A stretch of DNA of 64,000 nt from NCBI RefSeq assembly GCF_020171745.1, contig NZ_JAIVAH010000018.1, forward strand, positions 248,001-312,000, read 5' to 3'. Under the pieces are notes generated by a model. It was given only the letters and a program-made list of their open reading frames with translations, ran no database searches and was not told the origin of the DNA. The position numbers were made by a program, and so were the translations under genes. The DNA is from Prescottella equi. GTDB taxonomy: Bacteria; Actinomycetota; Actinomycetes; Mycobacteriales; Mycobacteriaceae. Shown here piece by piece: positions 1 to 64,000 of the stretch (position 1 is its first letter; every line of letters begins with the position of its first letter).

Positions 1-437
1 TGGCCCGCGAGCACCACCTCGAGGGTGTGGTCGCGAAACGCCACAGACTCTCGCGGCAAGCATCGAGTCGGCAGCACGCCGCCGACCGGGAATCGCCAGC
101 ATGGATCTCGCCCGGGTGCTTGGTGTCCCGGGCGACGATCGCCATCTGCGGTGACTCCCCCGTGAACTCGCTTGGCTTGGATTCGTAAGCGAAACCATCC
201 GAGATTTCGAGACCCCACCCACCATTCCCAGTCCGCGCCAGTCGACTTCTCCTCATACTGGTTGAAGCGCTTGACTGCGAGCTGAGGGTGCGCCCGCATG
301 AGACTGAATAGAAGTTCTTCGGTGATCGAGTCCTCGCGGAACTTGAGCTTCGCGCGGTCGCCGAGCTTAATTCGATCCCACGTTTCGATGGACATTCGAT
401 CCATGCCTCGAATGAGTGAGCGGAGTTCCAGCGGCAT
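1..437 (-). pseudogene. DUF6615-like N-terminal fragment, running off the window edge
   Basis: Reading leftward from an ATG at 437, the first ~90 codons give a convincing protein. It carries an EDSITEELL stretch, then EEKSTGADWEWW and FRLRIQAKR; the GADWEWW plus QAK pattern is what I know from DUF6615 proteins, whose function is unknown. Beyond about position 165 the same frame stays open to the window edge but becomes Arg/Pro/His-rich and no longer looks like the family. A neighbouring frame there is locally more protein-like (ARDTKHPGE). A frameshift or recombination junction near 165-180 is therefore likely. No clear ribosome binding site is visible. The family assignment is from memory of the motif; a 5'-truncated or chimeric gene in a debris region is the safest reading. 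Confidence 0.45.
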
Positions 438-509
438 CCGGTCACTATCGCAGGTGCCGTACCCCCACAGTGCAATTAGTTAAGGACCCCGAGGATCCAT
501 GGCCAGTTC

Positions 510-896
510 TCAGGGGAGTAGTGATTCCTCGTTGCCTGAGCAGGACCCGCGCAGGTACGAATCCCAGGTGTCAACCGTCGGATCGCACTCGACCATCAGC
601 GTGTTTTGTGAACGCGTGGCCGGATTCCAGATCCCGATCACCGAGCGCGGGCCACGCTTGTTCACCGCGAACACCCACTCCTCCTCGCCCGGTAGCGCGT
701 CGTTGATCTGGTCGGTGAGGTTGTCGATCACGTTGAAGTGCCCCTCGGCGAGATCCTCGAACGAGATGTAGTTAGCCGTGGGGCCCGACTCAATCGTGAC
801 GGCGGACGCGGTGGTGGCGGATGCCAGCCCGATTCCGGCCACGGCGAAGGCGGAGGCCGACAGAACGGTGACAGTGCGGAGTGGGAAGCGGATCAT
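510..896 (-). CDS. small secreted protein of unknown function
   Basis: Predicted 128-residue exported protein. The ATG at 896 is preceded by GGAAGGA, a good ribosome binding site. The N-terminus has an Arg, a hydrophobic core and an Ala-rich cleavage region ending around residue 32 (TTASA), a typical Sec signal peptide. The mature part is acidic and has two cysteines about 14 residues apart near the C-terminus, possibly a disulfide. I recognise no domain. An in-frame extension to 959 exists but would bury the signal peptide. It stands alone between a DUF6615-like fragment and a small HTH gene in a region rich in gene remnants, so its context says little about its role. Confidence 0.6.
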   Translation of the reverse strand: MIRFPLRTVTVLSASAFAVAGIGLASATTASAVTIESGPTANYISFEDLAEGHFNVIDNLTDQINDALPGEEEWVFAVNKRGPRSVIGIWNPATRSQNTLMVECDPTVDTWDSYLRGSCSGNEESLLP

Positions 897-1073
897 GAGG
901 TCCTTCCAGACGGCGGTGACCATCACCGACAATGAGAAAAATCTATAGCAGCGAAACATTTCTACACCGAGACGTTATCCGGATTGCTCGCATTTGAGGA
1001 ACTGATCGCGGAAGCGGCCGTTGAAGGACTCTCACCGACCGTTCTGCCGGGGCGATCCTGGGTAGGCCATCGG

Positions 1074-1331
1074 TCAGTCCGATTCGATGAGGAGCCGCTC
1101 GCGGTCGTACTGGACGGATCGCTCGATGGCCGTCCGCGCCGCGTCCTCCGATCCCCAGACGTACGACAGGAACGCAGAGCTCAGGCTCCGACGTTCCGCG
1201 GCGCGCTCGTCTCGCACTGTCGCGTATTCCATGTACGGCCGGCGGGCGTTCTGGTTCACGGTCCGTTTGCTCATCCCGAGCAGCTTCGCTGTCTCGGACT
1301 GGCTGAGGCCACTCAGGAGGGCGTCCTTCAC
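1074..1331 (-). CDS. small helix-turn-helix protein, possibly 5'-truncated
   Basis: 85-residue reading frame starting at a GTG. The N-terminal part (LSGLSQSETAKLLGMSKRTVN) is a recognisable helix-turn-helix of the kind found in small DNA-binding regulators and transposase N-termini. The remainder is charged and helical (RDERAAERRSLSSAFLS). The frame continues ten codons upstream of the GTG to a stop, and GAGGAG lies 14 bp away, which is too far for a confident start. A large inverted repeat lies 106 bp upstream and may be its binding target or part of the same mobile unit. It could be a surviving fragment of a longer regulator or recombinase. Confidence 0.4.
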   Translation of the reverse strand: MKDALLSGLSQSETAKLLGMSKRTVNQNARRPYMEYATVRDERAAERRSLSSAFLSYVWGSEDAARTAIERSVQYDRERLLIESD

Positions 1332-1436
1332 GAGTGCCGGCCCGACGACGTTCTCCTCGAGGAAGCGCAGATGCTAGACGAGCTGTCGGGCATCGTGGCG
1401 GCGCTGTGCGAGGTCGGTTCGGTTCGAGGCTTCAGC

Positions 1437-1499
1437 GTTCGTGCCGTCAGGTATTGCGGTACCCGTTGGGTACCGCAATACCTTGATGCCGGCACGAAC
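1437..1499. repeat. compound 63-bp inverted repeat
   Basis: The inner arms AGGTATTGCGGTACCC and GGGTACCGCAATACCT are perfect 16-mers around a GTT centre. Outside them GTTCGTGCCG (1437-1446) pairs with CGGCACGAAC (1490-1499), with a short unpaired interval between inner and outer arms. No run of T follows on either strand, so it does not look like a simple terminator. It lies in the non-coding stretch between the small HTH gene and the Ig-like fragment. Confidence 0.75.
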
Positions 1500-1619
1500 A
1501 GGGACGTGATGGCTCCATCGCCCCAAGACCGCGCACGCGATGCCAGCCCCCTCGCCGCCAACACGGCGCACGACATCTGTGACTTTCAGCGATGAGTGGC
1601 GCGGTTCTGACCGCTGAAT

Positions 1620-1913
1620 GTGGCAGGGGGCAGCAACACGGTGTCGGTGATCGCGATCGACCAGGCACCCACCCTCACCGGAACCCCTGCTGCCGGGGTC
1701 GTCGGCCAGCCCTACAGCCACACGTTCACCGTCACCGGGCAACCCGCCCCCACCGTGACCGTCACCACCGGCACCCTGCCCGACGGCCTCGACCTTTCGA
1801 CGGATGGTGTGCTCTCCGGAACCCCCACCACGACAGACTCATCGACTTTCACGGTCACCGCCGCCAACAGTGTCGGCACCGCGACCCTCGATGTCACCCT
1901 CGCTGTTGGCGAC
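1620..1913 (+). pseudogene. Ig-like (putative Ig/He_PIG type) surface-protein fragment
   Basis: This frame encodes about 98 residues rich in Thr and Val, with PTLTGTPAAGVVGQPYSHTF, a GTLPDGLDLS turn, VLSGTPTTTDSSTFTVTAAN and VGTATLDVTLAV. That spacing is typical of the putative-Ig repeat found in bacterial adhesins and cell-surface proteins. A stop codon sits just upstream (1608-1610) and there is no signal peptide, so the 5' part of the gene is missing. In frame it runs straight into an IS transposase tail at about 1914. A likely C-terminal membrane anchor of the same ancestral protein resumes in another frame at about 2020. Confidence 0.6.
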
Positions 1914-2021
1914 GCCCTCGACATGGAAGTCCACCGCTACCGGCACATCTACAACGCCATCCGGCCACACCAGGCACTGTCCAATCGGACGCCGAGTGAG
2001 GCGTACCGCGGACGTCATTGA
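1914..2021 (+). mobile_element. 3' remnant of an IS transposase (integrase-core C-terminus)
   Basis: About 35 codons ending at the TGA at 2019-2021 read HRYRHIYNAIRPHQALSNRT followed by PSEAYRGRH. The YN..RPHQAL..RTP.EAY pattern is the classic C-terminal end of rve-type transposases of the IS3 and related families. No upstream catalytic core and no complete terminal repeats are visible. This is a scar left after deletion of most of an element, embedded between the two halves of a surface-protein gene. Confidence 0.7.
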
Positions 2022-2157
2022 GTTCGTTCTACCCGGCTGCGAGGCTGCGAACCGCGCGGGCCTGGTCGCAGCGGGGATCGGCGCAGCCGCGCTCGCCGCC
2101 TCGGCGGTCATCTGGTGGCGGCAGCGTTCGGCGCTGACCGGTGCCGGCGGGCAGTGA
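2017..2157 (+). pseudogene. C-terminal membrane-anchor fragment of a surface protein
   Basis: A different frame from the Ig-like fragment encodes LPGCEAANRAG, a hydrophobic segment LVAAGIGAAALAASAVIWW, a basic cluster RQR and a short tail to the TGA at 2155-2157. This layout (LPxxx-like motif, transmembrane helix, basic stop-transfer) is the usual end of a cell-wall or membrane-anchored surface protein. The frame has no start of its own. I infer it is the end of the protein whose Ig-like part lies at 1620-1913. Confidence 0.45.
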
Positions 2158-2293
2158 CTGCTCCTCCTGAACGCGGCCGCGGTGCCGTCGGCTACAGCTC
2201 GATCCCGGCGTCAGGGCTCGGCGGCCACCTCCTGCCTAGGTCGACTGGCTGTGGTCCCGACCCACGACGACGACAACCCAAAGACCGAGCGCA

Positions 2294-2719
2294 TCACTCG
2301 TCGTGAGCGTCCTCATAGACGAGGACTGTAAAGTCCTCGTCATCCGAGTAGCGCCACTCACAGGACGCCCACGCCGCCGGATTCGCTTCCGCCACTATCT
2401 GCTTTATGGCTTCCTGCACCGACTCTTGCCAATCCTCGAACGACATTTCCCTATTACGCTCCAGGTATACCTGGTAGTCAAGACCGGCATGCCAAGGGAA
2501 CGACCCCCCCGGATAGCGATCCAGGAATACGTCGTAGTCGAGATCGGCAGTCCAGCCGGACATCATCCACTGATCCTCGCCCTCGGGTTCGAGCTGTCCG
2601 TAATTCGGCTCCAGCCCCTCTCGCTTCATCAGCGCACGGACTGCGGGCAGTACCAAATTGGCCTGCTGCATAGTGAGAGGAGCCTGAAGTTCGAAGGAGA
2701 AACGAAACAATCTCTGCAT
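2294..2719 (-). CDS. hypothetical acidic protein
   Basis: Predicted 141-residue protein, starting at the ATG at 2719 (MQRLFRFSFELQ); the frame is open to 2776, so a longer form is possible. It is acidic and rich in Trp and Tyr, with several aromatic/Asp stretches (ADLDYDVFLDRYPGG, SFPWHAGLDYQVYLERN) and an acidic C-terminus (YSDDEDFTVLVYEDAHDE). There is no signal peptide, no membrane segment and no motif I can name. Size and composition resemble immunity-type proteins of polymorphic toxin systems, but that is only an impression. Codon use is less GC-biased than in most of the window, fitting the accessory character of this end. Confidence 0.5.
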   Translation of the reverse strand: MQRLFRFSFELQAPLTMQQANLVLPAVRALMKREGLEPNYGQLEPEGEDQWMMSGWTADLDYDVFLDRYPGGSFPWHAGLDYQVYLERNREMSFEDWQESVQEAIKQIVAEANPAAWASCEWRYSDDEDFTVLVYEDAHDE

Positions 2720-3077
2720 GAGCCGGAACCCTAGAGCAACAGATCCCTGGCGTCGTCGGAACCAACTGTCAGCCACTCGAATTCAAACGCCGATAATCAA
2801 TCTTATGTCAACTCGGCTGGTAGACAGCGGGTTTGACGTATCACCTCATCGACAGCTGATCGTCGCCGTCCCCCGACCGGCGTCGCCTTTGCGGCTTCCC
2901 TGGCGACTCAGCGCCGGGCTCGCCCGCGAGGATCCCGGCGGCCCGCGCGATCGCGACCTTCACCCGGGAGCTTTGCGCAGGGGTACCGACGAGCTCGTGG
3001 CGCGGACCTAGGCCAGCGGCACCGCCTCTCGCGCCCTCCGCTCCTCTCTGTAGGCGTTCCGGAGGAAGAGGTGCGTC
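2720..3077. other. intergenic stretch without a clear gene
   Basis: About 360 bp between the hypothetical protein and the VOC pseudogene. On the minus strand a short frame around 2850-3010 (HELVGTPAQSSRVKVAIARA) looks faintly protein-like but has no plausible start or family. I see no RNA gene, terminator or convincing operator. Confidence 0.4.
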
Positions 3078-3412
3078 GTGGCGCCGTTCCCAGCTCTCAC
3101 CCACATCGCAGTCACGGTGTCCGACATGGCCGTCAGCACCCGACTGGTATACCCGCCTGCTGGGGTCGCCGCCGGTGCTCGACGAGGACGAGGAATCCGG
3201 CACCTTCCATCACGCCGTGTTCGTGCGCGGCGGGGGGCACGATGTTCGGCCAGCGCACCCACACCGGTGAGCCCCCGGACGTCGGATTCGACAAACGCCG
3301 GATCGGCCTCGACCACGTCGCATTCGCCTGCACCACCGGCGAACTCGACTTCTGGCGGGACCGTCTCGACGAATTGGGCATCGCACTGGAATTCTTCGCA
3401 CCGCCCGGCTGA
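3078..3412 (+). pseudogene. decayed duplicate of the VOC/glyoxalase-fold gene at 7834
   Basis: The DNA from about 3061 closely matches that from about 7817, including the GGAGGAAGAGGTGCGTC leader. The start is GTG rather than ATG. Compared with the intact copy there is an extra base near 3140 (CACCCGACTGGTA against CACCGAGTGGTA), a second extra base near 3240, and a 66-bp in-frame deletion near the 3' end. The deletion removes 22 residues between two GGCATCGC repeats, joining LDELGIA directly to LEFFAPPG. The reading frame is broken, so no VOC fold can be made. The copy sits directly beyond the 3' end of the aldolase operon. Confidence 0.8.
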
Positions 3413-3424
3413 CGCGCCCGCTGC

Positions 3425-4084
3425 TCACACGCGGCGCTTCTCCCCGTACTGCGTCGCGATCGCCATCTCGATCACCGACTGCAGGTCGGCCGGCGTGAGC
3501 GCGCGCGGCTGCTGCACCGCCGCGGCGCGGAGATAGACCTCGCACAGCCACTCCAGCAGCACGATCCGGTCGAGCGCCTCGGTGGGCGACTGGCCCACCG
3601 CCACGGAGCCGTGATGGGCCAGGATCGCCGCGTTGCGGTGCGCCAGGGCGGTGACCGTCGACGTGGCGAGTTGCTCGCTCCCGAACGCCGCGAACGGCAC
3701 CACCGGAATGGCACCACCGAGCAGGAGCTGCTGGTAGTGCACCGGGGGCAGCTCGTCGGCCACCAACGACAGCGCGACGGTCGACGTCGAATGAGCGTGG
3801 ACCACACTGCCGTTCGATGTCGACCGGTAGATGCCGAGGTGCATCTCGAGTTCGGTCGTCGGGCGCAACGCGCCCTCGATCAGCTGGCCGTCCAGGTCCA
3901 CGACGGTGATGTCGTCGACGGTCGCGTCGAGCAGGTGCACGCCGCTCGCGGTGACCGCGACCGCGTCGCCGTCGCGGGTACTGACGTTGCCGGCGCTTCC
4001 GAGGACCAGTCCGCGCGCGGCGACCTGACGCGCGGTCTCGGCGACCGACGCGCGCAGTTCGGTGAAGTCACCGGCACTCGTCAT
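3425..4084 (-). CDS. class II aldolase/adducin family protein
   Basis: 219 residues, the usual size of L-fuculose-phosphate/L-ribulose-phosphate-epimerase type class II aldolases, which are cytosolic zinc enzymes acting on phosphorylated sugars. Visible motifs are the GSAGNVSTRD phosphate-binding loop (near 29-38), TASGVHL, the PTTELEMHLGIY segment with the catalytic Glu, VHAHST as a zinc-binding His pair, and LAHHGS with the third His. The ATG overlaps the stop of the upstream PfkB gene by 4 bp (ATGA), so the two are translationally coupled. As last gene of the amine oxidase operon it may cleave a phosphosugar made by the kinase. The actual substrate cannot be read from sequence. Confidence 0.85.
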   Translation of the reverse strand: MTSAGDFTELRASVAETARQVAARGLVLGSAGNVSTRDGDAVAVTASGVHLLDATVDDITVVDLDGQLIEGALRPTTELEMHLGIYRSTSNGSVVHAHSTSTVALSLVADELPPVHYQQLLLGGAIPVVPFAAFGSEQLATSTVTALAHRNAAILAHHGSVAVGQSPTEALDRIVLLEWLCEVYLRAAAVQQPRALTPADLQSVIEMAIATQYGEKRRV

Positions 4085-5043
4085 GCGAGATCCCCGACCG
4101 AGCGCCGGGCCGCGATGAACTCGCGCACCGTGTCCGCGTCGTAGGTCCCGTAGGCGCTGCCGAGCCCCTGCGCGGTCTGCGCGGCGGTGGCGTTGCCGAA
4201 CTCGGCGGCGGCGAAGACGTCCAGGCCGAGGGAGATGCCGCGCAGGAATCCGGCCGAGAACGCGTCACCGCACCCGCTGGTGTCGACGACATCGACCGGG
4301 AACGCCGGCACCTCGGTGATGCCGTCCGCGGTCGCGACCATCGTCGGCTCCGCCCCCGCCGTCGCGACCACGCACCGTGCGCCCAGTTCCAGCAGCCGCT
4401 CGCACCCCTCCCGCAACGACGACGCCTCGGTCCATCCGATCACCTGCTCGTCGTTCGGCAGGAGATAATCGATGTGCGGCAACGCCGCTCGGATGTAGTC
4501 GAGGACTCCGGGCAGGCCTTGCGCCAGGCTGTCTGCCGACGTGATCGCACCGTGCTCGTGTGCCCGCTCGAGGATCCGCGCACCGAGGTCGCCGCCGTAG
4601 AACTCCACCGCCCCCAGGTGCACGAAGTCGGCACCCGCCAGCTCGTCCCACGGAACATGCTCGCCGAGGAATTGATTCGCACCCACCACATGGAGTGCCG
4701 GCCGCGAGCCGTCCGGACGGATGGGAAGAACAGAGGCCGAGGTCTGCGCATCGGCGACCTTGTGCAGCAGCGACGTGTCGACGCCCTCGCGTTCGAGGAG
4801 CATGGTGAGCATCTCGCCCACCACGTCGTCGCCGATCGCGCCGGCGGCACGCACCTGCACTCCCAGACGGGACAGGACGAGGCCCGTCCCACCCGCTGTT
4901 CCGGCCGGCGAGATGGCGATCTGTTCGACGAGGGCGCCGTCCTGTCCCTCGGGAATGCTCTCCACCGGACGCACCAGCGTGTCGAGCACGTGCACGCCCA
5001 ACATCATCGCCTGCACCGAATCCGTCGCCTTCGTTGTCGTCAT
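4081..5043 (-). CDS. PfkB-family carbohydrate kinase
   Basis: 320 residues, typical for ribokinase-like kinases that transfer the ATP gamma-phosphate to a sugar or nucleoside. The N-terminal half has the PAGTAGGTGLVLSRLG substrate-binding glycine pattern (about residues 47-62). The C-terminal signature VVDTSGCGDAFSAGFLRG (about 257-274) holds the anion hole and the catalytic Asp. It overlaps both neighbours by 4 bp, the SRPBCC gene upstream and the aldolase downstream, placing it firmly in one transcript. Pairing with a class II aldolase suggests phosphorylation followed by retro-aldol cleavage of a small polyol or sugar; this is inference. Confidence 0.88.
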   Translation of the reverse strand: MTTTKATDSVQAMMLGVHVLDTLVRPVESIPEGQDGALVEQIAISPAGTAGGTGLVLSRLGVQVRAAGAIGDDVVGEMLTMLLEREGVDTSLLHKVADAQTSASVLPIRPDGSRPALHVVGANQFLGEHVPWDELAGADFVHLGAVEFYGGDLGARILERAHEHGAITSADSLAQGLPGVLDYIRAALPHIDYLLPNDEQVIGWTEASSLREGCERLLELGARCVVATAGAEPTMVATADGITEVPAFPVDVVDTSGCGDAFSAGFLRGISLGLDVFAAAEFGNATAAQTAQGLGSAYGTYDADTVREFIAARRSVGDLA

Positions 5044-5546
5044 CGGACTTCGTTCCCTTCCCGGAGTTCCTGCTGTGTCGGACGTTCGGACACGATGACC
5101 GTCTCCAGCTTGCGCATCGACTTGTCGAAATCGGCGGCCATCGAGGAACCGAGGATCTTGTGGACGAGGGCGCCGAGCGGGGCCGGCCCCAGCGTGAAGT
5201 GGAGCTCGTAGGTCATCGTGGTCGCGGCGTCACCGACCGGTTCGAACCGGAAGATGTTGACTACGTCGCGCAGCGGTGCGAGCCCCACCGCGGAGTCGAT
5301 TCGGAGCGTCTTGGGCTCGAGCGTCCGGACGGTCCACTCGGCGCGTGACGTCAGCGGACCGACCGAGGCGACCCGCTCGCGGTACGACTTGCCGACGGTC
5401 GCCGGGCCGTGGTGCGCGGTCACCTCCCGGACGCTCACCACCCAGTCTCCGTAGCGCCCGGTGTCCGACGTCAGTTCCCACACCTCGTCGAGCGTGGCGG
5501 CGAGAACGCGCTGCGCGCTGATCACAAAACGATTGGGCATGATCAC
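5040..5546 (-). CDS. SRPBCC (START-like) family protein
   Basis: 168 residues. The pattern ISAQRVLAATLDEVWELTSD at the N-terminus, a central RVASVGPLTSRAEWTV strand region and ATTMTYELHFTLGP with a final long helix are those of the SRPBCC/polyketide-cyclase fold, which forms a hydrophobic ligand pocket. I chose the GTG at 5546, which overlaps the amine oxidase stop (GTGA) and has GAGGG six bases upstream; an ATG two codons later is the alternative. Members of this fold act as cyclases, hydrolases, ligand carriers or coenzyme Q-binding proteins. The role here is unknown, but tight coupling to the flavin oxidase suggests it handles the same ligand. Confidence 0.78.
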   Translation of the reverse strand: MIMPNRFVISAQRVLAATLDEVWELTSDTGRYGDWVVSVREVTAHHGPATVGKSYRERVASVGPLTSRAEWTVRTLEPKTLRIDSAVGLAPLRDVVNIFRFEPVGDAATTMTYELHFTLGPAPLGALVHKILGSSMAADFDKSMRKLETVIVSERPTQQELREGNEVR

Positions 5547-6922
5547 ATCTTTCCCTCGGCAGCAACGACTTCGGCTGCAGATGATTCACCGGAACGGACG
5601 GCACCGTCGAGGTACCCGTTCCAGTACGGCGAGTGCTCCGCACCGGCCCAGTGCACTCGCAGGAAGGGCACGTCGCGCCACATTCCCAGTTCGGTGACCA
5701 CGCCGGGCGCGAGCACCGACGTCGGGCCGCCACGCGTCCACTCTTCCTTGGTCCAGTCCTGTTCGATCCACTCGACCGGTGTGAGCGCCCGCTTCCCGAC
5801 GACCGTGGCGAAGGCCCGGAGCACCGCTCCCCGGCGCTGACCGGCCGGGAGCGACACCCATCGCCGCCACTGGGCGCCGCCGACGAAGCCCATCAGAATG
5901 CCGGGGCCACCGTCCGGTGGGGAGTTGTCGAACATCGAGCACACCGGCGAGGTGGGATCCCGGAAGACGCCCTGACCCGACAGTCCGTCCTTGCGCCAGA
6001 ACGGTTCCGGATAGACTGCCTCGATCTTGCAGAGCGTGCCGAGGGCCATGCGTGAGAAGAGTGCGTCCTGCTGGGCCGGGAGCAGCGGATCCCACGAGAT
6101 TCTGCTGGCCAGCACGGGGGGCACGGCGACGATCACCCGACTCGCGGTCCATTGGCGGTTGTCGCTGAACACCCGCACGCCACGTCCGTCCTGCTCGATC
6201 CTCCGCACCGGCTCGCCGAGCGCCACCGCATCCCCGAGCTCGTCGGCGAGCCGCAGCGAGAGCATCTGGGCACCGCCGTGGAACCGCGAATCCTGCGCTG
6301 CCCCACGCACACCGATCATCCGCTCGACGGTGCCCGGGGTGTACTCATTGCCCGCGCCGGCGACGTACGAGAGGCCGAACAGCGCGGACGCGTCGGTGGC
6401 GGTCCCACCGAATGCCGATCCCAGCAGGACGTTGAGCAGGTCCAGTCCGCCGTCGGTGACCGCGCCGCGCCGGATCCAACTCGTCAGCGACTGCGAGTCG
6501 AGAGCGCTCGCCCCACGCGCGTTCCACGGCTCGTCGACCGGGATGGACCTGGCGGCCCGGTTCACCCGGAGGATCAGCGCGCCCACGTCGGCCAGTGCGG
6601 CGGGGTCCGGCGGAACGTCACCGGTGAACGTCCGGGCCGTGCCGTTCTTGACGTAGGTACTGAGCCCCTGATCGTGGGTCGAGAAGGTCTCGACCTCGAG
6701 TTCCTTGGCCAGCGCCAGGACCCGGTCCTGGGTCGGGCCGACGAACTGGCCGCCGGAGTCGACGATCCGGCCGTCGCCGAGGTCGTGATTGAGCGTGCGG
6801 CCACCGACCCGGTCGCGCGCCTCGACGACCTGCACGGTCAGTCCTGCGTCCACGAGTCGACGGGCTGCCGTCAGCCCCGCCAACCCTGCACCGACCACGA
6901 TCACATCGGTTGTCGATGCCAT
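5543..6922 (-). CDS. flavin-dependent monoamine oxidase family protein
   Basis: 459 residues. The N-terminal Rossmann motif VVGAGLAGLTAARRL followed by VVEARDRVGGRT binds the FAD ADP moiety. The C-terminal VHWAGAEHSPYWNGYLDGAV segment matches the second FAD-contacting block of bacterial amine oxidases (putrescine, tyramine and related). There is no covalent-flavin Cys, as is usual for bacterial members. ATG at 6922 has GGAG eight bases upstream, whereas the GTG at 6928 lies too close to it. It is the first gene of a four-gene overlapping operon and diverges from a TetR gene, with a perfect palindrome in between. It probably oxidises an amine to an aldehyde or ketone with H2O2 release; the substrate is not evident. 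Confidence 0.85.
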   Translation of the reverse strand: MASTTDVIVVGAGLAGLTAARRLVDAGLTVQVVEARDRVGGRTLNHDLGDGRIVDSGGQFVGPTQDRVLALAKELEVETFSTHDQGLSTYVKNGTARTFTGDVPPDPAALADVGALILRVNRAARSIPVDEPWNARGASALDSQSLTSWIRRGAVTDGGLDLLNVLLGSAFGGTATDASALFGLSYVAGAGNEYTPGTVERMIGVRGAAQDSRFHGGAQMLSLRLADELGDAVALGEPVRRIEQDGRGVRVFSDNRQWTASRVIVAVPPVLASRISWDPLLPAQQDALFSRMALGTLCKIEAVYPEPFWRKDGLSGQGVFRDPTSPVCSMFDNSPPDGGPGILMGFVGGAQWRRWVSLPAGQRRGAVLRAFATVVGKRALTPVEWIEQDWTKEEWTRGGPTSVLAPGVVTELGMWRDVPFLRVHWAGAEHSPYWNGYLDGAVRSGESSAAEVVAAEGKM

Positions 6923-7029
6923 GGTCACTTCTCCGATCCTCGACTCTGAACAACTCGCATTCGTCCCGCAGGACGTCGAGACCGGACCGATGCCCCACCG
7001 ACCGACCGTCGCGTGGAGCCACGTTAGAA

Positions 7030-7057
7030 CAAAGTCTGGCCAAATGGCCAGACTTTG
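7030..7057. promoter_or_regulatory. 28-bp perfect palindrome, probable TetR operator
   Basis: Arms CAAAGTCTGGCCA and TGGCCAGACTTTG are exact 13-mers around AA. It lies 22 bp upstream of the TetR ATG (7079) and 108 bp from the divergent amine oxidase start, ideally placed to shut both promoters. It is AT-richer than its flanks. The link to this TetR protein is positional inference. Confidence 0.75.
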
Positions 7058-7078
7058 GTGGATCAGTATTCTCGATCC

Positions 7079-7690
7079 ATGAATTCCTCACGTCGCTCGC
7101 ACTACGCACGCGGACGCGAACGGCGCACGGAACTCGTCGCTGCGGCAATCGCAGTGATCGCCGAGAAGGGGCTCGAGCGAGTCACATTCCGAGCTGTCGC
7201 CGACCGTGCAGGGTTTCCCGCCTCCACGACCAGCTACTTCTTCGAATCGGTCCCCGATGTGATCGATGCGGCGATCACGCAGATTGCGGACGCGGTCACC
7301 GACAAGGTGGGCAAGCTGCTCACCGAAGCCCGGTCCGAGACGGTTGGCCGGGACGAACTGGCAGAGGCCCTGGTGGAACTCGTCACGGGGCAGGACAACG
7401 ACGATTCCGTCGCGCAGTTCGAGGCATACCTGGCTGCGCGACGGCGACCCGAACTCGCCGAGCCGGTCCATCGCATCATGGGCGTGATCGAGGAGGCCAC
7501 CGAACGCGCTCTGGAGCTGTTCGGCGTCGAGAATCCCGAGCTACCGGCCCGCCAGTTCGTCGCCCTGATAGACGGTTTCACGTTGCACGAGATCGCCCGA
7601 CCGGGCGATCCGTTGAGTCGCGTCGCCCTGCGGGACTCGATGATTCGCCTGCTCGAGTCCCATCTGTCGAGCCCGGGGACATCTCGCTGA
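7079..7690 (+). CDS. TetR-family transcriptional regulator
   Basis: 203 residues. The N-terminal HTH (RRTELVAAAIAVIAEKGLER, VTFRAVADRAGFPASTTSYFF, about residues 14-55) is typical TetR, and the rest forms the ligand-binding/dimerisation domain. I chose the ATG at 7079; a frame extension to 7055 would run across the operator. It is transcribed divergently from the amine oxidase operon and probably represses both that operon and itself through the palindrome at 7030-7057. The ligand is presumably an amine or a product of the operon. Downstream, after about 140 bp, comes the intact VOC gene. Confidence 0.85.
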   Translation: MNSSRRSHYARGRERRTELVAAAIAVIAEKGLERVTFRAVADRAGFPASTTSYFFESVPDVIDAAITQIADAVTDKVGKLLTEARSETVGRDELAEALVELVTGQDNDDSVAQFEAYLAARRRPELAEPVHRIMGVIEEATERALELFGVENPELPARQFVALIDGFTLHEIARPGDPLSRVALRDSMIRLLESHLSSPGTSR

Positions 7691-7833
7691 ACCACCCGAC
7701 GTGATGCGGCAGCCTCGCCGGTCGCCTAGCCCTTCGACCGAACGGAGGAGGTCGATGTGCAAACACCGCCCCGGCACATACCGGGCGGCGATAGGCTTGG
7801 TGGCACCAATGCATCCGGAGGAAGAGGTGCGTC

Positions 7834-8232
7834 ATGGCGCCGTTCCCAGCCCTCACCCACATCGCGGTCACGGTGTCCGACATGGCCGCCAGCACCGAGT
7901 GGTACACCCGACTGTTCGGCTCACCACCGGTGCTCGACGAGGACGAGGTATCCGGCGCCTTCCACCACGCCGTGTTCGTGCTCGGAGGCGGGACGATGTT
8001 CGGCCTGCACACCCACATCGGCGAGCCCCCGAGCGGCGGCTTCGACGAACACCGAATCGGCCTCGACCACATCGCATTCGCCTGCACCACCGGCGAACTC
8101 GACTTCTGGCGGGACCGTCTCGACGAATTGGGCATCGCGCACGGCGGCATCAAGACCGCCGGCTACGGTTCGGGCCTGTCCTTCCGCGACCCGGACGGCA
8201 TCGCGCTCGAGTTCTTCGCACCGCCCGGCTGA
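7834..8232 (+). CDS. VOC (glyoxalase/bleomycin-resistance fold) protein, intact copy
   Basis: 132 residues, a single VOC module with two beta-alpha-beta-beta-beta units: LTHIAVTVSDMAASTEWYTRLFG at the start, then RIGLDHIAFACTTGELDFW, and DPDGIALEFFAPP with the C-terminal metal-binding Glu. The conserved His in LTHIAV and LDHIAF and this Glu fit a metal-dependent dioxygenase, lyase or resistance protein, but the substrate is unknown. GGAGGAAGAGG precedes the ATG, slightly far away. A frameshifted duplicate lies at 3078-3412, so the block 3.4-7.8 kb is flanked by direct repeats of this gene. Confidence 0.85.
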   Translation: MAPFPALTHIAVTVSDMAASTEWYTRLFGSPPVLDEDEVSGAFHHAVFVLGGGTMFGLHTHIGEPPSGGFDEHRIGLDHIAFACTTGELDFWRDRLDELGIAHGGIKTAGYGSGLSFRDPDGIALEFFAPPG

Positions 8233-8249
8233 CCCTGGCTGATTGCGCG

Positions 8250-8690
8250 TCAGCGCAGCTGCTCGAACAGGGACACGATGATCCCTTCGGGCCCACGGAC
8301 GTAGGCCATCCGCACGCTGTTCTGGTACTCGCCGATGCCGCCGACGAGCCCGTACCCGTCGACCGCGACCGCGTCGACGGCCGCCTGGAGGTCGCCTACC
8401 TCGAAGGACACGTTGCGCAGCCCGAGCTCGTTGGCCATCGCCGTCGGTGATCCGGGCACGTGATCGGGCGTGACGAAGGACGACAGTTCCAGCCGGAACC
8501 CACCGCCGGGCGCCCGCAGCATCACGATGTTGCAGTGTGCGCCGGGGATGCCGCACACGGTCTCCACGAACTCGCCCTCCACGGACCCGGTGCCCTCCAC
8601 CTCGAGACCCAGCCCGACGAAGAACGCCGTTGCCGCGTCGAGGTCCGCGACGGTGATCCCGACGTGGTCGAAACGTTGCACGTGCGCCAT
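8250..8690 (-). CDS. VOC family protein
   Basis: 146 residues starting MAHVQRFDHVGITVADLDAA, the usual opening of a VOC/glyoxalase-fold subunit, followed by a second module (LGLRNVSFEVGDLQAAV) ending GPEGIIVSLFEQL, where the Glu would be a metal ligand. The ATG at 8690 has AAGGGA just upstream; the longer open frame to 8882 is antisense-like Arg/Ser-rich sequence and was rejected. It is convergent with the VOC gene at 7834, whose stop lies 18 bp away, and the two share little sequence beyond the fold. The downstream-facing neighbour on the same strand is the glycosylase. The function may be glyoxalase-like or ring-cleaving. Confidence 0.8.
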   Translation of the reverse strand: MAHVQRFDHVGITVADLDAATAFFVGLGLEVEGTGSVEGEFVETVCGIPGAHCNIVMLRAPGGGFRLELSSFVTPDHVPGSPTAMANELGLRNVSFEVGDLQAAVDAVAVDGYGLVGGIGEYQNSVRMAYVRGPEGIIVSLFEQLR

Positions 8691-8724
8691 GGAATCCCTT
8701 GCCTTCGAAATCCGAGTGGACGGC

Positions 8725-9309
8725 CTACTTCCCCTTCGCCGCCTTCGCCGCGGCCTTGGCGGCCTGCTTGAACTCCCGCACCTCGAGGAGCGTCTGCCGG
8801 TCGACGACGTCGGCGATCGACCGGCGCGAGCCCTCGTCACCGTACGATCCGGCGGCCTCGCGCCAACCCTCGGGCTCGACACCGATCTGCTTCCCCAACA
8901 GCGCCAAGAAGATTCGCGCCTTCTGGTCGCCGTACCCGGGCAGCGCCTTGAGCCGCTTGAGCACCTCCTTGCCGTCCGGATCGCCCGACGTCCAGATCGC
9001 GGCGGTGTCGCCGTCGTAGTGCTCGACGATGTAGCCGCACAGCGACTGGATCCGCTCCCCCATCGATTTCGGGAACCGGTGCACCGCCGGCGGCTGCGCG
9101 CACACCGCGATGAAGTCTTCCGGGCTCATCTCGGCGATCTTGTGCACGTCGAGGCCACCGAGCCGGTCGTCGAGCTTCTTCGGGCCGGCGAAGGCGGTCT
9201 CCATCGGCACCTGCTGGTCGAGGAGCATGCCGATCAGCAGCGCGAGCGGGTCCGACGCCAGCAGGGCGTCCGCCTCGGGGTCACCGACGAGGTTCAGCGT
9301 GAGTGCCAT
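8725..9309 (-). CDS. HhH-GPD-type base-excision DNA repair protein
   Basis: 194 residues. The segment ASDPLALLIGMLLDQQVPMETAF corresponds to the first helices of the HhH-GPD glycosylase fold, and LKALPGYGDQKARIFLALLGK to the helix-hairpin-helix plus following helix. It lacks the four-Cys Fe-S cluster of Nth/MutY and belongs to the short actinobacterial group usually annotated as HhH-GPD-type base excision repair protein. The Lys in PGYGDQKA could be the glycosylase catalytic Lys. A Lys/Ala-rich tail (KQAAKAAAKAAKGK) may aid DNA binding. It ends 34 bp upstream of the VOC start and may share its transcript. Confidence 0.75.
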   Translation of the reverse strand: MALTLNLVGDPEADALLASDPLALLIGMLLDQQVPMETAFAGPKKLDDRLGGLDVHKIAEMSPEDFIAVCAQPPAVHRFPKSMGERIQSLCGYIVEHYDGDTAAIWTSGDPDGKEVLKRLKALPGYGDQKARIFLALLGKQIGVEPEGWREAAGSYGDEGSRRSIADVVDRQTLLEVREFKQAAKAAAKAAKGK

Positions 9310-9354
9310 GCCCCGATCCTGCCATCCACGCGGGCGTCGCAGGCACCATCGCCG

Positions 9355-10674
9355 TCACCGGCCGGGCGGACGCCGCCAGGCGACCACGACGACGATGACG
9401 CCCGCGGTGATCGCGATCGTCGCGGCCAGCGCCTCGAGCCAGTGCCCGAACAGCGTCGGCTGATCCACCGCGGGCACCGCCGCGAGCGCGGCGAACACCG
9501 CGACCACGGCAATGACACCGGCCGCGACCGTCCACGCCTGCGCGATCCGGGAATGCCGGTGCCCGCGACGTTCGGCGCTGCGCAGGAGAGCCCGCTCGAT
9601 CACCCGGGTCGCCTCCCCCAGCTCGGCGTCGAGCGCCGTCATCTCCGTCGACAGCCGTCGCACCAGCGCCGTCCGCACCTGGGCGGGCGACATCCGCGGG
9701 AGCGACTCCCCGTCGTGCCGCGCCTCGGCGGCCAGCAGCACCCGTTCCATGCGCCGCGCCTGCACCGCGGCGACGTCGTCGAGCGCCGTCAGCAGGCGCG
9801 CGTCCTCGAGCACGTCGTGGTCACGCAGATGGTCGAGCACCAGACGGTAGTCGGCGGCGTGCCGGGCCCGGACCGCGACCCACGGCACCAGGGCCCGGAT
9901 CATCTCGGCCACACCGAACACGTCGTGGTCGTGATCGGCGGCGGTCGCCTCGAGGTCGAACAGGATCGCGCCGGCGTCCTCCCGGACGGCGATGGCCGCA
10001 CCGTCACGCACGGGCCGTTCGGCGAGGGCGAGGCGCTCCCACCGCCACCCCGCGGCGTCGGTTCCGGGCCCGCCGACGCACTGACGGACCCGATCGCCGC
10101 CGTCCCCGCGCACCTCGACGACCAGTCCGGCCGACGCGCGTTCGTGCCCGGTATCGGCGACCAGCTCGGACAACCGCAGGTTCGGCAGCGCGGGATCGAG
10201 ATCCGGGAAGACCTCGTGCAGACGCGCGTCCGCGGTGAGCCCGAACGGCGCGAGCAACCGGTCGACCGCGCTGTCGATGCCGCTCCCACGCCAGTCGGCG
10301 AGCCCCTCGACCGGGTCGGCGGTCCAGTCCTCGCACGCGAGTACGACCCCGTGCCCGGGCACCTCCCACAGCGACAGGCAGTGCGCGGGCGGTCCGACAT
10401 GGATTGGCGCGGAGACTTTTCCGAGTACCAGTGGGTCTCCCGTGAACTCGACGCACTCCCGCACCGCGAGCAGGTTCACCGGAAGCGACGCGCTCACCGG
10501 ATCGTCGTTCGACGCCGGCAGGAACGGTGCGGATCCCGCGCCGGGACACGAATCGACCTGCGCGCCCGAGTCGCCCGGAATGTTCAGGGCCAGAAGGAAG
10601 ACGTCGAGACAGCCCGCTCGACGCGTCGACGTCGCGGGCACACGACGCCCCTCGACAACGGCCGGGGTGGCCAT
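9355..10674 (-). CDS. hypothetical protein with two C-terminal membrane helices
   Basis: 439 residues from the ATG at 10674; a GTG at 10686 is possible. I do not recognise a family. The N-terminal two thirds look soluble and globular (VPGHGVVLACEDWTADPVEG, LLAPFGLTADARLHEVFPDL). A helical, Arg-rich middle (QARRMERVLLAAEARHDGES, LSTEMTALDAELGEATRVIE) could form a coiled coil. Two hydrophobic helices close the protein (WTVAAGVIAVVAVFAALAAV and ALAATIAITAGVIVVVVAWR), so it is probably anchored with the bulk in the cytosol. It is divergent from the DUF5701 gene at 10809. The C-terminal helix pair with a helical stalk is reminiscent of CorA-like topology, but there is no GxN motif. Confidence 0.65.
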   Translation of the reverse strand: MATPAVVEGRRVPATSTRRAGCLDVFLLALNIPGDSGAQVDSCPGAGSAPFLPASNDDPVSASLPVNLLAVRECVEFTGDPLVLGKVSAPIHVGPPAHCLSLWEVPGHGVVLACEDWTADPVEGLADWRGSGIDSAVDRLLAPFGLTADARLHEVFPDLDPALPNLRLSELVADTGHERASAGLVVEVRGDGGDRVRQCVGGPGTDAAGWRWERLALAERPVRDGAAIAVREDAGAILFDLEATAADHDHDVFGVAEMIRALVPWVAVRARHAADYRLVLDHLRDHDVLEDARLLTALDDVAAVQARRMERVLLAAEARHDGESLPRMSPAQVRTALVRRLSTEMTALDAELGEATRVIERALLRSAERRGHRHSRIAQAWTVAAGVIAVVAVFAALAAVPAVDQPTLFGHWLEALAATIAITAGVIVVVVAWRRPPGR

Positions 10675-10808
10675 GGCACTCACCACTTTCGAACCCGCCG
10701 CGACCGGCGCGGCGACCCTGGCCGGAGTATGTCAGCTTTCCGCCGGAACGGGAACCAATGCCGGAGACCGCGCGTTGAACCCTCCGCCGCCGTCGAAAGG
10801 ATTCACCC

Positions 10809-11435
10809 GTGTCCGACGCCATCACCGAATTCGATCGCCAACTCGACCACCTCGTCGCCCTCGGCTACCCCGCCCTCGCGGGCACCACCGAGGAGTCTTT
10901 CCGCGAGGGGCTCGCTCCGCTGCGTGACATCGTCGCCGCCCGCCCCGACGCCGATGTGGTCCGGCATGAGGACCACGTCCCATTCGTGCTGGTTCCGTCC
11001 GGGATTCCGGCCGAGGAGGCGATGGCCCGCACCGCACTGGGCAGCAGACAGGGGTTCACCGTGCTCGAGGCCGGCGAACTCACCACGTTCCGTCCGATCG
11101 AGGGCGTCGACGTCCCCGACGGCCCCGGCTACCTGCTGTTCGACGTCGACACCGGATCCGAATTCCTCAACGTCACCCCGCAGGACGCGCTCGTCAAGAT
11201 CACCGCGAACGGCCGCAGCCCGCTCACCATCGCCGAGGGCATCGCGCTGATCACCGCCCGGCCCGACATGCTCCGCAAGAACAAGTGCTTCTCGCTGTCG
11301 GCGTCGCGCTGCGGCGACAAGCGGGTGCCGGCCCTGTGGATCAGCGACCGCAGGCCGAAGCTGGGCTGGTGCTGGAACGGCAACCCGCACACCTGGCTCG
11401 GGTCGGCGCACGCCGGGGACCGGGCCGGAATCTGA
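10809..11435 (+). CDS. DUF5701 family protein
   Basis: 208 residues. The start MSDAITEFDRQLDHLVALGY and the conserved middle (VLVPSGIPAEEAM, GYLLFDVDTGSEFLNVTPQD) match what I know as the actinobacterial DUF5701 family; the function is unknown. The C-terminal part has a Cys/Trp-rich segment (SASRCGDKRVPALWISDRRP, LGWCWNGNPHTWLGSAHAGD) that looks like a binding surface. No membrane or export signal is present. It is divergent from the membrane protein at 9355 and convergent with the esterase, whose stop is 7 bp away. Confidence 0.75.
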   Translation: MSDAITEFDRQLDHLVALGYPALAGTTEESFREGLAPLRDIVAARPDADVVRHEDHVPFVLVPSGIPAEEAMARTALGSRQGFTVLEAGELTTFRPIEGVDVPDGPGYLLFDVDTGSEFLNVTPQDALVKITANGRSPLTIAEGIALITARPDMLRKNKCFSLSASRCGDKRVPALWISDRRPKLGWCWNGNPHTWLGSAHAGDRAGI

Positions 11436-11442
11436 CCGAAGC

Positions 11443-12603
11443 TCAGGCGTCGGCGCGGCCCAGCAGCGCCGACGCCCCCTCGACCAGCAGATCGCGCCAC
11501 TGAATGTAGTCGTGACCGCCGCAGAACTCGCGGTAGTCCACATCGAAACCCTTGGACCGCAGCAAGTCCCGAACCTCGCGATTCTCCTCGATCAGTCGGG
11601 GCTCGAGCTGTCCGGCCGCCATCCAGAAACGCGATCCGCTCGAGTCGGCCTGCGCGAGCCGATCCTGGATGGACCGTCCCGCCATCGGGGGCCGCGGCCA
11701 CCAGAACGAGCCGGACAGGCTGACCGCCCCGCCGACGTGATCGGGCGCCTGCAACGCCGCGAAGGTGGCCGCGAGCCCGCCGTAGCTCGAACCACCGACC
11801 AGCACCGACGCCGGATCGCCGGTCGCACCCCACCGCTCGCGCAGGTACGGCAGCAGGTCGCCGGTGAGCGCGTCGAGAAACTCTGGGCTGCAGGGCAGTT
11901 CGCGCGAGCGCAGCCCGGGATCGATGCTGTCGATCATCACCACCAGCGGCACCCGGTGGCCACGCTCCCCGAGCCGATCCAGGGCGGGTGCGAGCGGAAT
12001 CTCGACCGCCGCCACCCGGCCGTCGAACACGATCAGCACCGGACGCTCCCGATCGACGAGTCCCGGCGGCTCGTAGAACCAGATGCTCCGATCCACGCCG
12101 GCGAGCGAGCGCCCCTCCTCGGTCATGCGGCCGCGCGGCGCCGCTCCGTGCACCCACCACCGCTGCGGCGAGGCGCCCGGCATCACCGCCTCCGAGCGCG
12201 CGGGCAGTCCCATCGATGTCACGACCGGGAGCGGGTTCAGCTCGTCGGTGACGAGGTCGGCGAGCACCCCGCGCCACCACTCCCATTCCGTCTGCCCCGC
12301 AGCAGGTTCGGTGATCGGCTCAGTGCGCGGCAGGAACCCGTAGCCGCCGCGCCACTGCTCGGGCACCTCCCGCGGCTGCACCCACAGATCGCTGCCGGGC
12401 AGCTGGCAGAGCGCATTCGCGTCCGGATCCCGACGATCGGTGATGCCGTTGGCCTCGAGGTACACGTGCCGCACCGGCGAGCCCTCCGGCGCGTGCCAGA
12501 CGAACGTCGCGGTCACGAACCCCGGCGGTCCGGGATCGATCAGCGGCGCACCCTCCGCCCGCAGACGACGCTGCAGGTCATCGACCGATGTGATGCTCGA
12601 CAT
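11443..12603 (-). CDS. enterochelin-esterase-like siderophore hydrolase
   Basis: 386 residues, close to Fes (about 400). The N-terminal domain (GFVTATFVWHAPEGSPVRHV, VYLEANGITDRRD) matches the Fes N-terminal immunoglobulin-like domain. The C-terminal part is an esterase-D-type alpha/beta hydrolase with nucleophile elbow VLVGGSSYGGLAA and terminal catalytic His in FCGGHDYIQWRDLL. It hydrolyses ferric tricatecholate-type siderophore backbones in the cytosol so iron can be reduced and released. It is divergent from a siderophore-binding lipoprotein and starts 14 bp from an IdeR/DtxR-type box, so it should be induced by iron limitation. Whether the substrate is enterobactin itself or a native catecholate is open. 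Confidence 0.85.
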   Translation of the reverse strand: MSSITSVDDLQRRLRAEGAPLIDPGPPGFVTATFVWHAPEGSPVRHVYLEANGITDRRDPDANALCQLPGSDLWVQPREVPEQWRGGYGFLPRTEPITEPAAGQTEWEWWRGVLADLVTDELNPLPVVTSMGLPARSEAVMPGASPQRWWVHGAAPRGRMTEEGRSLAGVDRSIWFYEPPGLVDRERPVLIVFDGRVAAVEIPLAPALDRLGERGHRVPLVVMIDSIDPGLRSRELPCSPEFLDALTGDLLPYLRERWGATGDPASVLVGGSSYGGLAATFAALQAPDHVGGAVSLSGSFWWPRPPMAGRSIQDRLAQADSSGSRFWMAAGQLEPRLIEENREVRDLLRSKGFDVDYREFCGGHDYIQWRDLLVEGASALLGRADA

Positions 12604-12616
12604 AGGTACCCCTTAC

Positions 12617-12635
12617 TTAGGTGACGCTTTCCTAA
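12617..12635. promoter_or_regulatory. IdeR/DtxR-type iron box
   Basis: TTAGGTGACGCTTTCCTAA matches the 19-bp consensus TTAGGTTAGGCTAACCTAA at 15 positions, with both outer hexamer ends intact. It lies between the divergent esterase (start 12603) and siderophore-binding protein (start 12675) genes. Iron-loaded IdeR would block both promoters. Confidence 0.85.
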
Positions 12636-12674
12636 TAGTAGGGTCGGGCCACCCACCCCTCAGGAGGAGCCCCC

Positions 12675-13706
12675 TTGTTATCGACAACCCTGCGTCGGCG
12701 CTCGGCCGGTACCCGGATCGCGGTCGCCCTGGGCGCCCTCGCAATCGGGCTGACGACAGCCGCCTGCTCGTCCGACGACGAGTCCACGGACGCCTCGGCT
12801 GCCACCACCGCGCAGTCCGGCGAATGGCCTCGCACCGTCGAAACCGCCACGGGCCCGGTCACACTCGACGCCCAGCCGCAGCGCATCGTGTCCACCAGCG
12901 TCACGCTCACCGGATCGCTGCTGTCGCTCGACGCACCGGTGATCGGCACGGGCGCGCAGCCCAAGAGCACGGTCACCGACGATCAGGGCCTGTTCACACA
13001 GTGGGCCGATGTCGCCGCCGAACGTGACGTCGAGGTCCTGTACCAGGGCGCGCCGAACGTCGAGAAGATCACCGCGGCCGCGCCCGACCTCATCGTCGTC
13101 TCGACCAGCGGCGCCGACTCGGCCGCACAGCAGGTCGCGACCCTGTCGCAGATCGCGCCGACACTGCTGTTCGACTACTCCGACAAGTCGTGGCAGGACC
13201 TGACGACCCAGCTGGCCGCCGCGGTCGGCAAGGAGGATCGGGCGACGGAACTGCTCGCCGAGTTCGACGCCAAGGTCGACGACGCCAAGCAGGTCATCGC
13301 GCCGGCGCTGCAGAACGGCGCCGCCCCGGTGAACATCCTCACCTACAACTCGCCCGAGGATTCGCGCATCTTCACGGCCGAGTCGGCGCAGGGCCGTCTC
13401 GCCACCCGCCTCGGCCTCACGGTCGCCTCGCTCCCGGCCGAGATCACCGGCACCGGCGCGGCGGCCGGCCGATCGGACATCGTCGCGGTGAACATGGAGA
13501 ACCTGCCGCTCGCGCTGACCGGGCCGACGACATTCATCATCAACGCGCAGCAGCCGGGCGCGGACAAACTGAAGGCCGACCCGACGCTCGCCGCCGTACC
13601 GTCGGTGCAGCGCGGCGCCGTCTACCCGCTCGACTTCGACAGCTTCCGCCTGGACTTCTACAGCGCGAACAACGTCGTCGACCGGATCGTGGCAGCGCTG
13701 TCGTAG
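12675..13706 (+). CDS. ferric siderophore ABC transporter substrate-binding lipoprotein (FepB-like)
   Basis: 343 residues. It starts at a TTG placed 7 bases after a perfect AGGAGG. A lipoprotein signal peptide ends in LTTAAC, with Cys31 as the lipidated residue. The rest is a class III (FecCD-type) binding fold: PQRIVSTSVTLTGSLLSLDA, APNVEKITAAAPDLIVVSTS and DFDSFRLDFYSANNVVDRIV near the end. It captures ferric siderophore outside the membrane for an ABC importer; no permease or ATPase lies alongside, so these are encoded elsewhere. It is divergent from the siderophore esterase and shares its iron box. Confidence 0.87.
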   Translation: MLSTTLRRRSAGTRIAVALGALAIGLTTAACSSDDESTDASAATTAQSGEWPRTVETATGPVTLDAQPQRIVSTSVTLTGSLLSLDAPVIGTGAQPKSTVTDDQGLFTQWADVAAERDVEVLYQGAPNVEKITAAAPDLIVVSTSGADSAAQQVATLSQIAPTLLFDYSDKSWQDLTTQLAAAVGKEDRATELLAEFDAKVDDAKQVIAPALQNGAAPVNILTYNSPEDSRIFTAESAQGRLATRLGLTVASLPAEITGTGAAAGRSDIVAVNMENLPLALTGPTTFIINAQQPGADKLKADPTLAAVPSVQRGAVYPLDFDSFRLDFYSANNVVDRIVAALS

Positions 13707-13728
13707 CAGCGGCGACGGGGGGAAACGC

Positions 13729-13764
13729 ACAGTGGCCGGTCACCGCGAGGTGACCGGCCACTGT
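13729..13764. terminator. bidirectional hairpin terminator
   Basis: Perfect 16-bp arms (ACAGTGGCCGGTCACC and GGTGACCGGCCACTGT) around GCGA. It separates the convergent siderophore-binding and aminotransferase genes (ends 13706 and 13778). No long T tract, as is common in high-GC actinobacteria. Confidence 0.8.
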
Positions 13765-13777
13765 CGTGTTCGGGGAA

Positions 13778-15082
<1,305 letters not shown>

Positions 15083-15117
15083 TCACCGACACGACCGGTC
15101 GGGGACGGGAAGAGATA

Positions 15118-15205
15118 GGGGACCCCGCGCACCCGGCAGAGCCCGTTGACCCTTGCTGCCTTCCGGCCCTGGGGGAGTTCACAGGATGCGCGCCGCGCGG
15201 GATCC
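15118..15205 (-). ncRNA. ffs: signal recognition particle RNA, small (4.5S) type
   Basis: Read on the minus strand, the apical part GGGCCGGAAGGCAGCAAGGG contains the GGAAG tetraloop region and the conserved symmetric/asymmetric loops bound by Ffh. The closing stem pairs GATCCCGCGC at the 5' end with GCGCGGGGTCC at the 3' end. The ends are estimated from this stem and may be off by several bases. The RNA forms the SRP with Ffh to target membrane proteins. It lies between tRNA-Ser and the aminotransferase gene. Confidence 0.9.
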
Positions 15206-15304
15206 GTCTACGAGTGTAACCGGACGATCGGGAATCGCAGTGATCCACCCCTCCCGGGGACCCCGTTTGGCATTCCGACCCCTCCAACAGGTAGGCTCCC
15301 CCAC

Positions 15305-15392
15305 GGAGGATTCGCCTAGTGGCCTATGGCGCTCGCCTGGAACGCGGGTTGGGTTAACGCCCTCAGGGGTTCAAATCCCCTATCCTCCGCCA
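15305..15392 (+). tRNA. tRNA-Ser (anticodon GGA)
   Basis: The acceptor stem GGAGGAT pairs with ATCCTCC, and the 3' GCCA is encoded. The anticodon stem CTCGC/GCGGG closes the loop CTGGAAC, giving anticodon GGA, which reads UCC and UCU. A long variable arm (class II tRNA, TTGGGTTAACGCCCTC region) and the T loop TTCAAAT follow. All are diagnostic of tRNA-Ser. A strong terminator starts 4 bp downstream. Confidence 0.97.
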
Positions 15393-15396
15393 CGGG

Positions 15397-15425
15397 AAGC
15401 CCCCGGTGACTTGTCACCGGGGGCT
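15397..15425 (+). terminator. rho-independent terminator after tRNA-Ser
   Basis: Arms AAGCCCCCGGTGAC and GTCACCGGGGGCTT pair perfectly around a TT centre, followed by TTCCTTTT. It ends the tRNA-Ser transcript and insulates the following barstar-domain gene. Confidence 0.9.
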
Positions 15426-15473
15426 TTTCCTTTTGCGTAGGTGCTCTGCGAAAGCCGCGGATACGCTCGCCGC

Positions 15474-16433
15474 ATGGTGCGGAGAGCGTTGTTCGACCCG
15501 ACCGATCACGACCTGTTCGCCGTGCAGCGGCAGCGCTTCGATTGGACCCTGCTGCAGAACGGCACGGTGTTCCGCTACGACACCCACTTCCAGCTCGACA
15601 GCGCCTGCGACCGGCTCGGCGGCCTCGGTTACCTGGTGCACAGCATCGATGCCCGCGACTGGACCTCGGTCGAGGACATGTACGACGCGCTTGCCGAGAG
15701 CATGTCCTACGACCGTTCCTACGGCGGCAGCCTCGATGCGATGAGCGACGTCTTCGCCGACGTCGGCACCTACATCTTCGGCAGCGATCCGGAGACCACC
15801 GGAACCGTCCTGGCGATCGCCGGATTCGAGACTCCGCTCGGCATCGATCCGCGCACTGCGCGGGGAATCCTGGACGTGTTCGCTCGCCAGGCGCGGCTCA
15901 CGGGCCTGTACGGCCACCCAATGCTGTGCCTGGTCGAATCGACCGCCACCGACCTCGGCCCGGTCGGCGGCACCGGCGTTTACCGTGGCAGCGTCTGGGA
16001 CGTCGAACCCGAAACGCCCGAACCCTTCCACCCCGAGGACCTGGTCGAACACATCCTGCAGGTCTACGTCCCCGACCCCGCCGACTACGTCACGGCGCTT
16101 CGTTCGGTCCTCGCCGAACTCCTCGCACCGATCGGGCAATGGGAGATCCTCGGGCCGATTCCGATCACCGATCCGCGCGCGGTCGGAGACGCCCGACGCA
16201 ACGCCCGGTGCCGCCCGCAGCCACTCCCTCCCGATTCCCGCTTGTGGCAGCTCTCGATCGGGGTCCGCGGGGAAGGCGATCACGACGTGCTCGCGACCCA
16301 ACTCGTGCACGCCCACCACGACGCGGGTCTGCACTTCGAGGGAATGGCCTCGCGGCTTCACCTGGCCGGAACGCCGGAGCTCGAGGATGCGCTCGGGCGC
16401 TACCGGGAACTCCGAGACGACGCCGACCGCTGA
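15474..16433 (+). CDS. protein with N-terminal barstar-like domain
   Basis: 319 residues. The first ~120 resemble the barstar (barnase inhibitor) fold: YDTHFQLDSACDRLGGLGYL and VHSIDARDWTSVEDMYDALA, then YDRSYGGSLDAMSDVFADVG, which is the hallmark N-L-DAL-D region. The remaining ~200 residues (QARLTGLYGHPMLCLVEST, LRSVLAELLAPIGQWEILGP, IGVRGEGDHDVLATQLVHAH) are a domain I do not recognise. Barstar-type proteins bind and silence a ribonuclease. No barnase-like toxin is visible next to it. The ATG at 15474 was chosen because the longer frame begins inside the terminator tail. It is convergent with the lipoprotein gene 9 bp away. Confidence 0.7.
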   Translation: MVRRALFDPTDHDLFAVQRQRFDWTLLQNGTVFRYDTHFQLDSACDRLGGLGYLVHSIDARDWTSVEDMYDALAESMSYDRSYGGSLDAMSDVFADVGTYIFGSDPETTGTVLAIAGFETPLGIDPRTARGILDVFARQARLTGLYGHPMLCLVESTATDLGPVGGTGVYRGSVWDVEPETPEPFHPEDLVEHILQVYVPDPADYVTALRSVLAELLAPIGQWEILGPIPITDPRAVGDARRNARCRPQPLPPDSRLWQLSIGVRGEGDHDVLATQLVHAHHDAGLHFEGMASRLHLAGTPELEDALGRYRELRDDADR

Positions 16434-16442
16434 GGGATTCGC

Positions 16443-16937
16443 TCACCCACCCGGAGCATTGGTGATCTTCTCCCCTGCCGGGTTGAGTGCCCACCACAGG
16501 TTGTCCATGCCCTGTCCCGCAACGGAACCGGGCCGCGGATCGCCCGCGAAGAGGTAGAGCGGCATCCCGTTGACGGTCACCTGTTTGCCGCCCTGCGGGC
16601 CGGGGATGGTGCCGATCACGCCGGAGACGCCCGCGATCTCGGGCCGGGACTCGTCGGTCGTCACGGGCGGCCACATCTGCAGGCACACCGCGTCGCACGC
16701 GCTCGCGTTCGTGCCGGGTTCGTCGCGGTCGTAGGCGTAGACGGTCATGTTGTCGACATTCACGACGACCTGACCGATGCTCGATTCCCCCGTCGTCAAC
16801 ACCGGGCCCGCCGACGGCACGGTGGACGGCATCGTCGTCGACGACGGGACGGGTCCGGAGTCGTCGCTGTCGGAACAACCGACCAGCGCGGCGCCCGCCG
16901 CGACTGCGGCGAACGAGATCACCAGGATTCTTCTCAT
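16443..16937 (-). CDS. lipoprotein with secreted-repeat (COG4315-type) domain
   Basis: 164 residues. The signal peptide MRRILVISFAAVAAGAALVGC ends in a lipobox with the lipidated Cys at position 21, followed by a Ser/Thr/Pro-rich linker. Two copies of the short secreted-repeat motif follow: MTVYAYDRDEPGTNASACDA with CLQMWPPV, and MPLYLFAGDPRPGSVAGQGM with NLWWALNPAG. Such proteins are surface lipoproteins of unknown function, common in actinobacteria. The ATG at 16937 has GGGAG eight bases upstream. It is divergent from the AraC gene at 17016; the open frame upstream of the ATG belongs to the antisense of that gene. Confidence 0.82.
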   Translation of the reverse strand: MRRILVISFAAVAAGAALVGCSDSDDSGPVPSSTTMPSTVPSAGPVLTTGESSIGQVVVNVDNMTVYAYDRDEPGTNASACDAVCLQMWPPVTTDESRPEIAGVSGVIGTIPGPQGGKQVTVNGMPLYLFAGDPRPGSVAGQGMDNLWWALNPAGEKITNAPGG

Positions 16938-17015
16938 GCCGTTACTCCCGTCCGTGTGTCCAGTCCGGCCCGTTCCGGGCGCGGATTGTCGGTGGTCACC
17001 CCTACCCTGAGCGTC

Positions 17016-17831
17016 ATGGGGTGGTACACGCCGACGCCCGTGGCGCCGGACCTGTCTGGAGCGCTCGTGTGCGCGTGGTCCGCGAACGCCGAGGGCCGAC
17101 ACCTGCTGGTGCCGGACGGCTGCGTCGACGTGCTGTGGATCGCGGGAGTCGGCGTCCGGGTGTGCGGGCCGGAGACGGCGGCGTGGTCGTTCACGCTGCC
17201 GCCGGGCAGCGAGTCGTTCGGCATCCGGTTCCGCCCGGGGGCGGCGCCGCACGTGCTGCGCACGTCGGCCGCGCAGATCCGCGACATCCGGGTCTCGCTC
17301 GACGACGTCCTCGGCTCGGCGGCCGAACGAGTCCTGATCGATCGGCTCGAGCACGCGGCCGACACCCCCGAACGGCTGACGATCCTGCAGGACACGGGCC
17401 GGCAGTGGCTCACCGCGCAACACGAGCCCGACCCGCTCGCGGCCCGGATCACGTCGGCGCTGGCCTCCCGATCGTGGAGCGTCGAGAGCCTGGCGGACGC
17501 GTCGTCGATGACGAGTCGGCAACTGCACCGCCGCTGCAACGACGCATTCGGGTACGGGCCGTCGACGCTGCGGGCGATCCTGCGCCTGCAGCGGTTCATG
17601 GCGCTGGCTCGCACCGGACGGCACCGCGGCCTCGCTTCTCTCGCAACCGAATCCGGCTTCAGCGACCAGGCGCACCTGTCCCGCGAGTGCCGCCGCATCG
17701 CCTCCATGACTCCCACAGCGCTGCTCGACAGCGAGGCGCCCGACTGGCACGGCGAGGCGTCGGTGCTCGACCCGGGCGTCCGATCCGTACAAGACCGCAC
17801 CACCGCGACGAACGGAGAATCAGCCGCATGA
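17016..17831 (+). CDS. AraC-family transcriptional regulator
   Basis: 271 residues. The N-terminal half has the DUF6597-like pattern (VPDGCVDVLWIAG, LPPGSESFGIRFRPGAAPHVL) seen in a common class of AraC regulators. The C-terminal part carries both HTH motifs: WSVESLADASSMTSRQLHRR and LASLATESGFSDQAHLSREC. The ATG at 17016 is used; an in-frame GTG/ATG extension to 16956 would overlap the divergent promoter. The stop overlaps the next gene by 4 bp (ATGA), so regulator and DinB-like protein are co-translated. The inducer is unknown. Confidence 0.85.
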   Translation: MGWYTPTPVAPDLSGALVCAWSANAEGRHLLVPDGCVDVLWIAGVGVRVCGPETAAWSFTLPPGSESFGIRFRPGAAPHVLRTSAAQIRDIRVSLDDVLGSAAERVLIDRLEHAADTPERLTILQDTGRQWLTAQHEPDPLAARITSALASRSWSVESLADASSMTSRQLHRRCNDAFGYGPSTLRAILRLQRFMALARTGRHRGLASLATESGFSDQAHLSRECRRIASMTPTALLDSEAPDWHGEASVLDPGVRSVQDRTTATNGESAA

Positions 17832-18385
17832 TCACCACCGAATCCACCCCGGACCTGTACCGGCGCCTGGCCGCCGCACTCACCGACCGCGTCGACGCGG
17901 TGCCGGCCGACCGCTGGGACGCCCCGTCGCCGTGCGACGGCTGGACCACGCGCGACGTCGTCGCCCACACCGTCGAGACGCAGGCCCACATGGTCGGCGT
18001 CGTCGGCCTGGCGATCCCGGACGGCCCGTCCACGACAGTCGATCCGGCCGCGGCGTGGCGGCACACCCGCGACGCGGTGCAGGCGATCCTCGACGACCCC
18101 GCCAAGGCATCGCTCGAGTACGACGGCCACTTCGGGCGCACCGATCTGGCCGCGACGATGCGCACCTTCTACTGCTTCGACCTCGTGGTCCACGGCTGGG
18201 ACATCGCCCGAGCGGCCGGCCTCGACGAGACGATCCCGGACACCGACCTCGACCTGCTCGACGCCGTCATTGCGCAACTGGGTGATTCGCTGCGCATGGA
18301 CGGGGTCTGCGGCCCGGCGCTGAACGTGCCCGACGACGCCGACCGGCAGACGCGCACTCTGGCCGCGCTGGGTCGCCGCGCCTGA
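17828..18385 (+). CDS. TIGR03086-type metal-binding protein (mycothiol maleylpyruvate isomerase-like)
   Basis: 185 residues of the DinB/YfiT-like four-helix bundle. The features are WDAPSPCDGWTTRDVVAHTV with the first metal-binding His, and CFDLVVHGWDIARAAG with the second His and Asp in the usual HGWD motif. Actinobacterial members bind a divalent metal and some use mycothiol as a cofactor or co-substrate. This one probably performs a thiol-dependent isomerisation, transfer or detoxification. It is co-translated with the AraC regulator, its likely controller. It is convergent with ctaD, 23 bp beyond its stop. Confidence 0.82.
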   Translation: MITTESTPDLYRRLAAALTDRVDAVPADRWDAPSPCDGWTTRDVVAHTVETQAHMVGVVGLAIPDGPSTTVDPAAAWRHTRDAVQAILDDPAKASLEYDGHFGRTDLAATMRTFYCFDLVVHGWDIARAAGLDETIPDTDLDLLDAVIAQLGDSLRMDGVCGPALNVPDDADRQTRTLAALGRRA

Positions 18386-18408
18386 GCCGATCGCACCCGG
18401 CGGCGACG

Positions 18409-20202
18409 TCATGTGTCGCCGCTGGGTCGGCCGTGGCGCTCCTCCTCCGGTGGCGGCGTCCGGTCGGTGTCCGCCTCCCGGTCGCTGCTCTCGATGACCG
18501 CGGTCGCCTGCCGGGCCGCGTGCCCCGGACCGACGTGCGCCTCGGCCCGCAGCCGCTCCACCATGTGCGGGTAGTGCAGCTCGAATGCCGGTCGCTCCGA
18601 ACGGATTCGGGGCAGCTCGGTGAAGTTGTGCCGGGGCGGCGGGCAGGTGGTGGCCCATTCCAGCGAGTTGCCGTACCCCCACGGGTCGTCGACGGTGACG
18701 ACGGTGCCGTAGCGGAAACTCTTGAAGACGTTCCACAGGAACGGCAGCGTCGACGCGCCGAGGATGAACGAGCCGACGGTCGACACCGAGTTCAGCACGG
18801 TGAAGCCGTCGCTCGGCAGGTAGTCGGCGTACCGGCGCGGCATGCCCTCGGCGCCGAGCCAGTGCTGCACCAGGAACGTGGTGTGGAAGCCGATGAACGT
18901 CAACCAGAAGTGCCACTTGCCGAGCCGCTCGTCGAGCAGGCGTCCGGTCATCTTCGGGAACCAGAAGTAGATGCCCGCGTAGGTCGCGAACACGATGGTG
19001 CCGAACAGCACGTAGTGGAAGTGCGCGATCACGAAGTACGAATCGGTGACGTGCCAGTCGATCGGCGGGCTCGCCAGCAGCACCCCGGACAGACCACCGA
19101 ACAGGAACGTGACGATGAAGCCGATCGAGAACAGCATGGCGGACTCGAACGTCAACTGACCGCGCCACATCGTGCCGATCCAGTTGAAGAACTTCACGCC
19201 GGTCGGCACCGCGATGAGGAACGTCATGAACGAGAAGAACGGCAGCAGCACGGCTCCCGTGGCATACATGTGGTGCGCCCACACCGCGACGGACAGCGCC
19301 GAGATCGCGATCGTCGCGTAGACGAGACCGGTGTAACCGAAGATCGGCTTGCGCGAGAACACCGGCAGGATCTCCGAGATGATGCCGAAGAACGGCAGCG
19401 CGACGATGTACACCTCGGGGTGGCCGAAGAACCAGAACAGGTGCTGCCACAGCAGGACGCCACCGGTCGCGGGGTCGTAGACGTGGGCCCCCACCACGCG
19501 GTCGGCGAACAGCCCCATCAGCGCCGACGTGAGGATCGGGAACGCCACCAGGATCAGGATGCTGGTGATGAAGATGTTCCACGTGAAGATCGGCATCCGG
19601 AACATCGTCATGCCGGGCGCGCGCAGGCAGATCACCGTGGTGATCATGTTGACCGCGCCGAGGATGGTGCCGAGGCCGCTGAGCGCGAGGCCCATGATCC
19701 ACAGGTTGGCGCCCATGCCCGGCGAGTGGAGGGCATCGGTGAGAGGCGAGTACGCGGTCCAGCCGAAGTCGGCCGCACCGCCGGGGGTGATGAAGCCGGC
19801 GCTGGCGATGATGCCGCCGAACAGATACAGCCAGTAACTGAAGGCGTTGAGCCGCGGGAACGCGACGTCGGGGGCGCCGATCTGCAGCGGCAGAATGTAA
19901 TTCGCGAAACCGAAGACGATGGGCGTCGCGTACAGCAGCAGCATGATCGTGCCGTGCATCGTGAACAGCTGGTTGTACTGCTCGTTCGACAGGAACTGCA
20001 GGCCCGGCAGTGCGAGTTCGGCGCGCATGAGCAGCGCCAGCAGGCCACCGAACATGAAGAACGCGAACGACGTGATCAGGTACATGATCCCGAGCACCTT
20101 GGGATCCGTCGTCGTGATCACGCGATAGATGAGTGCGCCCTTGCGGGCGAACCTCGCCGGATACGGGCGGACGGCAACAGGTTCGGATGCAACGGTGGCC
20201 AC
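18409..20202 (-). CDS. ctaD: cytochrome c oxidase subunit I
   Basis: 597 residues with twelve hydrophobic helices. It is the catalytic subunit of the aa3-type terminal oxidase in the cytoplasmic membrane. Ligands are visible: [11 protein letters not shown] for low-spin heme a, [13 protein letters not shown] with the CuB His-Tyr crosslink, WAHHMYATG with the CuB His pair, and [11 protein letters not shown] for the two hemes. The GTG at 20202 is preceded by AGGAGG; the open frame to 20265 is hydrophilic and was rejected. An Arg/Glu-rich 60-residue C-terminal tail follows the last helix. Subunits II and III are not here, as is usual in mycolata, where ctaD stands alone. Confidence 0.96.
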
Positions 20203-20412
20203 CGGTCCTCCTGACCGCACGCCACCCGATGGGGCGCGCTCCCTCGTCGAGGCGTGACCGGTCACGGTCCGCTCGACGCAACGACCTACAGGACGGCAAC
20301 CGGCACAAGCTCAGCACTGTGGACGCTACGCCCCCGGACCACCGTTGGCTACGGGATTCGTCCACCTCGACCGGACGCAAAGCGACCGCCACGACCTCGA
20401 TAAGCTGCAGCA

Positions 20413-21327
20413 ATGCCGAACCAGGTCGACCCATCGACGCAAGCGGGACGATTCGCCCCCAGCCCCTCCGGCGACCTGCACCTCGGCAATCTCCGCACCG
20501 CCCTGCTGGCGTGGCTGTTTGCCCGGTCCACCGGTCGGCACTTCCTCATCCGGGTCGAGGATCTCGACCGGGTGCGGCCGGGCGCGGCGGAACGCCAACT
20601 CGCCGACCTCGCCGCACTCGGCCTCGACTGGGACGACGACGTCGAGTACCAGTCGGCGCGGCTGCCGCTCTACGACGCGGCGATCGCCCGCCTGCAGCGC
20701 GCCGGCCTGACGTACGAGTGCTTCTGCACGCGCAAGGAGATCCTGAAGGCCGCGTCGGCGCCGCACGCGCCGGCGGGCGCCTACCCGGGCACGTGCCGGG
20801 ACCTGTCGGGCGAGGCGCTCGAGGAGCGGCGGGCCGGCGGGCGTCCGCCGGCGATCCGGCTGCGGGCGGGCACCGACCGGTTCACCGTCCACGACGTCCT
20901 GCACGGCGACTACACCGGCACCGTCGACGACCTGGTGCTCCGACGCGGTGACGGCATCCCGGCCTACAACCTCGCGGTCGTCGTCGACGATGCCGCCCAG
21001 GGCATCGACCAGGTGGTCCGCGGCGACGACCTGCTGTCGTCGGCGCCGCGCCAGGCATACCTCGCGGGGCTGCTCGGGTTGCCCGCGCCGACCTATGCGC
21101 ACGTGCCGCTGGCACTCAACACCGAAGGCAAGCGACTCGCCAAACGGGACGGCGCGGTCACGCTCGCGGACCAAGCCGCGCTGGGGCACGACCCCCAGGA
21201 GGTACTGGGCATCCTCGCCCGATCCCTGAAGCTGGCCGAACCTGGCGAAACAGTCAGTCCCGCAATACTTCTCGATCGTTGGAATCCCGACAGAATTCCC
21301 ACCGATCCGTGGGTGATCGAAGCCTGA
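20413..21327 (+). CDS. gluQ: glutamyl-Q tRNA(Asp) synthetase
   Basis: 304 residues, the length of GluQ-RS, which lacks the anticodon-binding domain of GltX. Class I motifs are visible: [20 protein letters not shown] contains the HIGH equivalent, KRLAKRDGA the KMSKS equivalent, and [11 protein letters not shown] contacts glutamate. The zinc-binding region is [10 protein letters not shown] plus YPGTCRDL. The enzyme activates glutamate and attaches it to the cyclopentenediol of queuosine at position 34 of tRNA-Asp. A Q-precursor transporter and tgt lie about 1.7-2.4 kb downstream, supporting a queuosine role. It is divergent from ctaD. Confidence 0.9.
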
Positions 21328-21426
21328 TCGTGTCCCGATAGGGCAACCGAACCAACCAGCTGCCACGTAGCGTCTCGGTCCAGACGTTCGAACACCGCCG
21401 TATGCCCCGACGAAACAGGTGCAGCC

Positions 21427-22383
21427 ATGACCACTGGTGGACAGGGCCCGAACGACGAACCGGAGCAGGGCGACGACCGGCCGCGGCCCGGAGGTACCCC
21501 GCCGCCACCACCGCCCGGCAACTACCCGCCGCCACCGCCACCCGGCGGCTACCCACCGCCCGGCCCGCCTCCAGGCAACTACCCGCCGCCTCCCCCCGGC
21601 GGCTACCCACCCCCGCCGGGCCCGGGCGGCGGCTATCCACCTCCGCCTCCACCGGGGAACTACCCGCCACCGGGCAACTACCCGCCACCCCCGGGCGGCT
21701 ACCCTCCCCCGCCCGGCTCCTATCCGCCACCCCCGCCGGCCTACGACTCCGGCTACGGTCAGTCCGGACCCGGATCGGGGCTCCGGGTGGGCGACGCCAT
21801 CTCCTACGGGTGGCGCAAGTTCTCCTCCAACGCGCTGTCGTGGGTCGTGCTGATGCTGATCGCCGGTGCCATCCAGGCCCTGCTCAACTGGGCCTTCGCC
21901 AGCGGCAACAACGCCGTGTCCGTCATCGGCGGGCTGGTCTCGATCATCGTCGGCTACCTGCTCCAGGCGGCCTTCGTGACGGGAGCGCTGCAGGAGACCG
22001 ACGGCACCAAGCCGTCCATCGGATCGTTCTTCCAGATCCGCAACGTGGGTGCGGTCATCGTGGCGTCCTTCCTCATCGGCGTGCTGGCCACGGTCGGACT
22101 GATCCTGTGCATCATTCCCGGCGTCATCGCGATCTTCCTGACGTTCTGGACCCTGCAGTTCGTGATCGATCAGAACCGAGACCCGATCGGCGCGATCAAG
22201 TCCAGCTACCAGGCGATCTCGTCGAACTGGGGCACGCTGCTGCTGCTCGCGCTCGCACTGTTCGGGCTGAACATCCTCGGGGCCATCCCGTTCGGCCTCG
22301 GGCTGCTCATCACGGTGCCGCTGTCGATCATCGCGTCGACCTACGCGTACCGCGTGACCGTCGGCGGACCGGTCGCGCCTTGA
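21427..22383 (+). CDS. membrane protein with long Pro/Gly/Tyr-rich N-terminus
   Basis: 318 residues. Residues ~20-115 are low-complexity GNYPPPPPPGGYPPPGPPP-type repeats, with the unit GGYPPP or GNYPPP occurring about nine times. The rest has about five hydrophobic segments (WVVLMLIAGAIQALLNWAFA, GGLVSIIVGYLLQAAFVTGA, ASFLIGVLATVGLILCIIPG, IAIFLTFWTLQFVID, LLLALALFGLNILGAIPFGL) in the layout of the DUF975/glycerophosphodiesterase-type membrane domain. Pro-rich N-termini of this kind are frequent in mycobacterial and rhodococcal membrane proteins and probably mediate protein contacts. It precedes a smaller protein of similar design and may be co-transcribed with it. Function unknown. Confidence 0.78.
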   Translation: MTTGGQGPNDEPEQGDDRPRPGGTPPPPPPGNYPPPPPPGGYPPPGPPPGNYPPPPPGGYPPPPGPGGGYPPPPPPGNYPPPGNYPPPPGGYPPPPGSYPPPPPAYDSGYGQSGPGSGLRVGDAISYGWRKFSSNALSWVVLMLIAGAIQALLNWAFASGNNAVSVIGGLVSIIVGYLLQAAFVTGALQETDGTKPSIGSFFQIRNVGAVIVASFLIGVLATVGLILCIIPGVIAIFLTFWTLQFVIDQNRDPIGAIKSSYQAISSNWGTLLLLALALFGLNILGAIPFGLGLLITVPLSIIASTYAYRVTVGGPVAP

Positions 22384-22451
22384 CCGAATAAAACCAACCT
22401 GACCGTATTGTGTTCATGCTCGATACCCGACATGCCTGAACGAGGGGGAAC

Positions 22452-22871
22452 ATGAACACCGGCGATACTCACGGTCCGAACAACTCCGGCGGCGCGGCGC
22501 AGCCCGTCCCCGGCTACCCCGGTCCTCCGCCCGGACCCGGCTTCGGCGGATACGCACCGGCACCGCCGGCACCGCCGCAGGGACCGCCGCCCACCAGCTT
22601 CTTCTCTGCGCTCTTCGACTTCAACTTCAACAGCTACGTCACCCCGAAGGTCGTCAAGGTCGTCTACATCCTGATGACCGTCATCTTCGGCCTCTGGCTC
22701 CTGTTCGGAATCGCATCGGCTTTTTCCGCCTCGCTCGGGTTCGGTTTGCTGGCGCTGATCATCGGCCCCTTGCTCTTCATCGTCTGGCTCGCACTGTTCC
22801 GGATCGTGCTCGAGTTCTACGTCGCGGTGATCAAGATTTCCGAGGACGTCAAGGAACTCAAGCGTCGCTGA
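22452..22871 (+). CDS. DUF4282-type small membrane protein
   Basis: 139 residues. A short Pro/Gly-rich N-terminus (PGYPGPPPGPGFGGYAPAPP) is followed by FFSALFDFNFNSYVTPKVVK, VVYILMTVIFGLWLLFGIAS and LLALIIGPLLFIVWLALFRI, i.e. two membrane helices flanked by an amphipathic start and ending with a charged EFYVAVIKISEDVKELKRR. This is the DUF4282 pattern. It lies 68 bp after the Pro-rich membrane protein, preceded by GAGGGGG as ribosome binding site, and is followed by a strong hairpin, so the two may form one transcription unit. Function unknown. Confidence 0.8.
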   Translation: MNTGDTHGPNNSGGAAQPVPGYPGPPPGPGFGGYAPAPPAPPQGPPPTSFFSALFDFNFNSYVTPKVVKVVYILMTVIFGLWLLFGIASAFSASLGFGLLALIIGPLLFIVWLALFRIVLEFYVAVIKISEDVKELKRR

Positions 22872-22885
22872 CCGCTACGTCCGCG

Positions 22886-22922
22886 CCGTACTGCTCCCGT
22901 GTGATCCTCGGGAGCAGTACGG
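22886..22922 (+). terminator. hairpin terminator after the DUF4282 gene
   Basis: Perfect 14-bp arms (CCGTACTGCTCCCG and CGGGAGCAGTACGG) around a 9-base loop, 15 bp beyond the DUF4282 stop and before the next promoter region. No marked T tract. Confidence 0.8.
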
Positions 22923-22986
22923 TGCAAAACGGGCGGGGACGGGGTGCGGATCGGCGTCACACCCTGTCTAATGCTTGGATTGCGCG

Positions 22987-24983
<1,997 letters not shown>

Positions 24984-25015
24984 TCACAGGCCGGACACCC
25001 CTCCCCGCCTCCGGG

Positions 25016-25855
25016 CTACGCGCGCTCGTGCGCGGTGAGCAGCAGGTACTCCCAGTCCATCGCGAACGATCCGTCGCCGACGTCGAACTGTCGGGCCAGG
25101 TCCGCGAGGTCGCGATCGAGCGCCGCCACCTTGTCCGGATCGTCGGATATCGCCTTGTACACCGCGATCGTCGGCCCGTAGTTGGCCTTGAAGTAGTCGC
25201 GGAACGCCTCGGGGCGGTCGAAGTGGTCGACGCGGACGGTGTCGCGCTGCGCGACGACATCGGTGACCCGGTCGCCGAGCAGTTCCCGCACGTGAGCTTC
25301 GTCGCCCCAGCGCGGCGGCGGCTGCGCCCCGGGCGGGGGCGGCGGCGCGTACGGCTTCATCGCGGCGAACATCCGGCCGATGAAACCGTCCGGCGTCCAG
25401 TTGAGCAGACCGATGGTGCCACCCGGCTTGCACACCCGGACCAGCTCGTCGGCGCTCGCCTGGTGGTGCGGCGCGAACATCACTCCCACGCACGACAGCA
25501 CGACGTCGAAGTCGTCGTCCGCGAAGGGCAGCGCCTCGGCGTCCGCCTCCTTCCACTCGAGGTGGGCGCCGCGCTTGGCCGCGAGTTCACGGCCCCGGTC
25601 GAACAGTTCGGGCGTGAGGTCCGACGCCACGACGTCGGCGCCGGACAGCGCGGCGGGGATCGCGGCGTTGCCGGTGCCCGCGCCGACGTCGAGCACCCGC
25701 TGACCGTCGTGCACACCCGACGCCCGGGCGAGGACCGCGCCGAGTTCGGGGATGACATCCTCCGCGACGGCCGGGTAGTCGCCCGACGCCCACACCGCCC
25801 GATGTTTGGACTTGAGCACCCGATCGGCTTCCTTGGCTACAAGTGATTCGCTCAT
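25016..25855 (-). CDS. class I SAM-dependent methyltransferase
   Basis: 279 residues. Motif I is RVLDVGAGTGNAAIPAALSG (near 52-71), then VVASDLTPELFDRG, the acidic adenine loop EADAEALPFADDDFDVVLSC and GGTIGLLNWTPDGFIGRMFA. This is the UbiE/Methyltransf_11 layout; the small-molecule substrate is unknown. A Pro-rich insertion (APPPPPGAQPPPRWGDEAH) precedes the C-terminal cap. The ATG at 25855 was chosen; the longer frame to 26029 runs into the divergent DUF1206 promoter. It lies 44 bp beyond the start of tgt on the same strand and could be transcribed towards it. Confidence 0.82.
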   Translation of the reverse strand: MSESLVAKEADRVLKSKHRAVWASGDYPAVAEDVIPELGAVLARASGVHDGQRVLDVGAGTGNAAIPAALSGADVVASDLTPELFDRGRELAAKRGAHLEWKEADAEALPFADDDFDVVLSCVGVMFAPHHQASADELVRVCKPGGTIGLLNWTPDGFIGRMFAAMKPYAPPPPPGAQPPPRWGDEAHVRELLGDRVTDVVAQRDTVRVDHFDRPEAFRDYFKANYGPTIAVYKAISDDPDKVAALDRDLADLARQFDVGDGSFAMDWEYLLLTAHERA

Positions 25856-26019
25856 GTTTCGAGCGTGCTCCGAGGTTCCGAGCGGAACAACCCACCCCGG
25901 GGGAACGATTTCGCCACCCACGCCCGCGTGACGTGCGGTTCCTCTCGTCCCGGGCAGGCGACGTGGCGCGGCGATACGCTTTTTCGCGTCAAGGACCACC
26001 GCAGGAACGGAGGCCTCGC

Positions 26020-26820
26020 GTGACACCACGCACCACGGCGGGAACCGCCAATTCGGCCCAGCATCCCGCCTTCGAGAAGATCGCCCGCATCGGCCAGGCA
26101 GCGAGCGGGGTCGTGCACCTGCTCATCGGCTACATCATCATCCGACTGGCGTTCGGCGACGGCGGAACCGCCGACCAGTCCGGCGCCCTGACGACCCTGG
26201 CCTCACAGCCGGGCGGACGCGTGGCCCTGTGGGTGGCGGCGGTGACACTGGCCGCGCTGGCCGCGTGGCGGGCGGTGGAGGCCGTCGCCGGGAAGCGATC
26301 CGACGTCGAGGAGCCGTCCGCGCTGGACCGGGTCAAGACCGTCGGTGTCGCGGTGGCCTACCTCGCACTGGCCTTCACGGCGTTCCAGTTCGCCCGCGGC
26401 GGCGGAAAGTCGAGTACCGAGCAGAACGTGAGCCTGAGTGCTCGGCTGATGCAATCCACCGGCGGCAAGGCACTTCTCGTCGCCGCCGGCTTGGTGATCA
26501 TCGGCATCGGCGGCTACCACGTATACAAGGGTGGCAAGAAGAAGTTCCTCGACGACCTGCACCGCGGCGACCTGCCCCGGGTGGCCACGCCCCTCGGCGT
26601 GGTGGGCTACATCGCGAAGGGCCTCGCCATCTGCGGGGCGGGCGTCCTGGTCGTCGTCGCCACGTTCACGACCGATCCCGCCAAGGCCAGCGGGCTGGAT
26701 GGCGCCGTCAAGACGCTGGGAACGGTCCCGTTCGGTCAGGTTCTCCTCGTCGCAGCCGGACTCGGGATCATCGCCTACGGCGCGTACTGCTTCGTCCTGG
26801 CGCGTTACGGGAAGATGTGA
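26020..26820 (+). CDS. DUF1206 family membrane protein
   Basis: 266 residues. Three repeats of a two-helix unit are visible, each with an ARIGQAASGVVHLLIGYIII-like first helix and a second helix around VAAVTLAALAAWRAVEAVAG, VAAGLVIIGIGGYHVYKGGK or VAAGLGIIAYGAYCFVLARY. The third residue pattern G-x-(V/H)-(Y/L/W) recurs, which is the DUF1206 signature. Function unknown. GTG at 26020 follows GGAGG 8 bases upstream. It diverges from the methyltransferase gene, with 164 bp between them. Confidence 0.85.
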   Translation: MTPRTTAGTANSAQHPAFEKIARIGQAASGVVHLLIGYIIIRLAFGDGGTADQSGALTTLASQPGGRVALWVAAVTLAALAAWRAVEAVAGKRSDVEEPSALDRVKTVGVAVAYLALAFTAFQFARGGGKSSTEQNVSLSARLMQSTGGKALLVAAGLVIIGIGGYHVYKGGKKKFLDDLHRGDLPRVATPLGVVGYIAKGLAICGAGVLVVVATFTTDPAKASGLDGAVKTLGTVPFGQVLLVAAGLGIIAYGAYCFVLARYGKM

Positions 26821-26846
26821 ACCGCACAATCCAACCGCGAACCAAC

Positions 26847-26860
26847 TGAAACGTGTTCCA
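26847..26860. promoter_or_regulatory. KstR-like box 1
   Basis: TGAAACGTGTTCCA fits the published KstR pattern TnnAACnnGTTnnA at all eight fixed positions. It lies about 160 bp upstream of the HsaA-like monooxygenase start. KstR represses cholesterol catabolic genes in mycobacteria and rhodococci. Regulation here is inferred from the motif. Confidence 0.55.
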
Positions 26861-26956
26861 CTTTGGATAACTCGATCTTCTCGAGTTTTCCGTAGACATG
26901 GCTCATTGCCTGCAAATATTTCCCTCGGCTTCCCAGCAACCGTGCGCTTCGTAATG

Positions 26957-26970
26957 GTGAACACGTTCTA
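26957..26970. promoter_or_regulatory. KstR-like box 2
   Basis: GTGAACACGTTCTA matches TnnAACnnGTTnnA at seven of eight fixed positions, with its core GAACACGTTC itself a near-palindrome. It lies 50 bp upstream of the monooxygenase ATG, where it would overlap a promoter. Confidence 0.55.
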
Positions 26971-27020
26971 CTATTGAGACGTTCAGCCGGATCGGGGCAA
27001 ACAGAGACGAGGGATGTCAC

Positions 27021-28199
27021 ATGGCACACGTTCTGGATCGGATCGAGCAGTACGCGGACGAGATCCGCGCGGACGGCGTCGAGGGCGACAAGCTGATGCG
27101 CCTGTCCGACGCCAACGCCAAGCGTCTGAAGGAGGCCGGCGTCATCCGGATGCTGCAGCCCAAGGGCCACGGCGGCCTCGAGGCGCACCCCCGGGAGTTC
27201 GCGGAGACCGCGATGGCGATCGGCGCGATGGACGGCGCCACCGGCTGGGTCGGCGGCATCGTCGGCGTGCACTCCTGGGAGCTGGCGTTCTTCGACCCGA
27301 AGGCCCAGGACGAGGTGTGGGGTAAGGATCCCGACACCTGGATGGCGTCGCCGTACGCGCCGATGGGTGTCGCGGTACCGACCGACGGCGGGTTCATTCT
27401 CAACGGGCGCTGGTCGTTCTCGTCGGGCACCGATCACTGCCAGTGGGTGATGATCGGCGCGGCCGTCGGCGACCGGGACGGCAACCGGTTGATGCCGCCA
27501 CAGATCCTGCACGTACTGCTCCCCCGCAGCGACTACGAAATCGACCACGACAGCTGGGACGTCGTCGGCCTGCGCGGCACCGGCAGCAAGGACCTCATCG
27601 TCAAGGACGCGTTCATCCCGACCCATCGCACGCTGGACGCGTCGAAGGTGTTCGACGGCACCGCGCCCAAGGAGGCCGGCCGCGGCGAGACGCTCTACAA
27701 CTTCCCGTTCTCGTGCATCTTCCCGCTCGGCATCACGTCGTCGCTCATCGGCATGGCCGAGGGTGCGCTGGCATGCCACATGGCGGCGCAGCGGACCCGG
27801 ATCACCGTCGCGGGCACCGCCGCCAAGGAGGATCCGCACGTACTGTTCGCGATCAGCGAGGCGGCTGCGGAGATCGCCGCGTCCCGGGCGGCGATCCTGT
27901 CCACCGTCGACCGGTTCTGGGACATGACCGAGCGCGGTGAGACGGTCAGCTTCGAGGAGCGGGCCATCGGCCGACGCACCCAGACGGCGGCCGCGTGGCG
28001 GGCCGTGCGCGCGGTGGACGAGGTCTTCGCCCGCGCCGGCGGCGGCGCGCTGCAGATGAAGACGCCGATGCAGCGGTTCTGGCGAGACGCCCACGCCGGC
28101 CTGGTGCACGCGATCCACGTGCCCGGGTCGATCTTCTACGCCTCGGCGCTCACCGAACTCGGCGGCGAACCGCAGGGCATCCACCGCGCGATGATCTGA
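27021..28199 (+). CDS. flavin-dependent monooxygenase of the acyl-CoA dehydrogenase fold (HsaA-like)
   Basis: 392 residues. The architecture is that of group D two-component flavin monooxygenases such as HsaA, not of true acyl-CoA dehydrogenases. Visible features are MLQPKGHGGLEAHPREFAET, AMDGATGWVGGIVGVHSWEL, LNGRWSFSSGTDHCQWVMIG and SWDVVGLRGTGSKDLIV, with no acyl-CoA catalytic Glu. HsaA hydroxylates the phenolic A-ring of secosteroids (3-HSA) using FMNH2 from HsaB. No reductase gene is adjacent, so FMNH2 must come from elsewhere. GAGGGATG precedes the ATG. Two KstR-like boxes upstream support a steroid-related role. It could equally act on another phenol. Confidence 0.8.
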   Translation: MAHVLDRIEQYADEIRADGVEGDKLMRLSDANAKRLKEAGVIRMLQPKGHGGLEAHPREFAETAMAIGAMDGATGWVGGIVGVHSWELAFFDPKAQDEVWGKDPDTWMASPYAPMGVAVPTDGGFILNGRWSFSSGTDHCQWVMIGAAVGDRDGNRLMPPQILHVLLPRSDYEIDHDSWDVVGLRGTGSKDLIVKDAFIPTHRTLDASKVFDGTAPKEAGRGETLYNFPFSCIFPLGITSSLIGMAEGALACHMAAQRTRITVAGTAAKEDPHVLFAISEAAAEIAASRAAILSTVDRFWDMTERGETVSFEERAIGRRTQTAAAWRAVRAVDEVFARAGGGALQMKTPMQRFWRDAHAGLVHAIHVPGSIFYASALTELGGEPQGIHRAMI

Positions 28200-28202
28200 G
28201 CC

Positions 28203-28628
28203 CTACGGGACCTGGAAGGTCGCGACACCCGGGGTGATCGGCCCGGGTGTCGCGGACAGGACCGCCACGGCGATCTGTCCGGGCCCGGTCTGCAGGGTTA
28301 CTGCCGCAGGGATCCCGTTGAGCCCGTCCGACAGTCGAGCCGAACCCGATGCGCCCGTAGACAGATTCAGCCAGTGCACGTCGGACGAGAGCAGGCATCC
28401 CCACCCGCCCGCGTTGCCGCCGGTGATCGTCACCGCGCCGGCCAGTTCGTCGACCACGGCCGCACAGCGCACCGCGGGGGCGTCGAAGCTGCCGTTCGGA
28501 TTCCCGTACGGGGCCGGAGGGATCTGGAACGGAACGGTCACCGCGGCAGAGGCGATCGCGGTCGGCGCCAGCGCGCCACCTGCCACGACGCCGGCACAAA
28601 CGGCCAGTCGGCGAACGGTTTTCATCAT
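28203..28628 (-). CDS. secreted protein of unknown function
   Basis: 141 residues. The N-terminus MMKTVRRLAVCAGVVAGGAL with cleavage near TAIASA is a Sec signal peptide. The mature domain has four small strands with two or three Cys (VRCAAVVDELAGAVTITGGN, GGWGCLLSSDVHWLNLSTGA) and ends GVATFQVP. I do not recognise the family; similar small exported proteins are common in rhodococci. The ATG at 28628 or 28625 cannot be separated. It is convergent with the monooxygenase, whose stop is only 3 bp away, and divergent from the YCII gene. Confidence 0.65.
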   Translation of the reverse strand: MMKTVRRLAVCAGVVAGGALAPTAIASAAVTVPFQIPPAPYGNPNGSFDAPAVRCAAVVDELAGAVTITGGNAGGWGCLLSSDVHWLNLSTGASGSARLSDGLNGIPAAVTLQTGPGQIAVAVLSATPGPITPGVATFQVP

Positions 28629-28690
28629 GACAGGACCCATATCGGCAAGGATAGGCCCGATACCGCCGACGAGCAGAAGGAATGGACGCG

Positions 28691-29032
28691 ATGACGAAGT
28701 ATCTGATCTCTTTCCCGAGTGACGCCCTGGACCTTCCACCCGAGGAGCTGCAGACAGTCTCGGATGCGGCGCACGCCGTGGTGGAGGAGGCGAAGGCGGC
28801 CGGTGTCTGGGTGTTCGGTGGCGGAATCGACGAGAGCGTTCCGCCGGTCCTGGTCGACGGCGACGGCACGGTGACCGAGGGCACGTACCCACAGACGAGG
28901 CAGCTCGAGGGCGGTTACACGGTGCTCGAGGTGCCCACCCGCGAGGCGGCACTGGAATGGGCCGCGAAGTTCGCGGCCGCCTGCCGCTGCGCACAGGAGG
29001 TACGCGCGTTCGCGTACGACCCCGCCAGCTGA
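28691..29032 (+). CDS. YCII-related (DGPF-domain) protein
   Basis: 113 residues with the YCII/YciI ferredoxin-like fold: MTKYLISFPSDALDLPPEEL, then AGVWVFGGGIDESVPPVLVD, and GGYTVLEVPTREAALEWAAK. Actinobacterial members usually sit near sigma factors or oxidoreductases; the role is unknown. The ATG at 28691 has AAGGA nine bases upstream; the ATG at 28682 directly abuts it and is less likely. It is convergent with the PPOX gene 11 bp away. Confidence 0.8.
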   Translation: MTKYLISFPSDALDLPPEELQTVSDAAHAVVEEAKAAGVWVFGGGIDESVPPVLVDGDGTVTEGTYPQTRQLEGGYTVLEVPTREAALEWAAKFAAACRCAQEVRAFAYDPAS

Positions 29033-29043
29033 CGGGAGCCCGC

Positions 29044-29505
29044 TCAGTCGCGCGCGAGGTGCGGCGGGAACCCTCCGGTCGCGATCGGACCCCACTCGTC
29101 GATCGTGATCCGGATCAGGCTCTTGCCCTGCATGCGCATCGCGTCACGGTACTCGTCCCAGTCCGGGTGTTCGCCCGAGATGCACCGGAAGTACTCGACG
29201 AGCGGCTCGAGTGCGTCGGGCATGTCGAGGACCTCGGCGGTGCCGTCGATCTGCACGTACGCGCCGTTGAAGTCGTCCGAGAGCACGCACACGCTCACGT
29301 GCGGATCGCGGCGGATGTTGGCGGCTTTGGCCCGCTGCGGGTACGTCGAGATCACGATCCGGCCCTCGGCGTCGAGACCCGACGTCACGGGCGAAATCTG
29401 CAGTCCGCCCGATTGTTTACGAGCAATGAGCACACTGCGGTGCCGTGACCTGATGAAGTCGAGCAACTGTTCGCGGGTGACGTGTTCGGCGGTGGCGACG
29501 GCCAT
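29044..29505 (-). CDS. PPOX-class (pyridoxamine 5'-phosphate oxidase fold) F420/flavin-binding protein
   Basis: 153 residues. The split-barrel pattern is visible: VTREQLLDFIRSRHRSVLIA, GLQISPVTSGLDAEGRIVIS, TYPQRAKAANIRRDPHVSVC and GAYVQIDGTAEVLDMPDALE. The RAKAANIRRDPHVSV segment is typical of the TIGR03618 F420-dependent group abundant in mycolata. The likely cofactor is F420 and the likely role a reductase for biliverdin- or quinone-like compounds, but substrate cannot be told. The ATG at 29505 has AGGAGA nine bases upstream. Confidence 0.85.
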   Translation of the reverse strand: MAVATAEHVTREQLLDFIRSRHRSVLIARKQSGGLQISPVTSGLDAEGRIVISTYPQRAKAANIRRDPHVSVCVLSDDFNGAYVQIDGTAEVLDMPDALEPLVEYFRCISGEHPDWDEYRDAMRMQGKSLIRITIDEWGPIATGGFPPHLARD

Positions 29506-29647
29506 GAGGCACTCTCCTGAGCGGTGGGTCCGGGCGCGGGTCCAGCGTATCGGCTGGCGAATCGGCGACGTCGGCAGATCTCGTCGGATGAGCGGGACTT
29601 CCGGTCGCGGGGAGAGTTCTGCGCCCCTCACCGGCCCCGACTCAGAC

Positions 29648-30721
29648 CTACGCGTAGATCGCGATTGGCAGAACTGCGAACGATCTTCCTTCGATCACTG
29701 CGGGGAAGTGGAGGTCGATCGGCGGCGCAGTCTTGCTGTTGCGGTCGAACTGCCGCGCAAACCGATTCAGCTGTCCATCGTTGGCCCGCTCGACGCCATC
29801 GGTGATGGTCTCGAACATCCACCCAAGGAAGTCGGGGTCAATCCGACGGAGGAATTTGTTCTTCCGCAAAATGTGAACATTGTCCTCGGGCGGAGTGATC
29901 ACCTTTCCGAACACAGTGAACTCGCCATCGAGGAGTCGATCAGGGTCAGCGGTAACGAAATGTTCTGCCTCGCATACGACAACACCGGTAATTCCCGCGG
30001 CAATCTCGCAGTGAAACTCGATCGTGGCATCCCGCCGGAAATCGGTATGCAGTGCCGCCGTGACAGCTCTTGCCAAATCTGACCGTGCCGTGGCCTGTTG
30101 TTCGATGTACTCCCACTGCCCTTTCAGCTTGTCGATGTCGAAAAAGTCTTCAGTCACTGCCGGACGTTTCGACCTGGACACGAATCTGGTTATCTCAGCA
30201 ACCAACTCGGGGCTCGCGATGTCAAGGACAGCACTGACGGGGTCAGGACCGAAGGTGCCGGTAAACTTCACGATGTCCCCGACCCCAATATCATCATCCG
30301 CGTTCTCGACGACTGCAGTCTGGTCGCCGAGTGCATCATGCAGCCGATGCAAATGCAAGGCGATGTCGTACGACACGTCGACACGAAGCCGACGCGACCT
30401 TGCCTCACTCTCAGTTCTCGAACGGTCAGAGTTGCCACCCACATCGACCGAAACACCACCGACGAAGGGCGCTTGCGCCTTCCCGCCCAGCTGAGCCTTG
30501 CTCCCACGGCCGCGCGTTTCCCCGCGTTCGAGGCCATGCTGAAACTCTTCCTCCCCCGTCCGCGCCAGCCCCGTGTTCGTAGCCGCCTGCGTGAGACTGC
30601 CGACGAAATCCGAGTTCTGGTACACGACCACTCGGGGCACCGACGTCAGGCCGGGCGCTGCGGGCCCCGAGTCTTGCCCCTCGGGATCTCGCTTCCACGG
30701 AACCCAACTCCACCTACCCAT
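29648..30721 (-). CDS. DUF6414 family protein
   Basis: 357 residues. The start PRVVVYQNSDFVGSLTQAA, the basic middle GNSDRSRTESEARSRRLRVD and the following IALHLHRLHDALGD are what I know from DUF6414 proteins, whose function is unknown. The central part (GDIVKFTGTFGPDPVSAVLD) suggests an OB-like nucleic-acid or ligand-binding fold, and the protein ends VIEGRSFAVLPIAIYA. There are no membrane helices. Codon use is visibly less GC3-biased than neighbours, with many A/T-ending codons, so it may have been acquired by transfer. It stands alone between the PPOX gene and the acyl-CoA dehydrogenase. Such solitary DUF6414 genes are often near defence or mobile loci, but nothing else here supports that. 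Confidence 0.7.
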   Translation of the reverse strand: MGRWSWVPWKRDPEGQDSGPAAPGLTSVPRVVVYQNSDFVGSLTQAATNTGLARTGEEEFQHGLERGETRGRGSKAQLGGKAQAPFVGGVSVDVGGNSDRSRTESEARSRRLRVDVSYDIALHLHRLHDALGDQTAVVENADDDIGVGDIVKFTGTFGPDPVSAVLDIASPELVAEITRFVSRSKRPAVTEDFFDIDKLKGQWEYIEQQATARSDLARAVTAALHTDFRRDATIEFHCEIAAGITGVVVCEAEHFVTADPDRLLDGEFTVFGKVITPPEDNVHILRKNKFLRRIDPDFLGWMFETITDGVERANDGQLNRFARQFDRNSKTAPPIDLHFPAVIEGRSFAVLPIAIYA

Positions 30722-30820
30722 GGGTCGAAAACTCCTTCATATTGATGTGTTTGACAGCCTTTGGCATCATTGCTAGCTCACTGGCAGAAGAAATTCGAAC
30801 CGAGTCGGTAGCCGCCAGTG

Positions 30821-31984
30821 TCAGCGGAACGCCGCGTGCCCCGTCAGCGCCCGCCCGATCGACAGCAGATGCATCTCGCTGGTGCCCTCGTAGGTGAGCA
30901 CCGACTCGAGGTTGTTGGCGTGGCGCAGCGGCGAGTATTCGAGGGTGATGCCGTTGGCGCCGAGGATGGTCCGGCACTCGCGGGCGATCGCGATAGCCTC
31001 GCGGACGTTGTTGAGCTTGCCGACGCTGATCTGGTCGGGCGTGACCTCGCCGCGATCCTTGATGCGCCCCAACTGGATCGCCAGCAGCATGCCCTTGCCG
31101 AGTTCGAGGGTCATGTCGGCCAGCTTCTCCTGCGTCAGCTGGTATCCGGCGAGCGGCCGGTCGAACACCTCGCGGGTGCCGGCGTAGGAGATCGCGGTCT
31201 CGAGACTGTCCCGGGCCGCGCCGAGCGCCCCGAACACGATGCCGAACCGGGCCTCGTTGAGGCACGACAACGGTGCGCCCAGCCCCCGCGCCTCCGGTAG
31301 CTGCGCCGACGCCGGCAGGCGGACGCCGTCGAGCACCAACTCGGACGTCACCGACGCCCGCATGGACAGCTTGCCGTGCACGGCATTGGCAGTGAATCCC
31401 GGTGTGCCGGTGGGGACGAGGAAGCCGCGCACACCGTCGTCGGTCTGCGCCCACACGGTCGCGACGTCGGCGAGGCTGCCGTTGGTGATCCACATCTTGG
31501 TGCCGTCGAGGATCCAGTCGGAGCCGTCCCGGCGGGCGCGGGTGCGCATGCCCGCGGGGTTGGAGCCGAAATCGGGTTCGGTGAGGCCGAAACAGCCGAG
31601 CGCCTCACCGGAGGCCAAGCGCGGCAGCCACTCCTGCTTCTGTTCCTCCGAGCCGAAGCGGTGGATCGAGAACATCGACAGCGAGCCCTGCACCGAGACG
31701 AAGCTGCGCAGGCCGCTGTCGCCGGCCTCGAGTTCGAGGCACGCGAGTCCGTAACTGACCGCGTTGGTGCCCGCACACCCATAGCCCTGCAGGTGCATGC
31801 CGAACAAGCCGAGACCGCCGAGTTCGCGGGCGATTTCCCGTGGCAGCGTTCCCGATTCGAACCATTCGGGCAGCTGCGGACGCAGCCGACCGTCGACGAG
31901 CCGCCGGACCGTGGCCTGGATGTCGCGTTCCTCGTCGGAGAGGAGGGCGTCGATCCCGAACAGGTCCAGCGGCTCCATCGTCAT
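30821..31984 (-). CDS. acyl-CoA dehydrogenase (glutaryl-CoA dehydrogenase-like)
   Basis: 387 residues with the full FAD acyl-CoA dehydrogenase fold: FGLTEPDFGSNPAGMRTRAR, DGTKMWITNGSLADVATVWA, and LTYEGTSEMHLLSIGRALTG with the C-terminal catalytic Glu (YEGT). FDRPLAGYQLTQEKLADM and the overall order match glutaryl-CoA dehydrogenases, which oxidise and decarboxylate glutaryl-CoA to crotonyl-CoA in lysine/tryptophan catabolism. It starts one base after the stop of the upstream ABC exporter gene (31986), an unusual coupling. ATG at 31984 or 31978 are both possible. Confidence 0.85.
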   Translation of the reverse strand: MTMEPLDLFGIDALLSDEERDIQATVRRLVDGRLRPQLPEWFESGTLPREIARELGGLGLFGMHLQGYGCAGTNAVSYGLACLELEAGDSGLRSFVSVQGSLSMFSIHRFGSEEQKQEWLPRLASGEALGCFGLTEPDFGSNPAGMRTRARRDGSDWILDGTKMWITNGSLADVATVWAQTDDGVRGFLVPTGTPGFTANAVHGKLSMRASVTSELVLDGVRLPASAQLPEARGLGAPLSCLNEARFGIVFGALGAARDSLETAISYAGTREVFDRPLAGYQLTQEKLADMTLELGKGMLLAIQLGRIKDRGEVTPDQISVGKLNNVREAIAIARECRTILGANGITLEYSPLRHANNLESVLTYEGTSEMHLLSIGRALTGHAAFR

Positions 31985-31985
31985 G

Positions 31986-33914
31986 TCAGTCCACCGCTCC
32001 CACGAATTGACTGTTGTACAGGTTGAAGTACGCCCCGCGCCGCTCGAGCAGCTCGTCGTGGCCGCCCTGCTCGACGATGTGTCCGTCCTCCATGACGACG
32101 ATCAGGTCGGCGTCGCGGATCGTGGACAACCGGTGCGCGATCACGAAACTCGTCCGGTCACTGCGCAACTGCGCGGTCGCCTGCTGCACCAACAGTTCGG
32201 TGCGGGTGTCGACCGAGCTGGTGGCCTCGTCGAGGATGAGGATCGACGGCTGCGCGATGAACGCGCGGGCGATCGTGATGAGCTGCTTCTCGCCGGCGCT
32301 GACGTTGCTGCCCTCTTCGTCGATGACCGTGTCGTAGCCGTCGGGCAGCATGTGCACGAAGCGGTCGACGTAGCTCATCCGGGCGGCCTCGAGGACCTGC
32401 TCGTCGGTGGCGCTCGGGTGGCCGTACGCGATGTTGTCGCGGATCGTGCCGCCGAAGAGCCACGTGTCCTGCAGCACCATGCCGATCCGGGACCGCAGAT
32501 CGTCGCGGGTCATCTGCGCGATGTCGGTGCCGTCGAGGGTGATCCGGCCGCCGTCGAGCTCGTAGAACCGCATGATGAGGTTCACCAGCGTGGTCTTTCC
32601 GGCACCTGTGGGACCGACGATCGCGACCATCTGACCCGGCTCCGCGGTGAGCGAGAGCCCCTCGATGAGCGGGGTCTCCGCGTCGTAGCCGAATCGGACG
32701 TCCTCGAACTGCACGCGGCCGCGGGCCTGCGCGGGCGTGGCCGCTGGATCGGGATCCTCCGACTCCTCCTCCTCGTCGAGGACCGCGAACACGCGCTCGG
32801 CGGACGCGATACCCGACTGCAGCAGGTTGACCATCGAACCGATCTGCGTGAGCGGCTGCGTGAACTGGCGCGAGTACTGGATGAACGCCTGCACGTCACC
32901 GAGGCTCATGGTGCCCGACGCCACCCGCATACCACCGATCACGGCGATCGCGACGTAGTTCAGGTTGCCCAGGAACATGATCGCGGGCATCACCATGCCG
33001 GAGATGAACTGCGCCTTGAACCCGGACTGGTACAGCTGCTCGTTCTTGACCTGGAACTCGGCCTGCACCTCGCGGCCGCGGCCGTACGCGGTGACGAGTT
33101 CGTGGCCGGTGAGGGACTCCTCGATCTGACCGTTGAGCTCGCCGGTGGTCTTCCACACCGCCGCGAAGTGCGGCTTGGACCGCTTCGCAATCTTGGCCGC
33201 GACGATCGCCGACAGCGGCACCGTGAGCACCGCGATCAGGGCCAGCAGCGGCGAGATGACGATCATCATCGCGAGGATGCCGATGACGCTGAGCGTCGCG
33301 ATCACCAGCTGGCTCAGCGTCTGCTGCAGGCTCTGCGAGACATTGTCGATGTCGTTGGTGACACGGCTGAGCAGATCACCGCGCGACGTGGAGTCGAAGT
33401 AGCGCAGCGGAAGTCGGTTGATCTTGCGCTCGACGTCGTTGCGCAGCCGGCGCACCACGCCCTGCACGATGTTGTTGAGCAGGTACGCGGCCGCCCACGA
33501 GACGAACGCCGACCCGAGGTAGAGGGCCAGCACCAGCGCGAGCACCTGGCCGACCTCGGTGAAGTCGATGCCGACACCGGGCACGACGTCCATGCCGGAC
33601 ACCATGTCGGCGAACTGGTTCTGACCGGCGGCCCGCAGCCCTTCGACGGCCTGGTCCTTCGTCAGGCCCTCGGGCAGCTGCCGGCCGATGACGCCGTCGA
33701 AGATGATGTTGGTGGCATGCCCCATCAGACGCGGACCGATCACCGACAGCACGACGCTCGACACCGCGAGGATCAGGACGAACGTGACCGCTACCCGGTG
33801 CGGACCGAGCCGCCCGAGCAGACGCTTCATGGACGCGCCGAAGTTCTCCGCCTTCGCGGCGGGCGCGCCCGGGGTGCCGGGCATGGGGGGCGAGGATTGG
33901 GTCGCGGTGCTCAC
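31986..33914 (-). CDS. ABC exporter half-transporter B (consensus-site Walker B)
   Basis: 642 residues: an N-terminal six-helix ABC membrane domain (HRVAVTFVLILAVSSVVLSV and following) and a nucleotide-binding domain. Walker A is VGPTGAGKTTLVNLIM; the signature is NVSAGEKQL, deviating from LSGGQ; Walker B plus catalytic Glu is ILILDEATSSVD; the H-loop is FVIAHRLST. The start GTG overlaps the stop of the upstream half-transporter (GTGA), and they must form a heterodimer like mycobacterial Rv1272c/Rv1273c. These are multidrug or lipid exporters energised in the cytoplasmic membrane. A short Pro/Ala-rich leader precedes the first helix. Confidence 0.9.
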   Translation of the reverse strand: MSTATQSSPPMPGTPGAPAAKAENFGASMKRLLGRLGPHRVAVTFVLILAVSSVVLSVIGPRLMGHATNIIFDGVIGRQLPEGLTKDQAVEGLRAAGQNQFADMVSGMDVVPGVGIDFTEVGQVLALVLALYLGSAFVSWAAAYLLNNIVQGVVRRLRNDVERKINRLPLRYFDSTSRGDLLSRVTNDIDNVSQSLQQTLSQLVIATLSVIGILAMMIVISPLLALIAVLTVPLSAIVAAKIAKRSKPHFAAVWKTTGELNGQIEESLTGHELVTAYGRGREVQAEFQVKNEQLYQSGFKAQFISGMVMPAIMFLGNLNYVAIAVIGGMRVASGTMSLGDVQAFIQYSRQFTQPLTQIGSMVNLLQSGIASAERVFAVLDEEEESEDPDPAATPAQARGRVQFEDVRFGYDAETPLIEGLSLTAEPGQMVAIVGPTGAGKTTLVNLIMRFYELDGGRITLDGTDIAQMTRDDLRSRIGMVLQDTWLFGGTIRDNIAYGHPSATDEQVLEAARMSYVDRFVHMLPDGYDTVIDEEGSNVSAGEKQLITIARAFIAQPSILILDEATSSVDTRTELLVQQATAQLRSDRTSFVIAHRLSTIRDADLIVVMEDGHIVEQGGHDELLERRGAYFNLYNSQFVGAVD

Positions 33915-35644
33915 AGCGCCTCCTGAACCGAACGCTGGGACTCGACGATCTCGACGTACGTCGCGCACGTCTCGAGCAGCTGCTCGTGCGTGCCGATGCC
34001 GACGGTCGCACCCTCGTCGATGACGATGATCTGGTCGGCGTCGGCGATCGTCGACACCCGCTGGGCCACGATGATCACGCAGGCATCCTCGGTTTCGGGT
34101 CGCAGCGCCGCGCGCAGTCGGGCGTCGGTGGTGAGATCGAGCGCCGAGAAGGAGTCGTCGAACAGGTAGACCGACGGCCGGCGCACGAGGGCGCGGGCGA
34201 TCGCCAGGCGCTGGCGCTGTCCGCCGGAGACGGTGGTGCCGCCCTGCGCGATCGGGGTCTCCAGGCCCTCGGGCATGGCGCGCACGAAGTCGGCGGCCTG
34301 CGCGATCTCGAGCGCCCGCCACAGCTCGTCGTCTGTGGCATCGGGCTTGCCGTAGCGGAGGTTGGTTGCGACGGTGCCGGAGAACAGGAACGCCTTCTGC
34401 GGTACCAGACCGATGTGGGAGCGCAGCAGCTCCGGATCGAGCTCACGGACGTCTGTGCCCGACACGGTGACCGCTCCCGACGTGACGTCGATGAGCCGCG
34501 GGATCAGGCCGAGCAACGTGGTCTTGCCGGAGCCGGTGGCGCCGATGATCGCGGTGGTCTTGCCGGGTTCGGCGGTGAAGCTGATGCCGCGCAGCACGGG
34601 CTCGTCGGCGCCGGGGTACTTGAACTCGGCGTCGCGGAGCTCGACGAGCGCGGGGCGGTCCATGACCGTGACCGGGTTCGACGGCGCCAGCACCGACGGC
34701 TCGGTGTCGAGGACCTCGGTGATGCGCTCGGCACACACCGCCGCACGGGGGGCGAGCATCGCGATCATCGACGCCATCATCACGGCCATGAGGATCTGCA
34801 TGATGTAGCTGAGCATCGCGGTCAGCGAGCCGATGCCCATGCTGCCGTTGTCGATCTCGTGGCCGCCGAACCAGATCACCGCGACGCTGGTGAGGTTCGC
34901 GATCATCATCACGAGCGGGATCATCAGCGCCGTCATCCGGCCGACCCGCAGTGCGGTGTCGGTCAGGGCGCCGTTGGCCTCGTCGAAGCGTTCGGCCTCC
35001 GAGCGCTCGCGCACGAACGCCCGCACGACGCGGATGCCGGTGATCTGCTCGCGCAGAACACGGTTCACCGCGTCGATGCGCGTCTGCATGGTGCGGAACG
35101 ACGGCACCAGCTTGGTGATCATCACGATCATGGTCAGCGCGAGCAGCGGAACGCTCACCGCGAGGATCCACGCCAGTCCGGCGTCCTCGCGGATCGCCAT
35201 GATGATGCCGCCGACGCACATGATCGGCGCCATCACCAGGATGGTCGCGCTCAACACCACCATCATCTGCACCTGCTGCACGTCGTTGGTGCTGCGGGTG
35301 ATCAGCGACGGGGCGCCGAACCGTCCGAACTCGCGGGACGAGAACGACCGGGCTCGGTGCACGATCGAGGCGCGCACGTCGCGGCCGAAGCCCATCGCCG
35401 CACGGGCACCGAAGAACACCGATCCGATGGAGCAGATGATCTGCACCAACGTCACGAGCAGCATCTTGCCGCCCGCCGACATGATGTAGCCGGTGTCGCC
35501 GGCCGCCACTCCGTTGTCGATCAGGTCGGCGTTGACGCTGGGCAGGTACAGCGCAGCGCCGGTGGCGACGAGTTGGAGGAGGATGACGCCGGCGAGGTCG
35601 CGCTTGTAGGGCCCCAGATAGGTGCCGAGGAGTCTGATCAGCAT
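33911..35644 (-). CDS. ABC exporter half-transporter A (degenerate-site Walker B)
   Basis: 577 residues, membrane domain followed by ATPase. Walker A is IGATGSGKTTLLGLIP and the signature is TVSGGQRQRLA. Walker B reads VYLFDDSFSALD, where the usual catalytic Glu is replaced by Asp. Together with the partner's NVSAGEKQ signature this makes one nucleotide site degenerate and one intact, the pattern of asymmetric heterodimeric exporters such as TM287/288. It is first in a three-gene run (A, B, acyl-CoA dehydrogenase). A terminator for the next gene lies just upstream, separating it from the MMPL gene. Confidence 0.9.
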   Translation of the reverse strand: MLIRLLGTYLGPYKRDLAGVILLQLVATGAALYLPSVNADLIDNGVAAGDTGYIMSAGGKMLLVTLVQIICSIGSVFFGARAAMGFGRDVRASIVHRARSFSSREFGRFGAPSLITRSTNDVQQVQMMVVLSATILVMAPIMCVGGIIMAIREDAGLAWILAVSVPLLALTMIVMITKLVPSFRTMQTRIDAVNRVLREQITGIRVVRAFVRERSEAERFDEANGALTDTALRVGRMTALMIPLVMMIANLTSVAVIWFGGHEIDNGSMGIGSLTAMLSYIMQILMAVMMASMIAMLAPRAAVCAERITEVLDTEPSVLAPSNPVTVMDRPALVELRDAEFKYPGADEPVLRGISFTAEPGKTTAIIGATGSGKTTLLGLIPRLIDVTSGAVTVSGTDVRELDPELLRSHIGLVPQKAFLFSGTVATNLRYGKPDATDDELWRALEIAQAADFVRAMPEGLETPIAQGGTTVSGGQRQRLAIARALVRRPSVYLFDDSFSALDLTTDARLRAALRPETEDACVIIVAQRVSTIADADQIIVIDEGATVGIGTHEQLLETCATYVEIVESQRSVQEAL

Positions 35645-35679
35645 GGTTTGCGAAGGTTACCAATCTGAAGGACGAAAAA

Positions 35680-35717
35680 GGAGAGATCAGGCCCATTTCT
35701 CGGGGCCCGATCCCTCC
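35680..35717 (-). terminator. rho-independent terminator of the MMPL gene
   Basis: Read leftward: a 15-bp stem (two G-U-type mismatches) with loop CGAGAAAT, followed by TTTTTCG. It lies 28 bp beyond the MMPL stop at 35745 and 36 bp upstream of the ABC start, so it ends the TetR-MMPL transcript. Confidence 0.85.
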
Positions 35718-35744
35718 CTCTTCATCGAATGTTCACAGTCTCTT

Positions 35745-38093
35745 CTACGAGACCGTGGCGTCTTCGAGGTCCTGCTTGTCGCGCGGTAGTGCGCGGGTCA
35801 GCTTCTCGCCCTCGATGTCGACGTTCGGCAGGATCTTGTCGAGCCACTTGGGCAGCCACCACGCCTTGTCGCCGAGCAGTGCCATCACCGCGGGGATGAG
35901 GACCATGCGGACGATGAAGGCGTCGAAGAGCACCGCCGCGGCAAGCGCGAACCCGATCGACTTGATGAACGAGTTGGGCTCGAGCATGAACGCCCCGAAC
36001 ACCGAGATCATGATGAGCGCAGCAGCGGCCACCACGCGGGCACCGTGGCTGAAACCGATCGTCATGGCGCCCTTGGCGGACGCGCCGTGCACATACTCCT
36101 CGCGCATGCGGGTCACCAGGAACACCTGGTAGTCCATCGCGAGCCCGAACACCACACCGATCAGGAAGATCGGCATGAAGCTGACCAGAGGCTGCGGGTT
36201 GGCGATCAGCCCGCCCCAACCCTCCTGGAAGATTGCGACGGTGGCACCGAACGTGGCGGCGACGCTGAGCAGGAAGCCCAGGGCCGCGGTCAGCGGCACC
36301 AGGATCGAGCGGAATACCAGCATCAGCAGGATGAACGCGAGCCCGACCACGATGATCAGGTACGGCACGAGTGCCTCGAGCAGGCGGTCCGAGACGTCGG
36401 TCTCGAGCGCGGTCTGGCCGGTGACGCCGTAGTGGACGCCGATCTGCTCGTTGAGCGCGCCCTCACCGTCGCGGATGGACTGCATCAAGTCGATGGTCTT
36501 CTCGTCGGTCGGTGCACTGCCGGGGGTCACCAGGACCTGTGCAGTGTCGCCCTCCGGGTTCATCGCCACGATCTGCGCATTGACGACATCGTCCTGCGCG
36601 GAGATGGTCCGTACCACCTCGCCGAAGGCCTCCGGCGCCGGGACGGTGGCGTCCTTGGCGTCGACGACGACGAGAAGTGGGGCGTTGCGGCCGGGACCGA
36701 ACGCGTCGGACACCAGGTCGTAGGCCTGCCGCGAGCTGGTCGCGGGGTCGCCGGTGCTCTCGGACGGCAGGGCCAGCTTGAGCCCGGTTGCCGGCAGCGC
36801 CAGCGCTCCGAGAATCGCGATACCGACGATCAACGGGATCGCGGGCTTGCGGGCGACCCAGCCGGCATAGCGGGCGGCCGGACCGGGGACCGCGTCCGCA
36901 GCCTCCGGGTCCGGAGCCTTGACGAACGGGACCTTGCCCGCAAACGCCTTGCGGCCCAGGAGACCGAGGAAGGCCGGCAGGAAGGTCAGCGCGACGAGCA
37001 CCGCAACGAACACCGCGAACGCCGCCGCCATACCCATGTCGCTGAGGAACTTGATGCCGACGACGCGGAGCGCCACGAGCGCGATGATCACCGTCAGGCC
37101 GGCGAACACGACTGCCGAACCGGCAGTGCCGACCGCACGGCCCGCCGCCTCCTCGCGATTGCCACTGACGCTGACCTCGTGCTTGAAGCGGGAGACGATG
37201 AACAGCGAGTAGTCGATGGCCACGGCGAGACCGATCATCACCGCCAGGGTCGGAGTCATCGATCCGAGTTCGGTGAATCCGGTCGCGACGGTGATACCGA
37301 GGCTGCCGATGCCGACACCGATGATCGCAGCGATCAGCGGGAGCCCGGCGGCGACGAGGGAACCGAATGTGAGCAGCAGGACGACGGCGGCAACGGCCAG
37401 GCCGATCAGCTCTGCAGATCCGCCCGGCATCTCGGGGGCTTGCGCGGCGCTGCCGCTGAGCTCGACCGTCAGCCCGGCGTCACGCGCGACCTGAGCGGCG
37501 GCGGCGACCTGGTCGGTCAGTTCGACATTGACGTCCTCGAAGGTGCCCGCGAAGGGAACCTCGACGTAGCCGACCGTCTTGTCCGGGCTCAGCGGGGACA
37601 GGGCCGCGGCGTTCGCCAGCGCAACGTCGACGGGTGTTCCGGCCTGCTCTGCCTGCGCCGTCACCATCTGGGTCAGACTGGCATCGGCGACCACCGGGTT
37701 GACCAGCGCACCCTGAGCTGCCTCCGGAGATGCGGTGGCCGGGTCGACCTTGGCGGCCGGGTCGACGAGGTCGATGCCGCGGATCTTGGCCAGGGTGGCA
37801 TCCATCGCGGCCTGGTTCTCCGGGCTGTCGAGGGTCTCGCCGTCGGGGGCGGCGAAGACGTACCGAGCGGAGATGGAACTGAAAGGATCCTTGGCCGACG
37901 CGGGGAACCGCTCGGCCATCAGATCCTGCGCCTTCTGCGCGGGCGTACCGGGAATCGAGAACGAGTCGTTCGTCGGACCGGACAGGGTGGCAGCGCCGAC
38001 CCCCATCAGGACGAGGATGGCCAGCCAGATGGACAGGACCGTGCCTTTTCGCCGGTAGGCGAATCGGCCGATCCGATAGAGATAGGTGGCCAT
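35745..38093 (-). CDS. MMPL/RND-family transporter
   Basis: 782 residues with twelve helices in two halves, each with one large external loop after the first helix. Typical MMPL features: FAYRRKGTVLSIWLAILVLM at helix 1, GLAVAIDYSLFIVSRFKHEV with the proton-relay Asp-Tyr, and GLAMDYQVFLVTRMREEYVH with the second relay Asp-Tyr. MMPL proteins use the proton gradient to export lipids, siderophores or drugs. It directly follows a TetR gene (28-bp gap) and shares its transcript. The substrate is unknown, and there is no MmpS partner, so an antimicrobial or lipid efflux role under TetR control is plausible. Confidence 0.9.
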   Translation of the reverse strand: MATYLYRIGRFAYRRKGTVLSIWLAILVLMGVGAATLSGPTNDSFSIPGTPAQKAQDLMAERFPASAKDPFSSISARYVFAAPDGETLDSPENQAAMDATLAKIRGIDLVDPAAKVDPATASPEAAQGALVNPVVADASLTQMVTAQAEQAGTPVDVALANAAALSPLSPDKTVGYVEVPFAGTFEDVNVELTDQVAAAAQVARDAGLTVELSGSAAQAPEMPGGSAELIGLAVAAVVLLLTFGSLVAAGLPLIAAIIGVGIGSLGITVATGFTELGSMTPTLAVMIGLAVAIDYSLFIVSRFKHEVSVSGNREEAAGRAVGTAGSAVVFAGLTVIIALVALRVVGIKFLSDMGMAAAFAVFVAVLVALTFLPAFLGLLGRKAFAGKVPFVKAPDPEAADAVPGPAARYAGWVARKPAIPLIVGIAILGALALPATGLKLALPSESTGDPATSSRQAYDLVSDAFGPGRNAPLLVVVDAKDATVPAPEAFGEVVRTISAQDDVVNAQIVAMNPEGDTAQVLVTPGSAPTDEKTIDLMQSIRDGEGALNEQIGVHYGVTGQTALETDVSDRLLEALVPYLIIVVGLAFILLMLVFRSILVPLTAALGFLLSVAATFGATVAIFQEGWGGLIANPQPLVSFMPIFLIGVVFGLAMDYQVFLVTRMREEYVHGASAKGAMTIGFSHGARVVAAAALIMISVFGAFMLEPNSFIKSIGFALAAAVLFDAFIVRMVLIPAVMALLGDKAWWLPKWLDKILPNVDIEGEKLTRALPRDKQDLEDATVS

Positions 38094-38121
38094 GACGGCT
38101 CCTTCGTGATCGGGTGCGGGT

Positions 38122-38721
38122 CTAGCTGGTGGGCACGGCGAGGCCGGACCGCAGGTGGTCGAACGCCTCGTGGACGAGTTGCTCGGGGGCGTCGGCCGAC
38201 GAGCGACCGCTCATCCACAGGTCGAGAGATGCCTTGACCGCGGCGCCCACCACCATCTGCAGCAGGCTCGGGTACAGGCCGGAGGCGCCGGTGCGTTCGG
38301 CGATGACCTCGTCGAGCATCGGGGTCAGCCGCACGTGCATCTCCATCTTCTTGGCCAGAAGCGTGGGACTCGAGTCGACGAGATCGGCGAGGGCCTGCAT
38401 CTTCTCGAGCTCGTGGTCGGATTCGAGGAGTGCCCTCCGCACGATGTGCTCGAGCGAATCGAGGATCGGCTCGTCGACGGGACGCTCACGCAACCAGCCC
38501 GCCCACTCGAGTACCTCGGCCTCGAGGTGATGGAGGACGGCCTCCTCCTTGCAGGAGAAGTAGTTGTGGAACGTGCGGACGGAGACGCCCGCCTCGGACG
38601 CGATCATGTCCGCGGTGACGAGTTCGATGCCCCGCTCCATCGCGAGGCGTGCGGCGGCCTCGCTGAGCGCGATGCGCGTCGCCGCCTTCTTCCGGTCCCG
38701 GAGGCCGAGTTCTTCTCCCAC
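38122..38721 (-). CDS. TetR-family regulator of the MMPL transporter
   Basis: 199 residues from the GTG at 38721. HTH: ATRIALSEAAARLAMERGIE, VTADMIASEAGVSVRTFHNY (about residues 14-52), the canonical TetR start. The remaining helices form the ligand-binding domain. The frame is open to an ATG at 38802, but that extension covers a palindrome that I take to be the operator, so the GTG is preferred although its ribosome binding site is weak. It is co-directional with the MMPL gene and probably represses it and itself; the ligand is probably the exported compound. Confidence 0.83.
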   Translation of the reverse strand: MGEELGLRDRKKAATRIALSEAAARLAMERGIELVTADMIASEAGVSVRTFHNYFSCKEEAVLHHLEAEVLEWAGWLRERPVDEPILDSLEHIVRRALLESDHELEKMQALADLVDSSPTLLAKKMEMHVRLTPMLDEVIAERTGASGLYPSLLQMVVGAAVKASLDLWMSGRSSADAPEQLVHEAFDHLRSGLAVPTS

Positions 38722-38739
38722 TCCATCGAAGGTACCGAA

Positions 38740-38757
38740 ATTGCAGACCTCTGCAAT
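38740..38757. promoter_or_regulatory. probable operator upstream of the TetR-MMPL pair
   Basis: Palindrome ATTGCAGA-CC-TCTGCAAT with exact 8-bp arms, 19 bp upstream of the TetR GTG; a further half-site GTTGCAG follows. AT-rich for this genome. Assignment to the TetR protein is positional. Confidence 0.6.
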
Positions 38758-38883
38758 GTTGCAGCCAAGTGCACCTTTGTGGGCTTCGGCACACTTTTCC
38801 AATGCGCGTGATCGGGGTCACTCGAGACCCGTTCGCGGCCTACGCTGATCGCACACCCGGCGGACCACCGAACGGCGGCGACC

Positions 38884-39648
38884 ATGCCCGATTGGGACGG
38901 CGAACAGTACGCGCAGACCAGCGATCTCCAGCGTGCGATGGCGACGCGCGCGATCGCCGGACTCGACCTGAAACCCGACGACCGCCTGCTCGACGTCGGC
39001 TGCGGCGACGGCTTCGTCACCCGACTGCTCGCCGAACGACTCCCCGACGGCCGCGCGGTGGGCGTCGACGCGTCCCCGCGGATGATCGCGAAGGCCGGGA
39101 CGGGTACGTCGAACGTGCAGTTCGTCCTCGCCGACGCCCGCGACCTGCCGTTCCGCGCCGAGTTCGACGTCGTGGTGTCGTTCAACGCGCTGCACTGGGT
39201 GGTCGAGCAGCAGCGCGCGCTCGGCTCGATCGCCGCCGCGGCCCGACCGGACGCCCGCGCCCTGATCCAGGTGGTGTGCGCCGGCGACCGCCCCAGCCTC
39301 GAGACCGTCGCGATGGAGGTCGCCGGTTCGCCCCGCTGGGTGGACCGGTTCGCCGGATTCGCGCCGCCGTTCGTCCACGTCGACCCCGACGGCTACCCCG
39401 ACCTCGCGGCGGCCGCGGGACTGCGCGTCACCAACCTGTCGGTGCAGGACGTCACGTGGGACTTCGGCACGCACGACGCGTTCGCCGCGTGGTGCAGCAA
39501 CGGCGCCGACGCGTGGACGTCGCGACTGGCCCCCGAGGACCGGCCACACTTTCTCGAGGACTGGGTGCGCGCGTACGAGGAGGTCTCCGGCCGGGCCGGG
39601 CTGTTCCTGTTCACCCAGATGCGCGCCGACCTGCGAGTACATCCCTAA
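38884..39648 (+). CDS. class I SAM-dependent methyltransferase (trans-aconitate methyltransferase-like)
   Basis: 254 residues. Motif I RLLDVGCGDGFVTRLLAERL (near 34-53), motif II VGVDASPRMIAKAG, DARDLPFRAEFDVVVSFNAL with HWV, the Tam-like post-motif region, and a C-terminal WDFGTHDAFAAWCSNGADAW. The Ala-His-Trp arrangement (FNALHWV) is typical of Tam-type enzymes that methylate small carboxylates or polyketide-like acids. It diverges from the TetR-MMPL pair and its stop overlaps the convergent Rrf2 gene by 4 bp. Substrate unknown. Confidence 0.82.
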   Translation: MPDWDGEQYAQTSDLQRAMATRAIAGLDLKPDDRLLDVGCGDGFVTRLLAERLPDGRAVGVDASPRMIAKAGTGTSNVQFVLADARDLPFRAEFDVVVSFNALHWVVEQQRALGSIAAAARPDARALIQVVCAGDRPSLETVAMEVAGSPRWVDRFAGFAPPFVHVDPDGYPDLAAAAGLRVTNLSVQDVTWDFGTHDAFAAWCSNGADAWTSRLAPEDRPHFLEDWVRAYEEVSGRAGLFLFTQMRADLRVHP

Positions 39649-40100
39649 CGCCGGCGCCAGGCCTCCGGGTCGGCGGTGAGGTCGTCGACGAACGCCGGCA
39701 GCGCGCCGGCCGCGACGTCGGCGATCGTGACGCCCTCGAGCACCGCACGCAGGTTGACGCGGACCGCGATCCACACCTGCTGCAGCGACTCGGCGGCGCC
39801 GTCGTACGTGACGTCCTCGGGCCGCTCGCCGCGCACCGACGCGAGCGGGCCCTCGACGGTACGGATGACGTCGGCGATCGTGATGTCGGCGGCGGAACCG
39901 GTGAGCCGGTAGCCGCCGTCGGGGCCGCGCCGGCTGTCGACCAGGCCGCCGCGGCGCAGATCCGCGAGTACGGCCTCGAGGAATTTCGGGGCGATCGACT
40001 GCGACGCGGACAGCGCGTCGGCCTTCACCAGGGCCGGGGCCGCGGACGCGAGGTCGACGAGGGCACGCACCGCGCAGTCCACCCTCGCCGAGATGTGCAC
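39645..40100 (-). CDS. Rrf2-family regulator lacking Fe-S cysteines
   Basis: 151 residues. The start MHISARVDCAVRALVDLASA and the HTH/wing (SASQSIAPKFLEAVLADLRR, GGLVDSRRGPDGGYRLTG) are clear Rrf2. The cluster-binding loop that normally has three Cys is ASVRGERPEDVTYD here; the only Cys in the protein is residue 9. It therefore cannot bind a cluster in the IscR/NsrR way and may sense a metabolite or thiol (CymR-like) instead. The GTG at 40100 is the start. It faces the sterol desaturase gene across 124 bp containing a GTGACC palindrome. Confidence 0.83.
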   Translation of the reverse strand: MHISARVDCAVRALVDLASAAPALVKADALSASQSIAPKFLEAVLADLRRGGLVDSRRGPDGGYRLTGSAADITIADVIRTVEGPLASVRGERPEDVTYDGAAESLQQVWIAVRVNLRAVLEGVTIADVAAGALPAFVDDLTADPEAWRRR

Positions 40101-40161
40101 CCCGCCCCCGATCCGATTCGACGCCGACTCGCCCCAGACGTTACCCACCGCCGTCGAGCTA

Positions 40162-40175
40162 GTGACCCAGGTCAC
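40162..40175. promoter_or_regulatory. 14-bp palindrome between Rrf2 and hydroxylase genes
   Basis: GTGACC-CA-GGTCAC with exact 6-bp arms, 62 bp from the Rrf2 start and 50 bp from the hydroxylase start, a plausible operator for the divergent pair. Confidence 0.45.
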
Positions 40176-40224
40176 CCCGCGGAGTAGATTCCCGGTCAGG
40201 TGCGCGCGACAGCTCGGAGGCAAC

Positions 40225-41187
40225 ATGTGGGAGACCCTCACCACGGCGTGGGGATCGCTGCTCGAACCGCTCGGGGATCCGGTCACCCTCGCGATTCCGG
40301 CGTTCGTCGTGTTCCTCGGGCTCGAGTGGTTCGCGGCCCGCAAGCTCGAGGAGACCGAGATCCGCGACGGCCGGGCCCACCCGCCGACGGCCGGTTACGA
40401 GTTCCGGGACGCGCGGGCGTCGATCTCGATGGGCCTGGTGTCGATCGCGACCACCGCGTTCTGGAAATTCCTGGCGCTGATCGGTTACTCCGCGATCTGG
40501 GTGTACCTCGCGCCGTGGCACCTGCCGGCGAACGCCTGGTACACGTGGGTGCTCCTGCTTGTCGGCATCGACCTGCTCTACTACACGTATCACCGCATGG
40601 CGCACCGGATCCGGCTGATCTGGGCGACCCATCAGGCGCACCACTCGAGCGAGTACTTCAACTTCGCGACCGCGCTGCGCCAGAAGTGGAACAACAGCGG
40701 CGAGATCCTCATGTGGATTCCGTTGCCGCTGATCGGCATTCCACCGTGGATGATCTTCGTGGGATTCTCGGTGAGCCTGGTGTACCAGTTCTTCGTGCAC
40801 ACCGAGCGGGTCGACAAGCTGCCCCGGCCGGTCGAGTTCGTGTTCAACACCCCGTCGCACCACCGCGTGCACCACGGCTGCGATCCCGAGTACCTCGACC
40901 GCAACTATGCCGGCATCCTGATCGTCTGGGACCGGATGTTCGGGACCTTCCGGGCCGAGCAGCAGCGCCCCACCTACGGGCTGACGAAACCGGTGGGCAC
41001 CTACGACATCTGGAAACTGCAGACCCACGAGTATGCCGCGATCGGACGCGACGTCCGCGCCGCGCAGTCGTGGCGTGACCGCCTCGGCTACGTGTTCGGG
41101 CCGCCCGGGTGGGCGCCGTCAGGCGCGGGCCAGGCTCACCAGGAAGTCGACCGTGCCGTTGCCGTCGACCGTCACGAATCCCAGTGA
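40225..41187 (+). CDS. sterol desaturase/fatty acid hydroxylase family protein
   Basis: 320 residues with about four membrane helices and the three His clusters of the di-iron hydroxylase superfamily: YYTYHRMAHRIRLIWATHQAH with HxxxH and HxxHH, and NTPSHHRVHHGCDPEYLDRN with HxxHH. These bind the di-iron centre that hydroxylates or desaturates sterols, fatty acids or carotenoids at the membrane. GGAGG lies 5 bases before the ATG at 40225. Its 3' end overlaps the convergent YceI gene by 69 bp, giving the protein a hydrophilic Ala/Gln/Asp tail. An Rrf2 regulator is divergent. Substrate unknown; a sterol or mycolate role is possible. Confidence 0.88.
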   Translation: MWETLTTAWGSLLEPLGDPVTLAIPAFVVFLGLEWFAARKLEETEIRDGRAHPPTAGYEFRDARASISMGLVSIATTAFWKFLALIGYSAIWVYLAPWHLPANAWYTWVLLLVGIDLLYYTYHRMAHRIRLIWATHQAHHSSEYFNFATALRQKWNNSGEILMWIPLPLIGIPPWMIFVGFSVSLVYQFFVHTERVDKLPRPVEFVFNTPSHHRVHHGCDPEYLDRNYAGILIVWDRMFGTFRAEQQRPTYGLTKPVGTYDIWKLQTHEYAAIGRDVRAAQSWRDRLGYVFGPPGWAPSGAGQAHQEVDRAVAVDRHESQ

Positions 41188-41808
41188 CGGCGGCGTTATT
41201 CCGTAGTCCGACCAGGTGACCGGGACGGCGCCGGACGCGATCAGCGTGTCACCGGAGTGCAGCACCTTGACGTCCACGGTCACCGGCCGGGTCTGGTCCT
41301 TGAGCGTCAGCGTCCCGTCCGCCTTCACCGTGGCGGCGGTGCCGTCGGTGGGCAGCGATGCGAGATCGACCGGCGCCGTGAGCGTGAACTTCGCGTTCGG
41401 GAAGGTCTCGGCGTCCATCACGTTGCCGCGGAACTGACCGTCCCGGCGCGCATTGTCGGTGGCGATGCCGGCGACCTGCACGACGATCTCGGCGGCGGTG
41501 AGCTTCTGGCCGGCGATGCTGACGTTGCCGTTCACCTGGTCGGTGGTGCCGACGACGGTGACACGGGCGCCGTTGAGGATCTCGGACACGGTGTACCCGG
41601 CGGCGGTCGCGTTGGCGCCCTCCCCCGGCCCGACGGCCCACTCGCCGTCCACCGAGCCGGTCGCGGCCTGTGCACCCTCGGTCGACACCGAGGCGGCCGG
41701 GGCGTCGTCCTCGGCGATGAACTGACCGTAGATCCAGGGGCCCGCGAGGACACCAAGGAGAACCACGACGACCGCCCCACCGATGATCCACCACTTCTTC
41801 ACCGGCAC
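41119..41808 (-). CDS. YceI-family lipid-binding protein with N-terminal anchor
   Basis: 229 residues. An N-terminal helix KKWWIIGGAVVVVLLGVLAG anchors or exports it. After a ~40-residue acidic linker comes the YceI lipocalin-like barrel: DGEWAVGPGEGANATAAGYT, ATDNARRDGQFRGNVMDAET, FPNAKFTLTAPVDL, and VDVKVLHSGDTLIASGAVPV. YceI proteins bind polyisoprenoids in the envelope. The GTG at 41808 is the start; GTG at 41802 is the alternative. It overlaps the convergent hydroxylase by 69 bp, so both probably act on lipids. Confidence 0.85.
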   Translation of the reverse strand: MPVKKWWIIGGAVVVVLLGVLAGPWIYGQFIAEDDAPAASVSTEGAQAATGSVDGEWAVGPGEGANATAAGYTVSEILNGARVTVVGTTDQVNGNVSIAGQKLTAAEIVVQVAGIATDNARRDGQFRGNVMDAETFPNAKFTLTAPVDLASLPTDGTAATVKADGTLTLKDQTRPVTVDVKVLHSGDTLIASGAVPVTWSDYGITPPSLGFVTVDGNGTVDFLVSLARA

Positions 41809-41840
41809 AGACTATGAGCGGAGCGGTGGATACGCCACAG

Positions 41841-42332
41841 TTACGATCCCGGCGCCGATGCCCGACGCGCCGTCGATTCGTTGCGGACGTCCTCGCCGAC
41901 CTCGGCGAGCGCCGTCCGGATCATCGCCCCGTACCCGTCGTCGCCGAGCGCATCGAGGTACTCGGCGGCGGCGTCGAGATGAGAACGCGCGGCATCGAAC
42001 GAGCCGAGCCGACGGAGGTTGTCGGCGAGGTTGAGGTGCAGCGACGGGTAGAAGCCGCGGACCGCCAGGCTCGCGTGGTGTTCCTGGACGCGGTCGTTCG
42101 TGAGGTTGTCCGCGGCGTCGAGCGCCCGGACGTCCCACATCAGCGCCTGCGCCGGGTCGTCGTACAGGTCGGCCAGGTAGTGCGCGAGCGTGCACCGGTG
42201 AAACGGGTCGCCGCTCAGGGTGATCTCGGCCCACAGGTCCAGCAGCGCGGCCCGGGCCGCGTCGGTGTCGCCGTCGCGGCCGAGAGTCACCCCGCGGGTG
42301 ATCGCGTCCATCGTCTGGTCGGTTGTCGTCAT
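41841..42332 (-). CDS. TPR-like hypothetical protein
   Basis: 163 residues. Helix-turn-helix pairs such as VTLGRDGDTDAARAALLDLW, LAHYLADLYDDPAQALMWDV and YPSLHLNLADNLRRLGSFDA, AARSHLDAAAEYLDALGDDG have the tetratricopeptide spacing with Ala/Leu at conserved positions. No catalytic motif. Its start lies 17 bp from the MerR-clamp fusion stop, on the same strand, so they are probably one transcription unit. TPR proteins of this kind usually mediate protein contacts. Confidence 0.75.
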   Translation of the reverse strand: MTTTDQTMDAITRGVTLGRDGDTDAARAALLDLWAEITLSGDPFHRCTLAHYLADLYDDPAQALMWDVRALDAADNLTNDRVQEHHASLAVRGFYPSLHLNLADNLRRLGSFDAARSHLDAAAEYLDALGDDGYGAMIRTALAEVGEDVRNESTARRASAPGS

Positions 42333-42348
42333 GAATAGTCCTGTCTCT

Positions 42349-43410
42349 CTAGGCGTCCGACGCGGTCGGCATCGCGAGGGTGGTGAGGTCGCCGTCGGTC
42401 GCGGAGCGGATGACCACGGGCATGTCCGGGGCGGAGATGTCGAGCATGAGGTCGGGTCCGACGGCCGTCACGAGCGCCGACCGCAGATTGTCGCGGCGGA
42501 AGAACAGTTCGACGCCCGGACCGGTGACGCGGGCGTCGAGGCGCCGGTTCGGGCCGGCCGGCGAACCGACCGAGATTTCGTGCGGGGCGACCACGCACCG
42601 GATCGTCTCGGTGGGCGCACCCTCGACGGCGCCGAGCAAGGCATCGTGCTGGGCGACCACCCGGGTGCGGGTCGGCGGCAGCGCGGCCAGCATCGCCGCG
42701 TAGTCCGGGAAGGTGCCCGGCAGCACGGTGCACCGCTTCTCGTCACCGCTTGTCGAGAGGACGACGGTGTCGTCCCGTCGATCGAGTGCGAGATCGTCGG
42801 ATCCGGCGAACCACGGGACGAGCGCGGCAAGTTCACCCGCCGGAAGCACCGCGGACCACGGGGGCTGGTTTCCCGCCACTGCGAGGCTGCGCGTCGACAG
42901 GCGATAGCGGTCGGTCGCGGTCACGGTGACGGCGTCACCGCCCAACTCGATGAGTATCCCGGCCAGGATCGGGAACTCGGGATCCTCCGACACCGCGGGC
43001 AGCACCCGTTCGATCGCGTCGGCGAACAACCGTCCCGACAGCGCGACGCGCGGGACTCGCTGCCCGAGCGCGAGGGCCGCCTTCACCGCCTCGGCCTCGG
43101 CGGCGGCGTCCGCGGCCCGCTGCTGCAGGACCTGCACGTGCGCGTCGAGCAGTCGGGCGGCCTCGTCCGGGCCCGCGGAGAGGACCCGCTTCACCACGTC
43201 CAACGGCACGTCGATCGCCCGCAGTCGGCGGATCGTCGACGCCCGCTCGCGCTGCCCGGCGGCGTAGTACCGATACCCGGTTGCCGGGTCGATGCGCGCC
43301 GGTGCGAGTAGGCCGCTGTCGTCGTAGAACCGCAGCGCGCTCGGCGTCAGGCCGGTGGCGCGCGCGAAGGCGCCGATCGTGACCAGGTCGTCGAATCCGG
43401 AGGCGTTCAC
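42349..43410 (-). CDS. MerR-family HTH fused to a DNA polymerase III beta-clamp-like domain
   Basis: 353 residues. Residues 10-80 are a MerR DNA-binding domain: VTIGAFARATGLTPSALRFY, DDSGLLAPARIDPATGYRYY. A coiled coil (LDAHVQVLQQRAADAAAEAE) follows. Residues ~125-350 read as DnaN-type clamp fold, e.g. LSGRLFADAIERVLPAVSED, GILIELGGDAVTVTATDRYR (the ATDRYRL motif of sliding clamps) and LPGTFPDYAAMLAAL (the F-PDY motif). This fusion is known in databases but not functionally described to my knowledge. It may be a ligand- or clamp-sensing regulator. GTG start; the TPR-like gene follows 17 bp later. Confidence 0.85.
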   Translation of the reverse strand: MNASGFDDLVTIGAFARATGLTPSALRFYDDSGLLAPARIDPATGYRYYAAGQRERASTIRRLRAIDVPLDVVKRVLSAGPDEAARLLDAHVQVLQQRAADAAAEAEAVKAALALGQRVPRVALSGRLFADAIERVLPAVSEDPEFPILAGILIELGGDAVTVTATDRYRLSTRSLAVAGNQPPWSAVLPAGELAALVPWFAGSDDLALDRRDDTVVLSTSGDEKRCTVLPGTFPDYAAMLAALPPTRTRVVAQHDALLGAVEGAPTETIRCVVAPHEISVGSPAGPNRRLDARVTGPGVELFFRRDNLRSALVTAVGPDLMLDISAPDMPVVIRSATDGDLTTLAMPTASDA

Positions 43411-43443
43411 CCCGCCATCATGAAGTTTCGACCAGGTGGAAGG

Positions 43444-44781
43444 TCAAGCCGCGCGGCGACGCGCCTCCGCGTCCGCCCCCGTCACAGTCGGGTCCTCGGA
43501 GATCGCCGGATTCTCGACGGTGTTCTCCTCGGGGTCCTCGGTGATCGGCTCGGTCTGGGCGGCCACCTCCTTGCCGCGGCCGATCACGATCCACGCGACC
43601 AGCGCGACGACCAGGCAGGTGATCGCGCCGAGCAGCAGTCCGGCACGCCCGCCCCACTGCTGGCTGACCCAGCCGGCGATGGGGCCGCCGATCGCGGTGG
43701 ACCCCATGAACGCCGTGGACCACAGCGCCATGACGCGTCCGCGCATCTGCGGGTCGGCCTCGAGTTGCAGGGTGCTGTTGGTGGTCGAGTTGAACGCGAT
43801 GCTCACCGCACCGACCAGGGCCAGCGCGACCAGTTCGAGCGCGAGGGTGGGCGCGGCCGCCGCCGCGACCAGCGTGAAACCGAAAGCCGCCGCGGCCGCG
43901 ATCAGCACTCGGGTGCCGGTGCGGCCCCACGTGGCGACGAGCAGTCCGCCGCACACCGAGCCGACGCCCATCGCGGCCGTCATGAAGCCGTACGCCTCGG
44001 AGCCGGCACCGAAGGTCTGGTCGGCGACGATCGGCAGCACCACCTGGAACTCGAACGCGAGGCAGCCGATGAACGCCATCATCAGCAGCGGCACCGCGAG
44101 GTTCCGGTTGCCACGCACGTAGCGCAGGCCCTCGCGCAACTGGCCACGCGCCCGTTCCGCCGGTGCGGATCGGTGCAGCGCCGAAGTATCCAGCCGCAGT
44201 AGCGAGCTGACCACCGCGACGAAGCTGGCGGCGTTGAGCAGGAAGCACACGCCGAGGCCACCGGCGGCGATGGTCACACCGGCCACCGCGGGCCCGACTA
44301 TGCGGGAGACGCTGACGAGCGTCGAATTGAGACTGACCGCGTTGCGCAGATCCTGCGGCCCGACCATCTCGAGCAGGAACGATTGCCGCGCAGGGTTTTC
44401 GAAGCACTGATTCAACCCGAGCAGCAGCGCCAGCACATAGACGTGCCAGAGCTCCACGGTGCCGGTGATCGTGAGGACGCCGAGCAGCAGCGCCTGCACA
44501 CCCATGAGCGACTGCAGCCCGATCATCAAGCGACGCTTGTCTGTTCGGTCGGCAATGACGCCGCCGTACGGGCCGAGCAGCAGAATCGGCAGGGTCTGCA
44601 GCGCCACGACGACACCGATCGCGGTGCCGGATCCGGTGAGTTCGAGGACCAGCCAGGACTGCGCGACGGTCTGCATCCAGGTGCCGACGAGCGAGACGCC
44701 CTGCCCGCCGATGAAGAGCCGGAAGTTGCGGTTGGCCAGCGCGGCGAAGGTCTGGCGCCCGAGTTTCGCGGCCGCCGTCAT
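43444..44781 (-). CDS. MFS transporter (enterobactin-exporter EntS/TetV-like)
   Basis: 445 residues with twelve helices. The N-terminus FAALANRNFRLFIGGQGVSL, GPYGGVIADRTDKRRLMIGL between helices 2 and 3 (the A-like motif) and LGVLTITGTVELWHVYVLAL are those of the MFS_3 (EntS/TetV-like) group of drug and siderophore exporters. The ATG at 44781 overlaps the MarR stop by 4 bp, so both are co-translated and MarR probably controls its expression. The C-terminal 45 residues are acidic and cytosolic. The drug or metabolite exported is unknown. Confidence 0.88.
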   Translation of the reverse strand: MTAAAKLGRQTFAALANRNFRLFIGGQGVSLVGTWMQTVAQSWLVLELTGSGTAIGVVVALQTLPILLLGPYGGVIADRTDKRRLMIGLQSLMGVQALLLGVLTITGTVELWHVYVLALLLGLNQCFENPARQSFLLEMVGPQDLRNAVSLNSTLVSVSRIVGPAVAGVTIAAGGLGVCFLLNAASFVAVVSSLLRLDTSALHRSAPAERARGQLREGLRYVRGNRNLAVPLLMMAFIGCLAFEFQVVLPIVADQTFGAGSEAYGFMTAAMGVGSVCGGLLVATWGRTGTRVLIAAAAAFGFTLVAAAAAPTLALELVALALVGAVSIAFNSTTNSTLQLEADPQMRGRVMALWSTAFMGSTAIGGPIAGWVSQQWGGRAGLLLGAITCLVVALVAWIVIGRGKEVAAQTEPITEDPEENTVENPAISEDPTVTGADAEARRRAA

Positions 44782-45242
44782 GAGCGGGCCGCGGCCCGGG
44801 CCTGACACATCCGTTCGCCGAGGGCCTCGAGGGCGGGCAGAGCGTCGAGCAGGTCCTGGGTCTCAGTCTCGGGGAGTTGGCCGAGGTAGTCGGCGAACAG
44901 CAGGGTGCGCTTGTCACGCAACTCGGTGTGCAGGGCGATCCCCTCCGGGGTCGCGGACACCACGATCGCGCGTCCGTCGTCGGGATCCGCGGAGCGCATC
45001 AGCAGGCCCGCTGCCTCCATCTTGCCGATCATCCGCGAGAGCATCGTCGGGTTGAGGGTCTCGATCTCGGCCATCTCGCTGGCCCGGATCGGCCCCCGCC
45101 GCACCGCGGTCGTGAGGATCGAGAACTGCGTCTTGGTCAGTTCACCGCCCGACGTCTGGCGATCGACCTGCCGCGAGATGCGGCCGAGCGCGACCCGCAA
45201 CCGGGACACCTCGTCGTCGTCGAACAGGCTCGTCACAGCCAC
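44778..45242 (-). CDS. MarR-family transcriptional regulator
   Basis: 154 residues. The winged helix is visible: ELTKTQFSILTTAVRRGPIR, ASEMAEIETLNPTMLSRMIG, KMEAAGLLMRSADPDDGRAI with VVSATPEG as the wing. Such proteins bind palindromes as dimers and are released by phenolic or drug ligands. It is co-translated with the downstream MFS gene (ATGA). A CTTGC-N6-GCAAG inverted repeat 10 bp upstream is the probable operator. The ATG/GTG at 45242 has AGGAGG 4 bases upstream. Confidence 0.86.
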   Translation of the reverse strand: MAVTSLFDDDEVSRLRVALGRISRQVDRQTSGGELTKTQFSILTTAVRRGPIRASEMAEIETLNPTMLSRMIGKMEAAGLLMRSADPDDGRAIVVSATPEGIALHTELRDKRTLLFADYLGQLPETETQDLLDALPALEALGERMCQARAAARS

Positions 45243-45252
45243 CTCCTATTTA

Positions 45253-45268
45253 CTTGCTTATCGGCAAG
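45253..45268. promoter_or_regulatory. probable MarR operator
   Basis: CTTGC-TTATCG-GCAAG, a 16-bp inverted repeat directly before the ribosome binding site of the MarR-MFS pair. Spacing and half-site length fit MarR operators. Confidence 0.55.
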
Positions 45269-45455
45269 CATACACCTAGGGGTCAAATCCTCACCCCCGA
45301 GACCACGCGACCCGACTTCGGAAGCGCTCCTATCACCGCCCCTCAGGGGAGGAAAACACGTTCCCGATCATCGGGAGGCCGAAGGACGGCCAATGATGCA
45401 CATCACATGCTGTTGCCCGAATGTCCTAGGCCACAATCCCATTCGGAGGTAATTG

Positions 45456-47063
45456 ATGGGTCGCAATACCCACCCCACACGGCAAGCCCTTGTCGCCGTC
45501 TGCGCGTTCAGCGTCACCGTGCTGCTCACTTCGTGCGCCGGCAGCCACGCGGACGCCGACTCGGCCGCTTCGGAATCTTCACTCGAGATCGGGATGGTGA
45601 ATACACAGAAGGAAGTCGGCGCACCGGCCAGAGGAGGAACACTCACCTTCAGCGGATACTCGCCGACAACAACACTCGACCCGGCGAGAACTCAGGTCGC
45701 AGGATCCGCTGGAGGTAGCGAACTCGCAGCGATCTATGACGTCCTCGTACGCTACGACCCGGTCGCCCAGTCTTTCGAGCCACAACTGGCGCAGTCGCTC
45801 GAGCCGAGTTCCGACAGCAAGACCTGGACGTTGACCCTGCGACGTGACGTGACCTTCAGCGACGGCACACCTTTCGATTCGAAGTCAGTGGTGGCCAGCA
45901 TCGCGCGCTACGTTTCCAACAAGGGGCCACAGTCCGCCCTGTGGACGTCCAAGGTTGCGTCGATGGACACTCCCGATACGGAAACCGTCGTGTTCAACCT
46001 CACGGAACCGTGGACGGGAATTGAGTCCATGCTCTCCGGCGGGCCTGGCATGATCGTTGCCCCCACGGCCCAGCAGGGAGACAAGTTCACTCCGGTCGGA
46101 GCGGGAGCCTTCACGCTCGAGAAGTTCGCCCCGAACGATGAACTGGTGTTGACAGCTCGTCCCGACTACCACGGCGGCCCGCCGAACATCGACAAGTTGC
46201 GGATGATCAGCATTGTCGGTGCTCAGGCGACTGCTGAAGCGCTCGAGACGGGCGGTGTGGACGTGGCATACATGCGCACGCTGGCGCCGATTCTCGAGCT
46301 GATCGCAGGCGGATACCCGGGATTCGTCGACATCCCCTCACTCGGCTATCTCGCAAATGTGAACATGGCTCCCGGACGCCCGGGAGCAGATCTCCGTGTA
46401 CGAAAGGCCATCGCGTACGCAGTCGATCCGGACACTCTGAACCAACGCGTCAACGATGGCCGGGGATTGCCCGGGCAGACGATCTTCCAGGACACCTCCC
46501 GTTGGGAGAATGACGTGCCGCCTGTCGGCGTCGACCCCGCGAAGGCCAAGGAACTGTTGGGTCAGGCGAAAGCCGATGGGTACGACGGCAAGCTCACCTA
46601 TCTCGCATATCAAGAACCGTCCTCGCAGGCCACGGCACTCGCGGTTCAAGCGATGCTCAACGCGGTCGGGTTCGATGTGAACATCGAGTCGGTCAACAAT
46701 GTCGGCGATCAGATCAAGCGCATGTATGTCGATCGAGACTTCGACATGGCTTCGGGCTCACTGTCGCTCTCCGAGGCCGATCCGTTCGAGCGATTGGCCA
46801 TCAACACCAGTTCCGGGGCCCCGAGCAACATCACGGGCTACTCCGATGCCCAGATGGACACGCTTCTGGACCAGTTGGGTGTCGCGATCACCGACGAGGA
46901 CAAGAAGTCGGTGCTGGCCCGCATCCAGCAACGCGCCAACGAAACCCTGCCGTGGCAGGTGTGGGGAAACACGCCGACCTTCGATGTCTGGAATCAGAAC
47001 GTTCACGGGCTGAAGGTGACCATCGACGGCATTCTGCTGTTCGACGAGTCGTGGAAGAACTGA
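45456..47063 (+). CDS. family 5 (peptide/nickel-type) ABC solute-binding lipoprotein
   Basis: 535 residues. Signal peptide with lipobox LLTSC (Cys ~28), Ala/Ser linker, then the SBP_bac_5 fold: GGTLTFSGYSPTTTLDPART, YDVLVRYDPVAQSFEPQLAQ, SLEPSSDSKTWTLTLRRDVT, FSDGTPFDSKSVVASIARYV and RPGADLRVRKAIAYAVDPDT. Such proteins deliver peptides, sugars or small organic compounds to a Dpp/Opp-type permease. No permease or ATPase is adjacent, so it is an orphan. I chose the ATG at 45456 (GGAGGT five bases upstream) over the TTG at 45453. Downstream lie an SDR and IclR regulator, suggesting uptake of a catabolic substrate. Confidence 0.88.
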   Translation: MGRNTHPTRQALVAVCAFSVTVLLTSCAGSHADADSAASESSLEIGMVNTQKEVGAPARGGTLTFSGYSPTTTLDPARTQVAGSAGGSELAAIYDVLVRYDPVAQSFEPQLAQSLEPSSDSKTWTLTLRRDVTFSDGTPFDSKSVVASIARYVSNKGPQSALWTSKVASMDTPDTETVVFNLTEPWTGIESMLSGGPGMIVAPTAQQGDKFTPVGAGAFTLEKFAPNDELVLTARPDYHGGPPNIDKLRMISIVGAQATAEALETGGVDVAYMRTLAPILELIAGGYPGFVDIPSLGYLANVNMAPGRPGADLRVRKAIAYAVDPDTLNQRVNDGRGLPGQTIFQDTSRWENDVPPVGVDPAKAKELLGQAKADGYDGKLTYLAYQEPSSQATALAVQAMLNAVGFDVNIESVNNVGDQIKRMYVDRDFDMASGSLSLSEADPFERLAINTSSGAPSNITGYSDAQMDTLLDQLGVAITDEDKKSVLARIQQRANETLPWQVWGNTPTFDVWNQNVHGLKVTIDGILLFDESWKN

Positions 47064-47075
47064 TACTCCCGACAA

Positions 47076-47113
47076 ACTCGGACTTCGGCGAGCCTCCGGC
47101 CCGAGGTCCGAGT
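47076..47113. terminator. terminator hairpin 1 between convergent genes
   Basis: 13-bp arms ACTCGGACTTCGG and CCGAGGTCCGAGT with one G-U pair, loop 12 bases, 13 bp after the solute-binding protein stop. First of two tandem hairpins. Confidence 0.7.
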
Positions 47114-47158
47114 CCCGGTGGAGCACTCACCTCAGCAGCGGCGGAGTGCTTCACCGGG
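47114..47158. terminator. terminator hairpin 2 between convergent genes
   Basis: 15-bp arms CCCGGTGGAGCACTC and GAGTGCTTCACCGGG with one G-U pair and a 15-base loop, immediately after hairpin 1 and 22 bp before the end of the convergent SDR gene. Confidence 0.65.
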
Positions 47159-47179
47159 AGAACCTGCGCTGATGCCCCG

Positions 47180-48025
47180 TCACGCGGTGACGCGTGCGGC
47201 CGTTCCTGCATCGACCGGCAGAACGACACCGCTGATATGGGCGCTCGATTCATCGGCGAGGAACAGCACGGCCCGAGTGATCTCGGAAGCTTCGAGCCAG
47301 GGAACCGGCATTGCGTGCACCGACTGGAAGACCGGCGCCACGTCGTCGACCGTCGGCGCGTCGAGATCGGGGCGCATGTGGCGGTACAGCGCGCTGTTGT
47401 GAACCATCGGGGTCGAGATATTACCCGGGGCAACCGCATTGACGGTGACACCGAACTGCGCGAGATCGAGGGCAGCGCTCTTCGTCAGCCCGATCACGCC
47501 CCACTTGGATGCGGAATAGGCGATGGTGTTGGTGCATCCGCCCCGGCCGAGGTTCGACGCGGTGGTGATGATGCGACCATAGCCGCGTTCGGCCATTCCG
47601 CGCGAGACAGCGGCAATCGTGTGGAAGACGCCCGTGAGGTTCGAGGAGATCGTCTCGTTCCACACTTCCGACGTTGCCGACTGGACAGATGCCATCACGG
47701 ATACGCCGGCGTTGGCCACGGCAATGTCGATCTTCCCGAACTCCTTCTCCGCTCGGGCCACCAGCGAGTCCATCGCGGCACGATTCGCCGTGTCGGCGAC
47801 GACCGAGATGCAGCGTCGACCGGCAGCCTCGACCAATCGAACAGTCTCGGCCAAGTCATATTTCGTCGCCAACGGGTAAGTCACGACATCACTGCCGCCG
47901 AACTCGTTCAAGCGGTCAACGAGCACCACGTCCGCACCCTGTTCCGCGAACGCAATCGCGTGAGAGCGGCCCTGTCCCCGGGCCGCACCGGTAACCAGGG
48001 CGACCTTTCCTTCGAAGCTGTTCAC
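47180..48025 (-). CDS. mycofactocin-type short-chain dehydrogenase/reductase
   Basis: 281 residues. The nucleotide motif VALVTGAARGQGRSHAIAFA with EQGADVVLVD is the hallmark of mycofactocin-coupled SDRs, which hold NAD(H) tightly and exchange electrons with mycofactocin. The catalytic set is ANAGVS, IITTASNLGRGG (Ser) and IAYSASKWGVIGLTKS (Tyr, Lys). The oxidised substrate is an alcohol or hydroxyl of unknown nature. GTG at 48025 with GGAGGAG upstream. It follows the IclR gene on the same strand by 59 bp. Mycofactocin biosynthesis genes are not in the window. Confidence 0.87.
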   Translation of the reverse strand: MNSFEGKVALVTGAARGQGRSHAIAFAEQGADVVLVDRLNEFGGSDVVTYPLATKYDLAETVRLVEAAGRRCISVVADTANRAAMDSLVARAEKEFGKIDIAVANAGVSVMASVQSATSEVWNETISSNLTGVFHTIAAVSRGMAERGYGRIITTASNLGRGGCTNTIAYSASKWGVIGLTKSAALDLAQFGVTVNAVAPGNISTPMVHNSALYRHMRPDLDAPTVDDVAPVFQSVHAMPVPWLEASEITRAVLFLADESSAHISGVVLPVDAGTAARVTA

Positions 48026-48084
48026 AACTCTCCTCCAAATCCGTGCCCACGGCACATCCGATCTGCTCATTGCAGTACAAGGAA

Positions 48085-48909
48085 TTACGTCACGAGCACG
48101 GGCCGGTCACTAGTACGACGTTTCGCTTCTCGATCGGCGATCACCTTCGAGATCTGGTAGGCGGTTTCGGCTACACGGGGAACGAAGCGGTCAATGGAGG
48201 TCGCGCCGGTTTGCTCCCACACGGAGACTGCCGCTATCGGCCTGCACCGCTGGCTTCGGATCGCGAAGGCGACACTGTCCAGTCCGGGGCCACGTCGGAG
48301 CCGTTCGATCGAGGACCCGTGCCCACGCCGGATCCGGGCGAGCTCCCGGTGCAGGACAGCGATGCTCCACCCAGCAGCCCACTCCGCACCAGTTCCCTCC
48401 AGGAGTCCGTCGACGTGTTCCGGGCTCAAACACGCGAGCATCGCTCTACCACTGGACGTCCTGTGCGCGGGCCATCGGAACCTCGCCGTCGCAGGGTGGG
48501 CGGGGATCGAGCGTCCTCCGACACGGTCGAGGAAGACCTCTTCCCCACGGTCCAGCGTCGTGAGGAGGACCATCGCGCCGGTCTGCAGGTGCAGCTTGAG
48601 TAGGGCATCCCCCGCAGCAGCTCGAATTTCCCCATCGATTCGGTCCTGACCGCCCAGAGCTCGGGGGCCGAGAAAATATCCGTGTTCGGCGCGGTCGAGC
48701 CATCGCATTCGAACGAGTTGATCGAGGATCCGGTGTGTAGTCGAGCGCGGCAACTGAGTCCTGTGGGTGATCTCCTGCAGGTTCAGCTGTAGCCAGTGCC
48801 GCTGATCGAAGGCGTCGAGGATAATTGTCATCCGCTCGACCATCGAGAGTCGGGAATCAGATCGTCCGGTCGAATACTGTTCATTCTCAGTATAATTGGT
48901 AGCCGTCAT
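48085..48909 (-). CDS. IclR-family transcriptional regulator
   Basis: 274 residues. Winged HTH: RLSMVERMTIILDAFDQRHW, LQLNLQEITHRTQLPRSTTH with RILDQLVRMRWLDR. The C-terminal GAF-like effector domain has GAMVLLTTLDRGEEVFLDRV and TSSGRAMLACLSPEHV, the usual IclR core. The ATG at 48909 has GGAG seven bases upstream; an open extension to 49005 would cross a strong terminator and was rejected. It precedes the mycofactocin-type SDR on the same strand and probably controls it and perhaps the solute-binding protein. Such regulators govern catabolic operons. Confidence 0.84.
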   Translation of the reverse strand: MTATNYTENEQYSTGRSDSRLSMVERMTIILDAFDQRHWLQLNLQEITHRTQLPRSTTHRILDQLVRMRWLDRAEHGYFLGPRALGGQDRIDGEIRAAAGDALLKLHLQTGAMVLLTTLDRGEEVFLDRVGGRSIPAHPATARFRWPAHRTSSGRAMLACLSPEHVDGLLEGTGAEWAAGWSIAVLHRELARIRRGHGSSIERLRRGPGLDSVAFAIRSQRCRPIAAVSVWEQTGATSIDRFVPRVAETAYQISKVIADREAKRRTSDRPVLVT

Positions 48910-48955
48910 CGTGATCTCCAGCAGGGAACCGGCCCGAGACCGGTTGATGCGCGCG

Positions 48956-48996
48956 AGCTTCGGTGGCCCCGCCACGGGTGCGGGGCCACCGAAGCT
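48956..48996. terminator. strong hairpin between the SnoaL-like and IclR genes
   Basis: Perfect 17-bp arms AGCTTCGGTGGCCCCGC and GCGGGGCCACCGAAGCT around the loop CACGGGT, followed on the plus strand by TTCT. It lies 25 bp beyond the SnoaL-like stop (leftward) and would end the transcript coming from the cys region. Confidence 0.85.
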
Positions 48997-49021
48997 TTCT
49001 GGCATAGGACATTTCGGCAGA

Positions 49022-49384
49022 TCAGCCGATGAGCGCCTTGATGTCCGGCACGGCGGTGATCGAGACGATCTTGCACTCGTCGTCGAACTCGAACAGGTCG
49101 GTGGAGCCGAAGTCCTTCAGTCCTTCGCGCTCGACACGCATCATCATCGCGGCGAACTTGCCGACGACGGTGACCGGCGTCAGCAGGCTGACGGTGAACG
49201 GCGTGTTCTCGGACTCGGCGAAGAACGCCCGGATCTCGTCGTGGCCCCGGTTGGTCCGGACGCCGACAGGTTCGTGCTGGACCGCATCCGCGGCGAACAG
49301 TTCCATCAGGCCGTCTGTGTCGTGAGCGGCAAGCAACCTGACATACGTCTCGACCGCGGTGCGGACTTCGTCACGGTTGGGCAT
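49022..49384 (-). CDS. SnoaL/ketosteroid-isomerase-like (NTF2-fold) protein
   Basis: 120 residues. VRTAVETYVRLLAAHDTDGL, MELFAADAVQHEPVGVRTNR, GHDEIRAFFAESENTPFTVS and a strand-rich end (STDLFEFDDECKIVSITAVP) give the NTF2-like cone of SnoaL/KSI proteins. These enzymes isomerise steroid or polyketide enones or act as hydrolases. AGGAG eight bases upstream of the ATG at 49384. It follows cysNC leftward by 68 bp and precedes a strong terminator, so it is probably the last gene of the tetR-cysQ-cysD-cysNC run. Confidence 0.8.
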   Translation of the reverse strand: MPNRDEVRTAVETYVRLLAAHDTDGLMELFAADAVQHEPVGVRTNRGHDEIRAFFAESENTPFTVSLLTPVTVVGKFAAMMMRVEREGLKDFGSTDLFEFDDECKIVSITAVPDIKALIG

Positions 49385-49452
49385 GGGTACTCCTTCTTGT
49401 TGGGTGTGAAACTTGGATGGCCGGAGAGAATCCCGGCGGACGGGACACGCGG

Positions 49453-51354
49453 TCAGGCGATGATGGCCCTGCGGCGGAGATGATCGATGATCTGCACGCT
49501 CGCCTCCTCGGGCGAGGTGGCGGTGGTGTCGATACGCAGCTCGGGATCCTCCGGAGCTTCGTACGGCGAATCGACGCCGGTGAAGTTGGCGAGTTCCCCG
49601 CGCCGGGCCTTCCGGTAGAGCCCCTTGGGATCTCGTTCCTCGGCGACCTCGATCGGGGTGTCGACGAACACCTCACAGAAGCGGTCCTCGCCGACCAGCT
49701 CCCGCGCCGCGTCCCGCTCCGCCCGGAACGGAGAGATGAACGACGCCAACACGATCAGCCCAGCGTCGGCCATCAACCGGGCCACCTCGGTGACCCGCCG
49801 AATGTTCTCGACGCGATCGGCCTCGGTGAAGCCGAGATCACGGTTGAGGCCGTGCCGCACGTTGTCACCGTCGAGGAGATAGGTGTGGCAGCCCAGTGCG
49901 TGCAGTCGGCATTCGAGTTCGTTGGCGATGGTGGACTTGCCGGAGCCGGACAGGCCGGTGAACCACAACACCTGCGGGAGGTGACCGTTCAGCGTCGCCC
50001 GAGCCGTGCCGTCGACATCGACGGCCTGCCAGTGGATGTTGTCCGATCGGCGCAGCGAGTGCCCGATCATGCCGGCACCGACGGTGGTGTTGGTGAGCCG
50101 GTCGATCAGGATGAAGCCGCCGGTATCCCGGTTGTCCACGTAGGGGTCGAACGGCACCGGCCGGTCGAAACTGATGTTGCAGACACCGATCTCGTTGAGC
50201 GCGAGGGTGTTCGTGGCGGTCTTCTCGAGTGTGTTCACGTTGATCTTGTACTTCGGCCGGGTGATCCGCGCCTGCACCGTCATGGCCCCGATCTGGCACA
50301 GGTACGGACGCTCGGGCAGCATCTCGTGCTCACCCATCCACACCACGTGCGCTTCGAACTGGTCCGCGACGCCGGGCAGGGCGTCGGCGACAGCGAGCAC
50401 GTCGCCGCGACTGATGTCGATCTCGTCGGTGAGGGTGACGGTGACGGACTGGCCGGCGACGGACTCGTCGAGGTCCCCGTTCATCGTGACGATCCGGTCG
50501 ACGGTGGATTCCTTGCCGCTGGGCAGCACACGAACACGGTCCCCGGGGCGCACGGCGCCGCTCACGATCTGACCTGAGAAGCCACGGAAGTCGAGGTCCG
50601 GACGGTTGACCCACTGCACCGGCATCCGGAACGGACGGGTCCGGAGGTCGTCGTCGATCTCTACGGTCTCGAGATGCTCGATCAGAGACGGACCCTGGTA
50701 CCAGTCGGTGTTCGCACTGCGTTCGGTGAGGTTGTCACCCAAGTAGGCGGACAACGGGATCGCGACGACGTCGGTGAGACCGATCTCGGCCGCGAACGCG
50801 GAGTAGTCGGCGAAGATCTCCTCGAAGACCTCCTGCGAGTAGTCGACGAGATCGAGCTTGTTCACCGCGAGGACCACGTGTCGGATACCGAGCAGCGAGA
50901 CGAGGTAGGAGTGTCGGCGGGTCTGGGTGAGGACTCCTTTGCGGGCGTCGATCAGGATCACCGCGAGGTCGGCGGTCGAGGCGCCGGTGACCATGTTGCG
51001 CGTGTACTGCTCGTGTCCGGGGGTGTCGGCGACGACGAACTTGCGCCGCTCGGTGGTGAAGTAACGGTAGGCGACGTCGATCGTGATGCCCTGCTCCCGC
51101 TCGGCCGCCAATCCGTCCACCAGCAAGGCGAAGTCGAGGCCGTCACCCTGGGTGCCGACCTTGCGAGAATCGGCCTCGAGCGAGGACAACTGGTCCTCGA
51201 ACACCAGCTTCGATTCGTACAGCAGTCGGCCGATCAGCGTGCTCTTGCCGTCGTCGACGCTGCCGCACGTGATGAAGCGCAGCATGGACTTGTTCGCGTG
51301 CCGCTCGAGGTACTGCTCGATGTCGTCGGCGATCAGCTCCGAAGGCTGAGTCAT
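49453..51354 (-). CDS. cysNC: sulfate adenylyltransferase subunit 1 fused to adenylylsulfate kinase
   Basis: 633 residues. The N-terminal half is the GTPase Cys[21 protein letters not shown] (G1), [19 protein letters not shown] (G3), [13 protein letters not shown] (G4) and two beta-barrels. The C-terminal third is APS kinase Cys[21 protein letters not shown] and [17 protein letters not shown]. The fusion drives APS formation with GTP and then phosphorylates it to PAPS. The ATG at 51354 shares one base with the cysD stop (TGATG), so it is co-translated with its catalytic partner. It is in a run tetR-cysQ-cysD-cysNC, suggesting PAPS made for the sulfotransferase rather than only for cysteine. 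Confidence 0.96.
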
Positions 51355-52274
51355 CAGAAGTAACCCTCCTGCTTCTTCTTCTCCATCGAGGCGCTGCTGT
51401 CGTGGTCGATCACGCGTCCCTGACGCTCCGACGTGGTGGTCAGCAACATTTCCTGGATGACGTCGGTCAAAGTTTCTGCGGTGGACTCCACGGCGCCGGT
51501 GAGCGGGTAGCAGCCGAGCGTGCGGAATCGCACGCTCTTGAGCTCGGGAATCTCGCCTGGCCGCAACGGCATTCGGTCGTCGTCGACCATGATCAGGGTG
51601 CCGTCCCGCTCGACCACCGGACGCTCGGCCGCGAAGTACAGCGGGACGATCGGGATGTTCTCCTGCCGGATGTACTCCCACACGTCCAGTTCGGTCCAGT
51701 TCGACAACGGGAACACCCGCAGCGTCTCGCCGGGCGAGCGCCGGACGTTGTACATGCGCCACAGTTCGGGGCGCTGCCGCTTGGGATCCCAGCGGTGCTC
51801 CGCCGAGCGGATCGAGAAGACACGCTCCTTGGCGCGGGACTTCTCCTCGTCACGGCGGGCGCCACCGAACGCGGTATCGAACTTGTGGAGGTCGAGGGCC
51901 TGCTTGAGACCTTCGGTCTTCCACATGTCGGTGTGCGTCGACGATCCGTGCGTGAACGGGTTGATCCCCTTCTCCACACACTCCGGATTCTGGTGGACGA
52001 GGAGATCGAAATCACCTGCGGCAGCGGACTCGTCACGCAGCTTGTACATCTCCCGGAACTTCCACGTCGTGTCCACGTGCAGCAGCGGGAACGGCAGCTT
52101 GGACGGGTAGAACGCCTTGCGGGCAAGGTGCAGCATCACCGCACTGTCCTTACCGACCGAGTACAGCATCACGGGGTTCTCGCTCCCCGCGACGGCCTCG
52201 CGCATGATGTGGATACTCTCGGCCTCGAGCCGCTCCAGATGGGTCAGGGTCTTGTCGATCGAGGGGCTTCTCAT
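51354..52274 (-). CDS. cysD: sulfate adenylyltransferase subunit 2
   Basis: 306 residues. The PP-loop ATP pyrophosphatase motif is [20 protein letters not shown]. Other CysD features are [39 protein letters not shown] and [20 protein letters not shown]. It adenylates sulfate, with CysN hydrolysing GTP to drive it. It overlaps cysQ by 4 bp upstream (ATGA) and abuts cysNC downstream, forming one operon. The presence of cysQ in the operon shows that PAP is expected as by-product. Confidence 0.96.
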
Positions 52275-53053
52275 CGCCGAAGTGCCTCCAGGGCCTTACC
52301 AGCCAGCTCGGGCCGGCAGATCAGTAGGTCGGGCAGCCAGGGGTTTTCCTGGTTGTAGATCAGATCGGAACCGTCGATCCGCGAAACATGCAGTCCCGCA
52401 GCGCGAGCAACAGCAGCGGGTGCAGCGGAGTCCCACTCGTACTGCCCCCCGGTGTGCGCGTACACGTCCGCATCACCACGCACCACCGCCATCGCCTTCG
52501 CGCCGGCAGAGCCCATCTCGATCAACTCGGCACCCAACGCGGACGCCATCGCCATCACCGGCTCGGGACGTCGAGTGCGGCTGACGACGACGCGCGGCGC
52601 GGGCGGAATCGGTTGCGCGAGGCTGTCGAAGTGCGCATCACTCGAATAGGTGACACCGAGCGCCGGCATCGCCACAGCACCGGCGGTCAGCTCACCGCCC
52701 TCGACAAGCGCGACATGCACAGCCCAGTCATCGCGACCCGGCTCACCGAACTCGCGGGTCCCGTCGAGCGGATCGACGATCCATACCCTGTCGGCCGACA
52801 GACGGGCATGATCGTCGGCGCCCTCCTCGGACAGCACGGCATCTTCGGGAAACCACTCGGCCAGCAGCGCGGCAAGAAGCTCGTGGCTCATCCGATCGCC
52901 CGACTTCCGCAGCTCGGCAGGATCTGTTCCTGCGGCAGCGTTCTCACGAAGAGCGAGAAGCCGGCGGCCCGCCTCCGTCGCCAACTCCGCGGCAACGACG
53001 GCACTGCTGCCCGAACCCGCCCGGGGGCGGACGGGGTTGTCTGCTCTGTTCAT
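52271..53053 (-). CDS. cysQ: 3'(2'),5'-bisphosphate nucleotidase
   Basis: 260 residues of the inositol-monophosphatase superfamily. The metal-binding motifs are [20 protein letters not shown] with [10 protein letters not shown], and the late [20 protein letters not shown] (W-D motif). CysQ hydrolyses PAP, the product of sulfotransferases and of PAPS reduction, to AMP. ATG at 53053 is preceded by GGAG. It overlaps cysD by 4 bp, and the TetR gene ends 12 bp upstream, so regulator and enzyme are probably one transcript. Confidence 0.93.
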
Positions 53054-53065
53054 TCATAGCTCCAG

Positions 53066-53677
53066 TCATTCGGTGATGGCCCTCGCCATGGAGTCTGCGG
53101 AGTACGCGATCAACGCGTCCGATTCGAGGTCTCGAGCCCAGTTGTTGACGAGCGTGTCGGCCAGGCCCATCAAGCCGGACCAGACGAAGGGGATGAGTGC
53201 AGGGTCGTCACGAAGGCTTCGCCCTTCGGCTTCGGCCGCATCCAGCAGCGCGCTGCGCAGTTCGGCGAACTGGCGATCGGTCGATTTACGCAGTGCGTGA
53301 ACCGATTCCCGCTCACCCGCCTCACCGTCGACGTCGCGCCAGGTCGCCACGAGGTGCCCTACCCGCGCCCACTGTCGGGTCGATGCGGGCACTATCCCGG
53401 CGATGAGCGTCGCAACGCCCTCGTCACGAGGCAACGTGGCGATGAACTCGGCCAACTCCACCTGGCTCTCGTGGAGCAGTGCGATGAAGATGTCCTGCTT
53501 GTCGACGAAGTACTGGTAGATCAACCCGGTGCTGATGCGGGCCCGTTTGGCGACCGCGCGGTTCGTGAGGGCGCCGTAGCCGCCTTCGTCGAGTAGTTCA
53601 GCCGCGGCGTCCAAGACTCCGCGACGTCGTGCCTGGGCGTCTCCGTAGACCGAATTGCCGCCGTTCGTTGCTCTCAT
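53066..53677 (-). CDS. TetR-family regulator between the cys and sulfotransferase operons
   Basis: 203 residues. HTH: RRRGVLDAAAELLDEGGYGA, LTNRAVAKRARISTGLIYQY with FVDKQDIF (about residues 17-62); the rest is the ligand-binding domain. It is divergent from the SDR-sulfotransferase-MBL-OYE operon across 77 bp filled by a 70-bp near-perfect palindrome, and it leads leftward into cysQ-cysD-cysNC, 12 bp away. I infer that it represses both directions and that its ligand is the substrate or a product of the module. Confidence 0.87.
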   Translation of the reverse strand: MRATNGGNSVYGDAQARRRGVLDAAAELLDEGGYGALTNRAVAKRARISTGLIYQYFVDKQDIFIALLHESQVELAEFIATLPRDEGVATLIAGIVPASTRQWARVGHLVATWRDVDGEAGERESVHALRKSTDRQFAELRSALLDAAEAEGRSLRDDPALIPFVWSGLMGLADTLVNNWARDLESDALIAYSADSMARAITE

Positions 53678-53680
53678 GGA

Positions 53681-53750
53681 GTCACTGTAGACACAGATTG
53701 ACCAATGATCAATACGTATTGACCAATGGTCAATCTGTGTCTACAGTCAC
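53681..53750. promoter_or_regulatory. 70-bp palindromic double operator
   Basis: Two 35-nt arms meet at AATAC|GTATT; 32 of 35 positions pair. Inside lie two 15-bp sites, TTGACCAATGATCAA (53698-53712) and TTGACCAATGGTCAA (53719-53733), each itself palindromic and 21 bp apart, i.e. two helical turns. The outer parts (CTGTAGACACAGA and TCTGTGTCTACAG) extend the symmetry. The right end is 4 bp before the SDR ATG, the left end 3 bp before the TetR ATG, so the leaders are very short or absent. Confidence 0.9.
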
Positions 53751-53754
53751 AGCC

Positions 53755-54522
53755 ATGACGATCCCTGATGCGAACAGTGTTGTGACATATAACTTCTCAG
53801 GATCACAGGTTTTGGTCACCGGTGGTTCCAACGGGCTGGGCCTGGCGATCGCACGGAGCTTCGTGGCAGCCGGCGCGAAGGTCACGATCACTGGTACCCG
53901 ACGTGGCGCCGGCGACTACGACCACGATCTGAGCGACTTCGACTACCGGCAGTGCGTCATGACCGATCGGGAGCAGATCGCCGACGTCGCGGCCGGGCTT
54001 TCCGCGCTGGATGTCCTGGTGAACAACGCGGGGCAGACCCTCACCCAGAAGGGCGAATGGAATCCGGAGGTCTTCGAGGAATCGCTCTCGGTGAACCTCG
54101 TGAGCGGCTTTCGCATGTCCACCGCGTGCCTGCCGTTCCTGACTGCCAGCGAACTCGACGGCGGCGGAGCCATCGTGAACGTCGCCTCCATGGCCAGCTT
54201 CTTCGCGGTCGGCGTGGTGCCCGGCTACGGCGCGTCGAAAGCCGGCATCGTGCAGATGACCAAGACGATGGGCGCCCAATGGGCATCCGAGAACGTGCGG
54301 GTCAACGCGATCGCCCCAGGTCTCACCGCCACGAACATGACGTCCGGCCTGCAGCAGCGCCCCGAGCACAGCAAGCCTTCCCTCGATCGCACCCCGATGG
54401 GCCGGTGGGCCGATCCCGCGATCGATGTCGCCCCGGTGGCGTTGTTCCTGGCCAGTCCGGCCGCCCGCTTCGTCACCGGTCAGACCCTGCCGGTCGACGG
54501 CGGCTACTCGATCCAGGGCTGA
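53755..54522 (+). CDS. short-chain dehydrogenase/reductase
   Basis: 255 residues. Classical SDR: VLVTGGSNGLGLAIARSFVA (NAD(P)-binding), VLVNNAGQT, INVASMASFF-type Ser strand in AIVNVASMASFFAVGVV, PGYGASKAGIVQMTKTM (Tyr, Lys) and VNAIAPGL. The ATG at 53755 sits at the edge of the palindrome, with no obvious ribosome binding site, so a leaderless transcript is likely. It is first of four rightward genes. It probably oxidises or reduces the hydroxyl that is to be sulfated, or that is released by the hydrolase. Confidence 0.9.
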   Translation: MTIPDANSVVTYNFSGSQVLVTGGSNGLGLAIARSFVAAGAKVTITGTRRGAGDYDHDLSDFDYRQCVMTDREQIADVAAGLSALDVLVNNAGQTLTQKGEWNPEVFEESLSVNLVSGFRMSTACLPFLTASELDGGGAIVNVASMASFFAVGVVPGYGASKAGIVQMTKTMGAQWASENVRVNAIAPGLTATNMTSGLQQRPEHSKPSLDRTPMGRWADPAIDVAPVALFLASPAARFVTGQTLPVDGGYSIQG

Positions 54523-54527
54523 TCTCG

Positions 54528-55796
54528 GTGACCACTATCGCCGGTGGGCGGATCCGGATCACCGACCTGCGCAACCCGGTCCTGACCGACTCCCAACGCG
54601 AGACCTGGGCGTATGCCGAAGCGAATCCGGTGGAGCTCAGCGTTGACGCCGTCCTTGCGTCCGCCGCCGAGCAGGCCGGACTCGACGACTTCGGACCCGA
54701 CGACTTCCACGAGCGTCTCGCCCTGCAGCTCGACGAGATCGACACCGATCCCAACCGTTCCCCGGTCTCGCGGATGGTGACGTTCGCAGGCAGCGTCCGG
54801 TACGCCGCCAACCGGCTGCGGGTGCTCGATCTATTGAAGCGACACCCTGAGATCCACGACATCGAGATCGAATCGCCGATCGTCGTGGTCGGCCTGCCAC
54901 GTTCGGGCACAACGCATCTGGTGAATCTACTGGCTGCGGACAGCCGCTTTCGGTCACTGCCGCTGTGGGAGAGCCAGGAGCCGGTGCCGTTCGCGGGTGA
55001 CGCGGTGGGCCCGGACGGAATCGACCCCCGCATCGTGCGCTCCCAGCGCAGGTGGGAGCAGATGCAGGCCAAGAGCCCGCTCGTCGCCGCAATGCACCCG
55101 ATGAACCCGGAGCATATCCACGAGGAACTCGAGCTCGAGTGCCTGGACTTCTCCAGCTACAACTTCGAGTGGGGATCGTCGATGGCGCCGCGGTGGCGGG
55201 AGTACTACCTGTCGCACGACCAGCGCCCGCACTACGCCTTCATGGCGACGATGCTGAAGGTCCTGCAGTGGCAACGGGGACCGAGCCGATGGATCCTCAA
55301 GTGCCCGCAGCATCTCGAGCAGCTGGGTCCGCTGATGGACACCTTCCCCGACGCGACGGTGGTGATGACCCACCGCGATCCGGTGTCGGTGGTGCAGTCC
55401 GCGGCGACGATGGTCGGATACGGTGCCCGCTCGAACTTCCTCGTACCGGATATCGACGCCGTGTGCGACTACTGGACCGACCGCGTCGGTCGGCTCCTCG
55501 ACGCGGGGACCCGCGACCTCGCACTGATACCCGCGGAGCGTCGAATCGACGTGTATTTCGACAAGTTCATGGCCGACGACGTCGGCACCGTCGAACGCAT
55601 CTACACGCACACCGGAATCGAATTCACCGACGAAGCCCGTGCGGCCGTCGACGATCACATTGCGCATCATCCGCGCGGCGCGAACGGTCAGGTCGTCTAC
55701 GACCTGCGCGCCGACTTCGGTCGCGAGCCGGCCGAACTACGAACCAGATTCGCCGACTACTTCGAGAAGTTTCCCGTGAAAGTGGAGGTCCAGTGA
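54528..55796 (+). CDS. PAPS-dependent sulfotransferase
   Basis: 422 residues, Sulfotransfer_3 type with a ~115-residue helical N-terminal domain typical of mycobacterial and rhodococcal members. The 5'-phosphosulfate loop is IVVVGLPRSGTTHLVNLLAA (about 118-137). The 3'-phosphate-binding strand and helix are TVVMTHRDPVSVVQSAATMV. It should transfer sulfate from PAPS to a hydroxyl of a small, probably lipophilic, substrate. The GTG at 54528 is 6 bp after the SDR stop; its own stop overlaps the next gene by 4 bp (GTGA). The cysQ-cysD-cysNC operon across the palindrome would supply PAPS and remove PAP. Confidence 0.88.
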   Translation: MTTIAGGRIRITDLRNPVLTDSQRETWAYAEANPVELSVDAVLASAAEQAGLDDFGPDDFHERLALQLDEIDTDPNRSPVSRMVTFAGSVRYAANRLRVLDLLKRHPEIHDIEIESPIVVVGLPRSGTTHLVNLLAADSRFRSLPLWESQEPVPFAGDAVGPDGIDPRIVRSQRRWEQMQAKSPLVAAMHPMNPEHIHEELELECLDFSSYNFEWGSSMAPRWREYYLSHDQRPHYAFMATMLKVLQWQRGPSRWILKCPQHLEQLGPLMDTFPDATVVMTHRDPVSVVQSAATMVGYGARSNFLVPDIDAVCDYWTDRVGRLLDAGTRDLALIPAERRIDVYFDKFMADDVGTVERIYTHTGIEFTDEARAAVDDHIAHHPRGANGQVVYDLRADFGREPAELRTRFADYFEKFPVKVEVQ

Positions 55797-57094
55797 GCCC
55801 CCTGTCCGCCGCCCAGATCGACGAGTTCATCAAGAGCCGCCCCGGCAAGATCCTGCTCGACCACGTCTACACCGACGAGGCGGTCCGCCTGGGGGACTTC
55901 ATCTACATGTCACCCGGCTCGAGTGCCGCCTACATGCTGGTCACAGCGGCAGGACGAGTGATCGTCAACACCGGGCTCGGCTACGAGGCGCCGCACCACC
56001 GCAAGCTGTTCGACGACGTCTACCCGGGGCCCACCCGCTACATCATCACGACCCAGGGACATACCGACCATGTCGGCGGCGTCGCGGCGTTCCGTGAGCC
56101 CGGCGCGATCTACGTCGCCAATGCGCTCAACCCGGCGGTGCAACACGACGACGAACGTGTGATCACGCGGATGCGCCAGTGGGCGCCTGTGTGGTTCGGC
56201 CGCGACGCCGGGACTGTCCGCGGCTTCATCGAGGCCCGCCCCGACGTGTCGCCCGCACAGGACATTCCCACCCCCGATCTGATGTTCGACGAGCGTCTCG
56301 AGTTCAACGTCGGTGGGCTGCAGATAGAACTGCACTCCGGCGTCGGCGAGACGGTGGACGGCGCCATGGTCTGGCTCCCCCAGCACCGCATCGCCCTGAT
56401 CAGCAACCTGCTCGGGCCGCTGTTCGGGCACTTCCCGAACCTCAACACCATTCGGGGTCAGCGCTACCGATTCGTCGAACCGTACCTAGCAACGATCACC
56501 AAGCTGCGCGACCTGCGCCCCGCCACCCTGATCACCGGGCGCGGCGAGCCGATCGAAGGCGAGGACCTCATCGACGCGGTCCTCGAGCGGATGCACGACG
56601 CCGTGTCCTACATCCACCAGACGACGCTTGACGGCATCAACGCGGGCAAGGACGTCGAGACTCTCGTGCGCGAGGTGACCTTGCCCGACCATCTGTACGT
56701 CGGGCAAGGCTACGGCCAGGTCAAGTGGGGCGTGAAGACGATCTGGGAGACCTATCTGGGCTGGTTCCACCACAAGGCGACCTCCGAACTTCACGCCGTT
56801 CCGCGCGCGCAGACACTGGCCGACCTGGTCGGGCTCGCCGGCGGAGACGCCGTCCTCGAGCTCGGACGAATGCGCCTGGAAGAGGGCCGAGCCGAGGAGG
56901 CGACCGCCCTCGCCGAGTCGGTACTGGCCCACGCGCCAGGCAACTCGGCGGCGACGACACTCCTTCTCGACTGCCACCGAGAGCTTCTCGCCGATCCGGT
57001 CACCGCCGAGAACTTCTGGGAATCGGGATGGCTCACACATCGCATCAGCCTGCTCGAACAGCAACTCGGATCGCCGGCAGCGGTGGCCGGATGA
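55793..57094 (+). CDS. metallo-beta-lactamase-fold alkyl-sulfatase-like hydrolase
   Basis: 433 residues. MBL domain: YMLVTAAGRVIVNTGLGYEA, YIITTQGHTDHVGGVAAFRE, and a late ATLITGRGEPIEG. The first His of HxHxDH is Gln88; His90, Asp92 and His93 are kept. The region YGQVKWGVKTIWETYLGWFH matches the alkyl-sulfatase dimerisation domain, but the C-terminal SCP2-like domain of SdsA1 is absent. Alkyl sulfatases cleave primary or secondary sulfate esters, releasing sulfate and an alcohol. GTG start overlapping the sulfotransferase stop. The pair could form a sulfation/desulfation switch, though the Gln raises doubt about catalysis. Confidence 0.83.
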   Translation: MSPLSAAQIDEFIKSRPGKILLDHVYTDEAVRLGDFIYMSPGSSAAYMLVTAAGRVIVNTGLGYEAPHHRKLFDDVYPGPTRYIITTQGHTDHVGGVAAFREPGAIYVANALNPAVQHDDERVITRMRQWAPVWFGRDAGTVRGFIEARPDVSPAQDIPTPDLMFDERLEFNVGGLQIELHSGVGETVDGAMVWLPQHRIALISNLLGPLFGHFPNLNTIRGQRYRFVEPYLATITKLRDLRPATLITGRGEPIEGEDLIDAVLERMHDAVSYIHQTTLDGINAGKDVETLVREVTLPDHLYVGQGYGQVKWGVKTIWETYLGWFHHKATSELHAVPRAQTLADLVGLAGGDAVLELGRMRLEEGRAEEATALAESVLAHAPGNSAATTLLLDCHRELLADPVTAENFWESGWLTHRISLLEQQLGSPAAVAG

Positions 57095-57114
57095 CCAATC
57101 GACGAGGGAGTTCC

Positions 57115-58299
57115 ATGAGCACCGAAACGGAGACCGTTGTACCCGATGCGTTCGCCCCGGCACGCCTCGGGCCAGTGACGCTGCGTAACCGCATCATCAA
57201 GTCCGCGACGTTCGAAGGACGAACCCCAAAGGGTCTGGTCACCGACGAGTTGATCGACTTTCATCGCCAATTTGCCACGGGCGGAGTCGGAATGACGACG
57301 GTGGCGTACTGCGCTGTCGCTCCCGAGGGCCGCACCTCGCCGGGCCAGATCCTGTGGACCGACGAAGCCATGCCGGGCTTGCGCCGCCTCACCGACGCCA
57401 TGCACGCCGAGGGTACGGCGGTGTCCGCGCAGATCGGCCACGCCGGTGCGGTGGCGCCGCCGAAGGCACTCGGGAGCACCTCCCTGGCACCTAGCCGCCA
57501 CTTCCATCTGACCACACTGAGTTTCGCGCAGGCGGCAACGGCAGCGGACATCGCGCGGATCAGACAGGCACACGTCGATGCCGCACTCAAGGCAGCCGAG
57601 GCCGGCTTCGACGCCATCGAAATGCACTTCGGCCACGGCTATCTGATCAGCTCGTTCCTGAGTAAGCGGCTCAACCACCGCACGGACGAGTACGGCGGCA
57701 GCCTCGAGAACCGGGCCCGGTTCGCCCGGGAGACGGCCGTCGCGGTCCGCGCCGCTGTGGGCGACCGGATCGCAATCATGGCGAAGGTCAGCATGGACGA
57801 CGGTGCGCCCGGTGGTTTCTGGCTCGCCGAAGCGATCGAGCTGGTCAAATGGCTCGAGCAGGACGGGTCCGTGGATGCAGTCGTCCTCACCGCCGGCAGT
57901 TCGCTCGAGAACCCGCTCTACACGTTCCGCGGGGATGCGCCACTGCGGGAGTTCGGGGCATTGATGAAGCAGCCGCAAAAGCTCGGAATCAAGCTGGTGG
58001 GCAAGCACTTCCTGCGGACCTATCCGTACCAGGACACGTATCTGCTCGACTATGCGCGCCAGGTTCGTGCGGCGGTCGATCTGCCGCTGGTGCTGCTCGG
58101 AGGGGTCACCGGCAAGGAGTCGATCGAACGGGCGATGACCGAGGGCTTCGAGTTCGTCGAGATGGGGCGTGCGCTGCTGAGCGATCCCGACCTCGTCAAC
58201 ACCATTCAGTCCAGGGGCGACGGGCAGTCGTTGTGTATCCACTGCAACAAATGCATCACCACCATCTACGGCGGGGCGCGCTGCGTTCTGCGTCCGTGA
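57115..58299 (+). CDS. old yellow enzyme-family NADH:flavin oxidoreductase
   Basis: 394 residues of the FMN TIM-barrel OYE family: VTLRNRIIKSATFEGRTPKG, AQIGHAGAVAPPKALGST, AIEMHFGHGYLISSFLSKRL with NHRTDEYGG, and ENRARFARE. The His-x-x-His/Asn pair that binds substrate carbonyls is in EMHFGHGYL. The C-terminus has CIHCNKC and a further Cys, resembling the Fe-S half-motif of 2,4-dienoyl-CoA reductases, but the second (NAD/FAD) domain is lacking. It reduces activated C=C bonds. ATG at 57115 with GAGGGAG upstream; an ATG at 57091 overlapping the MBL stop is the alternative. Confidence 0.88.
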   Translation: MSTETETVVPDAFAPARLGPVTLRNRIIKSATFEGRTPKGLVTDELIDFHRQFATGGVGMTTVAYCAVAPEGRTSPGQILWTDEAMPGLRRLTDAMHAEGTAVSAQIGHAGAVAPPKALGSTSLAPSRHFHLTTLSFAQAATAADIARIRQAHVDAALKAAEAGFDAIEMHFGHGYLISSFLSKRLNHRTDEYGGSLENRARFARETAVAVRAAVGDRIAIMAKVSMDDGAPGGFWLAEAIELVKWLEQDGSVDAVVLTAGSSLENPLYTFRGDAPLREFGALMKQPQKLGIKLVGKHFLRTYPYQDTYLLDYARQVRAAVDLPLVLLGGVTGKESIERAMTEGFEFVEMGRALLSDPDLVNTIQSRGDGQSLCIHCNKCITTIYGGARCVLRP

Positions 58300-58366
58300 A
58301 CGCTGCCCCTCGGCGGCTCGGTGGCTCGGCGCGCACACCGGCGCCGAGGCTGGCACTACGTCACTC

Positions 58367-58409
58367 ACGGCGGTGGCCGCCCAGGGGACTCCGGAGCGGC
58401 CACCGCCGT
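58367..58409. terminator. hairpin terminator after the OYE gene
   Basis: Perfect 14-bp arms ACGGCGGTGGCCGC and GCGGCCACCGCCGT around a 15-base loop that can itself form TCCGGA. It lies 67 bp beyond the OYE stop and 22 bp before the end of the convergent small gene. Confidence 0.8.
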
Positions 58410-58430
58410 CGACGCAGAGCCTCGAACGGT

Positions 58431-58622
58431 TCAGGAACCGAAGCCGAGCGATCCGGTCGATGGCGTGACGGGCTCCGGCAGCGCCGGAAGGACGTCCTGG
58501 TGGTGACCCTGGAAGATCTGCTGGATCGGCTCGAACGCATGCTGCCAACCACCGCTCGGCGCAAAGTTCTGGACGAAGTTCTGCCCGTGCTCGGTAGCGG
58601 TGAGGAAGAGGTCGTTCCACAT
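58431..58622 (-). CDS. 63-residue small protein
   Basis: Starts MWNDLFLTATEHGQNFVQNF at an ATG with AGGAG seven bases upstream, an unusually good ribosome binding site. The sequence has an amphipathic N-terminal half with aromatic residues, a His/Gln-rich middle (EPIQQIFQGHHQDVLP) and a Pro/Ser/Gly-rich end. No signal peptide or family recognised. It resembles in size the small cell-wall proteins and porins of corynebacteria, but I cannot support that further. It is flanked by terminators on both sides, so it would be a monocistronic unit. Confidence 0.55.
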   Translation of the reverse strand: MWNDLFLTATEHGQNFVQNFAPSGGWQHAFEPIQQIFQGHHQDVLPALPEPVTPSTGSLGFGS

Positions 58623-58956
58623 GATGTTCTCCTGATTCTTCGATCTGATCCGGCGCGACACCTTCACGTAATTCGTTGTGCCGCACACGAATAACGCTAC
58701 CGATGCGATCGCGGATTTCAACGAATCCAGGCACGCTCACAGCATCTCCGAATCCGGCCCCCAGGTTCCGACGCCGACCGCCGGCTCCCCCGTCCGAATC
58801 TGCTCACCGCCCATGACCCGCGCTGCGCGCCCGGCCACGGGCCGGAACGACCGCCCCGTCGGCCCTCCTGCGTTGCCAGCTTCGGCGGGCAGCCCGGCGG
58901 GCGATGCCAGCTCGTTGGCAGCAGCACGCCAGCGCACTGCCACCCGGATCGACGAA
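58623..58956. other. intergenic stretch, weak small frame only
   Basis: About 330 bp upstream of the small protein. A minus-strand frame 58737-58943 (about 68 codons, ending GEPAVGVGTWGPDSEML) is moderately protein-like, but it has no clear ribosome binding site or family. AT-rich sequence at 58640-58720 probably holds the promoter of the small gene. I see no RNA gene. Confidence 0.35.
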
Positions 58957-58990
58957 AGTGCCCCTCCGGACCGAGGCCGGGAGGGGCACT
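58957..58990 (-). terminator. terminator of the Lsr2-region transcript
   Basis: 11-bp arms AGTGCCCCTCC and GGAGGGGCACT around a 12-base loop, followed on the minus strand by TTTCG; 23 bp after the stop of the hypothetical protein at 59014. Confidence 0.8.
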
Positions 58991-59013
58991 GTTCGCAGTT
59001 CGAAAAGTCAGGC

Positions 59014-59844
59014 TCAGGTCAGCTTGACGGCCTTACCGATCGGCAGGACGCGCTGCTGGTTGTCCACCCACTCGCGCATCACGACCATCTCCTCGCGGCG
59101 CTGCACCGAGTCCCACGTGGCCATCTCGATGTTGCCGACGAGGTTCTGGCTCTCCTTCACCACGCGCTCGCGCTTGGCCTGGACCACCCGGTCGCGATAG
59201 CGCTTGACCGAGATCCGCAGGTCCTGGATGGCGTCGATCTCGCTCTTGATGACCTCGAGCGGCCGGGACACGTCCTCATCGAGCTCCGCCGGGTCCTCGA
59301 TCCCCGCGGTCACCAGACGCTGCTTGAACAGGTGGATGCGGTAGACGTCGTTGTGGACCTTGCGGGCCACGTCGTCGAGCTTCTCGGGCGTGATCCGGAT
59401 CGGCCCCACATCGGCGCCGGCCCAGGCGAGGAACGCCTTGAACAGCGCCACCTCGGTCGCGAGGTACACGAGCAGGGCGACCTCGGTGAGGACCTTCGGG
59501 TCGTCGGGGTGCGGCCGACTCTTGACGCTGAGCAGCTCGCCCTTGACGAGCACCTCGTGCTTGGGGAACACCCGGTGCAGCAGATCCAGGTAGACCCCGG
59601 GGCTCACCTTCTTGGCGCGGATCCGCGTGATCCCCTGCTCGTAGCGGGCGGTCCACTCGCCGCCGTCGTTCGGGATGTCGTACAGGAACACCCGGATCGG
59701 GTCCCCGTGCGAATAGTCCGACGCCTGATCGGCTCCGCCGTCGGCTTCCTCCGCAACAGCGGGCTCGGACGGGGGCTCGATCTCCTGCGGATCGGGCGGC
59801 GCGGCGGCAGAGTTCGCCGCCTCGTTGTCACTGACGGTGGTCAT
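59014..59844 (-). CDS. hypothetical protein downstream of lsr2
   Basis: 276 residues. The first 48 are acidic and Pro/Ala-rich (EIEPPSEPAVAEEADGGADQ), disordered. The rest is alpha-helical: RAKKVSPGVYLDLLHRVFPK, VYLATEVALFKAFLAWAGAD, VHNDVYRIHLFKQRLVTAGI, and a long charged helix LRISVKRYRDRVVQAKRERV. No membrane segment and no catalytic motif. The gene starts 4 bp after the lsr2 stop, so the two are co-transcribed and probably translationally coupled. I recognise no family; a chromatin- or phage-related partner role is possible only from position. Confidence 0.7.
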   Translation of the reverse strand: MTTVSDNEAANSAAAPPDPQEIEPPSEPAVAEEADGGADQASDYSHGDPIRVFLYDIPNDGGEWTARYEQGITRIRAKKVSPGVYLDLLHRVFPKHEVLVKGELLSVKSRPHPDDPKVLTEVALLVYLATEVALFKAFLAWAGADVGPIRITPEKLDDVARKVHNDVYRIHLFKQRLVTAGIEDPAELDEDVSRPLEVIKSEIDAIQDLRISVKRYRDRVVQAKRERVVKESQNLVGNIEMATWDSVQRREEMVVMREWVDNQQRVLPIGKAVKLT

Positions 59845-59847
59845 CGG

Positions 59848-60183
59848 TCAGTGCGCGGCCGCGAACGCCTCGGCGATCTCACGCGAGATGCGCCCGCGGG
59901 TCGAGACGGCGAAACCGTTGCGGGACGCCCACTCGCGGATCTCCTGGGTGCTCGCACCGTCGGTCGCAGGGGTGGCTGCGGCGCGCGGCTTCTGGCGACC
60001 GCCCACCTTGGAAGCGTGCCGGATGTAGTAGTCCAACTTGCGATGGAACTCGGTGGCGTTCTTGTCGTTGAGGTCGATGGTGTACTCGACGCCGTTGACC
60101 GCGAAGCCGATCGTTTCGCCGCCGGTGTCGATGGGCTCACCATCAAGATCATCGATGAGCTCGACAATTACCTTCTGTGCCAC
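59848..60183 (-). CDS. lsr2: Lsr2 nucleoid-associated protein
   Basis: 111 residues. The N-terminal dimerisation domain is KVIVELIDDLDGEPIDTGGE with VEYTIDLNDKNATEFHRKLD, followed by a basic linker (GGRQKPRAAATPATDGASTQ). The C-terminal DNA-binding domain has IREWASRNGFAVSTRGRISR, where RGR is the AT-hook-like minor-groove contact. Lsr2 bridges AT-rich DNA and silences acquired genes as an H-NS analogue in mycolata. GTG start with GGGAG upstream. In mycobacteria lsr2 stands near lysS/clpC; here it pairs with a helical protein of unknown function, so it could be a second paralogue. Confidence 0.93.
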   Translation of the reverse strand: MAQKVIVELIDDLDGEPIDTGGETIGFAVNGVEYTIDLNDKNATEFHRKLDYYIRHASKVGGRQKPRAAATPATDGASTQEIREWASRNGFAVSTRGRISREIAEAFAAAH

Positions 60184-60258
60184 GTGTTACTCCCGAGGTT
60201 CACCAACCAAGCTGCATCGGAAGCCTACGGGACAACCCCACACACAATCCGACGCGGA

Positions 60259-61029
60259 TCACGGTTGCCACGTCGTGGACCGCCGCGCGGCTTCGTAGAC
60301 GGCCTCGACGGCCGCGGGCGGGTGGACATCCTCCCGCCGCAGGAGCCAGCGCGCGAAGTGCATCCGCTGCACGACGTGGACCCCGTCCGGCGGGCTCTTC
60401 ACGGTGACGGCCCGGGCATTCACCGTGACGATCACCGGTACGGCGGGGACGTCGAACCCACACGCCGCGGTGAGCAGTCTCGCCGCCCGCGCCGCCTCAT
60501 GACGACTGTTCCGGATGTACGGCTGTTTCGTGCCGTTCACCAGGAACGCGTTGCCGGCCACCCAGATGTTCGCGCGCGGATGGTGCTTGGCGTTGACGGT
60601 GAACACGCCGCCGGGGCCCACCACGAGGTGGTCGATGTCGCTGCCGCGGGCGCCGACGGGAATCGCGTGGAGCACGCGCCACCGCGGGTCCTTGCGCACC
60701 ACCTTGGCGAGTCGGGCGGCGACCGCCTCCTCGCCGTCGGCGCCGATCCGCCACGCCCGTTCCTCGGTGCGGACCCCCAGCAGCCGGGCGAAGAACGTCT
60801 TCACCGGCGCCGCGTCACCCGCGGCCTCGGCGCGGGCCCGGGCAGCCGCACCCGGCCGCAGCTCGGCGAGGTCGTGGACGGGATCCGCAGGTTTGGGCTC
60901 CGACACGAATTCGCCCACCGGCACCTCTCCGTGGCGCTCCTCCCGCCACGCGGTCGCCGCGGCCGACACCGTGGCCTCACGCTCCGGCGTCCGCGCGTGG
61001 GCCCGACCGGCGTCGAGATCCCACCACAC
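60259..61029 (-). CDS. NERD (nuclease-related) domain protein
   Basis: 256 residues from a GTG at 61029, the first start after an upstream stop. The central NERD domain reads WRIGADGEEAVAARLAKVVR, VLHAIPVGARGSDIDHLVVG with the Asp, and GVFTVNAKHHPRANIWVAGN with AKHH as the equivalent of the restriction-endonuclease QxK/ExK motif. A helical N-terminal region and a C-terminal RWLLRREDVHPPAAVEAVYE follow. NERD proteins are thought to be DNA-acting nucleases or processing factors. It lies upstream of lsr2 on the same strand, 75 bp away. No helicase partner is present. Confidence 0.82.
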   Translation of the reverse strand: MWWDLDAGRAHARTPEREATVSAAATAWREERHGEVPVGEFVSEPKPADPVHDLAELRPGAAARARAEAAGDAAPVKTFFARLLGVRTEERAWRIGADGEEAVAARLAKVVRKDPRWRVLHAIPVGARGSDIDHLVVGPGGVFTVNAKHHPRANIWVAGNAFLVNGTKQPYIRNSRHEAARAARLLTAACGFDVPAVPVIVTVNARAVTVKSPPDGVHVVQRMHFARWLLRREDVHPPAAVEAVYEAARRSTTWQP

Positions 61030-61163
61030 GGCCCGGTGCCCGGAATTGTCGATCTCGGGGGCCGTCGGATGGAGCGATGTTCCCCGCCGCGTAACCGGAC
61101 CGAAAGGTCGTTAGGGTGAAACCACCCATTCGGTTCATTATCGAGGACAACAGGGAGTTTCGA

Positions 61164-61268
61164 ATGATCAGCATCAACGATCTCTTCGCCGTCGTGCTCA
61201 ACCTGGGGCTTTCGATCGGTTCCGCCGGATTCGAACTGAACACGTCCGTTCAGAACCCGGTGGACTGA
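61164..61268 (+). CDS. 34-residue small peptide gene
   Basis: MISINDLFAVVLNLGLSIGS then AGFELNTSVQNPVD. GGGAG seven bases upstream of the ATG is a good ribosome binding site, a hairpin terminator starts 17 bp after the stop, and the intergenic position divergent from the NERD gene is ideal for a small monocistronic gene. The peptide is hydrophobic and possibly membrane-associated or porin-like (PorA/PorH-type proteins are this small in corynebacteria). No homology can be claimed. Confidence 0.5.
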   Translation: MISINDLFAVVLNLGLSIGSAGFELNTSVQNPVD

Positions 61269-61284
61269 CGCCCCGATCCCGACT

Positions 61285-61313
61285 GTGCCCCCGGCGAAAC
61301 CGTCCGGGGGCAC
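61285..61313 (+). terminator. hairpin terminator after the 34-residue gene
   Basis: 10-bp arms GTGCCCCCGG and CCGGGGGCAC with loop CGAAACCGT, followed by GGTCTTCTT. Supports the small upstream frame as a transcribed unit. Confidence 0.75.
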
Positions 61314-61376
61314 GGTCTTCTTCGGCGAGGTGGCGATCTGCACTTCCACCACTCGAGCGGTCGGTAACCTGTCCAG

Positions 61377-61913
61377 GTGTTTCTGACCCGGATAGTCGCT
61401 GATCGGATCCCGGCCCGCCTGTTGTCGGTGTTCGTGCGCAACGCGGAACTGGTGAAGTTCCTGACGGTGGGGTCGATCGCGTTCGTCGCGACGTCGGTGC
61501 TGTTCTTCGGGCTGAAGTGGACCATCCTCGAGGGCAAGCCGGTCACCGCCAACGTCGTGGCCGTGCTGATCGCGACCGTGCTCTCCTACGTTCTCAACCG
61601 GGAATGGGCCTTCACCGCCCGCGGCGGTCGGGAGCGACGACACGAAGCCGCTCTGTTCTTCGTGGTCGCGAGTGTCGGACTGGCGATCAACCAGTTGCCA
61701 CTGGCGGTGTCCCGGTATGCCTTCGGCTTCGAGACACCGCACGTGTCGCACATGACGGAGAACATCGCCGACTTCGTCAGTGCCACCATCATCGGAACCC
61801 TCCTCGCGACCGTGTTCCGTTGGTGGGCCATGCGCAAGTTCGTGTTTCCGGCCGCGATTGTTCCGCAACAGGTGGACGTCGAAGCAGCACAATCGGACCC
61901 GGCCGACCTCTGA
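61377..61913 (+). CDS. GtrA-family membrane protein
   Basis: 178 residues with four helices: LVKFLTVGSIAFVATSVLFF, TANVVAVLIATVLSYVLNRE with WAFTARGG, ALFFVVASVGLAINQLPLAV and FVSATIIGTLLATVFRWWAM with RKFVF. The YVLNREWAF and RWWAMRKFVF motifs are diagnostic of GtrA. Members help flip or export polyprenyl-linked sugars for cell-surface glycan synthesis. The GTG at 61377 is the start. It is convergent with the hypothetical gene at 61931, 17 bp away. Confidence 0.9.
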   Translation: MFLTRIVADRIPARLLSVFVRNAELVKFLTVGSIAFVATSVLFFGLKWTILEGKPVTANVVAVLIATVLSYVLNREWAFTARGGRERRHEAALFFVVASVGLAINQLPLAVSRYAFGFETPHVSHMTENIADFVSATIIGTLLATVFRWWAMRKFVFPAAIVPQQVDVEAAQSDPADL

Positions 61914-61930
61914 ACCGCAGGTCGGGATGA

Positions 61931-62518
61931 TCAGCCTCCGCCGCCGGCCTCGGTGGCGTGAATCCCCATACCGTATTCGTGGCGCAGTCCGCCGCGCGCC
62001 ATCAATTCGGCCGCGTGCGGTAGCACCGGACGCGGACCGATGGTGTCGACGGCCAACCGCCGGATTGCACGGTTGAGCCTGCTCGAGGCTTTCGTCACGG
62101 CCGACCAGTCCCAGTCCGCGGGGTCGCCCAGTTCCGGATACGTTGCGGCCCAGGCACCGGCACGCTTGACCGTGTTGTGGTTGGTGCGACTCCGACGCAA
62201 CTCACCTCGCCACGGACCGCCATAGTCGAGCTGGATGAGCCCCCAGCCTTCGCAGGTGTACCGGAAATCCGCGGCATCACTGCCGTCCGGTTCCAGATCG
62301 ATCCGGCTCGCCAGCGGCTCCGGACCTGATCCCGAAACGAGCAGCATGAGAGATCGCCCCTGTCGACAGTCGGGGACGTCTGCGGCGGCCGAGAATTCCC
62401 TCAGGTCCGCGCCGGGCTCGGAATCGGCCTCGAAGACGCGGAACAGTCCTGTCTCGAAGACCGCCCCCACCACTGCCCGCCAGTCGCCGTCAGCTGCATA
62501 GAAGTCCAGATTCGGCAC
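61931..62518 (-). CDS. hypothetical protein
   Basis: 195 residues. VPNLDFYAADGDWRAVVGAV and FETGLFRVFEADSEPGADLR at the start, with a Trp/Gly-rich middle (RYTCEGWGLIQLDYGGPWRG, ELRRSRTNHNTVKRAGAW), and a basic C-terminal part. No export or membrane signal. The motifs look conserved and well-folded, and GC3 is high as expected for a native gene, but I recognise no family. Start GTG at 62518. It lies 55 bp downstream of the HAD gene on the same strand. Confidence 0.7.
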   Translation of the reverse strand: MPNLDFYAADGDWRAVVGAVFETGLFRVFEADSEPGADLREFSAAADVPDCRQGRSLMLLVSGSGPEPLASRIDLEPDGSDAADFRYTCEGWGLIQLDYGGPWRGELRRSRTNHNTVKRAGAWAATYPELGDPADWDWSAVTKASSRLNRAIRRLAVDTIGPRPVLPHAAELMARGGLRHEYGMGIHATEAGGGG

Positions 62519-62573
62519 CGGCCCACTATGCCACCGAAATCGGCGTTCCCGACCGGCGCTCGCCGCAAGCCCG

Positions 62574-63245
62574 TCAGAGCAGATCGGCCAGCGGACTGCG
62601 ACCGAGTTCGTGGCGCAGCGCGTCGACGTCGTCGCAGCAGTGGTCGGCGCCCGCCTCGGCGAGTTCCCCGCGTGAGATCCCACCGCTGAGGACCCCGACG
62701 GTGGGCAGTCCCACAGCCCGGCATGCACGCATGTCCCAGACGCTGTCGCCCACGAAAACCGCCCTGCGCGCATCGGTTCCGGCACGTTCCAGCGCGATCT
62801 GCACGATCGTGGGGTCGGGTTTCGCGGTCTCGACGTCCTCGCCGCTCGTGACCGCGTACAGCACGGATTCGCTGTCGAGCAGTCGACGGAGGATGGCCAA
62901 CTCGTCGGCGGGCGCGGACGTCGCCAACACCACTCGCAGGCCGCTTTCGTGCAGTTGCGCGAGGATCTCCCGTGCACCGGGCAGCAGCCGCAACTGATCC
63001 GCGGCGTTCTTGTAGAAACGCGAGTGCCCTTCGTCGACACGATCGGCGGTGTCATCGTCGATCCCGGGACACACGCCGCGGATCAGACTCGAGCCGTCCA
63101 TTCCGATGGCGCGGTGGATCCGCCACGTGGGCACGGTCAGGCCCGCGTCGGTGAACGCGCGGTGCCACGCGTCAGCATGCAGGTAATTCGAGTCGACGAG
63201 CGTGCCGTCGATGTCGAACAGCACCGCTGCGGGAAATTCGGACAT
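62574..63245 (-). CDS. HAD-superfamily phosphatase (phosphoglycolate phosphatase-like)
   Basis: 223 residues. HAD motif I AAVLFDIDGTLVDSNYLHAD with the nucleophile Asp, motif II VVLATSAPADELAILRRLL, motif III Lys in DVETAKPDPTIVQIALE and motif IV AVFVGDSVWDMRACRAVGL. The helical cap (AWHRAFTDAGLTVPTWRIHR) is C1-type as in phosphoglycolate phosphatases and beta-phosphoglucomutases. Substrate cannot be told. The ATG at 63245 starts the gene. Confidence 0.88.
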   Translation of the reverse strand: MSEFPAAVLFDIDGTLVDSNYLHADAWHRAFTDAGLTVPTWRIHRAIGMDGSSLIRGVCPGIDDDTADRVDEGHSRFYKNAADQLRLLPGAREILAQLHESGLRVVLATSAPADELAILRRLLDSESVLYAVTSGEDVETAKPDPTIVQIALERAGTDARRAVFVGDSVWDMRACRAVGLPTVGVLSGGISRGELAEAGADHCCDDVDALRHELGRSPLADLL

Positions 63246-63350
63246 CTCGACCCACGCCCCTCACGTCCATCGTGTGCGCCGCGCGCGTTCTCTCAGGCTA
63301 ACGGGACCGGGCCGACCCTGCGCGGCTGCTGCCGTGTCCGGCACGCCACC

Positions 63351-63530
63351 TCAGACGGAGTGGACGTGCGCCCGCACGCCGTGCACGCCGAACAGGATGA
63401 GGAGCTCGACCGCACCGCCGTCGGCGCTGTCGGGGCCCGACCGTGCCGAGTACGTCCTCCGCTGCGGGGTCCATCCGATCAGGTCGCCTTGCCAGAACCG
63501 CAAGTTCGCGTGCCGAATCACCGGGTGCAC
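63351..63530 (-). CDS. 59-residue unannotated small protein
   Basis: The frame reads VHPVIRHANLRFWQGDLIGW, TPQRRTYSARSGPDSADGGA, VELLILFGVHGVRAHVHSV and stop. The start GTG at 63530 has no strong ribosome binding site. Codon third positions are mostly G or C in this frame, and the composition is protein-like with aromatic and hydrophobic blocks. It is divergent from the DinB/DUF664 gene by 42 bp. I recognise no family. It is shorter than a typical gene-finder cut-off and easily missed. Confidence 0.5.
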   Translation of the reverse strand: MHPVIRHANLRFWQGDLIGWTPQRRTYSARSGPDSADGGAVELLILFGVHGVRAHVHSV

Positions 63531-63572
63531 GGCAAGACTGGGGCGTCCGAGTCAACGACGAAGGAGACCACC

Positions 63573-64000
63573 ATGCCGACCTCACGCGTCGTGCGCCGCG
63601 CCGACACCCCACCTCCGCGCGCCGGGAACAGCGAGTCCGAGACCCTGCGCGCCTTCCTCGACTATCTCCGGGCTTCCCTGGTCGCCAAGGTCGAGGACGC
63701 ACCCGAACCACAGGTCCGGACCGCCGGGGTGCCGTCGGGCACGAACCTGCTGGGTCTGCTGAACCATCTGACTTGCGTCGAGCGTTCGCTCTTCCTCGGC
63801 GAGCGAGTCACCAACTGGAAGGCGACCTTTCACGCGCCGAAGTCGGCCACGGTGGCCGACGTGGCCGCCCGTTACCGCGACGCCGTCCGGGAGTCGAACA
63901 CTGTGCTGGACGAATGCACCGATCTCGGTGCGCCGGTCCCGCGCCCGCGGGACAACGATCGCGCACCGAGTGTCCGCTGGGCCCTGACCCACATGATCGA
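63573..64000 (+). CDS. DinB/DUF664 family protein, truncated by the window end
   Basis: 142 codons visible, no stop before the window end. AAGGAG lies 6 bases before the ATG. DYLRASLVAKVEDAPEPQVR, GTNLLGLLNHLTCVERSLFL with the His that binds the metal, and RWALTHMI at the edge, the start of the conserved RW-LTHMIEETARHAGH-type end of DUF664 proteins. These DinB-fold proteins bind a metal and may be mycothiol-dependent transferases. The rest of the gene should continue about 40 codons beyond the window. Confidence 0.85.
   Translation, partial: MPTSRVVRRADTPPPRAGNSESETLRAFLDYLRASLVAKVEDAPEPQVRTAGVPSGTNLLGLLNHLTCVERSLFLGERVTNWKATFHAPKSATVADVAARYRDAVRESNTVLDECTDLGAPVPRPRDNDRAPSVRWALTHMI

Follow-up and report, generated by a model that had tools for sequence, protein, structure and literature searches.

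The window, that is, the whole stretch of 64,000 nucleotides that was analysed, carries on its reverse strand a gene encoding a MerR-type DNA-binding domain joined to a part of the sliding clamp DnaN (Table 1). This gene, hereafter called the fusion, lies downstream of a gene encoding an MFS exporter. It is preceded by a MerR-type promoter/operator whose -35 hexamer overlaps the stop codon of the MFS gene, and is followed by a gene encoding a TPR-fold protein. A YceI-domain gene (41119-41808, reverse strand) is located about 30 nt past the TPR gene, a place that it keeps in Prescottella equi; in the genus of the window, it may belong to the operon as its third gene. The DnaN of the same genome is encoded by a separate gene (locus L003).

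Table 1. Features of the fusion locus, with positions in the window and the basis of each assignment.
Feature	Positions	Strand	Basis
MerR-clamp fusion gene, 353 aa, GTG start	42349..43410	-	ORF, Pfam, phmmer, AlphaFold2 model
MerR winged HTH, residues 9-80	43171..43386	-	Pfam MerR_1 E 8e-15; pLDDT ~97
Long helix, residues 81-114, presumed dimerisation coiled coil	43069..43170	-	Helix in model; dimerisation from family resemblance
Clamp domain II, residues 118-245	42676..43059	-	PF02767; VIA alignment to DnaN
Clamp domain III, residues 249-351	42358..42666	-	Model and alignment to E. coli DnaN through residue 366
ATDRYRL, residues 165-171, peptide-cleft wall, equivalent to E. coli DnaN 171-177	42898..42918	-	T166 and R168 in 80/80; R170 in 79/80
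FPDY, residues 234-237; P235 equivalent to E. coli P242, cleft subsite I	42700..42711	-	P in 79/80
Met-Pro, residues 347-348, equivalent to E. coli M362-P363, cleft	42367..42372	-	80/80
MerR-type promoter/operator: TTGACC, 19-bp spacer, dyad centred at position 14, CATGAT; 6 nt before GTG	43417..43447	-	
TPR-fold protein, 163 aa, putative co-transcribed partner	41841..42332	-	16-nt gap; synteny; model
MFS exporter, upstream	43444..44808	-	MFS_3 E 4e-67

Domain layout and fold of the fusion

The sequence-only reading of this locus had taken the first 80 residues for a MerR HTH and the C-terminal part for a clamp-like domain replacing the usual effector, and both assignments were borne out. The Pfam model MerR_1 matches residues 11-79 above its cut-off (E 8e-15), and phmmer against PDB sequences relates the N-terminal half to MerR regulators (BrlR, E ~3e-11), BrlR and BmrR being, in sequence, among its closest MerR relatives of known structure. 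The N-terminal winged HTH of the MerR family is thus present. So is the long helix that follows it in this family (residues 81-114 of the model), which would, by resemblance to the family, serve dimerisation.

In the C-terminal half, the Pfam model DNA_pol3_beta_2 matches residues 125-236 (E 5.6e-12) and the model of the clamp N-terminal domain gives a weak match, below its cut-off, to the same stretch; domain III (residues 249-351) has no Pfam match at E<=1. With phmmer, this half retrieves mycobacterial DnaN structures among PDB sequences (E ~4e-12). An AlphaFold2 model of the fusion, built from an alignment of 80 sequences, has a mean pLDDT of 94.4 and DnaN structures as its top Foldseek matches. 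In the VIA alignment, residues 118-351 superpose on residues 124-366 of E. coli DnaN with a Z of 29.5 and an rmsd of 1.7 A over 232 residues, and the structures of DnaN with griselimycin and of DnaN with mycoplanecin A are both among those aligned to the model. No different fold was therefore obtained for the C-terminal part, and the clamp reading was not refuted. The ATDRYRL and F-PDY segments pointed out in that reading are found at residues 165-171 and 234-237, at the peptide cleft.

The same alignment covers the equivalent of E. coli 124-366 only: clamp domain I is absent, so that the fusion does not have the three domains of a DnaN subunit. As it comprises domains II and III only, it corresponds to two thirds of a clamp subunit. 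The question of whether the domain forms a complete three-fold clamp subunit was thus answered in the negative, and this reading is ruled out. Without domain I, the fusion should be unable to form the usual ring interface. Sequence, profiles and structure together support the view that it is a MerR regulator in which a clamp fold takes the place of the effector.

Distribution and neighbouring genes

The MerR-clamp fusion is frequent in Actinomycetota. In the family of the window, at least 93 of 201 genomes have a match at E 1e-15, many of them to the HTH only, and at least 60 of the 201 (a count taken from a table) have a match that covers 280 residues or more. In a sample of the phylum, a match was found in at least 40 of 396 genomes and a long one (at least 280 residues) in at least 11, the genome of the window included. 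These family and phylum counts are lower bounds, a part of the first-look candidates having been scored. A GTDB scan with a first alignment (A1) gave at least 580 stretches with a coding sequence related to either half. The best 80, which were kept, all belong to Actinomycetota, judged from their titles, and include Nocardia, Rhodococcus, Prescottella, Streptomyces, Micromonospora, Amycolatopsis, Saccharopolyspora, Kribbella, Brevibacterium and others; 79 of them have an open frame of 300-420 aa. Among the matches listed, the closest named relative is from Prescottella equi (58% identity), with the identical gene order marR-MFS-fusion-TPR-yceI. Seven plasmids from Streptomyces or Kitasatospora carry the fusion over at least 80% of its length, labelled only as 'MerR family transcriptional regulator'. 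One plasmid, pADI95-16b (L154, NZ_CP033583.1), also bears a dnaE gene at a distance of a few kb from the fusion and its partner, which may be due to chance.

A tree based on a second alignment (A2) separates three clades, B (33 members, support 1.0), C (17 members, 0.95) and A (30 members, 0.52), and the fusion of the window falls in clade A. Compared with its six closest congeners, it is 69-85% identical in the HTH and 45-63% in the clamp domains, the adjacent MFS protein being 84.5-95% identical; the cleft segments and the final stretch before the C-terminus are nearly invariant among these congeners. For one gene inside a syntenic block, the clamp part thus diverges rapidly, which fits a sensor under changing demands or a weak constraint outside the cleft. 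One other fusion (L107) is apparently broken by a frame change, which may be a sequencing error or a real decay.

Since phage clamp inhibitors acting on DnaN exist (structure 7evp, Gp168-clamp), the fusion might be a decoy sensing such phage-made inhibitors, a reading to which we give a slim chance. It is opposed by the lack of any relative in viral contigs, by two matches in phages that concern the HTH only, by the search of a defence library, which gave one match, to the HTH (mad1, E 6e-8), and by the absence of a widely shared defence neighbour. On the same grounds, a phage or virus origin of the fusion and its membership of the defence library were both rejected.

The TPR gene is found downstream of the fusion in 24 of 37 loci and in 34 of 80, often with a 4-nt overlap, and is the single neighbour common to many loci; the next cluster occurs in 8 of 76, in mixed positions. 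Neighbouring genes were called by an ad hoc rule in 5-kb flanks, by which 4 of the 80 targets were missed. One of the 33 clade B members (L109) has the TPR gene. The gene order shows the TPR gene within the putative fusion operon in most of the clade of the window. Its co-transcription with the fusion, which had been suggested beforehand, is likely in view of the 16-nt gap, the recurrence of this order and the frequent overlaps. The model of the TPR protein has a pLDDT of 92.4 and matches mostly TPR proteins with Foldseek, weakly and with none at E<=0.001. A clamp-binding motif was looked for by eye in 39 sequences of this protein, and no conserved stretch resembling QLxLF was seen. At two loci (L018 and L082), the TPR gene is apparently broken by a frame change, by sequencing error or real decay.

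The MFS gene adjoins the fusion in 7 of 37 loci, all from the genus of the window, plus L065, and the operator lies after the MFS gene and before the fusion; the exporter was consequently rejected as a conserved target. In a scan of 104 of the 148 immediate neighbour proteins (TPR genes and some others having been set aside by hand), MFS_1 was found in four and MFS_3 in two, and no resistance family was enriched or conserved among the 104. There are no biosynthetic genes among the widely shared neighbours of the fusion.

Promoter and predicted targets

In a scan that presets TTGA and the A and T of the -10 but neither the 19-bp length nor T8, A20 or the dyad, TTGACC followed by a 19-bp spacer and a -10-like hexamer was found ahead of the start in 115 of 117 loci, all with exactly 19 bp, versus 14 of 4,699 random positions. 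Dropping three duplicates leaves 114 distinct loci, of which 112 have the promoter. Of the two misses, L095 has no such promoter, and L041 has its operator slightly further up and was scored as a miss because its start had been placed too far in. Over the 115 sites, the spacer carries a dyad centred on position 14 (complementarity 69% versus 13-39% at other centres). In the operator of the window, six of the seven dyad positions pair, and a repeat search found no long palindrome there. A sigma-70 promoter scan found nothing, because its spacers were limited to 16-18 bp. According to the accessible part of PMC9909328, promoters under MerR control typically have an over-long spacer of 19-20 bp that contains a palindrome, and this trait of the family, with a central dyad, is present at the fusion loci. 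In 83 of the 115 loci, 6 or 7 nt separate the -10 from the first ATG or GTG. Because the start codon is so close to the -10, the fusion mRNA, including that of the window, is probably leaderless.

The fusion has a clamp fold beside a promoter-binding domain, and the gp45 clamp of phage T4 acts at late promoters. By analogy, the clamp part of the fusion could recruit RNA polymerase via a factor carrying a motif like those that bind clamps. This reading is given a very slim chance: MerR activators are described as DNA-distorting in the accessible part of PMC9909328, so that a tether would be needless, and the free clamp piece predicted in clade B (see below) would compete with it.

In the genome of the window, the full operator pattern with at most three mismatches has a single site, the fusion promoter, and the reversed-pattern control has none. 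A looser pattern gives 16 sites (15 besides that of the fusion) versus two in the reversed control, and the nine of these 15 that were inspected all lack a -10-like hexamer at 19 bp. Among 24 further fusion-carrying genomes, the best site is the fusion promoter in 23, the remaining one (G036) giving no match. Besides these 23 sites, the same genomes have 12 others versus three in the control; two of the 12 have one mismatch (in G324 and G075), the rest have two, and some are copies of one sequence. In five clade B genomes, the sole perfect site is the promoter of the fusion itself (5/5); six other sites were found versus five in the control, one of the six being the operator of the fusion on the opposite strand.

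As its own promoter gives the best operator match in all but one of the genomes scanned, the fusion most likely regulates itself, within an operon of one or two genes, and may have a few other sites. The looser searches do give more extra sites than the reversed control, a point against pure autoregulation. A wider regulon is unsupported but may exist; the extra sites inspected in the genome of the window have no -10-like hexamer at 19 bp, and those elsewhere are weaker. The one-mismatch operator of G324 (G324:C1:6546140-6546170) stands beside another MerR-like gene; because a good operator adjoins such a gene, a regulator related to the fusion may share this operator type.

The peptide cleft and the internal start of clade B

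The residues of the clamp peptide pocket are listed in a review (PMC11139829), the accessible part of which also states that subsite I takes the hydrophobic end of the motifs that bind the clamp. According to the accessible part of PMC10817943, this pocket is the site at which griselimycin and mycoplanecin bind DnaN. In the 80 fusion sequences, on which the pocket was mapped through an alignment with E. coli DnaN, the subsite I residues T172 and M362 (E. coli numbering) are found in 80/80, R176 and P242 in 79/80 and L155 in 77/80; L177 is present as Leu in 59 or Met in 20, and positions 152 and 246 vary. P363, which is assigned to subsite II, is found in 80/80. The mean column entropy of subsite I is 0.82 versus 2.08 for the clamp part, and none of 20,000 random draws was as low, a rank test which, like the Fisher test given below, overstates independence as the sequences are related. 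Subsite I is thus far more conserved than the rest of the clamp domain in these alignments, and this conservation may be partly structural and inherited from DnaN. Subsite II is weakly conserved overall (entropy 1.52, P 0.04).

The differences at subsite II follow the clades, which were delimited by pattern for the entropy and cleft counts; L113, L129 and L141 were entered under A for this reason, whereas the tree places them in B. In the clade B group of 30 so defined, N320 is found in 28/30, F/Y323 in 30/30 and R365 in 27/30, and V344 varies. Clades A and C have other residues at these positions: the window has R305, N308, D329 and A350 versus N320, Y323, V344 and R365 in E. coli. Because these four positions are changed, canonical clamp ligands may not bind the protein of the window.

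At the junction between the long helix and the clamp part, clade B has an in-frame ATG or GTG that a Shine-Dalgarno-like GGAG precedes by about 6 nt. An ATG or GTG with Glu three codons earlier is found in 29 of the 33 members. With the Shine-Dalgarno condition, in a count that drops sequences lacking an ATDR-like anchor (L133 in clade B), it is found in 29/32 versus 27/251 equal-sized control windows. The values for 13 further loci, which may overlap the 33, are 10/13 versus 21/122 in controls, and those of clades A (4/27, control 12/199) and C (2/17, control 20/125) are near background. When sequences are grouped at 75%, 16 of the 19 clade B clusters have the internal start. The residues before the start differ (RE, KE, EE or QE) and the Shine-Dalgarno letters are constant. 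Where Arg occupies the site, the rare codon AGG precedes GAG in 13/18 cases versus 19/1,305 elsewhere in the same genes (Fisher p 5e-19, a value that is too strong because the sequences are related), and other Arg codons before Glu are AGG in 0/64. The predicted anti-Shine-Dalgarno pairing is -8.3 versus -3.0 kcal/mol at other in-frame ATG or GTG codons. In the five members with Val as the start residue, the codon is GTG, which is weak evidence alone as GTG makes up 48% of all Val codons. These data point to a selection acting on the clade B mRNA for a separate clamp-like piece.

The conservation of the cleft and the internal start also bear on a reading in which the clamp part is a structural leftover, i.e., a module for dimerisation or stability whose cleft has no ligand. 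The clamp part is variable overall (45-63% between congeners) and some of the cleft residues may serve packing in DnaN, as would suit this reading. It is nevertheless rather improbable, since subsite I is far more conserved than the remaining domain and since a passive module would not need the separate clamp piece for which codon-level selection is seen in clade B.

The strongest rival explanation, which is unlikely in our view, is that the fusion senses the status of replication or repair. The cleft would bind the clamp-binding motifs of the polymerases and repair factors of the cell, the amount of free motif would rise under replication stress, and the TPR protein would be an adaptor working with repair enzymes. 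In favour of this explanation, subsite I, which is the seat of the hydrophobic end of the motifs (accessible part of PMC11139829), is kept, as is most of subsite II in clade B; conversely, subsite II is altered in clades A and C, and the full operator pattern is found solely at the fusion in its own genome. The context of the TPR paralogues bears on it in both directions. Among the 44 loci fetched, in which L213 and L218 are the same place, as are L219 and L220, the paralogue is adjacent to ung in 17 (among them L204, L205, L207-L209, L213, L215, L227-L229, L231-L233, L236, L241 and L244), to dnaE2 in two (L216 and L217) and to the fusion in eight; the other 17 have other or unclassified neighbours, which goes against the explanation. 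It lies just downstream of ung and just upstream of dnaE2. One neighbour of each kind was scanned with NCBIfam: ung was above the cut-off, and the dnaE2 piece, which is cut short by the end of the locus, fell below it for this reason. These linkages hint that the TPR family works with DNA repair. However, the ung cases all come from one family (f4) and the dnaE2 cases from one genus of the family of the window, so that the linkages look like two inherited gene orders.

A proposed clamp-derived sensor and its relation to known systems

The accessible part of PMC7762955 presents TipA as a 'minimal autoregulated' multidrug system, in which thiopeptides are sequestered by a short form of the protein. 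The TipA class (TipAL/TipAS, SkgA) and AlbA are antibiotic-binding, self-inducing MerR regulators, as far as the accessible sources describe them. The fusion resembles them in its N-terminal MerR HTH, its long helix, its C-terminal module and its promoter, which is predicted to be self-directed. In clade B alone, it also resembles the TipA class in having an internal start predicted to give the module alone. By contrast, its putative sensor consists of clamp domains II-III and not of the TipAS fold, the TipAS effector domain (PF07739) having no match in the fusion in a Pfam scan to E 1. In addition, the clade of the window differs from the TipA class by its lack of an internal start and, usually, by an added TPR gene. 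Because the internal start is absent from clades A and C, a TipA-like short form is inapplicable to the gene of the window. The multidrug MerR regulators BmrR, Mta and BrlR share the MerR architecture with the fusion and carry other sensor folds; among the loci examined, the fusion has an MFS neighbour in one genus only.

The fusion and DnaN have in common the fold of domains II and III and the hydrophobic cleft subsite; unlike DnaN, the fusion is devoid of domain I and is joined to a DNA-binding regulator. GriR and MypR, which are second DnaN copies in the gene clusters of the griselimycin and mycoplanecin producers (accessible part of PMC10817943), are likewise extra DnaN-derived proteins with a drug-binding pocket. 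They are, however, encoded by DnaN genes within biosynthetic clusters, whereas the fusion is a two-domain fragment within a regulator.

We propose, with a confidence that falls a little short of even, that the fusion is a MerR-type sensor that regulates its own expression and senses through sliding-clamp domains II and III. Its operation could be as follows. A dimer of the fusion would sit on its own promoter. Once a ligand fills the clamp-derived cleft, the dimer would kink the over-long spacer, allowing RNA polymerase to engage. The cell would then make more of the ligand-binding protein, plus the TPR protein in clade A or the free clamp-like piece in clade B, the output being mainly more binder, in the way that TipA/TipAS deals with thiopeptides. 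The ligand is the least certain step; it could be a compound or peptide attacking the clamp cleft. Griselimycin/mycoplanecin-type cyclic peptides are candidates in clade B, and something differently shaped would be expected in the clade of the window, subsite II being changed there. We infer that the leading candidates are either a compound that targets the clamp or a peptide of the cell that binds it. Because the fusion appears to control mainly its own operon, it can be read as a self-inducing binder, and because its anatomy matches that of TipA, its cleft is proposed to bind a clamp-directed ligand; the fusion thus probably induces itself and binds something directed at the clamp. It is possible, though somewhat doubtful, that it is a target-mimic sensor, in which actinomycetes have recycled the antibiotic-binding part of the clamp to provide a self-inducing regulator with its sensor. 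A clamp-directed compound would switch on this regulator and be soaked up by the look-alike; clade B would free look-alikes through its internal start, and subsite II would have been retuned between clades to suit different compounds.

The self-inducing MerR sensor is known as a kind of system, and the fusion is present in databases under a generic name. The sequence-only reading knew of no functional description of such a protein, and none was found either in the searched literature, which covers subscription journals thinly and was accessible in part. As far as these searches go, the clamp as a sensor, the self-directed operator and the internal start of clade B are new within that literature.

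DnaN is a validated antituberculosis target through the griselimycins, according to the accessible part of PMC10817943. If the fusion is an inducible clamp mimic, it would represent an unrecognised route to sense and tolerate clamp inhibitors, in which a drug target is recycled as the sensor of the drug, and would provide a ready biosensor for new clamp inhibitors. If its ligand is a protein of the cell, it would directly link replisome contacts to transcription. Either reading gives a testable function to a common family that is labelled 'MerR family transcriptional regulator' in plasmid records.
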